A stretch of DNA of 39,486 nucleotides from Eubacterium sp. (GTDB lineage Bacteria; Bacillota; Clostridia; Oscillospirales; Ruminococcaceae). The notes below the pieces were generated by a model that had not been told where the DNA came from, did no database searches, and saw only the letters and a list, made by a program, of their open reading frames with translations. The stretch covers positions 1-39,486 of the forward strand of contig JAFLRX010000023.1 in the NCBI GenBank assembly GCA_022511265.1. The letters run 5' to 3'. The position numbers and the translations under genes were made by a program. Each line of letters starts with the position of its first letter. The stretch's first letter is position 1. Shown piece by piece: positions 1-39,486 of the stretch.

Positions 1-677
1 CGGGGGCGTTTTGCCGCTACGACACACCGGAAGAACATTGGGCGTATTGGAGCCGCTTTATTACGGTCAATCGCTATATGGACGCACCCAAGCCTGTCTA
101 TCAGGAGATTTTTGAACTTGTGAAAGACAAAGACTATTTTGTCATTACCACAAATGTGGATCACTGTTTTCAAAAAGCCGGATTTGATAAAAAGCGGCTG
201 TTTTACACGCAGGGTGACTACGGATTGTTTCAATGCAGTCAGCCGTGCTGCCAGGAAACCTTCGATAACGAAGATATCATCCGGCAAATGATGGAGCAGC
301 AAAAGGATATGCGTATTCCTGCGGAACTGCTGCCCGTCTGCCCCCATTGCGGCAAACCGATGACCCCGAATCTGCGCTCCGACAATCGCTTTGTGGAGGA
401 CGAAGGTTGGCAGGTCGCCGCAGAGCGCTATGAAAACTTCTTGCGGACAAGAGGAAATCTGCGCATCCTGTTTTTAGAGTTGGGGGTTGGCTACAATACC
501 CCGGTCATTATCAAATATCCGTTTTGGCGTATGACTGCGCAGAATAAAGCGGCGACCTATGCGTGTATCAACTACGGAGAAGCAGTTTGCCCCACCGAAA
601 TCAAAGAGCAGTCGATTTGCATTGATAGCGACATAGGAAAGGTTTTGGAAGATTTGAAAAGGGTACAAACTCATTAA
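1..677 (+). CDS. Sirtuin (Sir2 family), class M-like, 5' end missing
   Basis: The reading frame is open from the left edge, so the gene starts outside the window and the Rossmann GAG motif is not visible. Counting from the Met at base 78, the NAD-binding TTNVDH motif is at residues 24-29. A zinc ribbon is formed by C53, C57/C58, C88 and C91 (CPHCGKP). In ordinary sirtuins a catalytic His sits in an L-H-G segment after the TxNxD motif; here that place reads YTQGDYG, with Gln45. A Gln there is characteristic of the class M sirtuins (SirTM), which ADP-ribosylate a lipoyl-carrier protein instead of deacetylating. The SirTM assignment rests on recalled motifs. Its usual partners (macrodomain protein, GcvH-L, LplA2) would have to lie to the left of the window. 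Confidence 0.8.
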   Translation, partial: GAFCRYDTPEEHWAYWSRFITVNRYMDAPKPVYQEIFELVKDKDYFVITTNVDHCFQKAGFDKKRLFYTQGDYGLFQCSQPCCQETFDNEDIIRQMMEQQKDMRIPAELLPVCPHCGKPMTPNLRSDNRFVEDEGWQVAAERYENFLRTRGNLRILFLELGVGYNTPVIIKYPFWRMTAQNKAATYACINYGEAVCPTEIKEQSICIDSDIGKVLEDLKRVQTH

Positions 678-832
678 TAACTAAAGTCAATATGCTTTAT
701 GAAATGTTCGCAAAATATTTGCAATTAAATTATGATATAAGTCAACCATGCATCTAATGTTTAATTGACCCATCTCAGGAAACACACATTTTTGCTTATC
801 TACTGCCGTACACCTTGCAAATGAATAAGATA

Positions 833-863
833 GCGAGGCGAGGAGTTAATCTCCCCGCCTCGT
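833..863 (-). terminator. Hairpin terminator downstream of tnpV
   Basis: An inverted repeat of about 12 bp (GCGAGGCGAGGAG against CTCCCCGCCTCGT, one wobble pair) with a 5-nt loop lies 7 bases after the tnpV stop. The T-run on the minus strand is poor, so termination is inferred. Confidence 0.5.
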
Positions 864-869
864 GTGTTA

Positions 870-1166
870 CTATTGATAGATAATTTCGCTCAAAATAACC
901 TCTTCAGCGCGGTTTCGGATATTGTTCATCCTTTGCACCCATTCAAGCTGATTAAATGCTTTGAGCGCTTCTGTGATGCCATCGTCCTTTGCGTATTGCC
1001 GGATGAGCGTGTCAAGCATTTCAGAAGCGTGTTTATTGACTTGTTTGAGATAACCTTCCAGTGTACCATTTATGCGCATGATGCTAACGGTTATAGGTCG
1101 ATTCTTTTTCAGGTAGTCGTAATGGCGATGACCCCAAATTCCAATGTTTCCGATGTTCAAATTCAT
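870..1166 (-). CDS. tnpV: TnpV transposon-encoded protein, short form
   Basis: A 98-residue protein with the signature of the TnpV family found on clostridial mobilizable transposons: GxxGxxHxDYLKxxRP near residues 10-25, then a helical segment ending in NQLEWVQRMNNIRNRAEEVIL (residues 72-92). The role of TnpV in transposition is not established. The start is supported by GGAGG a few bases before the ATG and by in-frame stops just upstream. Family members as I recall them carry about 20 more N-terminal residues, so this copy is shortened. No integrase or resolvase lies beside it, which suggests a remnant or the edge of an element extending to the left. Confidence 0.8.
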   Translation of the reverse strand: MNLNIGNIGIWGHRHYDYLKKNRPITVSIMRINGTLEGYLKQVNKHASEMLDTLIRQYAKDDGITEALKAFNQLEWVQRMNNIRNRAEEVILSEIIYQ

Positions 1167-1227
1167 TTTCTTGACCTCCGATTTATAATTTGCTTGAGGT
1201 CAAATTCAGATTGGTCGAAATAAATGA

Positions 1228-1270
1228 CAAATCCGAACCCTTCGCCAATCGGCTTAGGGTTCGGATTTGT
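1228..1270 (-). terminator. Terminator hairpin after tRNA-Leu(TAG)
   Basis: A perfect 12-bp inverted repeat (AAATCCGAACCC against GGGTTCGGATTT) with a small inner stem lies directly downstream of the minus-strand tRNA-Leu. Confidence 0.65.
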
Positions 1271-1276
1271 ACTGTT

Positions 1277-1361
1277 TGGTGCGGGTGACAGGACTTGAAC
1301 CTGCACACCGTTCGGCATTAGAACCTAAATCTAACGTGTCTGCCAATTTCACCACACCCGC
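1277..1361 (-). tRNA. tRNA-Leu (anticodon TAG)
   Basis: The minus strand folds as a class II tRNA. The acceptor GCGGGTG pairs with CACCCGC, the discriminator is A and CCA is encoded. The anticodon stem TTAGA/TCTAA closes loop TTTAGGT, giving anticodon TAG. There is a long variable arm and a T-arm loop GTTCAAG. It decodes CUA and probably other CUN codons. Confidence 0.97.
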
Positions 1362-1367
1362 ATATGC

Positions 1368-1400
1368 AAAATCCGAACGCCTTACGGCATTCGGATTTTT
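1368..1400 (-). terminator. Terminator hairpin after tRNA-Ser(GGA)
   Basis: AAATCCGAA and TTCGGATTT arms with an inner GCC/GGC extension and a T-run on the minus strand. It uses the same outer arm sequence as the terminator after tRNA-Leu(TAG). Confidence 0.65.
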
Positions 1401-1491
1401 GGCGGAAAGAGAGGGATTCGAACCCTCGAACGGGTATTAGCCGTTACACGATTTCCAATCGTGCGCCTTCGACCAGCTCAGCCATCTTTCC
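1400..1491 (-). tRNA. tRNA-Ser (anticodon GGA)
   Basis: Class II tRNA on the minus strand. GGAAAGA pairs with TCTTTCC, the discriminator is G and CCA is encoded. The anticodon loop carries GGA, the variable arm is long and the T-loop is GTTCGAAT. It reads UCC/UCU. Confidence 0.97.
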
Positions 1492-1502
1492 ACGACTTTA
1501 AT

Positions 1503-1531
1503 ATTTTATCACAGTTTTTGAAATAAGTCAA
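1503..1531 (-). promoter_or_regulatory. Promoter of tRNA-Ser(GGA)-tRNA-Leu(TAG)
   Basis: Minus-strand -35 TTGACT (1526-1531), 17-bp spacer, -10 TAAAAT (1503-1508), 11 bases before the mature 5' end of tRNA-Ser(GGA). Confidence 0.8.
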
Positions 1532-1590
1532 GTGTTTTTTATAAATTTCTTTAATAAAATAAAAGATGCGTAGTTATACTTACATAACAG

Positions 1591-1620
1591 AAAAAGCCCA
1601 ACATTATGTTGAGCTTTTAT
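1591..1620 (-). terminator. Terminator after tRNA-Ser(GCT)
   Basis: Minus-strand hairpin AAAAGCTCAAC, ATAAT loop, GTTGGGCTTTTT, ending in five T. It closes the Leu(TAA)-Ser(GCT) transcript before the next tRNA promoter. Confidence 0.75.
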
Positions 1621-1639
1621 TGGTGCGGCTGTGCGCCGC

Positions 1640-1729
1640 TGGCGCAGAAAGAGGGATTTGAACCCTCGCGCCGGTTTCCCGACCTACTCCCTTAGCAGGG
1701 GAGCCCCTTCACCACTTGGGTATTTCTGC
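1640..1729 (-). tRNA. tRNA-Ser (anticodon GCT)
   Basis: Class II tRNA on the minus strand. Acceptor GCAGAAA pairs with TTTCTGC, CCA is encoded, anticodon stem CTCCC/GGGAG closes loop CTGCTAA, and the variable arm is long. It reads AGC/AGU. Confidence 0.97.
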
Positions 1730-1753
1730 ATGGCGAATTAAAAAATATTAACT

Positions 1754-1840
1754 TGGTGCCGCTGATCGGACTTGAACCGATACGGTATCGCTACCGAGGG
1801 ATTTTAAGTCCCTTGTGTCTGCCTGTTCCACCACAGCGGC
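1754..1840 (-). tRNA. tRNA-Leu (anticodon TAA)
   Basis: Class II tRNA on the minus strand. Acceptor GCCGCTG pairs with CAGCGGC, the discriminator is A and CCA is encoded. Anticodon stem AGGGA/TCCCT closes loop CTTAAAA. It reads UUA/UUG and is the first gene of the upstream tRNA transcript. Confidence 0.97.
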
Positions 1841-1859
1841 CTGTGATGTGACGAAATAT

Positions 1860-1888
1860 ATTATACACTAATTACGGACAAATGTCAA
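1860..1888 (-). promoter_or_regulatory. Consensus promoter of tRNA-Leu(TAA)-tRNA-Ser(GCT)
   Basis: Exact consensus on the minus strand: TTGACA (1883-1888), 17-bp spacer, TATAAT (1860-1865). A perfect sigma-A promoter is typical of stable RNA genes. Confidence 0.9.
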
Positions 1889-1932
1889 GTAAAATTTTGA
1901 AATAATAAATTAAAATTTTTTATTTCAAATAC

Positions 1933-1961
1933 TTGCTATTTTTAACAAAATCGTGTAAAAT
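1933..1961 (+). promoter_or_regulatory. Promoter of the GT4 glycosyltransferase gene
   Basis: TTGCTA (1933-1938), 17-bp spacer, TAAAAT (1956-1961), about 60 bases before the start codon. Confidence 0.55.
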
Positions 1962-2025
1962 TATATATGTGTATATATTCGGTTTGAAGTAATTATCTAA
2001 TTTTTTGCAGGGAAGGAAAAAACAC

Positions 2026-3699
2026 ATGAGAGTAGCTTTATTTACCGAAACATATTTACCTACCATAAACGGTGTAGTGACACACGTAAAAACGCTTAAA
2101 GACGGGCTTGAGGCACTCGGACATACAGTACTTGTTGTTACTGCGGATTCCCGCTTTAACAATCATGTTGTTGCCGAGGACGTAATGTATTGTCCTGCGG
2201 TGAGAGTAAAAAAGATATATAACTATGATGTTGCGCCGCCGATAAGTATAGAAAGATTGGAGAAGATAAAAAACTTTGCGCCTGATATCATCCATATCCA
2301 CAACGAATTCGGCGTGGGTATATCAGGTATCCTGATAGCAAGGCAGCTTAACGTTCCGCTTGTCTATACTTTGCACACAATGTATGACGATTATGTTTAT
2401 TATGTTGCCAAAAAAGCGGCTCTGGGCAAGCTTGTGACCTCTGCCACCCATTTTTACGCGAAAATGCTTGCCGCGACTGCCAGCGCGATAACCGGACCGT
2501 CGCTTAAGGTATCTGAGTATTTCAAAAAGTGCGGCGTTAAGAAAAAAATATATGTTATACCCAACTCCGTTGAGCTGGATAAATTTGATCCCGATAACAT
2601 TGACCGTCAGGAGGCGGTTGAGTTTAGACGTTCGTTAGGTTTTGCGGATGACGATACGGTATTTTGTTTCTGCGGCAGACTCGGTAAGGAAAAAAATGTG
2701 ACTCTGCTGCTGAAATATTGGGCTGAACACGTTAAGCCGACAGATAAACTAAAGCTATATATTTTGGGCGAAGGACCGCTTTACGAGCAGCATGTCGAAG
2801 AGGCTCAGCAGTTCGGTATTTCCGACACTGTCAAGTTTGCGGGCAGGGTAGAGCATGATGATCTGCTTATGCATTATGCCTGTTGTGACGCGTATATCAC
2901 CGCGTCGCTGTCAGATACCTGCTCGATATCTATGCTGGAGGGCATGGCTATGCATCTGCCGGTACTCAGTCTTGCTGATCGTCTTAACGAAGGTCAGGTA
3001 ATAGACGGCGTTAACGGATATAACTTCAAAAACAGTACCGAGATGTACGAGCTTATGAAGAAAATCAGAGATATGTCTGATGCTGAGCTTTCGGATTTCG
3101 GAGAGCGCACAAGAGATTCTATCAAGACCTCAGGTGCGGTTCGTTTGGCAAACGATCTGCTTGAGGTATACCGTGACGCACAGAAGAATTACGCACTGAA
3201 ACGCGGCAAAAACCGCAGAATAGTAAAGAAGAGATACAGAGCGATAAAGCGCAGAACCGCTCCGAGAACAAAATACACTGTAAAGCCGCGTATTGAGAGA
3301 GTGTCGTCATTAAGCAAAGAGGGCTTTGCTCTTGAATTTATCAATCGTGGAGCAAACCATATTTCCGATTACAGCCGTGTGAGGATGTCGGTTATCTGCG
3401 GAGGGTTGACTGCTTCTATGCCGATAAACCTCAATACCGATGAAGTCACAATGTTTGCGGATAATCTTTCCGACGGAGAGCTGCTGGGCAAGGCAAGACT
3501 CAACGAAGCGAACGGGGGAGAGTCGTATATTGAATTTACCGTGGCAGGCAATGACAAATACAATGTCTGCGGGGTGCTGATAAGCGAGAATGACGGCTAT
3601 ACGCAAAAGCTGGAATTTGCAAATCAAGTCACCGTTGACAAGGTCAGACGGTTTGCAAAGTCACTTCGTTCATCATTTTCTCAACGAATGAACGGCTGA
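2026..3699 (+). CDS. GT4 glycosyltransferase, diacylglycerol glucosyltransferase-like, with C-terminal extension
   Basis: 557 residues from ATG 2026, chosen because GGGAAGG lies 8 bases upstream and the family begins with MRVALFTETYxP. The GT-B fold shows the acceptor-domain motif HTMYDDY (residues 117-123), donor-site GRLGKEKN (217-224) and the E-x7-E-like motif, here D297/E305 with Asp first. These fit GT4 enzymes that glucosylate diacylglycerol to build membrane glycolipids at the cytoplasmic face. After about residue 390 comes a very basic stretch (390-415), which could bind anionic lipid, and then about 140 residues that I do not recognise. The gene is monocistronic between its own promoter and a terminator. 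Confidence 0.85.
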   Translation: MRVALFTETYLPTINGVVTHVKTLKDGLEALGHTVLVVTADSRFNNHVVAEDVMYCPAVRVKKIYNYDVAPPISIERLEKIKNFAPDIIHIHNEFGVGISGILIARQLNVPLVYTLHTMYDDYVYYVAKKAALGKLVTSATHFYAKMLAATASAITGPSLKVSEYFKKCGVKKKIYVIPNSVELDKFDPDNIDRQEAVEFRRSLGFADDDTVFCFCGRLGKEKNVTLLLKYWAEHVKPTDKLKLYILGEGPLYEQHVEEAQQFGISDTVKFAGRVEHDDLLMHYACCDAYITASLSDTCSISMLEGMAMHLPVLSLADRLNEGQVIDGVNGYNFKNSTEMYELMKKIRDMSDAELSDFGERTRDSIKTSGAVRLANDLLEVYRDAQKNYALKRGKNRRIVKKRYRAIKRRTAPRTKYTVKPRIERVSSLSKEGFALEFINRGANHISDYSRVRMSVICGGLTASMPINLNTDEVTMFADNLSDGELLGKARLNEANGGESYIEFTVAGNDKYNVCGVLISENDGYTQKLEFANQVTVDKVRRFAKSLRSSFSQRMNG

Positions 3700-3712
3700 T
3701 AGATATAAAATA

Positions 3713-3745
3713 AACGGCAGGGTATTATCCCTGCCGTATTTTTAG
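3713..3745. terminator. Bidirectional terminator
   Basis: ACGGCAGGG, 6-nt loop, CCCTGCCGT, with T-rich flanks on both strands. It ends the glycosyltransferase gene on the plus strand and the small Asn/Gln-rich gene on the minus strand, whose stop codon it overlaps. Confidence 0.85.
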
Positions 3746-3870
3746 TTGTTTTCAGATTTGTTGTTCTTGGAAGATCTGTTTTCCTGATTATTCTGACCCT
3801 GGTTATTGTTATTCTTGTTGCTGCCCTGATTATTCTGATTGTTCTGATTTTTAGCTTTCTGCTTAGACAT
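3742..3870 (-). CDS. 42-residue Asn/Gln-rich peptide
   Basis: A short frame encoding a protein that is about half Asn and Gln with scattered Lys, starting MSKQKAKNQN and ending KSENN. GGAAAGG precedes the ATG by about 11 bases, and the stop falls in the shared terminator. It has no hydrophobic segment and no cysteine. Low-complexity Asn/Gln peptides of this size occur in spore-forming Firmicutes, but I cannot assign a family. Confidence 0.55.
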   Translation of the reverse strand: MSKQKAKNQNNQNNQGSNKNNNNQGQNNQENRSSKNNKSENN

Positions 3871-3949
3871 TGTTCGCTCATCCTTTCCGATGTATTGATA
3901 GTTTTAGCTATCTGAGGTTATTATTTACAATATATCGGAAATTATACTC

Positions 3950-5500
3950 TTAATTATCAAGCTCGATACAGCATGCGCCGCTTGGCGGGATAATGACGGA
4001 TTTTCCATTTATTTCGGGTAAACCGCCGAGCGAATATATAACCTTTCCTTTTATCTCAAATGAAAGCTCCGCCGACTTTGCTTGTCCTGCTGGATTGATA
4101 CAAACAAGTATATTTTGCTTATCATCCCAACGTCTGTAGATAAGAGGATAATCATTGTCTTTGCAGTATAAAAACTCAAATTCGGAATAGTTTTGCAGTG
4201 CGGAGTTATTCAGTCTCAATGATGTTAGCTTTTTTATTTCATTTAGGAGAGAGTTCTCGTCATTCTGCTGTTTTTTGACTGTCGGGCGGTCGGGATTGGT
4301 GCTTTGCGGTGTATACAGCAGCGATTTGTCCGATGACGAAAATCCGTTGTTTTCGGTATCGTCCCACTGCATCGGAGTGCGCGAGCCGGTGCGGCTGTAG
4401 CCGCCCTCTTTTGATACAAGGTTTTCGACATATTCCATACCTATCTCGTCACCGTAATATATAAACGGCGCGCCCGGCATGGTGAGCAGGAACGCAAAGC
4501 AGCATTTCAGCTCATCATGATCTCTGAAACGGGCAAGTCTGTCCATATCGTGGTTTCCGGACGGTATGCAGACAAGACCTCCGTGCTTTTTGGCACTGGC
4601 ATAGGAAATATCAAACAGCTCGGAGAATTTTGTCGGCGTTCCCTCGGCGTTTTTTGAGAAATACGGCTTTTCACTTCTGAACAGGGAAGTGTACCCCTCA
4701 GGACCGAAGTGCAGCAGAAAATCCATATCAAATCCGCCCGCAAGCGAATATTGCGGCTCGCCCCATTCTGATACCATTGCCGCCTCGGGGTAATACTGCC
4801 GTAAATATCCCGTTATATCCTGCCACAGCTTGATGGTCTCTTTATACTCAGGGTCGCATTTTACCAGCGAGCCCGCCATATCCACTCTAAAGCCGTCACA
4901 GCCCATATCCAGCCAAAATTTCATAATATCCTTTATTGCCTGTCTTGTCGCCATCGGCGCAGGGTCGGTCGGTTTTTGCTGATACGGCTTGGTCGGGTTG
5001 GCGTAGCCGTAGTTAAGCGCAGGCTGCATAGAGAAGAAATTTACCGCCGCGCTGCCGTCTCTGTCGGAGATGCCGCGTATGCAGTTCAGCCCGTCCGGCT
5101 CTTCCCATATGCTGTTTGTCCATATATAGCGGTCGCTGTATTCGTTTTTCTCCGCTTTCATTGACTCTTTGAACCATTCGTGCTCGACAGAGGTGTGTCC
5201 CGGCACAAGGTCGAGAAGTATGTGCATATCGCGCTTATGACACTCATTAAAAAGCTCTTTAAGCTTATCGTTTGTACCGTAGCGCGGCGCGGCTTTTCTG
5301 TAATCGCGCACATCATATCCCGCGTCTCCGAACGGAGAGTCAAAGCAGGGGTTCATCCATATAGCGTTAAACCCCATATCCTTGATATAATCAAGCTTTT
5401 GTATTATCCCCTCAAAATCTCCTATACCGTCACAGTTGGTGTCCATAAAAGATTGAGGATATATCTCATAAAAAATTGCATTTTTCAGCCAGTCAGCCAT
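3950..5500 (-). CDS. GH13 alpha-glucosidase / alpha-amylase family enzyme, cytoplasmic
   Basis: 516 residues from ATG 5500 (AAAGGAG upstream; a longer frame would begin inside the promoter). It is a TIM-barrel glycoside hydrolase acting on alpha-glucans or maltodextrins, with no signal peptide. A calcium-loop-like DTNCDGIGD lies at 20-28. The conserved regions are: I, DLVPGHTS (97-104); II, GFRVDMAGS with nucleophile D207; III, VSEWGEP with acid/base E245; IV, SGNHD with D318. Region I normally reads D-x-V-x-N-H and here Gly replaces Asn. The product resembles oligo-1,6-glucosidase or trehalose-forming relatives, but exact specificity cannot be read. It has its own promoter and no transporter or regulator alongside. 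Confidence 0.9.
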   Translation of the reverse strand: MADWLKNAIFYEIYPQSFMDTNCDGIGDFEGIIQKLDYIKDMGFNAIWMNPCFDSPFGDAGYDVRDYRKAAPRYGTNDKLKELFNECHKRDMHILLDLVPGHTSVEHEWFKESMKAEKNEYSDRYIWTNSIWEEPDGLNCIRGISDRDGSAAVNFFSMQPALNYGYANPTKPYQQKPTDPAPMATRQAIKDIMKFWLDMGCDGFRVDMAGSLVKCDPEYKETIKLWQDITGYLRQYYPEAAMVSEWGEPQYSLAGGFDMDFLLHFGPEGYTSLFRSEKPYFSKNAEGTPTKFSELFDISYASAKKHGGLVCIPSGNHDMDRLARFRDHDELKCCFAFLLTMPGAPFIYYGDEIGMEYVENLVSKEGGYSRTGSRTPMQWDDTENNGFSSSDKSLLYTPQSTNPDRPTVKKQQNDENSLLNEIKKLTSLRLNNSALQNYSEFEFLYCKDNDYPLIYRRWDDKQNILVCINPAGQAKSAELSFEIKGKVIYSLGGLPEINGKSVIIPPSGACCIELDN

Positions 5501-5531
5501 AATAAAAGCTCCTTTTGGATTTGTTGCTTTT

Positions 5532-5560
5532 ATTATACACCCGCTTGGTGAAAAATGCAA
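5532..5560 (-). promoter_or_regulatory. Promoter of the GH13 gene
   Basis: Minus-strand TTGCAT (5555-5560), 17-bp spacer, TATAAT (5532-5537), about 32 bases before the GH13 start. No cre-like palindrome was found beside it. Confidence 0.7.
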
Positions 5561-5564
5561 TGAT

Positions 5565-5696
5565 TTATTTAAGTAAAAATACATATGCCAGCGCTAAGAT
5601 AAGTTTCATATCCGACTTTTCCCGCCACAATATAAACGCGACAGCGGCGATCATCAACAGGTCGTCATCGTTTGCTATTTTATTGATTATGTCCAT
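5565..5696 (-). CDS. 43-residue small membrane-associated protein
   Basis: Starts MDIINKIANDDDLLMIA and continues with two short hydrophobic stretches (residues 14-24 and 31-43) separated by WREKSD, so it may insert as a small hairpin in the membrane. AAGAAGG precedes the ATG. It is the last of four genes on the minus strand, 18 bases after the 196-residue protein. I recall similar short proteins in clostridial genomes but no function. Confidence 0.6.
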   Translation of the reverse strand: MDIINKIANDDDLLMIAAVAFILWREKSDMKLILALAYVFLLK

Positions 5697-5714
5697 GCTG
5701 CCTTCTTTTTGCTC

Positions 5715-6305
5715 TCAGCCGCCCTCGTCGTGCTGACGGCTTTCGCGGCAGCTTTCACAGGCGCAGTCGGCAGAGCTGTTGTGATTTTTGATGTATGTAT
5801 TAAAGTCCGGTACCTTATGCTCGCAGCTTTCCGATGATTTATCATCAGCTGATACCTCGTTGCTGTCCTCTTGGAATATCTGCTTGTAATCCTCGGCGTT
5901 AAATTCCTCATTACTATCAGCGTTCATTTCCGTATCAGCTGATACCTCAACAGTATCAGTCAGCTCCACGGAGACTTCAGCGCTTACTTCCTCGGTTTTT
6001 TCTGCCGATACGGGGATATCCTCTTCCTGTGCCGGCTCAGCCGCCTGAACAGATTCTTCCGCGGTTTCTTCGGCTACAGGCTGCGCATTCTCTCTTTCAG
6101 CGTCTACCGGGATTTCTTCTACAGATGCGCTTGTTTCCGTAACCGCCTCTTTGATTTCTTCGGCAACGGCTGCCGTCTCCTCGGGTACAGTTGCAGACGT
6201 GTCGGCGGGCTTTGCTCGTTTCAGCATATCCATTGCCTCGCGCATATACTCCTTTTGCTTTTTCTCAAAATCATTCTTTGAAATATTTGTGCTTTTCCAC
6301 TCCAT
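5715..6305 (-). CDS. Acidic low-complexity protein of unknown function
   Basis: 196 residues. A basic N-terminal helix (FEKKQKEYMREAMDML, residues 13-28) is followed by about 110 residues dominated by Glu, Ala, Val, Ser and Thr, probably disordered. The C-terminus carries four cysteines (C161, then CACESC near residue 180) plus a His, which could bind a metal. AAGGAG lies just before the ATG. It sits in the four-gene operon, 15 bases after the preceding gene. No family recognised. Confidence 0.7.
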   Translation of the reverse strand: MEWKSTNISKNDFEKKQKEYMREAMDMLKRAKPADTSATVPEETAAVAEEIKEAVTETSASVEEIPVDAERENAQPVAEETAEESVQAAEPAQEEDIPVSAEKTEEVSAEVSVELTDTVEVSADTEMNADSNEEFNAEDYKQIFQEDSNEVSADDKSSESCEHKVPDFNTYIKNHNSSADCACESCRESRQHDEGG

Positions 6306-6320
6306 GACCTACTCCTTAAT

Positions 6321-6635
6321 CTAAAATAATTTTTCAAACAGTCCGCTGTCTCTCAAATACGGTAGCAGAGAGATAAGCCTGAATAGTTTGACGGCAGTAT
6401 CTATCTTTGCTCTGTTTTCCTCTCTGAGGTGGGGCTTCAGCGCAATCAGCAGCTCGGTATTTTTATCCGGCTCGTTCAGCTTTGACATTATTTCGCCTAT
6501 TTTCAGAACAGATTCTATATCAATATTGCCGAACATATCGCCGCCGTCCGTGTTGCTTTCGACGTTTTCGGTGCTTTTTTCTCCGTTGTTATCGCCGGAC
6601 ATCAGAATATTCAGTACATCTTCAATATTGCTCAT
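6321..6635 (-). CDS. Conserved clostridial small protein, function unknown
   Basis: 104 residues from ATG 6635; an in-frame TTG five codons earlier is rejected because GGAGG lies between the two and fits the ATG. After a polar Asn/Asp/Gly-rich part, the C-terminal half (LLIALKPHLREENRAKID, then TAVKLFRLISLLPYL) is helical and well conserved in form with clostridial proteins I have seen without an assigned role. Second gene of the four-gene operon. Confidence 0.7.
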   Translation of the reverse strand: MSNIEDVLNILMSGDNNGEKSTENVESNTDGGDMFGNIDIESVLKIGEIMSKLNEPDKNTELLIALKPHLREENRAKIDTAVKLFRLISLLPYLRDSGLFEKLF

Positions 6636-6654
6636 TCCGACCTCCGCCAATAAA

Positions 6655-6879
6655 CTATTTTTCCAAGGATTTTCTTATCTCCTGTGCCTGCTTTGAGTTC
6701 ATCACTTTTTTTACAAGCTCGGGATTTTTAAGCACCGAGTTTAGCTTTTGCGCGTCCTTTTCCGACATATTCCCGATTGCCTTGGATAAGTCGCCGGAAT
6801 TAAGCGCCTCTCTCAGCTTGTCGGGAGTAGTGCCGAGCTTTTGGCTGACTGCCTCGAGTAAAGAATTGATATTGCTCAT
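6655..6879 (-). CDS. 74-residue helical protein, first gene of a small-protein operon
   Basis: Small, charged, all-helical protein (MSNINSLLEAVSQKLG...). Its start shares the MSNI beginning of the next gene in the operon, so the two may be distantly related. An excellent TTAAGGAGG lies before the ATG. A TATAAT directly upstream of that site would place transcription start almost at the ribosome-binding site, with no clear -35. Function unknown. Confidence 0.7.
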   Translation of the reverse strand: MSNINSLLEAVSQKLGTTPDKLREALNSGDLSKAIGNMSEKDAQKLNSVLKNPELVKKVMNSKQAQEIRKSLEK

Positions 6880-6975
6880 AGTTTCCTCCTTAAATTATAT
6901 TGTAAAAATTCACATTTATGAATGATCCGTTGGGATTTTACGTTGTAATAAAAACAAATGTCAGCTTTTGATAAC

Positions 6976-7005
6976 TTGACAGAGTGGTAAAAAATATGTT
7001 ATACT
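6976..7005 (+). promoter_or_regulatory. Promoter of the yfcE-like/birA operon
   Basis: TTGACA (6976-6981), 18-bp spacer, TATACT (7000-7005), 34 bases before the first gene. Confidence 0.75.
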
Positions 7006-7039
7006 ATACTAAATTTTACACGAAGGGAATTTTCACTTT

Positions 7040-7534
7040 ATGAAAATTGTTGTTTTTTCTGACTCCCACAGAGATTATCATAAGCTTAAGTACGTTGTAG
7101 AACATAACCTTGACGCCGATGCGTTTATACATCTCGGCGACGGAGAGCATGAGTTTAATGACGTAAGAAATCTTCACCCTGAAAAGAGCTTTCTGTTTGT
7201 CAAGGGCAACTGTGACTATGCCGATAATAAAACGATACGCATTGCCAACGCCAACGGTATAAAGATACTTTGCGTACACGGACATGAGCAGGACGTTCAT
7301 CGCGGACTGGAAACACTGTTGGATGTCGCGAGACAAAACGGCTGTCAGATCGCGTTATACGGTCACACCCACCTGTACCGTACCGAGAATATCGGCGGAA
7401 TATATGTGATGAACCCCGGCAGTATCGACTCTCCCAGAGACAAGCGTCCGCCTTCCTACGGCGTTATTACTATATCGGATGACAAGCAAATAACCATGAA
7501 TATAGTTGCGCTGGAATTTAATGCAACCGCTTAA
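7040..7534 (+). CDS. YfcE/MJ0936-type metallophosphoesterase
   Basis: 164 residues, a calcineurin-like phosphodiesterase with a dinuclear metal site: D8 and H10 (DSH), D34 (LGDGEHE), N57 (GNCD), H80, and the closing GHTH with H109 and H111. The family hydrolyses phosphodiesters in vitro; the natural substrate is unknown. AAGGGAA precedes the ATG. Its last 14 bases overlap the start of birA, so the two are translationally coupled. Confidence 0.9.
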   Translation: MKIVVFSDSHRDYHKLKYVVEHNLDADAFIHLGDGEHEFNDVRNLHPEKSFLFVKGNCDYADNKTIRIANANGIKILCVHGHEQDVHRGLETLLDVARQNGCQIALYGHTHLYRTENIGGIYVMNPGSIDSPRDKRPPSYGVITISDDKQITMNIVALEFNATA

Positions 7535-8276
7535 CGTATCACGTCATACATTGCTGCACTTTGACGAGCTGCCGTCAACAAATACATATATAAAAGAACA
7601 TCTGAATGAGCTGTCTGACAGAACTGCCGTTATCGCTGACCTGCAAACCGCAGGGCGAGGCAGACGGGGAAATTCTTGGGCTGCCGACCGCGGTATGCTT
7701 GCGCTGTCGGTGCTGTATAAGGGTCTCGACGATCCGATATTTATGACTGTTATCAGCGCCGTGGCTGTCTGCCGCGCGTTTGAAGAAGTCAGCAAGCTGT
7801 CATTCGGCATAAAGTGGACCAATGATATAATCTGCGACGAGCGCAAGGTCTGTGGTATTTTATGCGAGAGCGCAATAAAATGTTCCCAAAATAAAAATCA
7901 GCCCTTCGTCATCTGCGGCATGGGGCTGAATGTTAATCAAACGGCGGAGTTTTTCGAGCAGGCGGATCTTTATCATGCGGCGTCATTGTATTCGCTGAGC
8001 GGCGAAAAAAACGATAAGCTTGCTTTAGCGGAATATGTCCTGAAATATTTGGATGAGCTGCTTGACACCGATAAAGAGACTGTGCTTGAAGAATACCGTC
8101 GACGCTGCGTCACGCTTGGCAGGGAAGTTACCCTTATCCGCAGCGGTGAGACAATAAAAGCGTTCGCAAAATCAATAAATATAAACGGCGCGCTTATCTG
8201 TGAAAACGAAAACGGCGAATTTACCGTAAACGCCGGAGAGGTAAGGGTAAGAGCTGCCAACGGTGAATATATATAA
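7521..8276 (+). CDS. birA: Biotin-[acetyl-CoA-carboxylase] ligase, monofunctional
   Basis: 251 residues from ATG 7521. It activates biotin to biotinyl-AMP and attaches it to the biotin-carrier lysine of carboxylases. The catalytic signature GRGRRGNSW is at 45-53, KWTNDI at 98-103, with GxGLNVN further on and a small C-terminal beta domain. The N-terminal DNA-binding helix-turn-helix of bifunctional BirA is absent, so it should not act as a repressor. There is no good ribosome-binding site of its own; translation probably depends on coupling to the upstream gene. Confidence 0.93.
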   Translation: MQPLNVSRHTLLHFDELPSTNTYIKEHLNELSDRTAVIADLQTAGRGRRGNSWAADRGMLALSVLYKGLDDPIFMTVISAVAVCRAFEEVSKLSFGIKWTNDIICDERKVCGILCESAIKCSQNKNQPFVICGMGLNVNQTAEFFEQADLYHAASLYSLSGEKNDKLALAEYVLKYLDELLDTDKETVLEEYRRRCVTLGREVTLIRSGETIKAFAKSININGALICENENGEFTVNAGEVRVRAANGEYI

Positions 8277-8280
8277 AAAT

Positions 8281-8315
8281 AACGGGCTGATGTTAATAAC
8301 ATCGGCCCGTTTGCT
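8281..8315. terminator. Bidirectional terminator between birA and typA
   Basis: AACGGGC-GATGTT pairs with AACATC-GCCCGTT around an AAT loop, with T tracts after it on the plus strand. It sits between the convergent ends of birA and typA. Confidence 0.8.
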
Positions 8316-8317
8316 GT

Positions 8318-10150
8318 TTAACTCTTTTTTCTTCTTGCCTCGTCCTTGGCTCTTAGCTCGTTATTAAGTATCTTTTTTCTTATCCTTATATTTTTCGGAG
8401 TTACTTCAACAAGTTCATCATCGTTAATAAACTCTAGGCTTTCCTCAAGGCTCATTCTGCGGTAGGGGATAAGTTTTAAGGCGTCGTCGCTTCCGGAGGC
8501 ACGGGTATTTGTAAGATGCTTTTTCTTGCAGACATTTACGCATATATCTCCGACCTTCGGCGATACACCGACTATCATGCCCTCGTACACATCCACACCC
8601 GCGTCAATGAACAGTGTTCCGCGTTCTTGCGCGTTAAACAGTCCGTAGGTAACAGCAGTTCCGGATTCAAAGGCTATAAGCGCGCCCTCTGCGCGTGACG
8701 GTATTTCTCCTATATACGGCTTATAACTGTCAAATACCGAGTTCATTACGCCCTCGCCCTTAGTGTCGGTCAAAAATTCGCTTCTGTAGCCGAACAGTCC
8801 TCTTGACGGGATAAGAAATTCCAGACGCGTTCTGCTGCCGCCCGGGTTCATTTTTACCAGCTCTGCCTTGCGGACGCCCATTTTTTCCATTACCGAGCCG
8901 ACGCAGCTTTCCGGCACGTCTATTACCAGCCGTTCTACAGGCTCGCATTTTACACCGTCAATTTCCTTAAACAGCACTCTCGGTGTGCTGACAGATAGTT
9001 CATAGCCCTCTCGACGCATGGTCTCTATCAATATAGACAGGTGCATCTCACCGCGTCCCGCGACATTGTACGCGTCCATTTCTTCGCTGTCGCTGACTTT
9101 AAGCGAAACGTCCTTCAAAAGCTCTTTATAAAGTCTTTCGCGTATCTGACGCGAGGTAACGAATTTTCCGTCGCGCCCCGCAAATGGACTGTCGTTTACG
9201 GAAAATGTCATTTCTACCGTCGGCTCACTTATCTTTACAAAGGGGAGAGGCTCGGGCTTGTCCACGGCGCATATTGTCTGTCCTATGGTGACGCCCTCAA
9301 TACCCGAAAAACACACAATATCACCGATAGATGCCTCGGTCACCGGCTGTCTGTTCATACCGTCAAAGGTGTACAGGCTGACTATCTTAGACTTAAACGG
9401 TTTAATGCTGCCGTTATAGTCACACACTGTCACATCCTGGTTTTGTCTGATAACACCGCGTTCTATCCTGCCTATCGCAATTCTTCCCACATAATCATTA
9501 TAATCTATGGATGATACCAGCACCTGAAGCTCGCCGTCAGGGTCGCCCTCAGGGCATGGTATGTGCTCTACTATAGAGTCAAACAGCGGGCGGAAATCCT
9601 CGCCCATAGAGTCGGGTGAGTAGGACGCAACACCGTTTCTGCCGGAGCAGAAGATAACCGGACTTTCCAGCTGTTCTTCCGTTGCGTCAAGGTCCAGCAG
9701 CAGCTCCAGCACTTCATCCACGACCTCGTGATTTCTCGCGTCGGGACGGTCGGTCTTGTTCACCACGGTGATTATCGGCAGTTTAAGCTCTAACGCCTTT
9801 TGCAGCACAAATCTCGTCTGCGGCATTGTGCCCTCAAAGCTGTCCACAAGCAACAGTACGCCGTTAACCATTTTAAGTATGCGCTCTACCTCGCCGGAAA
9901 AATCCGCATGTCCGGGGGTGTCAACTATATTTATCTTTATGTCCTTGTATTTTACGGCTGCGTTTTTGGCAAGGATGGTTATTCCACGTTCACGCTCTAA
10001 CTCGTTATTGTCCATCACACGGTCAGCGACTTCTTGATTTTCTCTGAACGCTCCGCCTTGCTTTAACATTTCGTCAACCAGAGTTGTTTTCCCGTGGTCA
10101 ACGTGCGCTATAATAGCAATATTTCTTAAATCTTCTCTTTTCAAGCTCAT
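8318..10150 (-). CDS. typA: Ribosome-associated GTPase TypA/BipA
   Basis: About 610 residues, full family length. G motifs: AHVDHGKTT near residue 15, the DTPGHADF switch II, NKTDRPDA for guanine. EF-G-like domains and the TypA-specific C-terminal domain follow. It is a translational GTPase acting in ribosome assembly and stress growth. Start choice is unclear: ATG 10150 lies only 1 base after AGGAG, whereas a TTG at 10144 (giving MKREDLRN) has GGAG at the ideal 7 bases. The ATG is given by convention. Confidence 0.95.
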   Translation of the reverse strand: MSLKREDLRNIAIIAHVDHGKTTLVDEMLKQGGAFRENQEVADRVMDNNELERERGITILAKNAAVKYKDIKINIVDTPGHADFSGEVERILKMVNGVLLLVDSFEGTMPQTRFVLQKALELKLPIITVVNKTDRPDARNHEVVDEVLELLLDLDATEEQLESPVIFCSGRNGVASYSPDSMGEDFRPLFDSIVEHIPCPEGDPDGELQVLVSSIDYNDYVGRIAIGRIERGVIRQNQDVTVCDYNGSIKPFKSKIVSLYTFDGMNRQPVTEASIGDIVCFSGIEGVTIGQTICAVDKPEPLPFVKISEPTVEMTFSVNDSPFAGRDGKFVTSRQIRERLYKELLKDVSLKVSDSEEMDAYNVAGRGEMHLSILIETMRREGYELSVSTPRVLFKEIDGVKCEPVERLVIDVPESCVGSVMEKMGVRKAELVKMNPGGSRTRLEFLIPSRGLFGYRSEFLTDTKGEGVMNSVFDSYKPYIGEIPSRAEGALIAFESGTAVTYGLFNAQERGTLFIDAGVDVYEGMIVGVSPKVGDICVNVCKKKHLTNTRASGSDDALKLIPYRRMSLEESLEFINDDELVEVTPKNIRIRKKILNNELRAKDEARRKKS

Positions 10151-10180
10151 TCTCCTCAAATATATTTATAAACAGTACTT

Positions 10181-10209
10181 ATTATACTACTTTTTTCCTC
10201 AAATTTACA
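10181..10209 (-). promoter_or_regulatory. Probable typA promoter
   Basis: Minus-strand TATAAT (10181-10186) with 17-bp spacing to a weak -35 TGTAAA (10204-10209). Confidence 0.45.
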
Positions 10210-10297
10210 GATTATTTTTTAATAATTCTATCTAAACAGCCGGGCGGTTTATTGTAGATATTTCACAAACAGCTTGTACCTTTATCTGAATGAAAAA

Positions 10298-10317
10298 GCC
10301 CCGGGTCTCCCCGGGGC
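10298..10317 (-). terminator. Terminator of Cys/Gly-rich peptide gene 2
   Basis: Inverted repeat GCCCCGGG against CCCGGGGC followed by a T-run on the minus strand, just after the stop codon. Confidence 0.85.
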
Positions 10318-10325
10318 AGGTGGAA

Positions 10326-10457
10326 TCAGTTGCGGCCGCAACCGCAGCCGTCGTTGTTGTTATTGCATCCGCAGCCACAGTCGTTATTGTTGTTGCCAAA
10401 TCCGAACAGAAGCAAAATGAGGATGATTATCCACCAGGAGTTGCAAGAATTATACAT
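10326..10457 (-). CDS. 43-residue Cys/Gly/Asn-rich membrane peptide, copy 2
   Basis: Begins MYNSCNSWWIIILILLLF, a short Trp-anchored membrane segment, then GFGNNNN and two CGCG-type clusters separated by NNNND. The last cluster reads CGCGRN, so one Cys is Arg compared with copy 1. ACGGAGG lies ahead of the ATG. It is 70-80% identical to copy 1 in protein, with the same length and the same type of terminator, so the pair arose by tandem duplication. Such peptides resemble small clostridial membrane or spore-coat-type proteins, but no function is known to me. Confidence 0.7.
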   Translation of the reverse strand: MYNSCNSWWIIILILLLFGFGNNNNDCGCGCNNNNDGCGCGRN

Positions 10458-10490
10458 AATGATATACCTCCGTTAAAAATTCAGAAAAAA

Positions 10491-10510
10491 GCCCCGGGGA
10501 GACCCGGGGC
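10491..10510 (-). terminator. Terminator of Cys/Gly-rich peptide gene 1
   Basis: GCCCCGGG, 4-nt loop, CCCGGGGC, then six T on the minus strand. It has the same stem as the terminator of copy 2. Confidence 0.85.
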
Positions 10511-10518
10511 AGGTGGAA

Positions 10519-10650
10519 TCAGTTGCAGCCGCAACCGCAACCGTCGTTGTTGTTATTGCATCCGCAGCCACAGCCGTTATTGTTGTTGCCGAAGCCGAAC
10601 AGAAGAAGAATAAGGATGATGATCCACCAAGAGTTGTTTGAATAAAGCAT
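10519..10650 (-). CDS. 43-residue Cys/Gly/Asn-rich membrane peptide, copy 1
   Basis: Begins MLYSNNSWWIIILILLLF (membrane segment), followed by GFGNNNN, a CGCGC cluster, NNNND and a second CGCGC cluster ending in Asn. It has six cysteines in alternating Gly-Cys order, suited to metal binding or disulfide cross-linking outside the membrane. ACGGAGG precedes the ATG by about 10 bases. A 5-bp hairpin (10680-10698) lies in the leader. A CATATTAT box further upstream could be a sporulation-type -10, but this is weak evidence. Confidence 0.7.
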   Translation of the reverse strand: MLYSNNSWWIIILILLLFGFGNNNNGCGCGCNNNNDGCGCGCN

Positions 10651-10742
10651 TAGAGTAAACCTCCGTTAAATTTTTAGTTGAGCGTTTTATTACCGCTCAC
10701 AGTACATAATATGCCGGCACATAAAATTCTGCTACTTATATC

Positions 10743-10771
10743 TTGACAGCAGAACGCTTTTCTGTTAAAAT
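10743..10771 (+). promoter_or_regulatory. Promoter of the cyclophilin lipoprotein gene
   Basis: TTGACA (10743-10748), 17-bp spacer, TAAAAT (10766-10771). Confidence 0.8.
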
Positions 10772-10826
10772 AATCTGTGTACAATTTTTAAGCATACTAT
10801 CAAAAAGGATACAAAAAGGAGAAACT

Positions 10827-11678
10827 ATGTTAAAACGTGTTTTAGCCGGTGTATTATCGGCATTTATGTTAGTAAGCATCGCGGGATGTTCAACCGAAGA
10901 ATCACAGGAGAGCGGTTCCGGCACATCGGGCGGGGGAGTACAGTTAGCAACCGATCCTTCCGCTGAGGTAGAGGGCAACTCAGGTGATGTGACACTTAAA
11001 GACGGAGATCTTTACGCTATTATCTCGGTAAAGGATTTCGGAGATATAACTGTAAAGCTTTATCCGGATGCTGCGCCTAAAGCGGTAGATGTATTTGTAA
11101 ACCTTGCAAATGACGGTTTTTACGAGGGAAAGAACTTTCACCGCGTAGTCCAGAACTTTGTTATCCAGGGCGGTATGGCAACCAACGACTCGAAATATGA
11201 AGAATTTGATATAGAGCCGAATTATTCCATGCGTCATTATTACGGAGCGTTATGCTGCGCAAACGCAATGGGAAAGAACACAACTCAGTTTTATATAGTA
11301 AACTCTAAATCCGCGTCTGAGCTGAGCGTGCCGACCATTGAAAATAACATTTCTTACTATGAAGCACTGGCAGCCTCTTATGAAAAAGGGTCTTATGAAT
11401 ATGATTATCTGATGTTCCAAGCAGATTATTACAGAAATGTAAAGACCTATTACGAAAAGATGACCGATGAAGAGTGGGAAAAATATAAAGAAGTAGGCGG
11501 CGCTCCGTCACTGGACGGTAACTACACGGTATTCGGTCAGACGGTAGACGGATTTGATGTAATTGATAAAATATCCTCGGTAGAGCTTCAGTACAGCGAG
11601 CTTATGGGCAGCGTATGTGAGCCGGTTGAGGATGTAATAATCAGCTCTGTAACTATTAAGACCTACGGTCAAGATTGA
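10827..11678 (+). CDS. Cyclophilin-type peptidyl-prolyl isomerase, lipoprotein
   Basis: 283 residues from ATG 10827 (AAAGGAG upstream). A lipoprotein signal ends in SIAGC with lipidated C21; a Ser/Gly-rich linker and then a cyclophilin domain from about residue 62 follow. The core catalytic motif FHRVVQNFVIQGG is present, and NTTQFYI replaces the usual GSQFFI. An insertion of about 50 helical residues separates it from the closing VFGQTVDGFDVIDKI. It should assist folding of exported proteins at the outer face of the membrane. Single-gene unit with its own promoter and terminator. Confidence 0.9.
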   Translation: MLKRVLAGVLSAFMLVSIAGCSTEESQESGSGTSGGGVQLATDPSAEVEGNSGDVTLKDGDLYAIISVKDFGDITVKLYPDAAPKAVDVFVNLANDGFYEGKNFHRVVQNFVIQGGMATNDSKYEEFDIEPNYSMRHYYGALCCANAMGKNTTQFYIVNSKSASELSVPTIENNISYYEALAASYEKGSYEYDYLMFQADYYRNVKTYYEKMTDEEWEKYKEVGGAPSLDGNYTVFGQTVDGFDVIDKISSVELQYSELMGSVCEPVEDVIISSVTIKTYGQD

Positions 11679-11694
11679 TTTTTGATAAAAACAC

Positions 11695-11729
11695 GCACGG
11701 GCAGCTTGTCAATTGTCCGTGCTTTTCTT
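11695..11729 (+). terminator. Terminator of the cyclophilin gene
   Basis: GCACGGGCA pairs with TGTCCGTGC (one wobble) followed by TTTTCTT. Confidence 0.75.
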
Positions 11730-11751
11730 ATGCGGCGGGGCGGGATACAAC

Positions 11752-11780
11752 TTGACATCGTTGTATATTTATGGTAATAT
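11752..11780 (+). promoter_or_regulatory. radC promoter
   Basis: TTGACA (11752-11757), 17-bp spacer, TAATAT (11775-11780). The -10 is embedded in a palindrome listed separately. Confidence 0.7.
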
Positions 11781-11793
11781 AAATTTACCATAA
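11769..11793. promoter_or_regulatory. Palindromic operator candidate over the radC -10
   Basis: A perfect 9-bp inverted repeat (TTATGGTAA and TTACCATAA) with a 7-bp centre covers the -10 and start region. It does not match the clostridial LexA box I know (GAAC-N4-GTTC). Repressor unknown. Confidence 0.5.
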
Positions 11794-11810
11794 TATGAGG
11801 GGGATTAACT

Positions 11811-12551
11811 GTGGCTGACGAAGAAAGCAAAAAGAGCAAGGGGAAAAAATCATCCGCGTCTGATGACAACGTTCATTCGGGACACAGGAGCAGAATGTTC
11901 AAAAAGCTGAAAACCAACGGCATAGATGTTATGGAGTCCCACGAAATATTGGAAATATTGCTGTTTAACGCCAATAAACGGTCAAATACCAACCCTTTGG
12001 CGCATGATCTTATCAATAAATTCGGGTCGATAAGCGAAGTTATAAAGGCAAGCGAAAGCGAGCTGCTGAGCGTAAAAGGTGTAGGCAACGCCACCGTACA
12101 GCTTATTCTTTCAGTGCGTGCTACTGTTGACAGAATGCTGAAAGAAAATATTAAGATCGGCGAAAAACTAAAAGAGACAGATAAAATTAAAGAGTACTGC
12201 GCAGGTTTATTCAAAACCGTTGACAGAGAGGAAGTAAGAGTTATCTTTCTTGATAACGAGTTCAGATTTGTCAGTCAAGACCTGTTGGGCGTCGGCACAA
12301 CAAATGCGGTGTTTATGGATACCTTCGCGCTTATAAATAAAATCGCAGAAAAGCGTTGTACGATAGTTATAATTACACATAATCATCCGCGTGGCACCGA
12401 AATCCCGTCACAAGAGGACAGACAGATCACACGCAATCTCTTTAACGTGCTTGATAAGTCGGGTGTGTATCTTGCGGACCATGTTATTGTAGGAATGGAC
12501 GGAATATATTCTATGGCGGAAAACAAGATATGTCCGGACCTCTGGGGATAA
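11811..12551 (+). CDS. radC: RadC/YeeS-family JAMM domain protein
   Basis: 246 residues from GTG 11811, with GAGGGGG 7 bases before. A Lys/Ser-rich N-terminus precedes a helix-hairpin-helix (VKGVGNATVQ, 88-97) and a JAMM/MPN metalloprotease-like fold. Its metal motif H190-N-H192-P, S200 and D203 is complete. RadC was named for DNA repair, but the role is doubtful; the domain suggests peptidase-type chemistry at DNA. It precedes the recombinase gene by 88 bases. Confidence 0.93.
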   Translation: MADEESKKSKGKKSSASDDNVHSGHRSRMFKKLKTNGIDVMESHEILEILLFNANKRSNTNPLAHDLINKFGSISEVIKASESELLSVKGVGNATVQLILSVRATVDRMLKENIKIGEKLKETDKIKEYCAGLFKTVDREEVRVIFLDNEFRFVSQDLLGVGTTNAVFMDTFALINKIAEKRCTIVIITHNHPRGTEIPSQEDRQITRNLFNVLDKSGVYLADHVIVGMDGIYSMAENKICPDLWG

Positions 12552-12584
12552 ATTATAATAGGGCAGCAGAAATAAAAATACAGA

Positions 12585-12616
12585 TAATTGCGTAAAATTA
12601 TTATTTTGCGAAATTA
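12585..12616. other. dif-like inverted repeat ahead of the xer gene
   Basis: A 14-bp imperfect inverted repeat with a 4-bp centre. Read as a Xer site at 12587-12614, the left arm is ATTGCGTAAAA, the 6-bp centre TTATTA and the right arm TTTTGCGAAAT. Against E. coli dif I count 7 of 11 and 8 of 11 matches in the arms. It ends 23 bases before the recombinase start. The arms are AT-rich, so chance similarity is possible. Confidence 0.4.
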
Positions 12617-12639
12617 AGGGAAGCGGAGAAAGGAAATAT

Positions 12640-13701
12640 ATGTCATCAGGCACCAATAAGCTAAGGAGCATATCAGATGCGCCGGAATGTCTTAAAGAGT
12701 ATCTCAACTATTTAAGCGCGATAAAAAACCGTTCGCAGCTTACCATTATAAATTATTACAGCGACCTAAAGCTTTTCTTTCGTTATCTTATGATAACCTA
12801 CGATGCTGTTTCTGATGATGCGGATTTTGATGATATTGATATTTCAGTTATTGATGAATCGCTTATAAAAAACGCCACGTTAAATGACGCTCTTGGTTTT
12901 TTGTATTTCACTATCAATGAACGTTCTAATCAGGATAAGGCACGCGCAAGAAAAGCTGTAGCGCTGCGTCAGTTTTACAAATATCTTACTAATAAGAAAA
13001 ATTGGTTTAAGGCAAGTCCTATGCTTAATTTAGAGCTGCCGTCGCCGAAGAACGCTTTGCCAAAGCATTTATCGCTGAACGAAAGCGAACAGCTGTTAAA
13101 GCAAGGCTTCGCGGATATGAAGGATTGGCAGGATTACAGAGATTTCTGCATGACTGTGTTTTTCCTTAACTGCGGTATGCGTCTCAGCGAGCTGGTATCG
13201 ATAGATTGTAAGGATATAATACAAAATACCGATTTTGACGAGCAAACCGGCGAACAAACCGTATACTACTCTCTTAAAGTGCTGGGTAAAGGAAAGAAAG
13301 AGCGTATTGTATACTTAAATGATCAATGTGTAGGCGCACTAAAAAATTATACGCAATTACGACCCGATATAAAGGGAGAAAACGCTTTATTTGTAAGCAA
13401 ATTCGGTAAGCGTATATCAAACCGCCGTGTAGAGCAGATAATCGAGGCACGGCTAAAGCTTTGCGGTCTTTCCGGCAAAGGAATATCCGTGCATAAGCTA
13501 AGGCACACCGCCGCTACATTAATGTATCAGAACGGCGTAGACGTCCGCGTGCTTAAAGAGGTACTGGGACATGAAAATCTCAATACCACTCAGATATATA
13601 CTCACGTTGTCAATCAGCAGATGCGTGACGCCATAAATAAAAATCCTATTTCAGAAGCGGTCGAAGTTAAAGAGCTGAACGGTGATAAGAAAAATGATTA
13701 A
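12640..13701 (+). CDS. XerC/XerD-type tyrosine recombinase
   Basis: 353 residues; GGAGAAAGG precedes the ATG. An N-terminal SAM-like DNA-binding domain (about 15-135) has an insertion near residues 55-80 compared with XerC/XerD of about 300 residues. The catalytic domain has all active-site residues: R181 (NCGMRLSEL), a Lys in the GKGKKERIVYL hairpin, H285 and R288 (HKLRH), H311 (LGHENL) and nucleophile Y320. It probably resolves chromosome dimers, or inserts or excises DNA. No phage or ICE genes lie next to it, which favours a housekeeping Xer role. A terminator follows. Confidence 0.9.
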   Translation: MSSGTNKLRSISDAPECLKEYLNYLSAIKNRSQLTIINYYSDLKLFFRYLMITYDAVSDDADFDDIDISVIDESLIKNATLNDALGFLYFTINERSNQDKARARKAVALRQFYKYLTNKKNWFKASPMLNLELPSPKNALPKHLSLNESEQLLKQGFADMKDWQDYRDFCMTVFFLNCGMRLSELVSIDCKDIIQNTDFDEQTGEQTVYYSLKVLGKGKKERIVYLNDQCVGALKNYTQLRPDIKGENALFVSKFGKRISNRRVEQIIEARLKLCGLSGKGISVHKLRHTAATLMYQNGVDVRVLKEVLGHENLNTTQIYTHVVNQQMRDAINKNPISEAVEVKELNGDKKND

Positions 13702-13719
13702 TCACTTCCCTGTTTATAA

Positions 13720-13747
13720 AGTCGAGAGAATGTTCTCTCGGCTTTTT
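13720..13747 (+). terminator. Terminator of the xer gene
   Basis: CGAGAGAA, TG, TTCTCTCG followed by a GCTTTTT tail. Confidence 0.8.
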
Positions 13748-13793
13748 ATGCAAAAAGTATAATTGCGGTTACTTTTTTTGATTATAATGTCAA

Positions 13794-13822
13794 TTGATAT
13801 TGACAAAATAATTTGATAAAAT
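13794..13822 (+). promoter_or_regulatory. Promoter of solute-binding protein gene 1
   Basis: TTGATA (13794-13799), 17-bp spacer, TAAAAT (13817-13822). Confidence 0.7.
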
Positions 13823-13836
13823 AGATAATGTAATAA

Positions 13837-13854
13837 CGTGTAAAGGATTACACG
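13837..13854. promoter_or_regulatory. LacI/CcpA-type operator of SBP gene 1
   Basis: CGTGTAAAGGATTACACG has perfect 7-bp arms around AGGA. It resembles a cre site but lacks the central CG. It lies just downstream of the predicted transcription start. Confidence 0.55.
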
Positions 13855-13877
13855 AATAATTAAACGGAGGTATATAA

Positions 13878-15314
13878 ATGCAATTCAAACGAATTTTAGC
13901 AGCGGTTATGGCCGGCTGCACACTTGTTTCACTTGCTGCGTGCTCGTCATCAAGCGGCGGCACATCGTCGCAGACCACTGAGACAAGCTCTGAAGAAGAA
14001 TCATCTATAGACGATGATATCAGAAATCCGGTTGATGTAAGTAATGTCAGCCTGGAAATTACCGAAAATGAAATTGAGCCTGCGGAGCTCACTTATCTCG
14101 GTAACTACAACATCACCACAGCCGGTGATATTAAACCGGCATATAAGTATTTTGAGGAAACTTACGGCTGTACTATTAAATGTAAAATAGTAAGCTCAAG
14201 TGCTATACAGGAAAGACTGTCGACTATGATCGCGTCTGACGAGTCTCCCGATCTTATGGACTATGCAGATAACGTATTCCCTCTTATGATGTCTAAGTCC
14301 ATGCTTACTCCTCTTGAGGATTATATTGATATGAGCGCACCCCAGTGGGAGGGTCTTGACAGCTATATCAACAAGTATACATGGGCAGGACACAACTACT
14401 ATTATCCGTGGAGCTATTCCGGATGCCCGTATTATCTGATTTACAACCGCGGACTTTATCAGCAGCTCGGTATTTCCGATCCTAAGGAGCTTTATGATGA
14501 AGGAAAGTGGGATTGGAACGCATTTAAGAGCTGTTTACAGAGCTTTGTTGATTCCGGAGAGAACAGATACGGTCTGTACGGCTATACCGCTACAGCAATG
14601 TTCGATTCAACCGGTGTTCCGCTGATATCTATAGGCGATGACGGAATGCTGAAGGCTAATCTTGTTGACCCGAACATTGAAAGAGCAGCTAACTTTATGC
14701 AGGATCTTAAGAGAGAAGATCTTGCTATATTCCCTGAGGGATATATAAACGTAGATACCGATCCTATCGTAAGCGGAATATCTGCATTCCAGGCAATGGG
14801 CGGATGGATAATCGCAAACTATTGCCATATTATGGAGGATGATGAGGCTCTTGATATCTTCTTCGTTCCCTTCCCCAGAGATCCCAGTGCTGATGAGTAT
14901 TATATGACTATGAGTACGTTTGGTTATCTGGTTCCCGCTAACGCAAAGCATGTTGAACAAGCAACCGTATTCATCAACTGCTGCCGTCTGAGCAAGCTTG
15001 ATGAGGCCCTCAAGGAAGAAACCAAGAAGAGCGAAATGAAGGATAAGGCATACACCGAAGAACAGTATGACTTTATGACTGCTCTTAACGAGGCTGAAGG
15101 CTTTGTAGGCGTTATAGATGAGCCGTACGGAATGGATGATACCACCGCTACCCTCATCAGACAAATGATAGACAACGTTATCTTTACTCAGAGTGATGAA
15201 GAGCTTAACAACAAGTCATGGACACAGATGAGAGAAGAAAACGGCTCGGCTATAGATTCTCAGGTTGAGTATTATAACAACCTTATTAAGAACAGCAACG
15301 GAGTAGCTGATTGA
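13878..15314 (+). CDS. ABC-type extracellular solute-binding lipoprotein, paralogue 1
   Basis: 478 residues. The lipoprotein signal ends in SLAAC with lipidated C22, then a Ser/Thr linker. A conserved IDDDIRNPVDV segment precedes a family 1-like (sugar) solute-binding fold: PAYKYFEETYGC, a DESPDLMDY segment and NYYYPWSY in the presumed pocket. ACGGAGG lies before the ATG. It is clearly homologous along its whole length to the two genes that follow, yet each is a separate transcription unit. No permease or ATPase gene is within several genes. The ligand is likely a carbohydrate, from the fold and the cre-like operator; this is inference. Confidence 0.85.
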   Translation: MQFKRILAAVMAGCTLVSLAACSSSSGGTSSQTTETSSEEESSIDDDIRNPVDVSNVSLEITENEIEPAELTYLGNYNITTAGDIKPAYKYFEETYGCTIKCKIVSSSAIQERLSTMIASDESPDLMDYADNVFPLMMSKSMLTPLEDYIDMSAPQWEGLDSYINKYTWAGHNYYYPWSYSGCPYYLIYNRGLYQQLGISDPKELYDEGKWDWNAFKSCLQSFVDSGENRYGLYGYTATAMFDSTGVPLISIGDDGMLKANLVDPNIERAANFMQDLKREDLAIFPEGYINVDTDPIVSGISAFQAMGGWIIANYCHIMEDDEALDIFFVPFPRDPSADEYYMTMSTFGYLVPANAKHVEQATVFINCCRLSKLDEALKEETKKSEMKDKAYTEEQYDFMTALNEAEGFVGVIDEPYGMDDTTATLIRQMIDNVIFTQSDEELNNKSWTQMREENGSAIDSQVEYYNNLIKNSNGVAD

Positions 15315-15343
15315 GTCTTAATTAAAACTTAATTACAGAAATG

Positions 15344-15371
15344 ACAGGGAGACAATATGTCTCCCTGTTTT
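15344..15371 (+). terminator. Terminator of SBP gene 1
   Basis: ACAGGGAGACA pairs perfectly with TGTCTCCCTGT, followed by TTTTG. Confidence 0.85.
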
Positions 15372-15417
15372 GTGCATAATAACCTAAAATAATTATAATG
15401 TTTGAATAAAATGTCTA

Positions 15418-15446
15418 TTGCAATGAATAATTTTTTATGATAAAAT
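15418..15446 (+). promoter_or_regulatory. Promoter of SBP gene 2
   Basis: TTGCAA (15418-15423), 17-bp spacer, TAAAAT (15441-15446). Confidence 0.7.
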
Positions 15447-15461
15447 AAGAATGTAATAATG

Positions 15462-15475
15462 TGTAAACGTTTACA
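15462..15475. promoter_or_regulatory. Perfect cre-like operator of SBP gene 2
   Basis: TGTAAACGTTTACA is a full palindrome and fits the CcpA cre consensus TGWAANCGNTNWCA at every position. It is placed about 10-20 bases after the predicted transcription start, where bound CcpA or a LacI-family repressor would block elongation. Confidence 0.75.
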
Positions 15476-15509
15476 ACTTTGCACAGATATTTTTTGGAGG
15501 TGTTATAAA

Positions 15510-16955
15510 ATGAAACTTAAAAGAACTTTAGCAGCCATCCTTGCTGTTAGTTCGGTTATTTCCCTTTCCGCATGTTCTTCCGGCACCACATCAACAACGC
15601 AGAATACTTCTTCTCAGGAGGAGTCAAGCGAGTCGTCTATTGACGATGATATCCGCAACCCTGTTGATGTAAACGACTTGGAGTTAAGCGGACTGGTAGA
15701 GGCTGAAGATATCGAGCCTGCGGAGCTTACCTACCTCGGAAACTATAATATCACCACTGCCGGTGACGTAAAGCCCGCTTACAAGTATTTTGAAGAAAAC
15801 TACGGCTGTACTATTAAATGCAAGATAGTAAGTTCAAGCGCTATTTCCGAAAGACTTACTACAATGATTTCCAGCGGTGAGTCTCCCGACCTTATAGACT
15901 ATGCGGAAAATGTTTTCCCGCTGATGATGTCTAAGGCAATGCTCACCCCTCTTGAGGATTATATGGATATGAGCGCTCCGCAGTGGGCCGGACTTGAAAG
16001 CTATATCAACAAGTACGTTTGGGGCGGTCATAATTACTACTATCCGTGGTCTTACAATGTTTCGCCTATATTCCTTATGTACAACCGCGGTCTGTTTGAA
16101 GAGCTTCATATAGACGACCCCAAAGAGCTTTATGATGAAGGCAAATGGGATTGGGACGCTCTTAAAAGATGTTTACAGCAATTTAAGGACAGTCAGGAAG
16201 GCAGAGAGGGTATTTACGGCTATACCGCTACCGCACCGTTTGACTCTACCGGTGTTCCGCTGATAGAAATCAACGAGGACGGTATGCTTCAGTCTAACCT
16301 TGTTGATCCTAATATAGAGAGAGCTGCTAACTTCCTTCAGGACCTTAAGAGAGAGGGCCTTGCGCTTTATCCCGAGGGCGGCTATCAAAACGTTGACGAG
16401 GCTCCCCTCGTTGAAGGTCTTTCCGCGTTCCAGGCAATGGGCGAATGGAAGTTCGCGGGATACGCTCAGCGTATGCAGGATGACCCCTCACAGAACTACT
16501 TCCTTGTTCCCTGGCCTAAGGATCCCAGCGCCGATGAGTATTATATCGGCATGAGCACCTTCGGATATATGGTCCCCGCCGGTGCAGAGCATGTTCAGCA
16601 GGCCGCTGTATTTATCAACTGCTGCCGTCTGAGCAAGACTGATGAAGCACTTGTCGAAACAACTAAGGATAGTATAATGAAGGATAAGGGGTATAACGAA
16701 GAGCAGTATGAATTCATACTCGGCTTCCAGCAGGTGCAAAACTTTAATCCTGTCATTGACGAGCCTTACGGAATGGACGATACCACTGCAACAATTATCA
16801 GACAGATGATAGATAACGTTATATTCCAGGGTGATGACGAAACTCTCAACTCCAAGAGCTGGACTCAGATGAGAGAGGAAAACAGAAACGCGATCGACGC
16901 ACAGGTCGCATATTATAACGACCTTATCACCAACAGCAACGGTGTAGCGTCGTAA
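15510..16955 (+). CDS. ABC-type extracellular solute-binding lipoprotein, paralogue 2
   Basis: 481 residues from ATG 15510 (TTTGGAGG upstream; a longer frame would run through the operator and is rejected). The lipobox is SLSAC with C22. The body follows paralogue 1 closely, including IDDDIRNPVDV, YLGNYNITTAG, the APQWAGL segment and NYYYPWSYN. It differs at likely ligand-contact regions (VSPIFLMYNRGLF in place of GCPYYLIYNRGLY). It carries the strongest operator of the three, so it should be the most tightly carbon-controlled copy. Confidence 0.85.
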   Translation: MKLKRTLAAILAVSSVISLSACSSGTTSTTQNTSSQEESSESSIDDDIRNPVDVNDLELSGLVEAEDIEPAELTYLGNYNITTAGDVKPAYKYFEENYGCTIKCKIVSSSAISERLTTMISSGESPDLIDYAENVFPLMMSKAMLTPLEDYMDMSAPQWAGLESYINKYVWGGHNYYYPWSYNVSPIFLMYNRGLFEELHIDDPKELYDEGKWDWDALKRCLQQFKDSQEGREGIYGYTATAPFDSTGVPLIEINEDGMLQSNLVDPNIERAANFLQDLKREGLALYPEGGYQNVDEAPLVEGLSAFQAMGEWKFAGYAQRMQDDPSQNYFLVPWPKDPSADEYYIGMSTFGYMVPAGAEHVQQAAVFINCCRLSKTDEALVETTKDSIMKDKGYNEEQYEFILGFQQVQNFNPVIDEPYGMDDTTATIIRQMIDNVIFQGDDETLNSKSWTQMREENRNAIDAQVAYYNDLITNSNGVAS

Positions 16956-16974
16956 GCGTAAAAACAACAGATTT

Positions 16975-17002
16975 GAGGGAAGTTTAACACTTCCCTCTTT
17001 TT
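16975..17002 (+). terminator. Terminator of SBP gene 2
   Basis: GAGGGAAGT pairs with ACTTCCCTC, followed by five T. Confidence 0.85.
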
Positions 17003-17049
17003 GTGCGTTATAGATAAATAGTGATAAGTTTTTTTGACAAATATGATAA

Positions 17050-17078
17050 TTGAACAACCACTTTATTTATGTTATAAT
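17050..17078 (+). promoter_or_regulatory. Promoter of SBP gene 3
   Basis: TTGAAC (17050-17055), 17-bp spacer, TATAAT (17073-17078). Confidence 0.7.
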
Positions 17079-17091
17079 AAATATAATAATG

Positions 17092-17108
17092 TAGTTAAAG
17101 TTATACTA
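17092..17108. promoter_or_regulatory. Degenerate operator of SBP gene 3
   Basis: TAGTTAAAGTTATACTA keeps outer TAGT/ACTA symmetry and an AA-AG-TTA core. It lies at the same place as the operators of copies 1 and 2 but is weaker. Confidence 0.35.
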
Positions 17109-17139
17109 AATTACATTAAACTTAACGGAGGATGATTTA

Positions 17140-18570
17140 ATGAAACTTAAAAGAATTATCGCCGCAATGCTGGCAGCAAGCACGCTTATATCTCTTACCG
17201 CGTGCAACAGCAGCACCGGCGGTGAAAACTCTACATCTGATTCACAGGCAGAGTCAAGCGAGTCATCGGTAGACGATGATATCAGAAACCCTGTCGATGT
17301 AAGCGATATCAGCCTTGCGGATGTTACCGTTAACGATGATATCGAGCCCGCTGAGCTTTTATATCTCGGCAACTACAATCTTACCGTAGCAGGAGACGTA
17401 AAGCCCGCATATAAGTATTTCCAAGAGACCTATGATTGCTCTATCAAGGTTACCATAGTAAGCTCCAGCGCGATTGGCGAGAGACTTACAAATATGATAT
17501 CCAGCGGCGACTCGCCTGACCTGGTGGATTATCAGACCAACACCTTCCCGCTGATGATGTCCAAAAATATGTATACTCCTCTTGAGGACTATATGGATAT
17601 GAGCGCACCGCAGTGGTCGGGACTGGAGAGCTATATCAACAAGTATAAGTGGGGCGGCCACAATTACTATTATCCGTGGTCCTATAATGTATCTACTCAG
17701 TGGCTCATCTACAACCGCGGACTTTTTGAAAGCCTTAACATCGAAGATCCCAAGGAGCTTTACGATGCAGGTGAATGGGATTGGAACGCATTCAAAAAGT
17801 GTATGCAGAAATTCGTAGATTCCGGCGAAGGCAGAACAGGCTTGTACGGACAGCTCGGAACCGGTTTGTTTGACACCACAGGAACCCCGCTTATCTCCAT
17901 TTCGGAAGACGGCACTCTTCAGTCTAACTTTGTAGACGCCAACATTGAAAGAGCTGCAAGCTTCTATCAGGACCTTAAGAGAGAAGAGCTTTGCAAATAT
18001 GCTGAAGGCGGATATATTGACGTTTCGGAAGAGCCGATAGTTAACGGTCTTTCGGCATTCCAGGGAATGCAGGAATGGATAATCACCAACTATGCTCATA
18101 AAATGGAAAAAGACGAATCGCTTGACGTTTACTTTGTTCCCTTCCCCAGAGATCCCGAGGCTGACGAGTACTATATGGGCATGAGCACCTTCGGATATCT
18201 TGTTCCCGCGGGTTCAAAGCATGCTGAGCAGGCTGCTGTGTTCATCAACTGCTGCCGTCTGAGCAAGACCGATCCGGCACTCAAGAAGACAACTATGGAA
18301 AGCACCATGAAGGATAAGGGCTATACCGAAGAGCAGTATGACTTCCTTATCAGCTTCCAGGAGGTTGAAAACTTCCACGCTGTAGTTGACGAGCCTTTCG
18401 GTCTTGACGAAACTACCGCAACCGTAATTCAGAAGATGCTGCACGACGTATCCTTCCCCAATGATGACGGTGAGGATCAGAGCTGGACTCAGATGAGAGA
18501 GGCAAACCAGCCCGCTATTCAGGCACAGATTGATCTGTATAATGAATTGATAACTGACAGCAACGCATAA
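17140..18570 (+). CDS. ABC-type extracellular solute-binding lipoprotein, paralogue 3
   Basis: 476 residues; ACGGAGG before the ATG. The lipobox is SLTAC with C22. It has the same architecture as the preceding two genes and keeps DDDIRNPVDV, YLGNYN and NYYYPWSYN. Pocket-side differences include VSTQWLIYNRGLF and GLYGQLGTG, where the others have YGYTATA. The C-terminus is a few residues shorter (ends TDSNA). It could deliver sugar to a permease encoded elsewhere and powered by a shared ATPase such as MsmK, or act as a sensor; the window does not decide. Confidence 0.85.
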   Translation: MKLKRIIAAMLAASTLISLTACNSSTGGENSTSDSQAESSESSVDDDIRNPVDVSDISLADVTVNDDIEPAELLYLGNYNLTVAGDVKPAYKYFQETYDCSIKVTIVSSSAIGERLTNMISSGDSPDLVDYQTNTFPLMMSKNMYTPLEDYMDMSAPQWSGLESYINKYKWGGHNYYYPWSYNVSTQWLIYNRGLFESLNIEDPKELYDAGEWDWNAFKKCMQKFVDSGEGRTGLYGQLGTGLFDTTGTPLISISEDGTLQSNFVDANIERAASFYQDLKREELCKYAEGGYIDVSEEPIVNGLSAFQGMQEWIITNYAHKMEKDESLDVYFVPFPRDPEADEYYMGMSTFGYLVPAGSKHAEQAAVFINCCRLSKTDPALKKTTMESTMKDKGYTEEQYDFLISFQEVENFHAVVDEPFGLDETTATVIQKMLHDVSFPNDDGEDQSWTQMREANQPAIQAQIDLYNELITDSNA

Positions 18571-18582
18571 TAAACAAAATAA

Positions 18583-18612
18583 ATGGGCTGTGTAAAACAG
18601 CCCATTGTTTTT
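18583..18612 (+). terminator. Terminator of SBP gene 3
   Basis: ATGGGCTGT, GTAAA loop, ACAGCCCAT, then GTTTTTA. Confidence 0.8.
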
Positions 18613-18620
18613 AGTTGGTT

Positions 18621-18660
18621 AAAAAAGACGTGTGCCTTTACAAGCACACGTCTTTTTTTT
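18621..18660. terminator. Bidirectional terminator, thrS 3' end
   Basis: AAAGACGTGTGC pairs with GCACACGTCTTT, with A-run and T-run flanks giving a strong terminator on either strand. It overlaps the thrS stop. Confidence 0.85.
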
Positions 18661-20572
18661 ATATTATTGTTTTTTCTTCAATTTCTTTTTTCGCCATTGA
18701 GCAGAAATCGTCCACACTCATAGTACCGATATCTCCTCTTTTACGGCAACGGACTGAAAGATTGCCGGCTTCGACCTCTTTATCACCGATAACAGCCATG
18801 TAAGGAATTTTCTGTACCTGTGCCTCGCGGATCTTAAAGCCTATCTTCTCATTGCGCAGATCCGTCTCAACACGTATTCCGAGCTTTCTCAGCTGCTCGG
18901 CAGCCTTCATGGTAAACTCATGATGTCTGTCCGCTATCGGCATAAGCACTACCTGTACAGGTGCAAGCCATATCGGGAACGCACCAGCAAAATGCTCGGT
19001 AAGAATACCTATAAAGCGCTCTATAGAACCGAACACCACGCGATGTATCATTATCGGCTTGTGCTTTTCGCCGTCAGCGCCGGTATATTCAATATCAAAG
19101 CGCAGCGGCAGCTGGAAGTCAAGCTGTATGGTACCACACTGCCAAGTTCTGCCAAGTGAATCTTCAAGATGGAAGTCTATCTTCGGTCCGTAGAACGCGC
19201 CGTCGCCCTCGTTTATAACATAGTCCATCCCAAGTTCTTCTAATGCTCTCTTGAGACCGTCGGTAGCGGTATCCCAATCCTCTTTGCTGCCCATACTGTC
19301 CTCAGGCTGAGTAGAAAGCTCTACATGATACTTAAAGCCGAACAGCGTATAAACCTCGTCAATAAGACGAACAACGCCCTTTATCTCGTCGGTTATCTGT
19401 TCCTGCGTCATAAAGATATGAGCATCGTCCTGAGTAAAGCAGCGTACTCTCATAAGTCCGTGCAGCGCACCGGATTTTTCGTGACGGTGTACAAGTCCAA
19501 GCTCGCCCATTCTTATAGGCAGCTCGCGGTATGAGCGCGGCTTGCTCTTGTATACCAGCAATCCACCCGGGCAGTTCATCGGCTTAATCGCAAAATCCGT
19601 ATCATCGATAACGGTAGTGTACATATTATCCTTATAATGATACCAGTGACCGGAGGTCTCCCAAAGCGTACGGTTAAGCATCAACGGTGTGGATATCTCA
19701 ACATATCCCTCACGGGTGTGTATCTGTCTCCAGTAATCTATAAGCGTGTTCTTCAGTATCATACCCTTAGGCATGAAAAACGGGAATCCCGGACCTTCAT
19801 CAATTATCGTAAACAGCTCAAGCTCTCTGCCAAGCTTTCTGTGGTCACGCTTTTTAGCCTCTTCTATACGCTCAAGGTACAAATCCAGCTCCGAAGCCTT
19901 CGGAAAAGCAGTAGCGTATATTCTGGAAAGCATCTTGTTCTTTTCGTCGCCTCTCCAATATGCGCCTGTGCAGCTGGTCAGCTTAAACGCCTTTACCGGC
20001 GCGGTAGACATAAGATGCGGACCTGCGCATAAATCGGTAAAGTCGCCCTGTCTGTAAAAAGAGATAGGCTCGTTTTTATCTGCATGCTCTTGGCACAGCT
20101 CTACCTTATAAGGCTCGTCCTGCTCTTTGAGATATGCTATTGCGTCAGCCGGAGACATCTCAAACTGCTCCAGCTTGATGTCCTCCTTGACTATCTTCTT
20201 CATCTCTTCTTCGATTTTAGCAAGCTCCTCATTGGTAAAAGGAGTTTCCCTATCAAAGTCATAATAGAACCCGTTATCAATAGCGGGACCTATCGCCAGC
20301 TTTACGTCAGGGTAAAGTCTTTTTACCGCCTGCGCTAAAATATGCGACGCGGTATGGCGGAATGCTTTGCGTCCGTCTTCATCGTCGAATGTAAGTATCT
20401 CCAGCGCGCAGTCATTGTTTATCACGGTGCGCAGATCCTTTACCTCGCCGTCAATGCGCGCGGCGCACGCAGCCTTTGCCAGTCCCCTGCTTATCTGTGC
20501 CGCGATTTCGATTACCGACAGCCCTGCATCTACCTGCTTTACGCTGCCGTCCTTCAGTGTTAAATTTACCAT
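18659..20572 (-). CDS. thrS: Threonyl-tRNA synthetase
   Basis: 637 residues, full length for the bacterial enzyme that charges tRNA-Thr. Domains in order: TGS (1-62), an editing domain with H73-x3-H77 and C182-x3-H186, a class II catalytic core with zinc ligands C334 and H385 and the motif 2 region RHEKSGALHG (363-372), and an anticodon-binding domain from about 535. AAGGAGG precedes the ATG. The leader is only about 45 nt with a small CCGC/GCGG stem; there is no room for a T-box, unlike many Firmicutes thrS genes. Confidence 0.98.
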   Translation of the reverse strand: MVNLTLKDGSVKQVDAGLSVIEIAAQISRGLAKAACAARIDGEVKDLRTVINNDCALEILTFDDEDGRKAFRHTASHILAQAVKRLYPDVKLAIGPAIDNGFYYDFDRETPFTNEELAKIEEEMKKIVKEDIKLEQFEMSPADAIAYLKEQDEPYKVELCQEHADKNEPISFYRQGDFTDLCAGPHLMSTAPVKAFKLTSCTGAYWRGDEKNKMLSRIYATAFPKASELDLYLERIEEAKKRDHRKLGRELELFTIIDEGPGFPFFMPKGMILKNTLIDYWRQIHTREGYVEISTPLMLNRTLWETSGHWYHYKDNMYTTVIDDTDFAIKPMNCPGGLLVYKSKPRSYRELPIRMGELGLVHRHEKSGALHGLMRVRCFTQDDAHIFMTQEQITDEIKGVVRLIDEVYTLFGFKYHVELSTQPEDSMGSKEDWDTATDGLKRALEELGMDYVINEGDGAFYGPKIDFHLEDSLGRTWQCGTIQLDFQLPLRFDIEYTGADGEKHKPIMIHRVVFGSIERFIGILTEHFAGAFPIWLAPVQVVLMPIADRHHEFTMKAAEQLRKLGIRVETDLRNEKIGFKIREAQVQKIPYMAVIGDKEVEAGNLSVRCRKRGDIGTMSVDDFCSMAKKEIEEKTII

Positions 20573-20621
20573 AATGTTACCTCCTTGCCGCCTTACGAGA
20601 GCGGTTTAATATACAAAAGTA

Positions 20622-20650
20622 ATTATAGCACTAATATAAAATTCTGTCAA
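20622..20650 (-). promoter_or_regulatory. Consensus thrS promoter
   Basis: Minus-strand TTGACA (20645-20650), 17-bp spacer, TATAAT (20622-20627), an exact consensus match. Confidence 0.88.
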
Positions 20651-20679
20651 GAGCTTTGATTTTCTGCGGAAAAATAAAA

Positions 20680-20702
20680 AAGTCCGACATACATCGGACT
20701 TT
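20680..20702 (-). terminator. Terminator of the mannanase operon
   Basis: AAGTCCGAT and GTCGGACTT-type arms followed by a T-run on the minus strand, 28 bases after the lipoprotein stop. Confidence 0.8.
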
Positions 20703-20730
20703 CATATCACATAATTTTTATGAACAATTA

Positions 20731-21291
20731 TCAAAGAATGTTCAAAAACTGCTTTTCTATATTCTTTGCGTCTGAATGTGTGATAAGATAGCAGATATCC
20801 CCCTTGCTGCCAACAACTGTAGCCTCTGCCGAGGCTTTCTGCTCGGGATAAAACGCCAATTGTTCGATAAGTGTGGTCTTTCTGTTTTCTAACGCCTTTA
20901 ATGTTGCGTCGGTGTTGTTAGAGCGGATAACAATGACCTCTTCCAGATTTACACTGATAAGATTGTGATATATGCAGTATTCCTCGATATCGGATGTCTT
21001 TACGTCAATTATACTGCTCAGCATTGCGGCGTCGGTTACTTCCTCCATAGCGGAAAACTCCGCAAAGCCAAGTATCTTATCAGCAAGTCCTGCACAGTAT
21101 TGACTATGTGTAACGCTTTCGTTTGATGTATCCGAGCTTTCCGTATTTTCAGATATATCTGACGACTCTACTGTCGATGCCGAAACAGACGGTGTGTCTG
21201 AGCTCTGTTCATTTTCTCCTGTATCAGAACAACCCGACACCATAACTGCCAGCAACGCCGAGATCAAAATAACAGCTTTTACTTTTTCCAT
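20731..21291 (-). CDS. DUF4358-like lipoprotein
   Basis: 186 residues. The lipobox is MVSGC with C21, followed by a Ser/Thr/Asp/Glu-rich linker (about 25-65) and a compact alpha/beta domain. That domain has the pattern IEEYCIYHNLISVNLEEVIVIRS, then a long helix (ALENRKTTLIEQLAFYPEQ) and KGDICYLITHSDA, as in DUF4358 proteins. Function unknown. It is the last gene of the operon and its first 13 bases overlap the GH26 gene, so the two are coupled. A second member lies at 32171-32704. Confidence 0.7.
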   Translation of the reverse strand: MEKVKAVILISALLAVMVSGCSDTGENEQSSDTPSVSASTVESSDISENTESSDTSNESVTHSQYCAGLADKILGFAEFSAMEEVTDAAMLSSIIDVKTSDIEEYCIYHNLISVNLEEVIVIRSNNTDATLKALENRKTTLIEQLAFYPEQKASAEATVVGSKGDICYLITHSDAKNIEKQFLNIL

Positions 21292-22415
21292 ATCGGTTCC
21301 TTTATACCTTTCAGATTTTCGGTCAGCATATCTGGGATCTTATACTTTTTATCGTCCCACCAAGTAAGCTCCTGCAATGAGACAACATCCTCATGAGCAA
21401 AGACCTCTTTCAAGAATTCCTCGCTCATTCTCTCGTCGTTTATCACAGGAAAGCCGTCCTTGATTATCGGACGCCACTCTTCCCTTTTATATACAAATCC
21501 GCCCCACCACGGCAGCCACCACAGCCATTTTACATTGTCCTTTTTCATTTCGTCGGGATGCGGGATATATCCGCACTCTGACAGTGCCGTCAGCTTGCCG
21601 TGATTGTACTCCTGCGCGTACTCAAAGCGTCCGCGCAGCGAGGAATGGTCGTTCGGTTTCTCCGAATAAACATCATCCCCGTATATATCGTATGTGTTGG
21701 GGTTTACCTGCATGCGCTTGTCCTGACCGTTCCATACCCAGATAAGGTTATTTAGCTTGTGATAATTTTCCATACGGTCAAACATTATGTACCACAGCTT
21801 TTTATAGGCTTCGATATACTTTTCACCGCCGTGGTCGCCCCACCAGAACCAGTCTCCGTTGGCCTCATGCAGCGGTCTCCACAGCACTGGAATATCAAGG
21901 TCAGCCATTCTCTTAAGCTGAGCCGCCACTCCGTCTATCTCACGGATAATAAATTCATATTCGGCTGTTCCGTACTCTACCGCGCGGAGTATGTCAAAGC
22001 TTGTCTTGTTGTCATAATTTGTGGTTTTGTAGTAAAACGCCGAGCCTTTGGAATAATCATTCATATCATCGGGTGCGTACCAATGCCAGCACATTGTTAC
22101 TATGCCGCCGCATTCGGTCGCCCATTTGATGGCGCGTTCTACTTGGTCGTCAGGCTTACGGCAGGTGCTGACACCCATAAAATCATAACCGCGCACCGCA
22201 GGCAGCTTGCCTGTCAGCCTGTAATATACCACATCTTCAAGCTCATTCGGCTGAAGATACTGCTGTCCGGACAAAAACTTATTACCGTATATGCTTTTTA
22301 AATATTCAAACAGCTTAATTGTGTTTTCGCTTGAATTGCGCGAAACCAATCTATCAGGATCAGGTTTATAATCAAGCTGGCTGAAAAGACGCTCAAAATC
22401 CGTAATATATTCCAT
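21279..22415 (-). CDS. GH26 beta-mannanase-like glycoside hydrolase, cytoplasmic
   Basis: 378 residues with no signal peptide. GH26 enzymes cleave beta-1,4-mannan, or in some branches related beta-glucans. The acid/base is E184 in WRPLHEANGDWFWWG, the nucleophile is E280 in ALSECGY, and aromatic subsite residues (CWHWYAP at 109-115, WWLPWWGGF) are kept. Being intracellular, it probably trims imported manno-oligosaccharides. The start codon overlaps the stop of the dehydrogenase by one base (TAATG), so translation is coupled. Confidence 0.9.
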   Translation of the reverse strand: MEYITDFERLFSQLDYKPDPDRLVSRNSSENTIKLFEYLKSIYGNKFLSGQQYLQPNELEDVVYYRLTGKLPAVRGYDFMGVSTCRKPDDQVERAIKWATECGGIVTMCWHWYAPDDMNDYSKGSAFYYKTTNYDNKTSFDILRAVEYGTAEYEFIIREIDGVAAQLKRMADLDIPVLWRPLHEANGDWFWWGDHGGEKYIEAYKKLWYIMFDRMENYHKLNNLIWVWNGQDKRMQVNPNTYDIYGDDVYSEKPNDHSSLRGRFEYAQEYNHGKLTALSECGYIPHPDEMKKDNVKWLWWLPWWGGFVYKREEWRPIIKDGFPVINDERMSEEFLKEVFAHEDVVSLQELTWWDDKKYKIPDMLTENLKGIKEPIWKK

Positions 22416-23191
22416 TATTCCGCCGGTTTCTTTTGCTCCTGAATAGTCCTTACTGTTTTAAGCAGCAGCTTGGTCGGCGCAAAGCGCGAGCCCGCTACCG
22501 CAGCTTTGGTGGTAACACCGGGTATGATAACAAGATCGCCGTACAGCAGTCTTTCTATCGCATAATCCGCCACAAATGCGTCAGATACCGTCGGCATACC
22601 AAACTTCTTAACTCCTGCCACCTCATTAAACTCGGTATTTACCGGTCCGGGACAAAGCGCGCTGATAACGACATTGCTGCCTACGCTGCGCAGCTCTTCA
22701 TATATCGCCTTGGTAAGCTGTAACACATAGTTCTTCGTCGCGTAATAGGTGGCCAGCAGCGGTCCGGCCATAAATCCTGCAACCGACGCGGTGTTCATAA
22801 TATATCCGAAATTACGCTTGGAAAAGTCCGCAAGGAACAGCTTTGTCAGTATGTGTACGGCTTTTATGTTTACGTTTATCATATTCAGCTCGTCCACAAG
22901 CTCGGTATGCAGAAAATCTCCGTAAAGTCCAAAGCCAGCATTGTTGAAAAGGAAATCTATATTATATCCCTTTGTCTTTTCATACAGCTCTATACATTGG
23001 CTCTCTCTTGACAGGTCAGCAGTTATGGTCTTTACCCTGACATTCGGGCAGTTGAACTGTATCTCCTGCTTTAGCTTTAACAGCCTTTCGGTACGTCTTG
23101 CGACAAGTATGAGGTGTACTCCTCTTGACGCCATGTTTTTCGCAAGCTCTTTTCCTATTCCGGAGCTTGCACCTGTGATAAGTGCGATCAT
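22415..23191 (-). CDS. Short-chain dehydrogenase/reductase
   Basis: 258 residues, a classical SDR: TGASSGIG nucleotide motif at 6-13, NNAG at 83-86, catalytic S136, Y149 and K153, and PGPVNTEF after the core. ARR after beta strand 2 (31-33) suggests NADP(H). The substrate cannot be told. It is second in the operon, 4 bases after the C_GCAxxG_C_C gene, and overlaps the mannanase start. Confidence 0.93.
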   Translation of the reverse strand: MIALITGASSGIGKELAKNMASRGVHLILVARRTERLLKLKQEIQFNCPNVRVKTITADLSRESQCIELYEKTKGYNIDFLFNNAGFGLYGDFLHTELVDELNMINVNIKAVHILTKLFLADFSKRNFGYIMNTASVAGFMAGPLLATYYATKNYVLQLTKAIYEELRSVGSNVVISALCPGPVNTEFNEVAGVKKFGMPTVSDAFVADYAIERLLYGDLVIIPGVTTKAAVAGSRFAPTKLLLKTVRTIQEQKKPAE

Positions 23192-23195
23192 ATCG

Positions 23196-23681
23196 TTATC
23201 CTTTCCTTATATGTACGGCTGAATCATCAGCCGCCAGATTTTTAAGATATTCTTCGAGTATTTTCGCCGCCTGCTTAGCAAGCTCGGGGCAAGGACGCTT
23301 TTTATAATACTCATCCGTCCGTTTTTCGGGAATATAGCTGTGCTCCGGCTGCGACAAGCCTAACAGCTCTTTACAGATAATGCTGCCGTTCTTCTCTTTA
23401 AACCTTGCGGCAAGCTCCTGTATCATTTTATAGGTGCGCGCTTTGTTGTCAAAGTCCGCGGGCATATCATAGCCGTTTATTATCCCTGCCGCCATAAATG
23501 CGCCGCACAGCGTACCGCATACCTCTCTCATCCTACCGATACCGCCGCCGAACCCTGATGCGATAAGCGCCGAGGTCTTTTCATCCAGTCCGGTCATATC
23601 CGAGAAGGCTATCAGTACCGACTGCGCACAGTTATACCCGCTTAAAAACATCTGTTTTGCTTTTTCTCCGCGCTCGCTCAT
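23196..23681 (-). CDS. C_GCAxxG_C_C family protein (putative redox protein)
   Basis: 161 residues with the family's spaced cysteines: C18 (GYNCAQSVL), C55 and C59 in the motif CGTLCGAFMAAG, C103 and C131, plus the Gly-rich FGGGIGRMREV before them. The family is thought to have a redox or metal role, without proof. First gene of the operon with the dehydrogenase, GH26 enzyme and lipoprotein. Confidence 0.88.
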   Translation of the reverse strand: MSERGEKAKQMFLSGYNCAQSVLIAFSDMTGLDEKTSALIASGFGGGIGRMREVCGTLCGAFMAAGIINGYDMPADFDNKARTYKMIQELAARFKEKNGSIICKELLGLSQPEHSYIPEKRTDEYYKKRPCPELAKQAAKILEEYLKNLAADDSAVHIRKG

Positions 23682-23716
23682 ACCGTAACGTCCCCGTAAT
23701 GATATTCTTATCTATT

Positions 23717-23745
23717 AGTATATAACAAAACACTTATAATTGCAA
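23717..23745 (-). promoter_or_regulatory. Promoter of the GH26 operon
   Basis: Minus-strand TTGCAA (23740-23745), 17-bp spacer, TATACT (23717-23722). It lies in the 53-bp gap after pflA and its -35 overlaps the last codons of pflA. Confidence 0.6.
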
Positions 23746-24471
23746 GCCCCTTGAGCTGAAAATTTCCTTTATTTTCTCCATTGTTTCGCTGTCAGGGGGC
23801 TGGATATCCGACAGCTGATACTGCCGTTCGCTTTTTTCCCATTTATATTCCCCCATTTTGTGAAAGGCTATCGGCTCTACCTTTTCGATGCAGGAAAAAG
23901 CCGAAAGATAGTCCGCCAGCCTGCTTATTTGTCCGATATCGGCGGTATACTGCGGTACAATAACATGTCGTACCCATACTTTTATCGCCAGCGTTTCGCA
24001 CAGCGACAGCAACAGCTTTGCCTTGTCGGTATCAGCACCCGTGACTTTGGTGTACAGCTCTGCGTCATACGCCTTTATATCAAGCAGTACAAGGTCGGTA
24101 TACTTTAACACCTTCAAAGCGTCGGAATAGTCGGCATAGCCCGATGTATCCAACGCTGTGTGCAGCCCCATTTCCTTACAGCGGCGGAGTATGTCTGCAA
24201 CAAATTCCGGCTGCAGCAGCGGCTCGCCTCCAGAGACAGTCACCCCGCCCCTGCATATAAAGGAAAGGTAGTCTTTTATATCATCTGCCACCGTTTTAGA
24301 GTCGGTCTTTTTCCCCTCTCCCATTTTCCAGCTGTCGGGGTTGTGACAGTACACACACCTCAGCGGACAGCCTTGGACAAACACGATATAACGTATCCCG
24401 GGTCCGTCCACTGCACCGAAGGTCTCTACCGAGTGGATATACCCTGTTACACCGCTGTCATAGCTTTTCAT
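23734..24471 (-). CDS. pflA: Pyruvate formate-lyase activating enzyme
   Basis: 245 residues, radical SAM. The Fe-S cluster cysteines C35, C39 and C42 form C-x3-C-x2-C in [28 protein letters not shown], the SAM-binding GGE region, follows. It uses S-adenosylmethionine and a reduced 4Fe-4S cluster to place the glycyl radical on PflB. Its first 14 bases overlap the end of pflB, so the pair is coupled and needed together under anoxia. Confidence 0.96.
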
Positions 24472-26680
24472 GGAATGTCCTGTTGATTACGTCAAGCTGC
24501 TGCTCTCTCGAAAGTTTGATAAAGTTAACCGCATAGCCGGACACCCTTATCGTCAGCTGTGGATACTTCTCGGGGTGGTCCATCGCGTCCAGCAGCGTTT
24601 CACGGTGCATTACATTGACGTTTATATGATGTCCTTCTTCCGCAAAATATCCGTCCAACAGCGATACAAGATTATCTTTACGAGTTTCCTCTTCTTTACC
24701 CAACGCGTCGGGGATAATGGAAAAGGTATAGGATATTCCGTCGCTGGAGTATTTATACGGCAGCTTGGCGACGGATTTCATTGATGCCACGCAACCCTTT
24801 ATATCCCGTCCGTGCATAGGGTTGGCGCCCGGGGCAAACGGCTCGCCCGCCTTTCTGCCGTCCGGTGTAGAGCCTGTCTTTTTACCGTACACTACGTTAG
24901 AGGTTATTGTAAGCACCGACAGCGTAGGCTTTGCGTTGCGATAGGTCTTATGCTTTTCCAGCTTTTGTAAAAATGCCTTTATCACCATCACCGCTATAGC
25001 GTCCGAGCGGCGGTCGTCGTTGCCGAATTTCGGAAAGTCTCCTTCTATCTCAAAATCTACTGCTATACCCTGTTCATTGCGTATCGGCTTTACCTTTGCA
25101 TAGCGTATCGCGCTAAGGCTGTCGGTCACCACCGAAAGACCAGCTATACCGCACGCCATGGTGCGCTTTACCTTATCGTCGTGCAGAGCCATCTCCAACC
25201 GCTCATAGCAGTATTTGTCATGCATATAGTGAATAATGTTCAGCGTGTTGATATACAGCTTTGCCAGCCATTCAAGGATAAAGTCAAAGTTGTACATAAC
25301 CTTTTCGTAATCAAGTATCTCATCGACTATAGGTGCTATCTGCGGGGCTATCTGTTCTCCGCTCTTTTCGTCCTTACCGCCGTTTATCGCATATAACAGT
25401 GCTTTGGCAAGGTTAGCCCGCGCACCAAAAAACTGCATCTGCTTACCTGTCCGCATCGCGGAGACACAGCAGGCTATCGAATAATCATCACCGTGCATAT
25501 CCCGCATAATGTCATCGTTTTCATACTGTATAGAGGATGTCTTTATAGAGATATCCGCACAAAACTCTTTGAAATTTTGCGGCAGATTTTTGCTGTACAA
25601 CACCGTTAAATTCGGCTCCGGCGCAGGACCGAGATTGACCAGCGTATGCAGAAAGCGAAAGCTCATCTTTGTCACCAACGGTCTGCCGTCCAGCGCCATA
25701 CCGCCTATCGCTTCAGTCACCCATGTTGGGTCGCCTGAGAACAGCTCATCATAGGATGGTGTGCGCAAAAACCGCACCATTCTCAGCTTCATTATAAAGT
25801 GGTCTACAAATTCCTGTATCTCTTCTTCGGTATATCGCTTGTTTTCAAGGTCGCGGTGGGCGTAGATATCCAAAAAGGTAGATATTCTGCCGATAGACAT
25901 CGCCGCGCCGTTTTGCTCTTTGACAGCGGCAAGGTAAGCAAAATACACCCACTGAAATGCCTCTTTGGTATCCTTTGCGCCCAGTGAGATATCAAAGCCG
26001 TAGGATGCCGCCATTTCTTTAAGCTCGTTCAGTGCCTTTATCTGCTCGCTCAGCTCTTCGGAATGTTTTATCAGCTCTTCATCATAGGTCTGTCCCTCAA
26101 GCTGTTCCTTGTGTCTAAGCTTTTGATTTATCAGAAAATCCACACCGTACAGCGCGACCCTGCGATAGTCGCCTATTATACGTCCTCTGCCATATGCATC
26201 GGGCAGTCCGGTAATGACGCCGGAGTGCCGCGCTTTCTTCATCTGCTTGGTATATACGTCAAAAACACCGTCATTATGGGTTTTGCGATACTTAAAAACA
26301 TTGCCGATATCTTTATTTATTTCACGGTCATACGCTTTCAGCGAGCCGTGCACCATCCTTATCCCGCCGAACGGCATTATCGCACGTTTCAGCGGCTGGT
26401 CAGTTTGCAATCCAACTATTTTTTCCAGCTCTTTATCTATATATCCCGCTTTATATGCGTTGATCCCCGATATGGTATCTGTGTCGATGTCATACACACC
26501 GCCGCGCTCGTGCTCGGTCTGCATAAGCGCTTTTACCTTATCCCACAGCTTTAAGGTTGCCTCGGTCGGCTTTGCGAGAAAATCCCCGTTTCCGTCATAA
26601 GGTGTATAGTTTTTGATTATATAATCTCTGACGTCAATATCCGCCTGTAAAAAATCAATATCATCCGTGTAATAGCTCAT
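24458..26680 (-). CDS. pflB: Formate C-acetyltransferase (pyruvate formate-lyase)
   Basis: 740 residues. It converts pyruvate and CoA to acetyl-CoA and formate in mixed-acid fermentation. The catalytic cysteine pair is C404-C405 ([10 protein letters not shown]) and the glycyl radical site is G715 ([11 protein letters not shown]). Length and N-terminus fit true PFL, not the glycerol-dehydratase branch. GGAAG lies before the ATG. Upstream and convergent with nothing, it follows the ABC exporter on the same strand after a 90-base gap. No convincing Rex or FNR site was found. Confidence 0.97.
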
Positions 26681-26756
26681 AACTTTTCTTCCTTTATCGG
26701 TATTTGTGAAAGCTCACTGATGATATTATTGCTGATAATGGATGAGAATATGTAAA

Positions 26757-26770
26757 AGCCGCGGCTTTAG
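26757..26770 (-). terminator. Weak terminator after the ABC exporter
   Basis: AAAGCCGCGGCTTT palindrome directly after the stop, with a short T-run on the minus strand. Some read-through into pflB is possible. Confidence 0.4.
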
Positions 26771-28486
26771 TTATTGTGAAACAGTAAATAAAGAATAAAA
26801 CAATCCATGTTTTTCTATTAAATCATCAAAAGTGCCCTGCTCTGCTACTTCTCCGCGGCGCAAAACAATGATTTCGTCATATTCTCTTAACACGCTTTCA
26901 TCCAGCCTATGGGTCACGATAATGCGTGTGATGTCCTCCATTGCCAAAACGGAGTTCATTATACTGTTCGCCGTTATCCCGTCCAATGCGGCAGTAGCTT
27001 CATCCATAAGCAAAACCGATGTGTTTCGCAACAGCGCTCTCGCAATGGATATCCTTTGTTTTTCACCGCCTGATAAAGCATTTCCGTTTTCGCCGCAAAT
27101 ATAATCATTGCCGTGGGCGGTTATAAACTCAGAAAGCCCCGCCTTGTTAATTGCGGACTGTACGTCGCTGTCGGGAAAATTCTTGTAAAGTGTAACATTG
27201 TTATATACTGTATCGTTAAATACAAATACGCTTTGTCCCACCAGAGATACTGTCTGAAAAAGCGAGTCGGGATGGATATGCCGCAGTTCAGTACTATCGA
27301 ACATTATACTGCCTTCATAATTGTCATATGTCTGCATGATAAGATTAAGTAATGTAGTTTTTCCCGAACCCGAGCCGCCGACAATCGCGTATTTCTTTCC
27401 GGGCATAAAATCAAGATTAATGCCGTGCAGAGTCTCTTTATCATCTTCGTATCTAAACGATAAATCACGAATAACAATGCCGTGCGCCAAGGTATGAGGT
27501 ATCTCTTTACCGCTTGCCTCTTCATGCTCAAATAAGAAATCCGATAATTTGTCCATTATCGTTATTGCCGCCTTTCGATTTGCAAGCAGCGCAGGCATTC
27601 TTTCTATCGGAGAAATAACAAATGTGACCAACTGCAAGAAAACTAATACAATTCCGGGTGTAACACCGGTCCCCGATACGGCCATCCACGCACCGATAAC
27701 AAAAACACCAAGCCGCATAATCACGCTGGCAGCGGTACTGAGCAGATTAACATTTTCCTCCGTGTATCTTCTAGCATACTTAACGCCTTCGATTTTGCTG
27801 TTATCTATTTCAAACCGCTTTTGTATCTCTTTTTCCGCACGAAAACTCTTTATTACAGGAAATCCCGAAAGGATATCCTTTATTATTTCTACATATCCGG
27901 CATTTCCGTCCGAGACTTTTTTCTCCGCCTCCGCCAGCTTTTTTGCGGGCGGCAGAGATACGATAATAGGCAAAACCGAAAGCAGTACTGCCGCAAGCGT
28001 TAAAACAGGGCTGTACCATATCATTAAGATGAGCGCGCCGATAAAGCTGACACCTATATCCACGACAGTAAGAATACTGTCAAGGTAATAGTCCTCTACC
28101 GAGCGCATATCGTTTGTCAGGGCGGATATCAGCTTGCCGGTGTTTTCATTGGACAGCGAGCCGATTTTCTTGCCGAGTATTTTACTGAAAATGCCTGCTT
28201 TGTACGGTTCCATTGCCGTTTGAATAAACTTAGGTCTTGCTGTCCGAAAAACAAAATATGCAGCCATAAAAATAATAAAGGTGATAACGGCAACTATGAC
28301 TATAAAAGAAAGCGAGGTCGGATCACTCCCTGCCGCTATGTCAATTATTTTCTGTAGTAACCAAGAGATAACCAGGTTATACACGCTGAGTATAACCATA
28401 GACATGATTGCGATAATAAGCCACCGCTTGCTGTGCGCAAATAACAGGTGTTTTATCTGATTTTTTTCATTGTTATGTTTTTTCAT
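26771..28486 (-). CDS. ABC exporter, fused membrane and ATP-binding domains
   Basis: 571 residues, a type IV half-exporter. About six membrane segments lie between residues 20 and 290 (clear ones at 22-45, 60-80, 138-178, 250-290). The nucleotide-binding domain has Walker A GGSGSGKT (370-377), signature LSGGE (471-475), Walker B VLLMDE (491-496) and H-loop H526. It needs a partner half, either as a homodimer or with a gene elsewhere. The substrate is unknown: a drug, peptide or lipid. A 300-nt attenuator-like leader precedes it, an arrangement seen for genes induced by ribosome-targeting antibiotics. Leader and adjacent gene suggest acquired DNA. Confidence 0.93.
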   Translation of the reverse strand: MKKHNNEKNQIKHLLFAHSKRWLIIAIMSMVILSVYNLVISWLLQKIIDIAAGSDPTSLSFIVIVAVITFIIFMAAYFVFRTARPKFIQTAMEPYKAGIFSKILGKKIGSLSNENTGKLISALTNDMRSVEDYYLDSILTVVDIGVSFIGALILMIWYSPVLTLAAVLLSVLPIIVSLPPAKKLAEAEKKVSDGNAGYVEIIKDILSGFPVIKSFRAEKEIQKRFEIDNSKIEGVKYARRYTEENVNLLSTAASVIMRLGVFVIGAWMAVSGTGVTPGIVLVFLQLVTFVISPIERMPALLANRKAAITIMDKLSDFLFEHEEASGKEIPHTLAHGIVIRDLSFRYEDDKETLHGINLDFMPGKKYAIVGGSGSGKTTLLNLIMQTYDNYEGSIMFDSTELRHIHPDSLFQTVSLVGQSVFVFNDTVYNNVTLYKNFPDSDVQSAINKAGLSEFITAHGNDYICGENGNALSGGEKQRISIARALLRNTSVLLMDEATAALDGITANSIMNSVLAMEDITRIIVTHRLDESVLREYDEIIVLRRGEVAEQGTFDDLIEKHGLFYSLFTVSQ

Positions 28487-28561
28487 TATTTTTTCTCCTT
28501 ATATTCAAATACTTTATTGTTTAGTTTATAAAATGTAAATTGATCATCGCAACCACGTCCT

Positions 28562-28615
28562 CTACAAAAAAATCGGTCGCAAGGAAAGAATTTCCTTGCG
28601 ACCGAAATAAGGCAT
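28562..28615 (-). CDS. 17-codon leader ORF running through the attenuator hairpin
   Basis: Encodes MPYFGRKEILSLRPIFL. Its codons cross both arms of the terminator stem, so a ribosome translating it would hold the hairpin open. It has no strong ribosome-binding site and begins 2 bases after the stop of the preceding leader ORF, which would allow re-initiation. Confidence 0.45.
   Translation of the reverse strand: MPYFGRKEILSLRPIFL
28566..28605 (-). terminator. Attenuator: 15-bp terminator hairpin in the ABC exporter leader
   Basis: Perfect stem TCGGTCGCAAGGAAA against TTTCCTTGCGACCGA with a 3-nt loop, followed by seven T on the minus strand. It lies 80 bases before the exporter start and inside its leader, so it must be bypassed for expression. 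Confidence 0.8.
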
Positions 28616-28617
28616 AC

Positions 28618-28689
28618 TTATCCCAAAAAGGGCATACTAAGCTGTATAATCAGTGAAAAGGATAAATTTACTTTCCCGCGAAACGGCAT
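28618..28689 (-). CDS. 23-codon leader ORF
   Basis: Starts MPFRGKVNLSF and ends SMPFLG. Its start codon lies in the 3' arm of the leader hairpin 28685-28731, so initiation would depend on that hairpin being opened. No clear ribosome-binding site. Confidence 0.35.
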   Translation of the reverse strand: MPFRGKVNLSFSLIIQLSMPFLG

Positions 28690-28731
28690 GACAAATAAAC
28701 GGCTTTAGCCGCCCAAAACCATTATCATGCC
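28685..28731 (-). promoter_or_regulatory. Leader hairpin upstream of the attenuator
   Basis: Outer stem GGCATGA/TCATGCC with an inner CGGCT-AA-AGCCG stem. It follows the first leader ORF by about 10 bases, where a ribosome stalled on that ORF could alter folding. Confidence 0.5.
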
Positions 28732-28740
28732 AAATATGTT

Positions 28741-28761
28741 TTAGCAGGAAACGTAAATCAT
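28741..28761 (-). CDS. Six-residue leader peptide MIYVSC
   Basis: A minimal ORF directly after AGGAAGAGGTG at ideal spacing, the best ribosome-binding site in the leader and better than that of the exporter. An excellent site serving a six-codon frame points to regulation by translation. Confidence 0.55.
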   Translation of the reverse strand: MIYVSC

Positions 28762-28791
28762 CTTTTCACCTCTTCCTCTTAAATATATTAC

Positions 28792-28820
28792 ATTTTATCA
28801 TATCTGCTCTAGTTTGTCAA
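28792..28820 (-). promoter_or_regulatory. Promoter of the ABC exporter leader
   Basis: Minus-strand TTGACA (28815-28820), 17-bp spacer, TAAAAT (28792-28797). The predicted start near 28785 gives a leader of about 300 nt. Confidence 0.8.
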
Positions 28821-28900
28821 GCAATACATTCAGTATAAGAATATAATCTGTTTTCCGAATTTTTAATATGATAAATCAAAATATAGCTGTTGAAATATAA

Positions 28901-29203
28901 TCATACTGTAGTTTTAGAAAATTTTATAAATTCATACGGCAATCCCATATCTTCAGAATATCTACGGATTTCCGTTTTTTCGTCATCATTCATTTCTTCA
29001 TAGAAAGGACGATCTGATACTTTCCAGTATATTTTAACTTCGTCTATTTTCAATATATCGCCCCATGGGGCAGCATATAATTCTCCCACTTTATATTTCC
29101 CGACTTCTTTATATACCCTCGTGGTATAGCAATACCCCAGTTTGTTCAAGTAATTTTGAATTGACTTATATTCATGTTCAGGGAATGATATTTCTTCATA
29201 CAT
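28901..29203 (-). CDS. Orphan 100-residue protein, possibly ASCH/PUA-like
   Basis: Not firmly recognised. The protein starts MYEEISFPEHEYKSIQNYL; the segment CYTTRVYKEVGKYKVGELY followed by PWGDILKIDEV has the look of a small beta-barrel of the ASCH/PUA class that binds nucleic acid. GGGAGG precedes the ATG. It stands alone between the exporter promoter and the truncated end of nrdD, with no clear promoter or terminator, and may be cargo of a small insertion. Confidence 0.65.
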   Translation of the reverse strand: MYEEISFPEHEYKSIQNYLNKLGYCYTTRVYKEVGKYKVGELYAAPWGDILKIDEVKIYWKVSDRPFYEEMNDDEKTEIRRYSEDMGLPYEFIKFSKTTV

Positions 29204-29248
29204 ACAATAAACCTCCCACCAATATAAAAAACAAGATTTTGAGAGAAT

Positions 29249-29279
29249 TTAGGGAGACTTTATGAAAAAGTCCCCCTAA
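29249..29279 (-). terminator. Hairpin after nrdD
   Basis: TTAGGGGGACTT pairs with AAGTCTCCCTAA (one mismatch or wobble) 8 bases after the nrdD stop. Only a short T-containing tail follows, so it may be a terminator or a junction structure. Confidence 0.5.
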
Positions 29280-29286
29280 TCTTATC

Positions 29287-31554
29287 TTATTCAACTTTAA
29301 TTCTCGGGATACGCTCGCAGCGGGTGTTGTCGCCGTGGTCGCTTCTGCCGCACTTAGGGCAGACGTCGCCGATTATGCCGGTGAAGCCGCAGCACGGGTC
29401 GCGGTCAACAGGATGGTTTATCGAGCCGTAGCCTATGCCGGACTCTTTCATGCATCTTATCACCTGCTCGAATGCTTCGAGATTCTCCAGCGGGTCGCCG
29501 TCAAGCTCTACATAGCTGATATGTCCCGCGTTGGTCAGCGCGTGATAGGGTGCCTCCAGCTTTATCTTCTTGAACGCGTTTATCGGGAAGTATACCGGAA
29601 CATGGAACGAGTTGGTGTAATAATCCCTGTCAGTAACGCCCTCTATCTTACCGAATCTCTTGCGGTCGATACGGACAAAGCGTCCTGAAAGTCCCTCAGC
29701 CGGAGTAGCCAGCAGCGAGAAGTTAAGCCCGGTTTTCTTGCTCTCCTCGTCCATTCTCGCTCTCATACGGTTGATTATGCGCAGACCGAGCTTTTGCGCC
29801 TCTTCACTCTCACCGTGGTGTACGCCGATAAGGCATTTAAGACACTCCGCCAGTCCGATAAAGCCCATAGACAGCGTACCGTGCTTTAATATCTCGCCTA
29901 CGGTGTCGTTGGGACTGAGACGGTCGGAATCTATCCATATTCCCTGCCCCATAAGGAACGGGAAGTTTTTAACCTTTTTCTGCGACTGTATCTTAAATCT
30001 GTACAGCAGCTGGTCAATAACAAGATTCATCTTGTCTTCCAGCAGTTCAAAGAATTTTACGATATCGCCGCCCGCCAATATACCGAGTCTCGGAAGGTTT
30101 ACAGATGTAAAGGAAAGGTTTCCTCTGCCGGTAACTATCTCTCTTGAACGGTCGTGCACATTGCCTATTACACGGGTACGGCAGCCCATATACGCTATCT
30201 CGGTGTTATAGTCACCGGGCTTATAATATTGCAGATTGTAAGGCGCGTCAATAAACGAGAAATTCGGGAAAAGCCGCTTTGCGGACACCCTGCATGCCAG
30301 CTTGAACAGGTCGTAGTTCGGGTCGCCCTCGTTATAGTTTATGCCGTCCTTTACCTTGAAAATATGTATCGGGAAAATAGGCGTCTCGCCGTTGCCGAGT
30401 CCCGCCTCGTTCGCGAGCAGTATGTTTCTTATTACCATTCTGCCCTCGCGTGAGGTATCTGTACCGTAATTTATGGAGGAGAACGGGGTCTGCGCGCCCG
30501 CACGGCTGTTCATGGTGTTGAGGTTGTGTACCAGTGCCTCCATAGCCTGATAGGTTGCTCTGTCCGTCTCGCTGTAAGCGTGCTTTAGCGCAAACTTCTG
30601 GATACGCTCGATAACCTCATCGGATATATCGGGGCATATCTCCTTTATCATGGGCTTTTCAGCCTCGGCAAAGCCGTTGTCGTTGGCGATTATCGGAGAA
30701 AGCTGCTGTTCTTCTTCCAGCTTTTTCATATAAGCCTTTACCTTAGGCTCTACCGTGCCTATTTCCTCAATACCGGCGAGAAGCTCGATGCCGCGCGCGA
30801 TATTCTGAGTATATCTGTGCTTATAGGTCTTTTTAACGCCGCCCGCCATAGCATAGTCAAAGTTAGGGATAGACTGACCGCCGTGCTGATCGTTCTGATT
30901 TGACTGTATCGCAATGCAGGCAAGTGCGGAATAGCTGCCTATCTCGTTCGGCTCTCTGAGTATGCCGTGACCGGTAGAAAAACCGTTCTTAAACAGCTTG
31001 ATAAGGTCTATCTGACAGCATGTGGTGGTAAGGGTCAGAAAGTCAAGGTCATGGATATGTATATCGCCCTCTGAATGAGCCTTAGAATGTTCCGGCGCGA
31101 GTACATACATTTCATTGAACTGCTTTGCACCCTCAGAGCCGTATTTCAGCATCGTACCCATCGCGGTGTCGCCGTCGATGTTTGCGTTTTCTCTCTTGAT
31201 ATCGCAGTCTCTTGCTGCCTTAAAGGTCAGGTCCTCATATATTTTCATAAGTCCCGTGTTCATCTCTCTGACACGGGTCCTGTCCGCCCTGTAAAGTATG
31301 TAAGCCTTAGCGGTCTTTGCGTGACCGTTTTCCACCAGTGTTTTTTCCACCGCGTCCTGAACTACCTCGACGGTGGGAAACTCTCCCTGCGGTACGCTCT
31401 GTTCAAGGTATTCACATACCTTTTCAGCAAGCGCGCTCGCCTCGTTATAGTCGTTACCGCCTACCGCACGGGCAGCCTTATAGATAGCGTCGGCAATCTT
31501 TTCGATATTGAACGGAACTGTGCGTCCGTCTCTCTTTTGAATCCTTGTAAGCAT
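29287..31554 (-). CDS. nrdD: Anaerobic ribonucleoside-triphosphate reductase, lacking the glycyl-radical C-terminus
   Basis: 755 residues from ATG 31554 (GGGAAG upstream; the longer frame is rejected because it reads into the NrdR-box region). Class III RNR makes dNTPs without oxygen. An ATP-cone (1-90) precedes the ten-stranded barrel, and the zinc-site cysteines are present near the C-terminus (CCGFTG, CPKCG). The chain ends CERIPRIKVE, exactly where homologues I recall continue RITGYLVG with the radical Gly and about 25 more residues. No other frame restores that motif. So either the gene is truncated or the radical domain is supplied from elsewhere. No nrdG follows. Confidence 0.93.
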   Translation of the reverse strand: MLTRIQKRDGRTVPFNIEKIADAIYKAARAVGGNDYNEASALAEKVCEYLEQSVPQGEFPTVEVVQDAVEKTLVENGHAKTAKAYILYRADRTRVREMNTGLMKIYEDLTFKAARDCDIKRENANIDGDTAMGTMLKYGSEGAKQFNEMYVLAPEHSKAHSEGDIHIHDLDFLTLTTTCCQIDLIKLFKNGFSTGHGILREPNEIGSYSALACIAIQSNQNDQHGGQSIPNFDYAMAGGVKKTYKHRYTQNIARGIELLAGIEEIGTVEPKVKAYMKKLEEEQQLSPIIANDNGFAEAEKPMIKEICPDISDEVIERIQKFALKHAYSETDRATYQAMEALVHNLNTMNSRAGAQTPFSSINYGTDTSREGRMVIRNILLANEAGLGNGETPIFPIHIFKVKDGINYNEGDPNYDLFKLACRVSAKRLFPNFSFIDAPYNLQYYKPGDYNTEIAYMGCRTRVIGNVHDRSREIVTGRGNLSFTSVNLPRLGILAGGDIVKFFELLEDKMNLVIDQLLYRFKIQSQKKVKNFPFLMGQGIWIDSDRLSPNDTVGEILKHGTLSMGFIGLAECLKCLIGVHHGESEEAQKLGLRIINRMRARMDEESKKTGLNFSLLATPAEGLSGRFVRIDRKRFGKIEGVTDRDYYTNSFHVPVYFPINAFKKIKLEAPYHALTNAGHISYVELDGDPLENLEAFEQVIRCMKESGIGYGSINHPVDRDPCCGFTGIIGDVCPKCGRSDHGDNTRCERIPRIKVE

Positions 31555-31583
31555 TTGGTCTTCCCTTTCCTTATTAAAGCAAA

Positions 31584-31599
31584 CCACAATATGTTGTGT
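31584..31599 (-). promoter_or_regulatory. NrdR-like box 2
   Basis: ACACAACATATTGTGG on the minus strand, close to the NrdR box ACACWATATNTWGTGT. It is 16 bases downstream of box 1. Confidence 0.6.
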
Positions 31600-31615
31600 A
31601 TATTCAAGATACATT

Positions 31616-31631
31616 TAATATTATATAGTGT
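31616..31631 (-). promoter_or_regulatory. NrdR-like box 1
   Basis: ACACTATATAATATTA on the minus strand overlaps the -10. The first half matches the NrdR consensus, the second half is weak. Confidence 0.5.
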
Positions 31632-31648
31632 TATAAGACTTTTGTCAA
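31620..31648 (-). promoter_or_regulatory. Consensus nrdD promoter
   Basis: Minus-strand TTGACA (31643-31648), 17-bp spacer, TATAAT (31620-31625). Confidence 0.85.
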
Positions 31649-31755
31649 TAGATTTTCATTCGTTATTATTGTATAAAAACCCGGCAAAATTTTAGTAAAA
31701 GTGCCAAGACTTTTTTTGCCGTTTCCTATTGACAAATCCGCAAATGCGCTAAAAA

Positions 31756-31786
31756 AGCGGCAAGGTACTTGCCCTTGCCGCAAAAT
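31756..31786 (-). terminator. Terminator of the SGNH hydrolase operon
   Basis: GCGGCAAGG pairs perfectly with CCTTGCCGC, followed by six T on the minus strand. Confidence 0.85.
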
Positions 31787-31789
31787 GTG

Positions 31790-32137
31790 TTATGCTGTTT
31801 GAAGATAATGATTTATAAGTATTATGCCCAAAATTATATTGAACAGAAATCCTACCACAATATACGGTATCTTCATACGTTTTGTGTTTAGCATAGTTGA
31901 CGCTATGCCTATCCAGATACAGGATGTCATTGCAGATATCAGGATGACGGCAAGCGCCACCGCGTCCGACATTTCGATATGCAGTAAGTTGTCGCACAAC
32001 AGGTTTGCCACACTGTTTGCAAGCGGGAGCAACCCCAAAGGAACTGTGGCGATAACCCATCTTATCCTGTTCGCATGAGCAAAGGAAAACACTATTGCAG
32101 CAAAAATAAGTGTTATTACAAAACATTCCATTGCCAT
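31790..32137 (-). CDS. Four-helix membrane protein of unknown function
   Basis: 115 residues with four hydrophobic segments (about 5-22, 26-45, 59-80, 90-112) and no conserved polar motif I can name. AGAGGAAAA precedes the ATG; a second Met two codons later is an alternative. Third gene of the operon after the SGNH hydrolase and the DUF4358-like lipoprotein, 33 bases after the latter. A frame of similar length shifted by one is a shadow without membrane character. Confidence 0.7.
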   Translation of the reverse strand: MAMECFVITLIFAAIVFSFAHANRIRWVIATVPLGLLPLANSVANLLCDNLLHIEMSDAVALAVILISAMTSCIWIGIASTMLNTKRMKIPYIVVGFLFNIILGIILINHYLQTA

Positions 32138-32170
32138 AACAAGTTTTCCTCTCTTTCCTTTTTATCTAAT

Positions 32171-32704
32171 TTACTGAGCCATACTGTTGAAAACAGATAT
32201 CGCCGCGCTGTTGTCGGCGCAGATGATAAGCGCGACATACTGACCCTTAGACACTACATTTTCGCCAAACTTATATACTTCATCGGGTTTATAATCCTCA
32301 AAAGAAGCTTTTTGCTTTGCTGCACGGGCTTCAAGCGCTTCCTTCGCAGCTGCAACATCATCGGAAGAAGCCAGCTTGAACACCGCTATCTCATCGGGCG
32401 CAGCACCTGAGCCGCAGATAAACGCGCTGACGCTTTCAATCTTATCCGCGTCGATATCGTAATAATCGGCAGTTCTTGCGGATACATCCGCCATTGACGG
32501 AAACTCTATATCCTCTTTAATCTTAGCGGTTATATCCGAGGGTGATGCCACAGTGTTGTCGGTGTTTTGAGATGCGCTGTCCTGTGATACAGTCCCTGCG
32601 GAGGAAGAGTTATCATTTTGCGCGTTATCACCGCCGCACGCGGTAACAGATAGCATCGACACGGCAGCCAGTACAGCCGCAAGATACTTTATTGTTCTTT
32701 TCAT
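32171..32704 (-). CDS. DUF4358-like lipoprotein, second copy
   Basis: 177 residues from ATG 32704. The lipobox is SVTAC with C23, followed by an Asn/Ser/Asp-rich linker. The DUF4358 pattern is clear: DYYDIDADKIESVSAF, APDEIAVFKL, a helix AKEALEARAAKQKASFEDYKP, and GQYVALIICAD. The protein probably sits on the outer membrane leaflet. I recall DUF4358 genes beside SGNH hydrolases and MBOAT acyltransferases in Firmicutes, hinting at cell-surface O-acylation; here the SGNH gene is directly upstream (22 bases). Confidence 0.8.
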   Translation of the reverse strand: MKRTIKYLAAVLAAVSMLSVTACGGDNAQNDNSSSAGTVSQDSASQNTDNTVASPSDITAKIKEDIEFPSMADVSARTADYYDIDADKIESVSAFICGSGAAPDEIAVFKLASSDDVAAAKEALEARAAKQKASFEDYKPDEVYKFGENVVSKGQYVALIICADNSAAISVFNSMAQ

Positions 32705-32726
32705 AATATTCAACGTCCTTTCGATT

Positions 32727-33629
32727 TTATTCCAACGCCTTCTGTGTAACGGAAAGCATTATTTTGTATGCCTCGCCCATAAAATGTATACCGTCATATT
32801 CAGCGTAATCGGTATTGAAATATCCGCTTTCGTCTACAAGCGCGCTGTAAAGGTCAATATATACTATTCCGTTTTTCTCGGCGCTCTTTTTCACAAGCTC
32901 GTTATATTCGTTTATACCGGAAAGGGTAAGCATATTGTCGCTGCTTGCCTCTGCCTCCATAGTAATAGGCGAAACAGAGATAACGGCCAGCTGTCCGTTA
33001 AACAGCTCTTTAAGGTTAAGCAGGCTTGTTGTCATCTGTGCAGCGAGATCTTCCGATGATCCGTAGCCTATGGCGTTAGAGCCCAGCATTACCACTATTC
33101 TCTCCGGCTTTACCGAGGCTATCCTGCTTTCACAGGTGTCACCGTCAATCTCGGTGGAAAACAGCGTAGAGGGTGCAAGTCCCTGTAACGCGAAGACATT
33201 ATCAGCGTCCAAAAATCCGTACAGGCTGAGACCCGTGCTTATCGAATCTCCGATAAACAGCGTATTGTCAAAAAAGCTTCTGTCATACTCGCCGATAAAA
33301 GTTACTTCATCTGAGGATGTACTGCCTTCATCACTTTCAGAAGCGTCTCCGCTTACTGTTTCTCCTGATGTGCCGCTGCTTGTTGTTATCTGAGACGAAT
33401 CGGTTACCGACTCAGGCGGTACGCTGTCGCTCGGCTCGGTCACGGGAGTGAACGGCGGATCTGACGACACCTCCGGCGCATTGCCGGAGATAACACTGTA
33501 AGTAAAATAAACCGCGATACATACCGCCATCACCACAATAAGATTTAGAAATATCGTGGATACACGTATGGAAAATTTATTTTCTTTTTTACCTTGGGTT
33601 TCCTTTTTGTTCTTTTCCTGAGGTTCCAT
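32727..33629 (-). CDS. Membrane-anchored SGNH/GDSL hydrolase
   Basis: 300 residues. A basic cytoplasmic tail (1-20), one membrane segment (about 23-47), a Ser/Thr/Pro/Glu-rich linker (50-108), then an SGNH esterase domain outside the cell. Block I is FIGDSIS with nucleophile S129. Block III is represented by GSN (183-185). Block V is DGIHF with D279 and H282. It likely removes or adds acyl groups on surface glycans. GAGAGG precedes the ATG and it has its own promoter. It begins the three-gene operon. Confidence 0.88.
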   Translation of the reverse strand: MEPQEKNKKETQGKKENKFSIRVSTIFLNLIVVMAVCIAVYFTYSVISGNAPEVSSDPPFTPVTEPSDSVPPESVTDSSQITTSSGTSGETVSGDASESDEGSTSSDEVTFIGEYDRSFFDNTLFIGDSISTGLSLYGFLDADNVFALQGLAPSTLFSTEIDGDTCESRIASVKPERIVVMLGSNAIGYGSSEDLAAQMTTSLLNLKELFNGQLAVISVSPITMEAEASSDNMLTLSGINEYNELVKKSAEKNGIVYIDLYSALVDESGYFNTDYAEYDGIHFMGEAYKIMLSVTQKALE

Positions 33630-33657
33630 GGAAGAACACCTCTCTTTCGCTTTGTTT

Positions 33658-33686
33658 ATTATACTTCATTTTGACAAAAAAATCAA
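33658..33686 (-). promoter_or_regulatory. Promoter of the SGNH hydrolase operon
   Basis: Minus-strand TTGATT (33681-33686), 17-bp spacer, TATAAT (33658-33663). Confidence 0.75.
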
Positions 33687-33738
33687 TACTTTTTTACACC
33701 TTATGGAATATTTCAAAAATATAAATGCTGTATAAACA

Positions 33739-33771
33739 AAAATTCGGCGCATAATATATGCACCGAATTTT
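33739..33771 (-). terminator. Terminator of the rpsF-ssb-rpsR operon
   Basis: AAAATTCGG-GCATA pairs with TATGC-CCGAATTTT, T-run on the minus strand, 15 bases after rpsR. Confidence 0.8.
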
Positions 33772-33785
33772 CTAAATACCGATAA

Positions 33786-34043
33786 TCAGTCGGAAACATA
33801 AGGAATAAGCGCGATCTGTCTAGCCTTCTTGATCGCTGTGGTAAGCTCTCTCTGGTGATAAGCGCAGCAGCCGGTAACCCTGCGGGGCAGGATCTTATAA
33901 CGCTCGGTCATGCACTTCTTCAGCTTTGCCACGTCCTTATAATCAATAAACTCCGCTCTGTCTGCACAGAATGCGCAAACCTTTTTTCTCGCACGCTTAA
34001 CAGGGCGAGCTGCGGGTCTTTCGTTCTTTTCCTTCTCAGGCAT
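33786..34043 (-). CDS. rpsR: 30S ribosomal protein S18
   Basis: 85 residues. An Arg/Lys-rich N-terminal extension precedes the S18 core: [20 protein letters not shown], and [25 protein letters not shown]. The four cysteines and His of the zinc-binding form are kept. It binds S6 on the 30S platform. Last gene of rpsF-ssb-rpsR; the gap after ssb is 25 bases with a good ribosome-binding site. Confidence 0.97.
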
Positions 34044-34068
34044 GTCTAATCCTCCTTATTTGATCTAA

Positions 34069-34533
34069 TTAAAACGGATAATCGTCATCATCGTCCGACT
34101 CTGTAAAATCTGCCGGAGCACCCTGACTTACCGCGGGAGCGGTATTATTGGTGTTCTCCGCAGGATGTGCGGGAGCCGAATAATTCTGATACGGCGACTG
34201 TTGACCGCCGTTTGCTTTTTCTCCTGTGAAGCAGGCACGATCTGTAATTATCTCGGTAACATAAACGGTATTTCCGTTTTTATCGTTATAGGATCTGGTC
34301 TGAAGCTCTCCCTCGATGTGTATCATATTGCCCTTGGAAAAATATCTTGAGATAAATTCCGCCTCATTACGCCAGGCAACTACATTGAAGAAATCGGTCT
34401 TTCTTTCCTCGCCCTTTGTCTGGTATCTGCGGTCTACCGCGATACGGAAAGACAAAACAGACGCGCCGTTTGTTGTGGTTTTAAGCTCCAGATCGTTTGC
34501 TATACGACCCATCATTATTACTCTGTTATACAT
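34069..34533 (-). CDS. ssb: Single-stranded DNA-binding protein
   Basis: 154 residues. The OB-fold (1-105) begins MYNRVIMMGRIANDLELK. A Gln/Asn/Pro-rich linker follows, then the acidic tip DDDDYPF that recruits replication and repair partners. It coats single-stranded DNA. AAGGAGG precedes the ATG. It is the central gene between rpsF and rpsR, the usual Firmicutes order. Confidence 0.97.
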   Translation of the reverse strand: MYNRVIMMGRIANDLELKTTTNGASVLSFRIAVDRRYQTKGEERKTDFFNVVAWRNEAEFISRYFSKGNMIHIEGELQTRSYNDKNGNTVYVTEIITDRACFTGEKANGGQQSPYQNYSAPAHPAENTNNTAPAVSQGAPADFTESDDDDDYPF

Positions 34534-34561
34534 TTACTTCTCTGCCTCCTTGAAAAAGCCA

Positions 34562-34855
34562 TTACTTGCGAACCGTTACCAATGAACGAAGAACGCCATC
34601 GGTAATGTTGATAACACGCTCGAATTCCATCGGGAAATCAGGCTTTGAATCAAAGCTGTAAACTACATAGTAACCGTCGGGCTCGTAGTTTATCTCGTAA
34701 GCAAGCTTACGGTTGCCCCATTCGTCAACATTAACCAATGTTCCGTGCTCTTTGATCAAATCGGAGAATTTTTCCACGAGAGCCTTTACAGCCTCCTCAC
34801 CGTTCTTGAGAGAGAGAACTACTACAGCCTCGTACTTCTCGCTGAGCTTTGCCAT
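34562..34855 (-). CDS. rpsF: 30S ribosomal protein S6
   Basis: 97 residues from ATG 34855, chosen because AAGGAGG lies at proper spacing; a TTG three codons upstream falls inside that site. It has the typical S6 fold: YEAVVVLSL start, LVNVDEWGNRKLAYEI, GYYVVYSFDS, and a final helix. First gene of the operon; its leader carries two hairpins. Confidence 0.97.
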   Translation of the reverse strand: MAKLSEKYEAVVVLSLKNGEEAVKALVEKFSDLIKEHGTLVNVDEWGNRKLAYEINYEPDGYYVVYSFDSKPDFPMEFERVINITDGVLRSLVTVRK

Positions 34856-34879
34856 TAGTTGCACCTCCTTTTGGATTAC

Positions 34880-34925
34880 GCCCGCACTATGGTACGAGCA
34901 AGGATTATTTGGGCATACTGCCCAA
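34880..34925 (-). promoter_or_regulatory. Structured leader of rpsF
   Basis: Two stems on the minus-strand RNA: TTGGGCA/TGCCCAA (34909-34925), and an 8-bp stem with three G-U pairs (34880-34899) that pairs only as minus-strand RNA. A possible site for S6:S18 autoregulation, though I cannot match the known motif. Confidence 0.4.
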
Positions 34926-34933
34926 GCCTAATT

Positions 34934-34962
34934 ATTATAACAGACTATCCGATTTTTGTCAA
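34934..34962 (-). promoter_or_regulatory. Consensus promoter of rpsF-ssb-rpsR
   Basis: Minus-strand TTGACA (34957-34962), 17-bp spacer, TATAAT (34934-34939). Confidence 0.9.
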
Positions 34963-34991
34963 GAGTTTTTCCGAAAAAACACCGATAAAAA

Positions 34992-35768
34992 TCAAATATG
35001 TCCGAATATCAGCAAAAATATCCCTATCAATAGCGGCTGGTGCAATACATATATCCACAGAGTATATCTCCCGCAGACAGCCAGCGGTTTGAAATGGGTT
35101 TTGTAAAAGAATTCCGGCATACGATCCTCGACCGCGTATTTTCCAAGATAGGTGCCAGCGAGGAACACAAACAGCCACGGCAGCAGCGGGAAATAATCCA
35201 TAGAGGTAAATCCGCTTTTGATAAATCCCAGCGGAAACAGTAAACCTGCGTCATATATAACCCTCGGCAATTCTATGCCCATTCCATTTCCGATGCCGAG
35301 ATAGCCCGCGGATATCCCTCTTGTAAGCACAAACAATATCACACAGGCGGGTATGGCTATTTTGTCAGGTATCTTTGAAAGCTGCTTTTCGGATATCGCG
35401 TATATCATCATAGATACGCCCATAAAATGAAGTATACCGAACAATATCGGCGCCTCCGGCGCAAAAAAGGCAAATATAAAGGTTATCACCATACCGATGA
35501 AAAAGCACTGTATTCCCCTTTTGGCGTTGTTGCGGGAATAGCGGCACGCCATACCGGAGATGAAAATAAACATCCCGGCAAAGATATCCCGTATAATGCC
35601 GAACCAACCGTCAAACATCAGCGGTATATGGATGCCGTAGGTATAATTCAGATCAAACATTGCATGATAAAACACCATACATAATATACAAAATCCCCGT
35701 ACCTCGTCCATAAAGCCGGCACGGCGAAAACGCGGCGACGGATTGTCCAGCACTTTTGCATCATTCAT
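34992..35768 (-). CDS. HGSNAT/DUF1624-type membrane acyltransferase-like protein
   Basis: 258 residues from ATG 35768 (GGAGA upstream; the longer frame adds an implausible aromatic stretch). About seven membrane segments. The opening MDEVRGFCILCMVFYHAMFDL (20-40), with FAGMFIFISGMACRYSR after it, matches the heparan-glucosaminide N-acetyltransferase-like catalytic family (DUF1624), where the His transfers acetyl groups across the membrane. It ends YTLWIYVLHQPLLIG as in that family. The acceptor is unknown; a surface glycan is plausible. Single gene, divergent from the NUDIX gene. Confidence 0.8.
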   Translation of the reverse strand: MNDAKVLDNPSPRFRRAGFMDEVRGFCILCMVFYHAMFDLNYTYGIHIPLMFDGWFGIIRDIFAGMFIFISGMACRYSRNNAKRGIQCFFIGMVITFIFAFFAPEAPILFGILHFMGVSMMIYAISEKQLSKIPDKIAIPACVILFVLTRGISAGYLGIGNGMGIELPRVIYDAGLLFPLGFIKSGFTSMDYFPLLPWLFVFLAGTYLGKYAVEDRMPEFFYKTHFKPLAVCGRYTLWIYVLHQPLLIGIFLLIFGHI

Positions 35769-35910
35769 AAGCAATCTCTCCGAATAAAAAGCATAAAAAT
35801 AAACACTTATATTATTATATATGAAAAGGAAAAAAGATGCATTATGCAAATTCAACAATTTTACAGCTTGTTATATAGTCATTTTCTCTAAATAAATAAG
35901 GAAATAGATG

Positions 35911-35939
35911 TTGAAATACCACTTGGTTTATGTTATTAT
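35911..35939 (+). promoter_or_regulatory. Promoter of the NUDIX gene
   Basis: TTGAAA (35911-35916), 17-bp spacer, TATTAT (35934-35939). Confidence 0.6.
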
Positions 35940-35976
35940 ATGAATGAAAAAATAAGAAGTCTCTGGAGGGATCATT

Positions 35977-36495
35977 TTGCTTATTGCAAAAATAACAGAC
36001 AGCTATTTTTACGGGGGAGAGCCTCAATACATCGACAGTAACACAAGCTATAACGTCAGAGGAGTTCTATACGATAACAGCGGAAATGCCGCATTCATGA
36101 AAATAGAGAACTCGGAATATTACAAGCTGCCCGGCGGAAGGATAGAAATAACCGAAACGCCTGAACAGGCATTTATCAGAGAGATAAACGAGCAGACAGG
36201 ATATCAGGCGGAGATGATAGGATATCTCGGCTGGATAGAAGAGCATAAGGCAAAGCGCAAGCTATGCACCGTTTCTCACTGCTTTGCGGCGCGTATCATC
36301 AGCGACAACTGCAATACAGATGTACTGCAAGAAGCGCAAAGACGTCTTGGCTTTAAGCTGGAGTGGCTTAACTTTAACGATGCGATGGGTATGTACAGCA
36401 CGCTTTCGGACGGCAGCAAAGAGTATCAGATAAACTTTATGCTTAAACGTGAGCTGCTTATAATGCAAAAAGCGTCAGAGCTGTTCCCCGCCTAA
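35977..36495 (+). CDS. NUDIX hydrolase
   Basis: 172 residues from a TTG start; CTGGAGGG lies 7-8 bases before and no ATG is usable. The NUDIX box runs from G54: G-x5-E60-x7-R68-E69-I-N-E72-Q73-T-G75-Y. Only the second Glu of the EE pair is replaced, by Gln73, which could reduce metal binding. Family members cleave nucleoside diphosphates linked to another group. Substrate unknown. The small membrane protein gene follows after 34 bases in probable operon. Confidence 0.88.
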   Translation: MLIAKITDSYFYGGEPQYIDSNTSYNVRGVLYDNSGNAAFMKIENSEYYKLPGGRIEITETPEQAFIREINEQTGYQAEMIGYLGWIEEHKAKRKLCTVSHCFAARIISDNCNTDVLQEAQRRLGFKLEWLNFNDAMGMYSTLSDGSKEYQINFMLKRELLIMQKASELFPA

Positions 36496-36529
36496 GCAAG
36501 CATAAACAACCAAGCAAAGGATGGTTAAG

Positions 36530-36772
36530 ATGGAAGATAACATAAATGAAGAGTTGACCGACCTTGACAACAACGACGATATGGTTGCCGAGTCAGCAGG
36601 AAACGAAGAACATATCTCGTTTAAGGTGAGCGAAGCGCCCGCGCCCGAGCGCAAATGGACCAAAAACGACAAGCGCACCGTTTGGATAATTGCCGTAATA
36701 ATAACAATTATCGGCGTAGTTGCACTGTTCTTCTTAAACGGCATTGACTTTAACAATTTCAGCTTGTTTTAA
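36530..36772 (+). CDS. Small single-span membrane protein
   Basis: 80 residues from ATG 36530 (AAAGGA 8 bases before; an ATG at 36521 abuts that site). An acidic N-terminal half (Glu/Asp/Asn-rich), then KWTKNDKR and one membrane helix (WIIAVIITIIGVVALFFL, about 52-70) with a short outside tail. Unknown function. Confidence 0.65.
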   Translation: MEDNINEELTDLDNNDDMVAESAGNEEHISFKVSEAPAPERKWTKNDKRTVWIIAVIITIIGVVALFFLNGIDFNNFSLF

Positions 36773-36784
36773 ATATATGAACAA

Positions 36785-36817
36785 ATCGCCCTTGGCATTG
36801 CCAAAGGCGATATTTTT
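36785..36817. terminator. Bidirectional terminator
   Basis: TCGCC-TTGGC pairs with GCCAA-GGCGA, followed by TATTTTTA on the plus strand. It lies between the small membrane protein and the convergent Clp gene. Confidence 0.75.
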
Positions 36818-39077
36818 ATCCCGCTGATGACGGTTGGGTAAGCGAGGGAGTGAGCATAAGAGAATCAGCGGTACGGTATACCGTTATTTCTCCCTGTTCG
36901 TCGGAATAATCCGCCGTTATGGTATCGGACGGATTGAAGCTGCCGTCAATTATACCGAGAGACACCACGTCTTCTATCTTTGACGCAATGATTTTCCTCA
37001 GCGGTCTTGCTCCCCCGTTCATTTTGTTTGTACATTCACAAATATGCCGCGCCAGCCGTTCTGTCCACAAAAATGTTATCCCCTGTTTTTCGCACCTTGC
37101 TCCCAGCTCGGACAGCATAACGCGGCTGATCTTATATATATCATCGTTTCCGAGGGAATTGAACGGTACTATCTCATCTATTCTGCTCAGCAGCTCTGAG
37201 CGGAAGTATTTTTTTAATTCATCGTTTATCGCTGTCATTCCGTCATCATCATTCCTGTAAAACCCCATAGGTGCTTTTTTACGAGAAATAACATCGGCGG
37301 CGATATTTCCGGTAAGGATTATAACTGTGTTTGAAAAATCAGTTACCCTCCCGCCGGAGTCGGTCAGTGTTCCGTCCTCAAGTATTTGCAGCAGAAGATT
37401 GAATATATCCGGGTGTGCTTTTTCTATCTCGTCAAACACAACAACGCTGTACGGCTTTTTCCTCACCTTTTCGGTCAGCAGTCCGCCCTCGTCATGCCCC
37501 GCGTACCCTATCGGCGCACCGATAAGCTTTGATACCGAATGCGGCTCGGAATATTCAGACATATCCAGCTTTATCATTGCCTTTTCATTGCCGAACACAC
37601 AGCGCGCCACCGCCTTACAGCAATGGCTTTTGCCTACACCGCCTTCACCCAAGAAAATAAAAGACCCTATCGGGCGCGCGCTGTCGCACAGCCCGGCGCG
37701 GTTGCGTCTGACCGCCGCCGCAACAGTCTTTACCGCACTGTCTTGTCCTATCACCGTTTCTTTCAACTCGTTTTCAAGTCCAGACAGCTTTTTTGCCTGT
37801 CCCTGCTCTATTTTACCAAGAGGGATGCCGGTTATCATTGAGACTGTACGGCATATTTCTTCCGACGATAATACGCCGCTTTCCTGTCTTAATCTCATTG
37901 CCGACGCCGCCTCGTCGATAAGATCCAGTGCTTTATCCGGCAGAAAACGGTCATGGATATATCTTTTTGACAGCTGCACCGCGGCAGTTATCGCCTCGTC
38001 GGAGATAGTAAGCTTGTGGTGCTGCTCGTATCTGTCTTTCAGTCCATGCAGTATCCGCAGTGCGTCATTTTCGCTCGGCTCGTTAATTATAACAGGCTGT
38101 AATCGCCTTTCCAATGCGCTGTCCTTTTCGATAAATTTTTTGTATTCCGCCGAGGTTGTGGCGCCTATCAGGTGTATCTCACCGCGCGCCAGCATAGGCT
38201 TCATAATATTTGCCGCATCTATCGCTCCCTCTGCCGCGCCCGCACCGATAATGTTGTGTATCTCGTCTATAAACAGGATTATATCCTCGGCGGCGGATAT
38301 TTCAGTCAGCACATTGCTCAGCCGTTCTTCAAAATCTCCGCGGTATTTTGCGCCTGCCAACAGCAGACTGAGATCCAACATATAAATATTCTTATTTTTA
38401 AGTTCGGGCGGTACATCTCCGCTCACTATCCGCTGCGCCAAGCCCTCTACCACGGCGGTCTTGCCGACCCCCGGCTCGCCGACAAGGCAGGGGTTGTTTT
38501 TAAGACGGCGCAGCAGTATTTCGATTACCCTTTCGGTCTCACTATCACGGCAGAGGCACGGATCCAGCTTACGCGCACTGTCGGTAAGGTCTTTGCCGTA
38601 CTTTTGCAGTAGCTGTGACAGTTGACTGCGGCGTGGCTTTCCGCCTTTATCAACGTGACGCTTATCAATATACACCGAGTAAAGGTCCATCCCAGATTCT
38701 TTCAGGAAAATGCAGGCATAGCAATCAGTATCGGCAATTATCGCTTTTAACAGATGCTCTGTCCCCGCCAGCCTTTTTCCTGCTGTTTTTGATAGGATTA
38801 TCGCGTTTTCCAGTATTCGCTTGCTCCTCGGAGTAAGGTCCGCTGCGGAAAGCGAGGTGGGCTTACCGCGACCCATTATCGTCTCCAGTCGTTTTACTAT
38901 TTTTTCCTCGGAAATACCGCTTAGCTTTAATACGGAATACGCGGCACTCGCCGTAGTTTTGGAAAGCCCGTACAATATATGCTCACTGCCGATATATGTG
39001 TGACCCAGCTGCTGACTTAAGTTCAGCGCCTCGTTAAGTGCTTCGTTTGCTTTTTCAGTGAAACCGTTCCAGTTCAT
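36816..39077 (-). CDS. Clp family AAA+ unfoldase (ClpA/ClpC-type)
   Basis: 753 residues from ATG 39077 (AGGAAGTAAGG upstream; family N-terminus [14 protein letters not shown]). A double Clp-N domain (1-145) precedes D1, with Walker A GEPGVGKT (200-207) and Walker B ending FIDEIH (269-274). D2 has Walker A GEGGVGKS (477-484) and Walker [12 protein letters not shown] (546-556). Between D1 and D2 (about 395-410) the coiled-coil middle domain of ClpC/ClpB is missing, as in ClpA. A ClpP-docking-type MGF tripeptide is at 604-606. In D2 the canonical GPTGVGKTELA is replaced by [11 protein letters not shown], an unusual sequence. No mcsA, mcsB or ctsR nearby. Confidence 0.92.
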
Positions 39078-39214
39078 TTTTACCTTACTTCCTATTTGAA
39101 ATCCGGACAGCGAAAGCGTGTCCTTTCTCATTTTTTGCATTATTTGTATGATAATTCAAAGCAAGGAAAAAATTTTTACAAAAATTAAAAGAAAATGACG
39201 AAATAAACAAAAAA

Positions 39215-39241
39215 ATATCTCCCGTACAAGACGGGAGATAT
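39215..39241 (-). terminator. gap terminator
   Basis: ATATCTCCCGT pairs with ACGGGAGATAT, followed by seven T on the minus strand. Confidence 0.85.
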
Positions 39242-39261
39242 CATTATTATTAAAGTTGTTC

Positions 39262-39486
39262 TTACAGCTCTGCGAAGTACTTGATAGTTCTTACCATCTG
39301 AGAGGTGTAGGAGTTCTCGTTGTCATACCAAGAAACAACCTGAACTTCGTACAGATCGTCAGCGATCTTAGCTACCATAGTCTGAGTAGCATCGAACAGA
39401 GAACCGTATCTCATACCGATAACATCGGAAGAAACGATCTGATCCTCGTTGTAGCCGAAGGACTCGGAAGCAGCAGCCTTCATAGC
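39262..39486 (-). CDS. gap: Glyceraldehyde-3-phosphate dehydrogenase, 3' end only
   Basis: The frame is open to the right edge, so only the last 75 residues are visible. The run of [24 protein letters not shown] and [18 protein letters not shown] is the C-terminal signature of GapA, including the WYDNE-YS segment near the NAD site. It is the glycolytic enzyme; the catalytic Cys lies outside the window. Confidence 0.95.

Follow-up and report, generated by a model that had tools for sequence, protein, structure and literature searches.

The window (the whole stretch of DNA analysed, 39,486 nucleotides of Eubacterium sp. contig JAFLRX010000023.1) encodes an ABC half-exporter of 571 amino acids with one ABC_membrane and one ABC_tran domain (Pfam), bearing out the initial annotation, which had placed an ABC exporter here behind a translation-coupled attenuator. 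The protein resembles ABCB1- and MsbA-type chains; its best NCBIfam model is MsbA, and since the score is only half the cut-off (301 bits versus 602) we refer to it as an MsbA-like half-exporter. Downstream, 90 nt from the exporter, lie genes for a pyruvate-formate-lyase-like glycyl radical enzyme and a radical SAM protein (23734–26680), the latter probably the activase of the former. Four tRNA genes (Leu, Ser, Ser and Leu; reverse strand, 1277–1840) were the sole matches of the window to Rfam 15 at the gathering score, a search that returned no riboswitch or leader family.

Table 1. Features of the exporter leader and gene (positions of the window).
Feature	Position	Strand	Remarks
Promoter, TTGACA (28820–28815), 17-nt spacer, TG-extended TAAAAT (28797–28792)	28792..28820	-	11/12 consensus matches
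uORF Shine–Dalgarno region (GGAAGAGGTGAAAAG)	28762..28776	-	Doubles as outer 5′ arm (1′) of anti-antiterminator; identical in L010 and L011
uORF, MIYVSC-UAA	28741..28761	-	Last codons contain segment 1 (28751–28744)
Hairpin H1 (GGCATGA...TCATGCC), between uORF and segment 2	28685..28731	-	Contains TTATTT (TTNTTT) motif
Segments 2 (28679–28671) and 2′ (28666–28652)	28652..28679	-	Pair uORF and Shine–Dalgarno, or 2 pairs segment 4
23-codon ORF	28618..28689	-	Rejected candidate; ATG in hairpin arm
17-codon ORF	28562..28615	-	Rejected candidate; crosses terminator
Intrinsic terminator stem, segment 3 (within 28605–28591) and segment 4 (within 28587–28573)	28573..28605	-	15 bp, loop of 3
Terminator T tail	28566..28572	-	Seven T; sequence and terminator scan
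ABC half-exporter, 571 aa, ABC_membrane and ABC_tran	26771..28486	-	ATG at 28486

Upstream of the exporter we find each element that had been read off the sequence initially: a near-consensus promoter, the six-codon ORF MIYVSC (hereafter the uORF) with a strong Shine–Dalgarno, a 23-codon ORF whose start lies inside a hairpin, and a 17-codon ORF running through both arms of the terminator stem, which a T run follows (Table 1). Promoter-like sites occur in our scan at close to the chance level (4 versus 2.7 ± 1.6 expected), so the promoter call rests on its own score and on the two close relatives described below, in both of which the two hexamers are recognizable by eye. The terminator scan returned three stems (0.1 expected), two of which are parts of the upstream hairpin. 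The leader as a whole (28788–28564) folds with −85.3 kcal/mol, whereas dinucleotide shuffles (200 of them) average −50.6 ± 4.8, which gives z −7.3. The initial reading had overlooked a long stem, formed with 28679–28652, that buries the MIYVSC ORF and its Shine–Dalgarno in the best fold. Segment 2 (GCRGGAAAG) is similar to the 5′ arm of the terminator, as is the uORF end to the 3′ arm, which gives segment 2 two possible partners, the uORF and the terminator 3′ arm; we refer to the pairing of 2/2′ with the uORF and its Shine–Dalgarno as the anti-antiterminator, and to that of segment 2 with segment 4 as the antiterminator. The uORF ends 135 nt before the terminator stem.

Two close relatives of the exporter in genome contigs are those of Lachnospiraceae bacterium HAN039 (L010, 85% identical) and Eubacterium sp. 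HAN013 (L011, 84%); the same search gave four further, distant loci. The leader is kept from promoter to T run at both, while the neighboring frames differ (by eye) from those of the window, and this conservation amid differing flanks suggests that leader and exporter travel together. All three leaders have a minimum-energy fold in which the uORF and Shine–Dalgarno pair with 2/2′ some 60 nt downstream (28776–28762 with 28666–28652), enclosing H1, and the terminator is formed. The uORF peptide reads MIYVSC in the window and L011 and MIYISC in L010, the only variable uORF base being the unpaired one in the stem. The terminator stem is maintained in L010 and L011 via one-sided G-U changes, and one of the three leaders has both partners replaced in the apical pairs of H1 (the upper, apical helices of H1 are poorly kept across a wider set of 13 leaders, with 34–58% of cells paired). 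The conservation in related leaders anticipated at the outset thus holds for MIYVSC and the stem, whereas the 23- and 17-codon ORFs have changed. We judged both of these ORFs non-functional: the 23-codon frame continues into the exporter in L010 and L011 with other residues (its ATG being GTG in L011), and the ATG matching that of the 17-codon ORF opens another frame there, of other residues and length.

These comparisons bear on the mode of control first put forward, namely that translation of a terminator-crossing ORF lets polymerase pass. In the Tn916 tet(M) leader a conserved leader ORF runs through the terminator and a ribosomal-protection GTPase is encoded downstream; the window differs in having neither a conserved terminator-crossing ORF nor a gene for such a GTPase. 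In the window the stem is indeed crossed by the 17-codon ORF, and in both relatives by some ATG-started frame, yet these frames differ among the three leaders in frame, length and residues, by eye their starts lack a good Shine–Dalgarno, and what is conserved and covaries across the leader family is the uORF stem, well upstream of the terminator. We hence abandoned this proposal, whose probability we now regard as slight.

We searched for the leader in other genomes with a covariance model built from the three exporter leaders only (R1; window, L010 and L011). At E ≤ 0.01, R1 matched 10 other genomes among 291 drawn from the class and 5 among 199 drawn from the phylum (the two draws overlapping in some genomes), with a best score of 46 bits. 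By eye, an ABC-F ribosomal-protection gene starts downstream of each of the 15 loci, the gene being broken in one case (L070). At this last locus (1501–1964) the leader, whose uORF reads MRNFSC, is followed by an ABC-F frame interrupted after 78 residues. The weakest ABC-F matches (28.8–30.5 bits) score no higher than the reverse strand of the true exporter leaders (24.9–32.3 bits), and were therefore accepted on the uORF, terminator and gene present there rather than on score alone. A second model, R2, was built from 18 leaders (these 15 ABC-F and the three exporter leaders) and run against 125 genomes of the family of L011, giving 20 matches in 19 genomes: the L011 exporter leader, an ABC-F leader of the same genome already found with R1, and 18 new loci, every one of which stands before an ABC-F frame. 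Because R2 derives mostly from ABC-F leaders its matches lean toward ABC-F, a bias of which R1 is free. A Monoglobus pectinilyticus record in the plasmid collection (L073) likewise has the leader before a gene annotated as ribosomal protection-like ABC-F, and the total stands at 35 ABC-F and 3 exporter leaders. The search among leaders of resistance genes that had been suggested from the outset has thus yielded homology, in contrast to the search of Rfam.

The best NCBIfam model was the Lsa family for all 17 of the 35 ABC-F proteins that were scanned; one exceeded the curated cut-off and L073, which is complete, fell just below it, while the locus end truncates 15 of the scanned proteins. Matches below cut-off to this model also occur in control genomes (4 of 14), so that "Lsa-type" here denotes the nearest described family. 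One genome (G659, that of L011) carries both an Lsa-type ABC-F gene (L072) and the exporter under the leader; at E ≤ 1e-40 we found no Lsa ABC-F in the genome of the window or in that of L010 (G658, where scoring covered 92 of 109 first-look candidates). In a tree of the leaders the three exporter leaders are joined (support 0.996) and placed with L076 (0.93). The deep nodes are weak, and the direction of exchange therefore rests on the counts (35 ABC-F versus 3 exporter leaders, from genome samples not drawn to count exporters) rather than on a root.

Other searches were less productive. Exporters 40–47% identical to that of the window are present in 17 of 297 family genomes (L017–L033), at none of which R1 matches at E ≤ 1 or R2 below E 0.04, nor is there a uORF-like motif upstream (with just 262 nt of upstream sequence at L017). 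Several of these genes begin, by eye, right after an apparent upstream frame in an operon-like manner. BLAST of the leader gave only short pieces in plasmids and phages, taken as chance, and short matches in seven other genomes among the 297 of the family, judged chance by eye. With the L010 leader as query, the only loci recovered were these two themselves, along with three short matches among 250 genomes close to L010 and one among 80 close to L011. A uORF pattern run over 394 genomes of the order matched the window's own genome only, and scans of viral contigs for the exporter or the uORF found none, the three matches of another pattern falling in apparent coding DNA.

The uORF read from the first ATG encodes M-x-x-x-S-C (with at most one extra residue) in 30 of 38 leaders; L071 and L092 are counted as non-fitting by this rule, other starts giving MRQFSC and MYNFSC. 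In the ABC-F leaders L058, L059 and L061 (from 1501) the uORF is only MK-stop, and in L065 MKL-stop, while the RNA segment that elsewhere encodes Ser-Cys is retained; a uORF of two or three codons with the segment kept suggests that pairing, not the peptide, is selected in these four, and the MK-stop leaders can help to tell selection on the RNA from selection on the peptide. Any stall on the uORF would release segment 2, and with Ser and Cys codons at the uORF end of those 30 leaders the signal could be a general slow-down of translation or a shortage of charged tRNA (e.g., for Cys or Ser) with no antibiotic involved. Against this, the four short uORFs end before the Ser/Cys codons, and the relatives of the leader drive ribosome-protection genes; we consider a signal of this kind unlikely. 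Of the antibiotic- or amino-acid-responsive switch initially envisaged, a translation-coupled attenuator is very likely, perhaps one responsive to ribosome-targeting drugs, and the amino-acid signal persists as a rival reading only. Of 36 leaders (two of the 38 left out), 19 have the TTNTTT motif within 35 nt upstream of segment 2, where shuffled sequences would give 9.5; all three exporter leaders are among the 19. Because the rows are related, we treat this enrichment as a lead only.

We then assessed the alternative pairings. In a MAFFT alignment of 13 leaders the covariation score of the whole structure is 0.261; it drops to 0.075–0.131 on sliding the pairing partners and to 0.164 ± 0.012 on shuffling the letters. 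In the uORF stem 82% of cells are paired and 9 of 30 pairs are changed on both sides; as the structure scored was the window's own fold and the rows were found with a pairing-rewarding model, these pairing percentages lean toward the window fold. Mean duplex energies over 13 leaders (three exporter, ten ABC-F) for own, swapped and shuffled segments are −12.7, −9.3 and −3.9 kcal/mol for 1:2, and −12.8, −10.9 and −4.5 kcal/mol for 2:4. The 2:4 duplex is weaker in the exporter leaders (−9.3 to −10.4 kcal/mol) than in all ten ABC-F leaders (−10.5 to −15.4 kcal/mol), and relative to the latter the window leader has the stronger 1:2 and the weaker 2:4 pairing.

Folding was performed for 32 of the 38 leaders, six being left out since their segments were not all located (segment 4 of L081 also seems misplaced). 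In the free RNA, 1:2 is present in all 32, the terminator in 31 and 2:4 in none. When a ribosome sits at the end of the uORF, at least five pairs of 2:4 form in 13 leaders (10 with the ribosome at the AUG), the other 19 staying below five. In the window and L010 the terminator persists at equilibrium when the uORF is masked, with 0.0 pairs of 2:4, whereas L011 shifts in part; the antiterminator of the window is thus present as complementarity and is not favored at equilibrium with the uORF occupied. The comparison of folds with and without a ribosome, as proposed initially, consequently gives the uORF stem and terminator in the free RNA, but a window terminator that stays under the masked uORF. 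This outcome counts against the switch model in its simple form. We read the persistence of the terminator as a limit of equilibrium folding, because read-through is decided while the polymerase moves. If folding is restricted to the RNA made before segment 4 exists, a 2′:3 pairing forms in the window and L011, and at one of four ribosome positions in L010. A classical 1:3 antiterminator, sought by the same means, amounts to 0.0–0.3 pairs.

A terminator that is strong at equilibrium in every window state folded would also suit a constitutive 5′ untranslated region, in which the exporter is expressed through a leaky terminator or from a later promoter, with the leader as a relic. The 79-nt spacer between T run and exporter start (28565–28487) does hold a weak promoter-like site matching 9 of 12 consensus positions (28539–28511), but sites of that level are found at chance (the scan cited above), the spacer shrinks to a mere 40 nt in L010 and 20 nt in L011, and the conservation of the leader as RNA speaks against a relic. 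We accordingly hold this explanation to be improbable.

Taken with the homology to resistance-gene leaders, we conclude that the leader is probably a uORF-dependent, ribosome-controlled transcription attenuator of the ABC-F resistance-gene type, here controlling an MsbA-like ABC exporter, and that a drug-stalled ribosome is its probable trigger. In the proposed mechanism, a ribosome unhindered by inhibitor would translate the six-codon uORF and depart, upon which the uORF and Shine–Dalgarno (1′1) could pair with 2/2′; this anti-antiterminator would leave 3:4 free to form the terminator, and the transcript would stop before the exporter. An inhibitor that stalls the ribosome on the uORF would keep 1′1 covered and 2/2′ free to compete for the terminator segments (2:4, and partly 2′:3), letting polymerase enter the exporter gene. 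The likeliest inhibitors would be drugs of the peptidyl-transferase center (pleuromutilin, lincosamide, streptogramin A or similar), by analogy with published relatives. The scheme joins computational observations (the anatomy, its conservation, the homology to Lsa-type ABC-F leaders, the 1:2 covariation and the complementarity of 2 to 4) to steps that we infer, namely the inducer, the read-through and the handling of the inducing drug by the exporter.

The logic of uORF stalling has been shown experimentally for vmlR, cplR and msrD (PMC9226507, PMC10201436, PMC10314930). In Bacillus subtilis vmlR, the stall prevents the anti-antiterminator so that the antiterminator forms; as proposed for the window, the uORF (MIN) lies inside the anti-antiterminator, antiterminator and terminator follow, and there is a TTNTTT motif, a NusG pause signal. 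It differs in its ABC-F type and in an extra hairpin that hides the Shine–Dalgarno of the gene (PMC9226507), and the likeness drawn here is one of arrangement. The Clostridioides difficile cplR leader, tested with retapamulin and lincomycin, has a short uORF sequestered by a 5′ hairpin, a terminator, and an antiterminator upon stalling; its uORF is MRI, its gene a CplR-type ABC-F, and its terminator also hides the Shine–Dalgarno of the gene (PMC10201436); the likeness drawn is again one of arrangement. Published uORFs in this group are MR[I/M] for CplR, MIN for VmlR, MK[L/Q] for VmlR2 and MAGN for LsaA (PMC10201436). MsrDL (MYLIFM) shares with the window uORF its six codons and UAA, and its stall lets polymerase past an intrinsic terminator (PMC10314930), and mef(E)/mel is a leader-attenuated operon that combines an efflux gene with an ABC-F gene (PMC4335068); both differ from the window in peptide (MYLIFM and MTASMRLR), in macrolide induction and in an efflux protein, Mef, that is no ABC half-exporter (PMC10314930, PMC4335068).

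Attenuation of efflux pumps also has precedents. In the B. subtilis bmrB-bmrCD system, as in our proposal for the window, ribosome-targeting antibiotics act on an ABC exporter through ribosome-mediated transcription attenuation; its 53-residue leader ORF contains the terminator and its exporter is encoded by two genes (PMC4191407), the likeness drawn being one of control mode. The window uORF, by contrast, does not contain the terminator. Efflux genes patAB of Streptococcus pneumoniae are likewise under leader attenuation, tied to fluoroquinolones and DNA damage, and the accessible text names no uORF (PMC4319486). The Lsa-family ABC-F leaders of Clostridia and relatives (the 35 loci, e.g., L073) come closest: the window shares with them the short uORF (mostly M-x-x-x-S-C), the strong Shine–Dalgarno, the covarying stem that sequesters the uORF, a terminator 3′ arm that repeats segment 1, and homology of the leader, but its gene is not an ABC-F, the Lsa-family leaders preceding a soluble ABC-F protein and that of the window a membrane ABC exporter. 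In the papers searched (subscription journals lying mostly outside) we found neither the peptides MIYVSC, MRNFSC, MKNFSC, MYNFSC and MINLSC nor an exporter gene preceded by an ABC-F-type leader with this sequence. The initial suggestion of a switch not yet described therefore needs dividing: the kind of attenuator is already described (the cplR, vmlR and msrD leaders, and efflux-pump attenuation too), and its placement on an exporter appears unreported.

A broader reading, to which we give slightly less than even weight, is that the cassette is a movable antibiotic-sensing module, employed by Clostridia and their relatives for switching on Lsa-type ribosome-protection genes, that has captured a membrane exporter. 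On this reading G659 would hold a two-gene regulon of protection and pump, the pump would be the only target seen in the window's genome and G658, and the exporter would act as an inducible efflux pump for peptidyl-transferase inhibitors. The finding links an uncharacterized exporter to a type of drug-sensing switch, and so predicts its inducers and perhaps its substrates; it points to attenuators and resistance genes being exchangeable; and it yields a covariance model, for a leader RNA left unmatched by Rfam 15 at the gathering score in the window, with which inducible resistance genes may be located in Clostridia.
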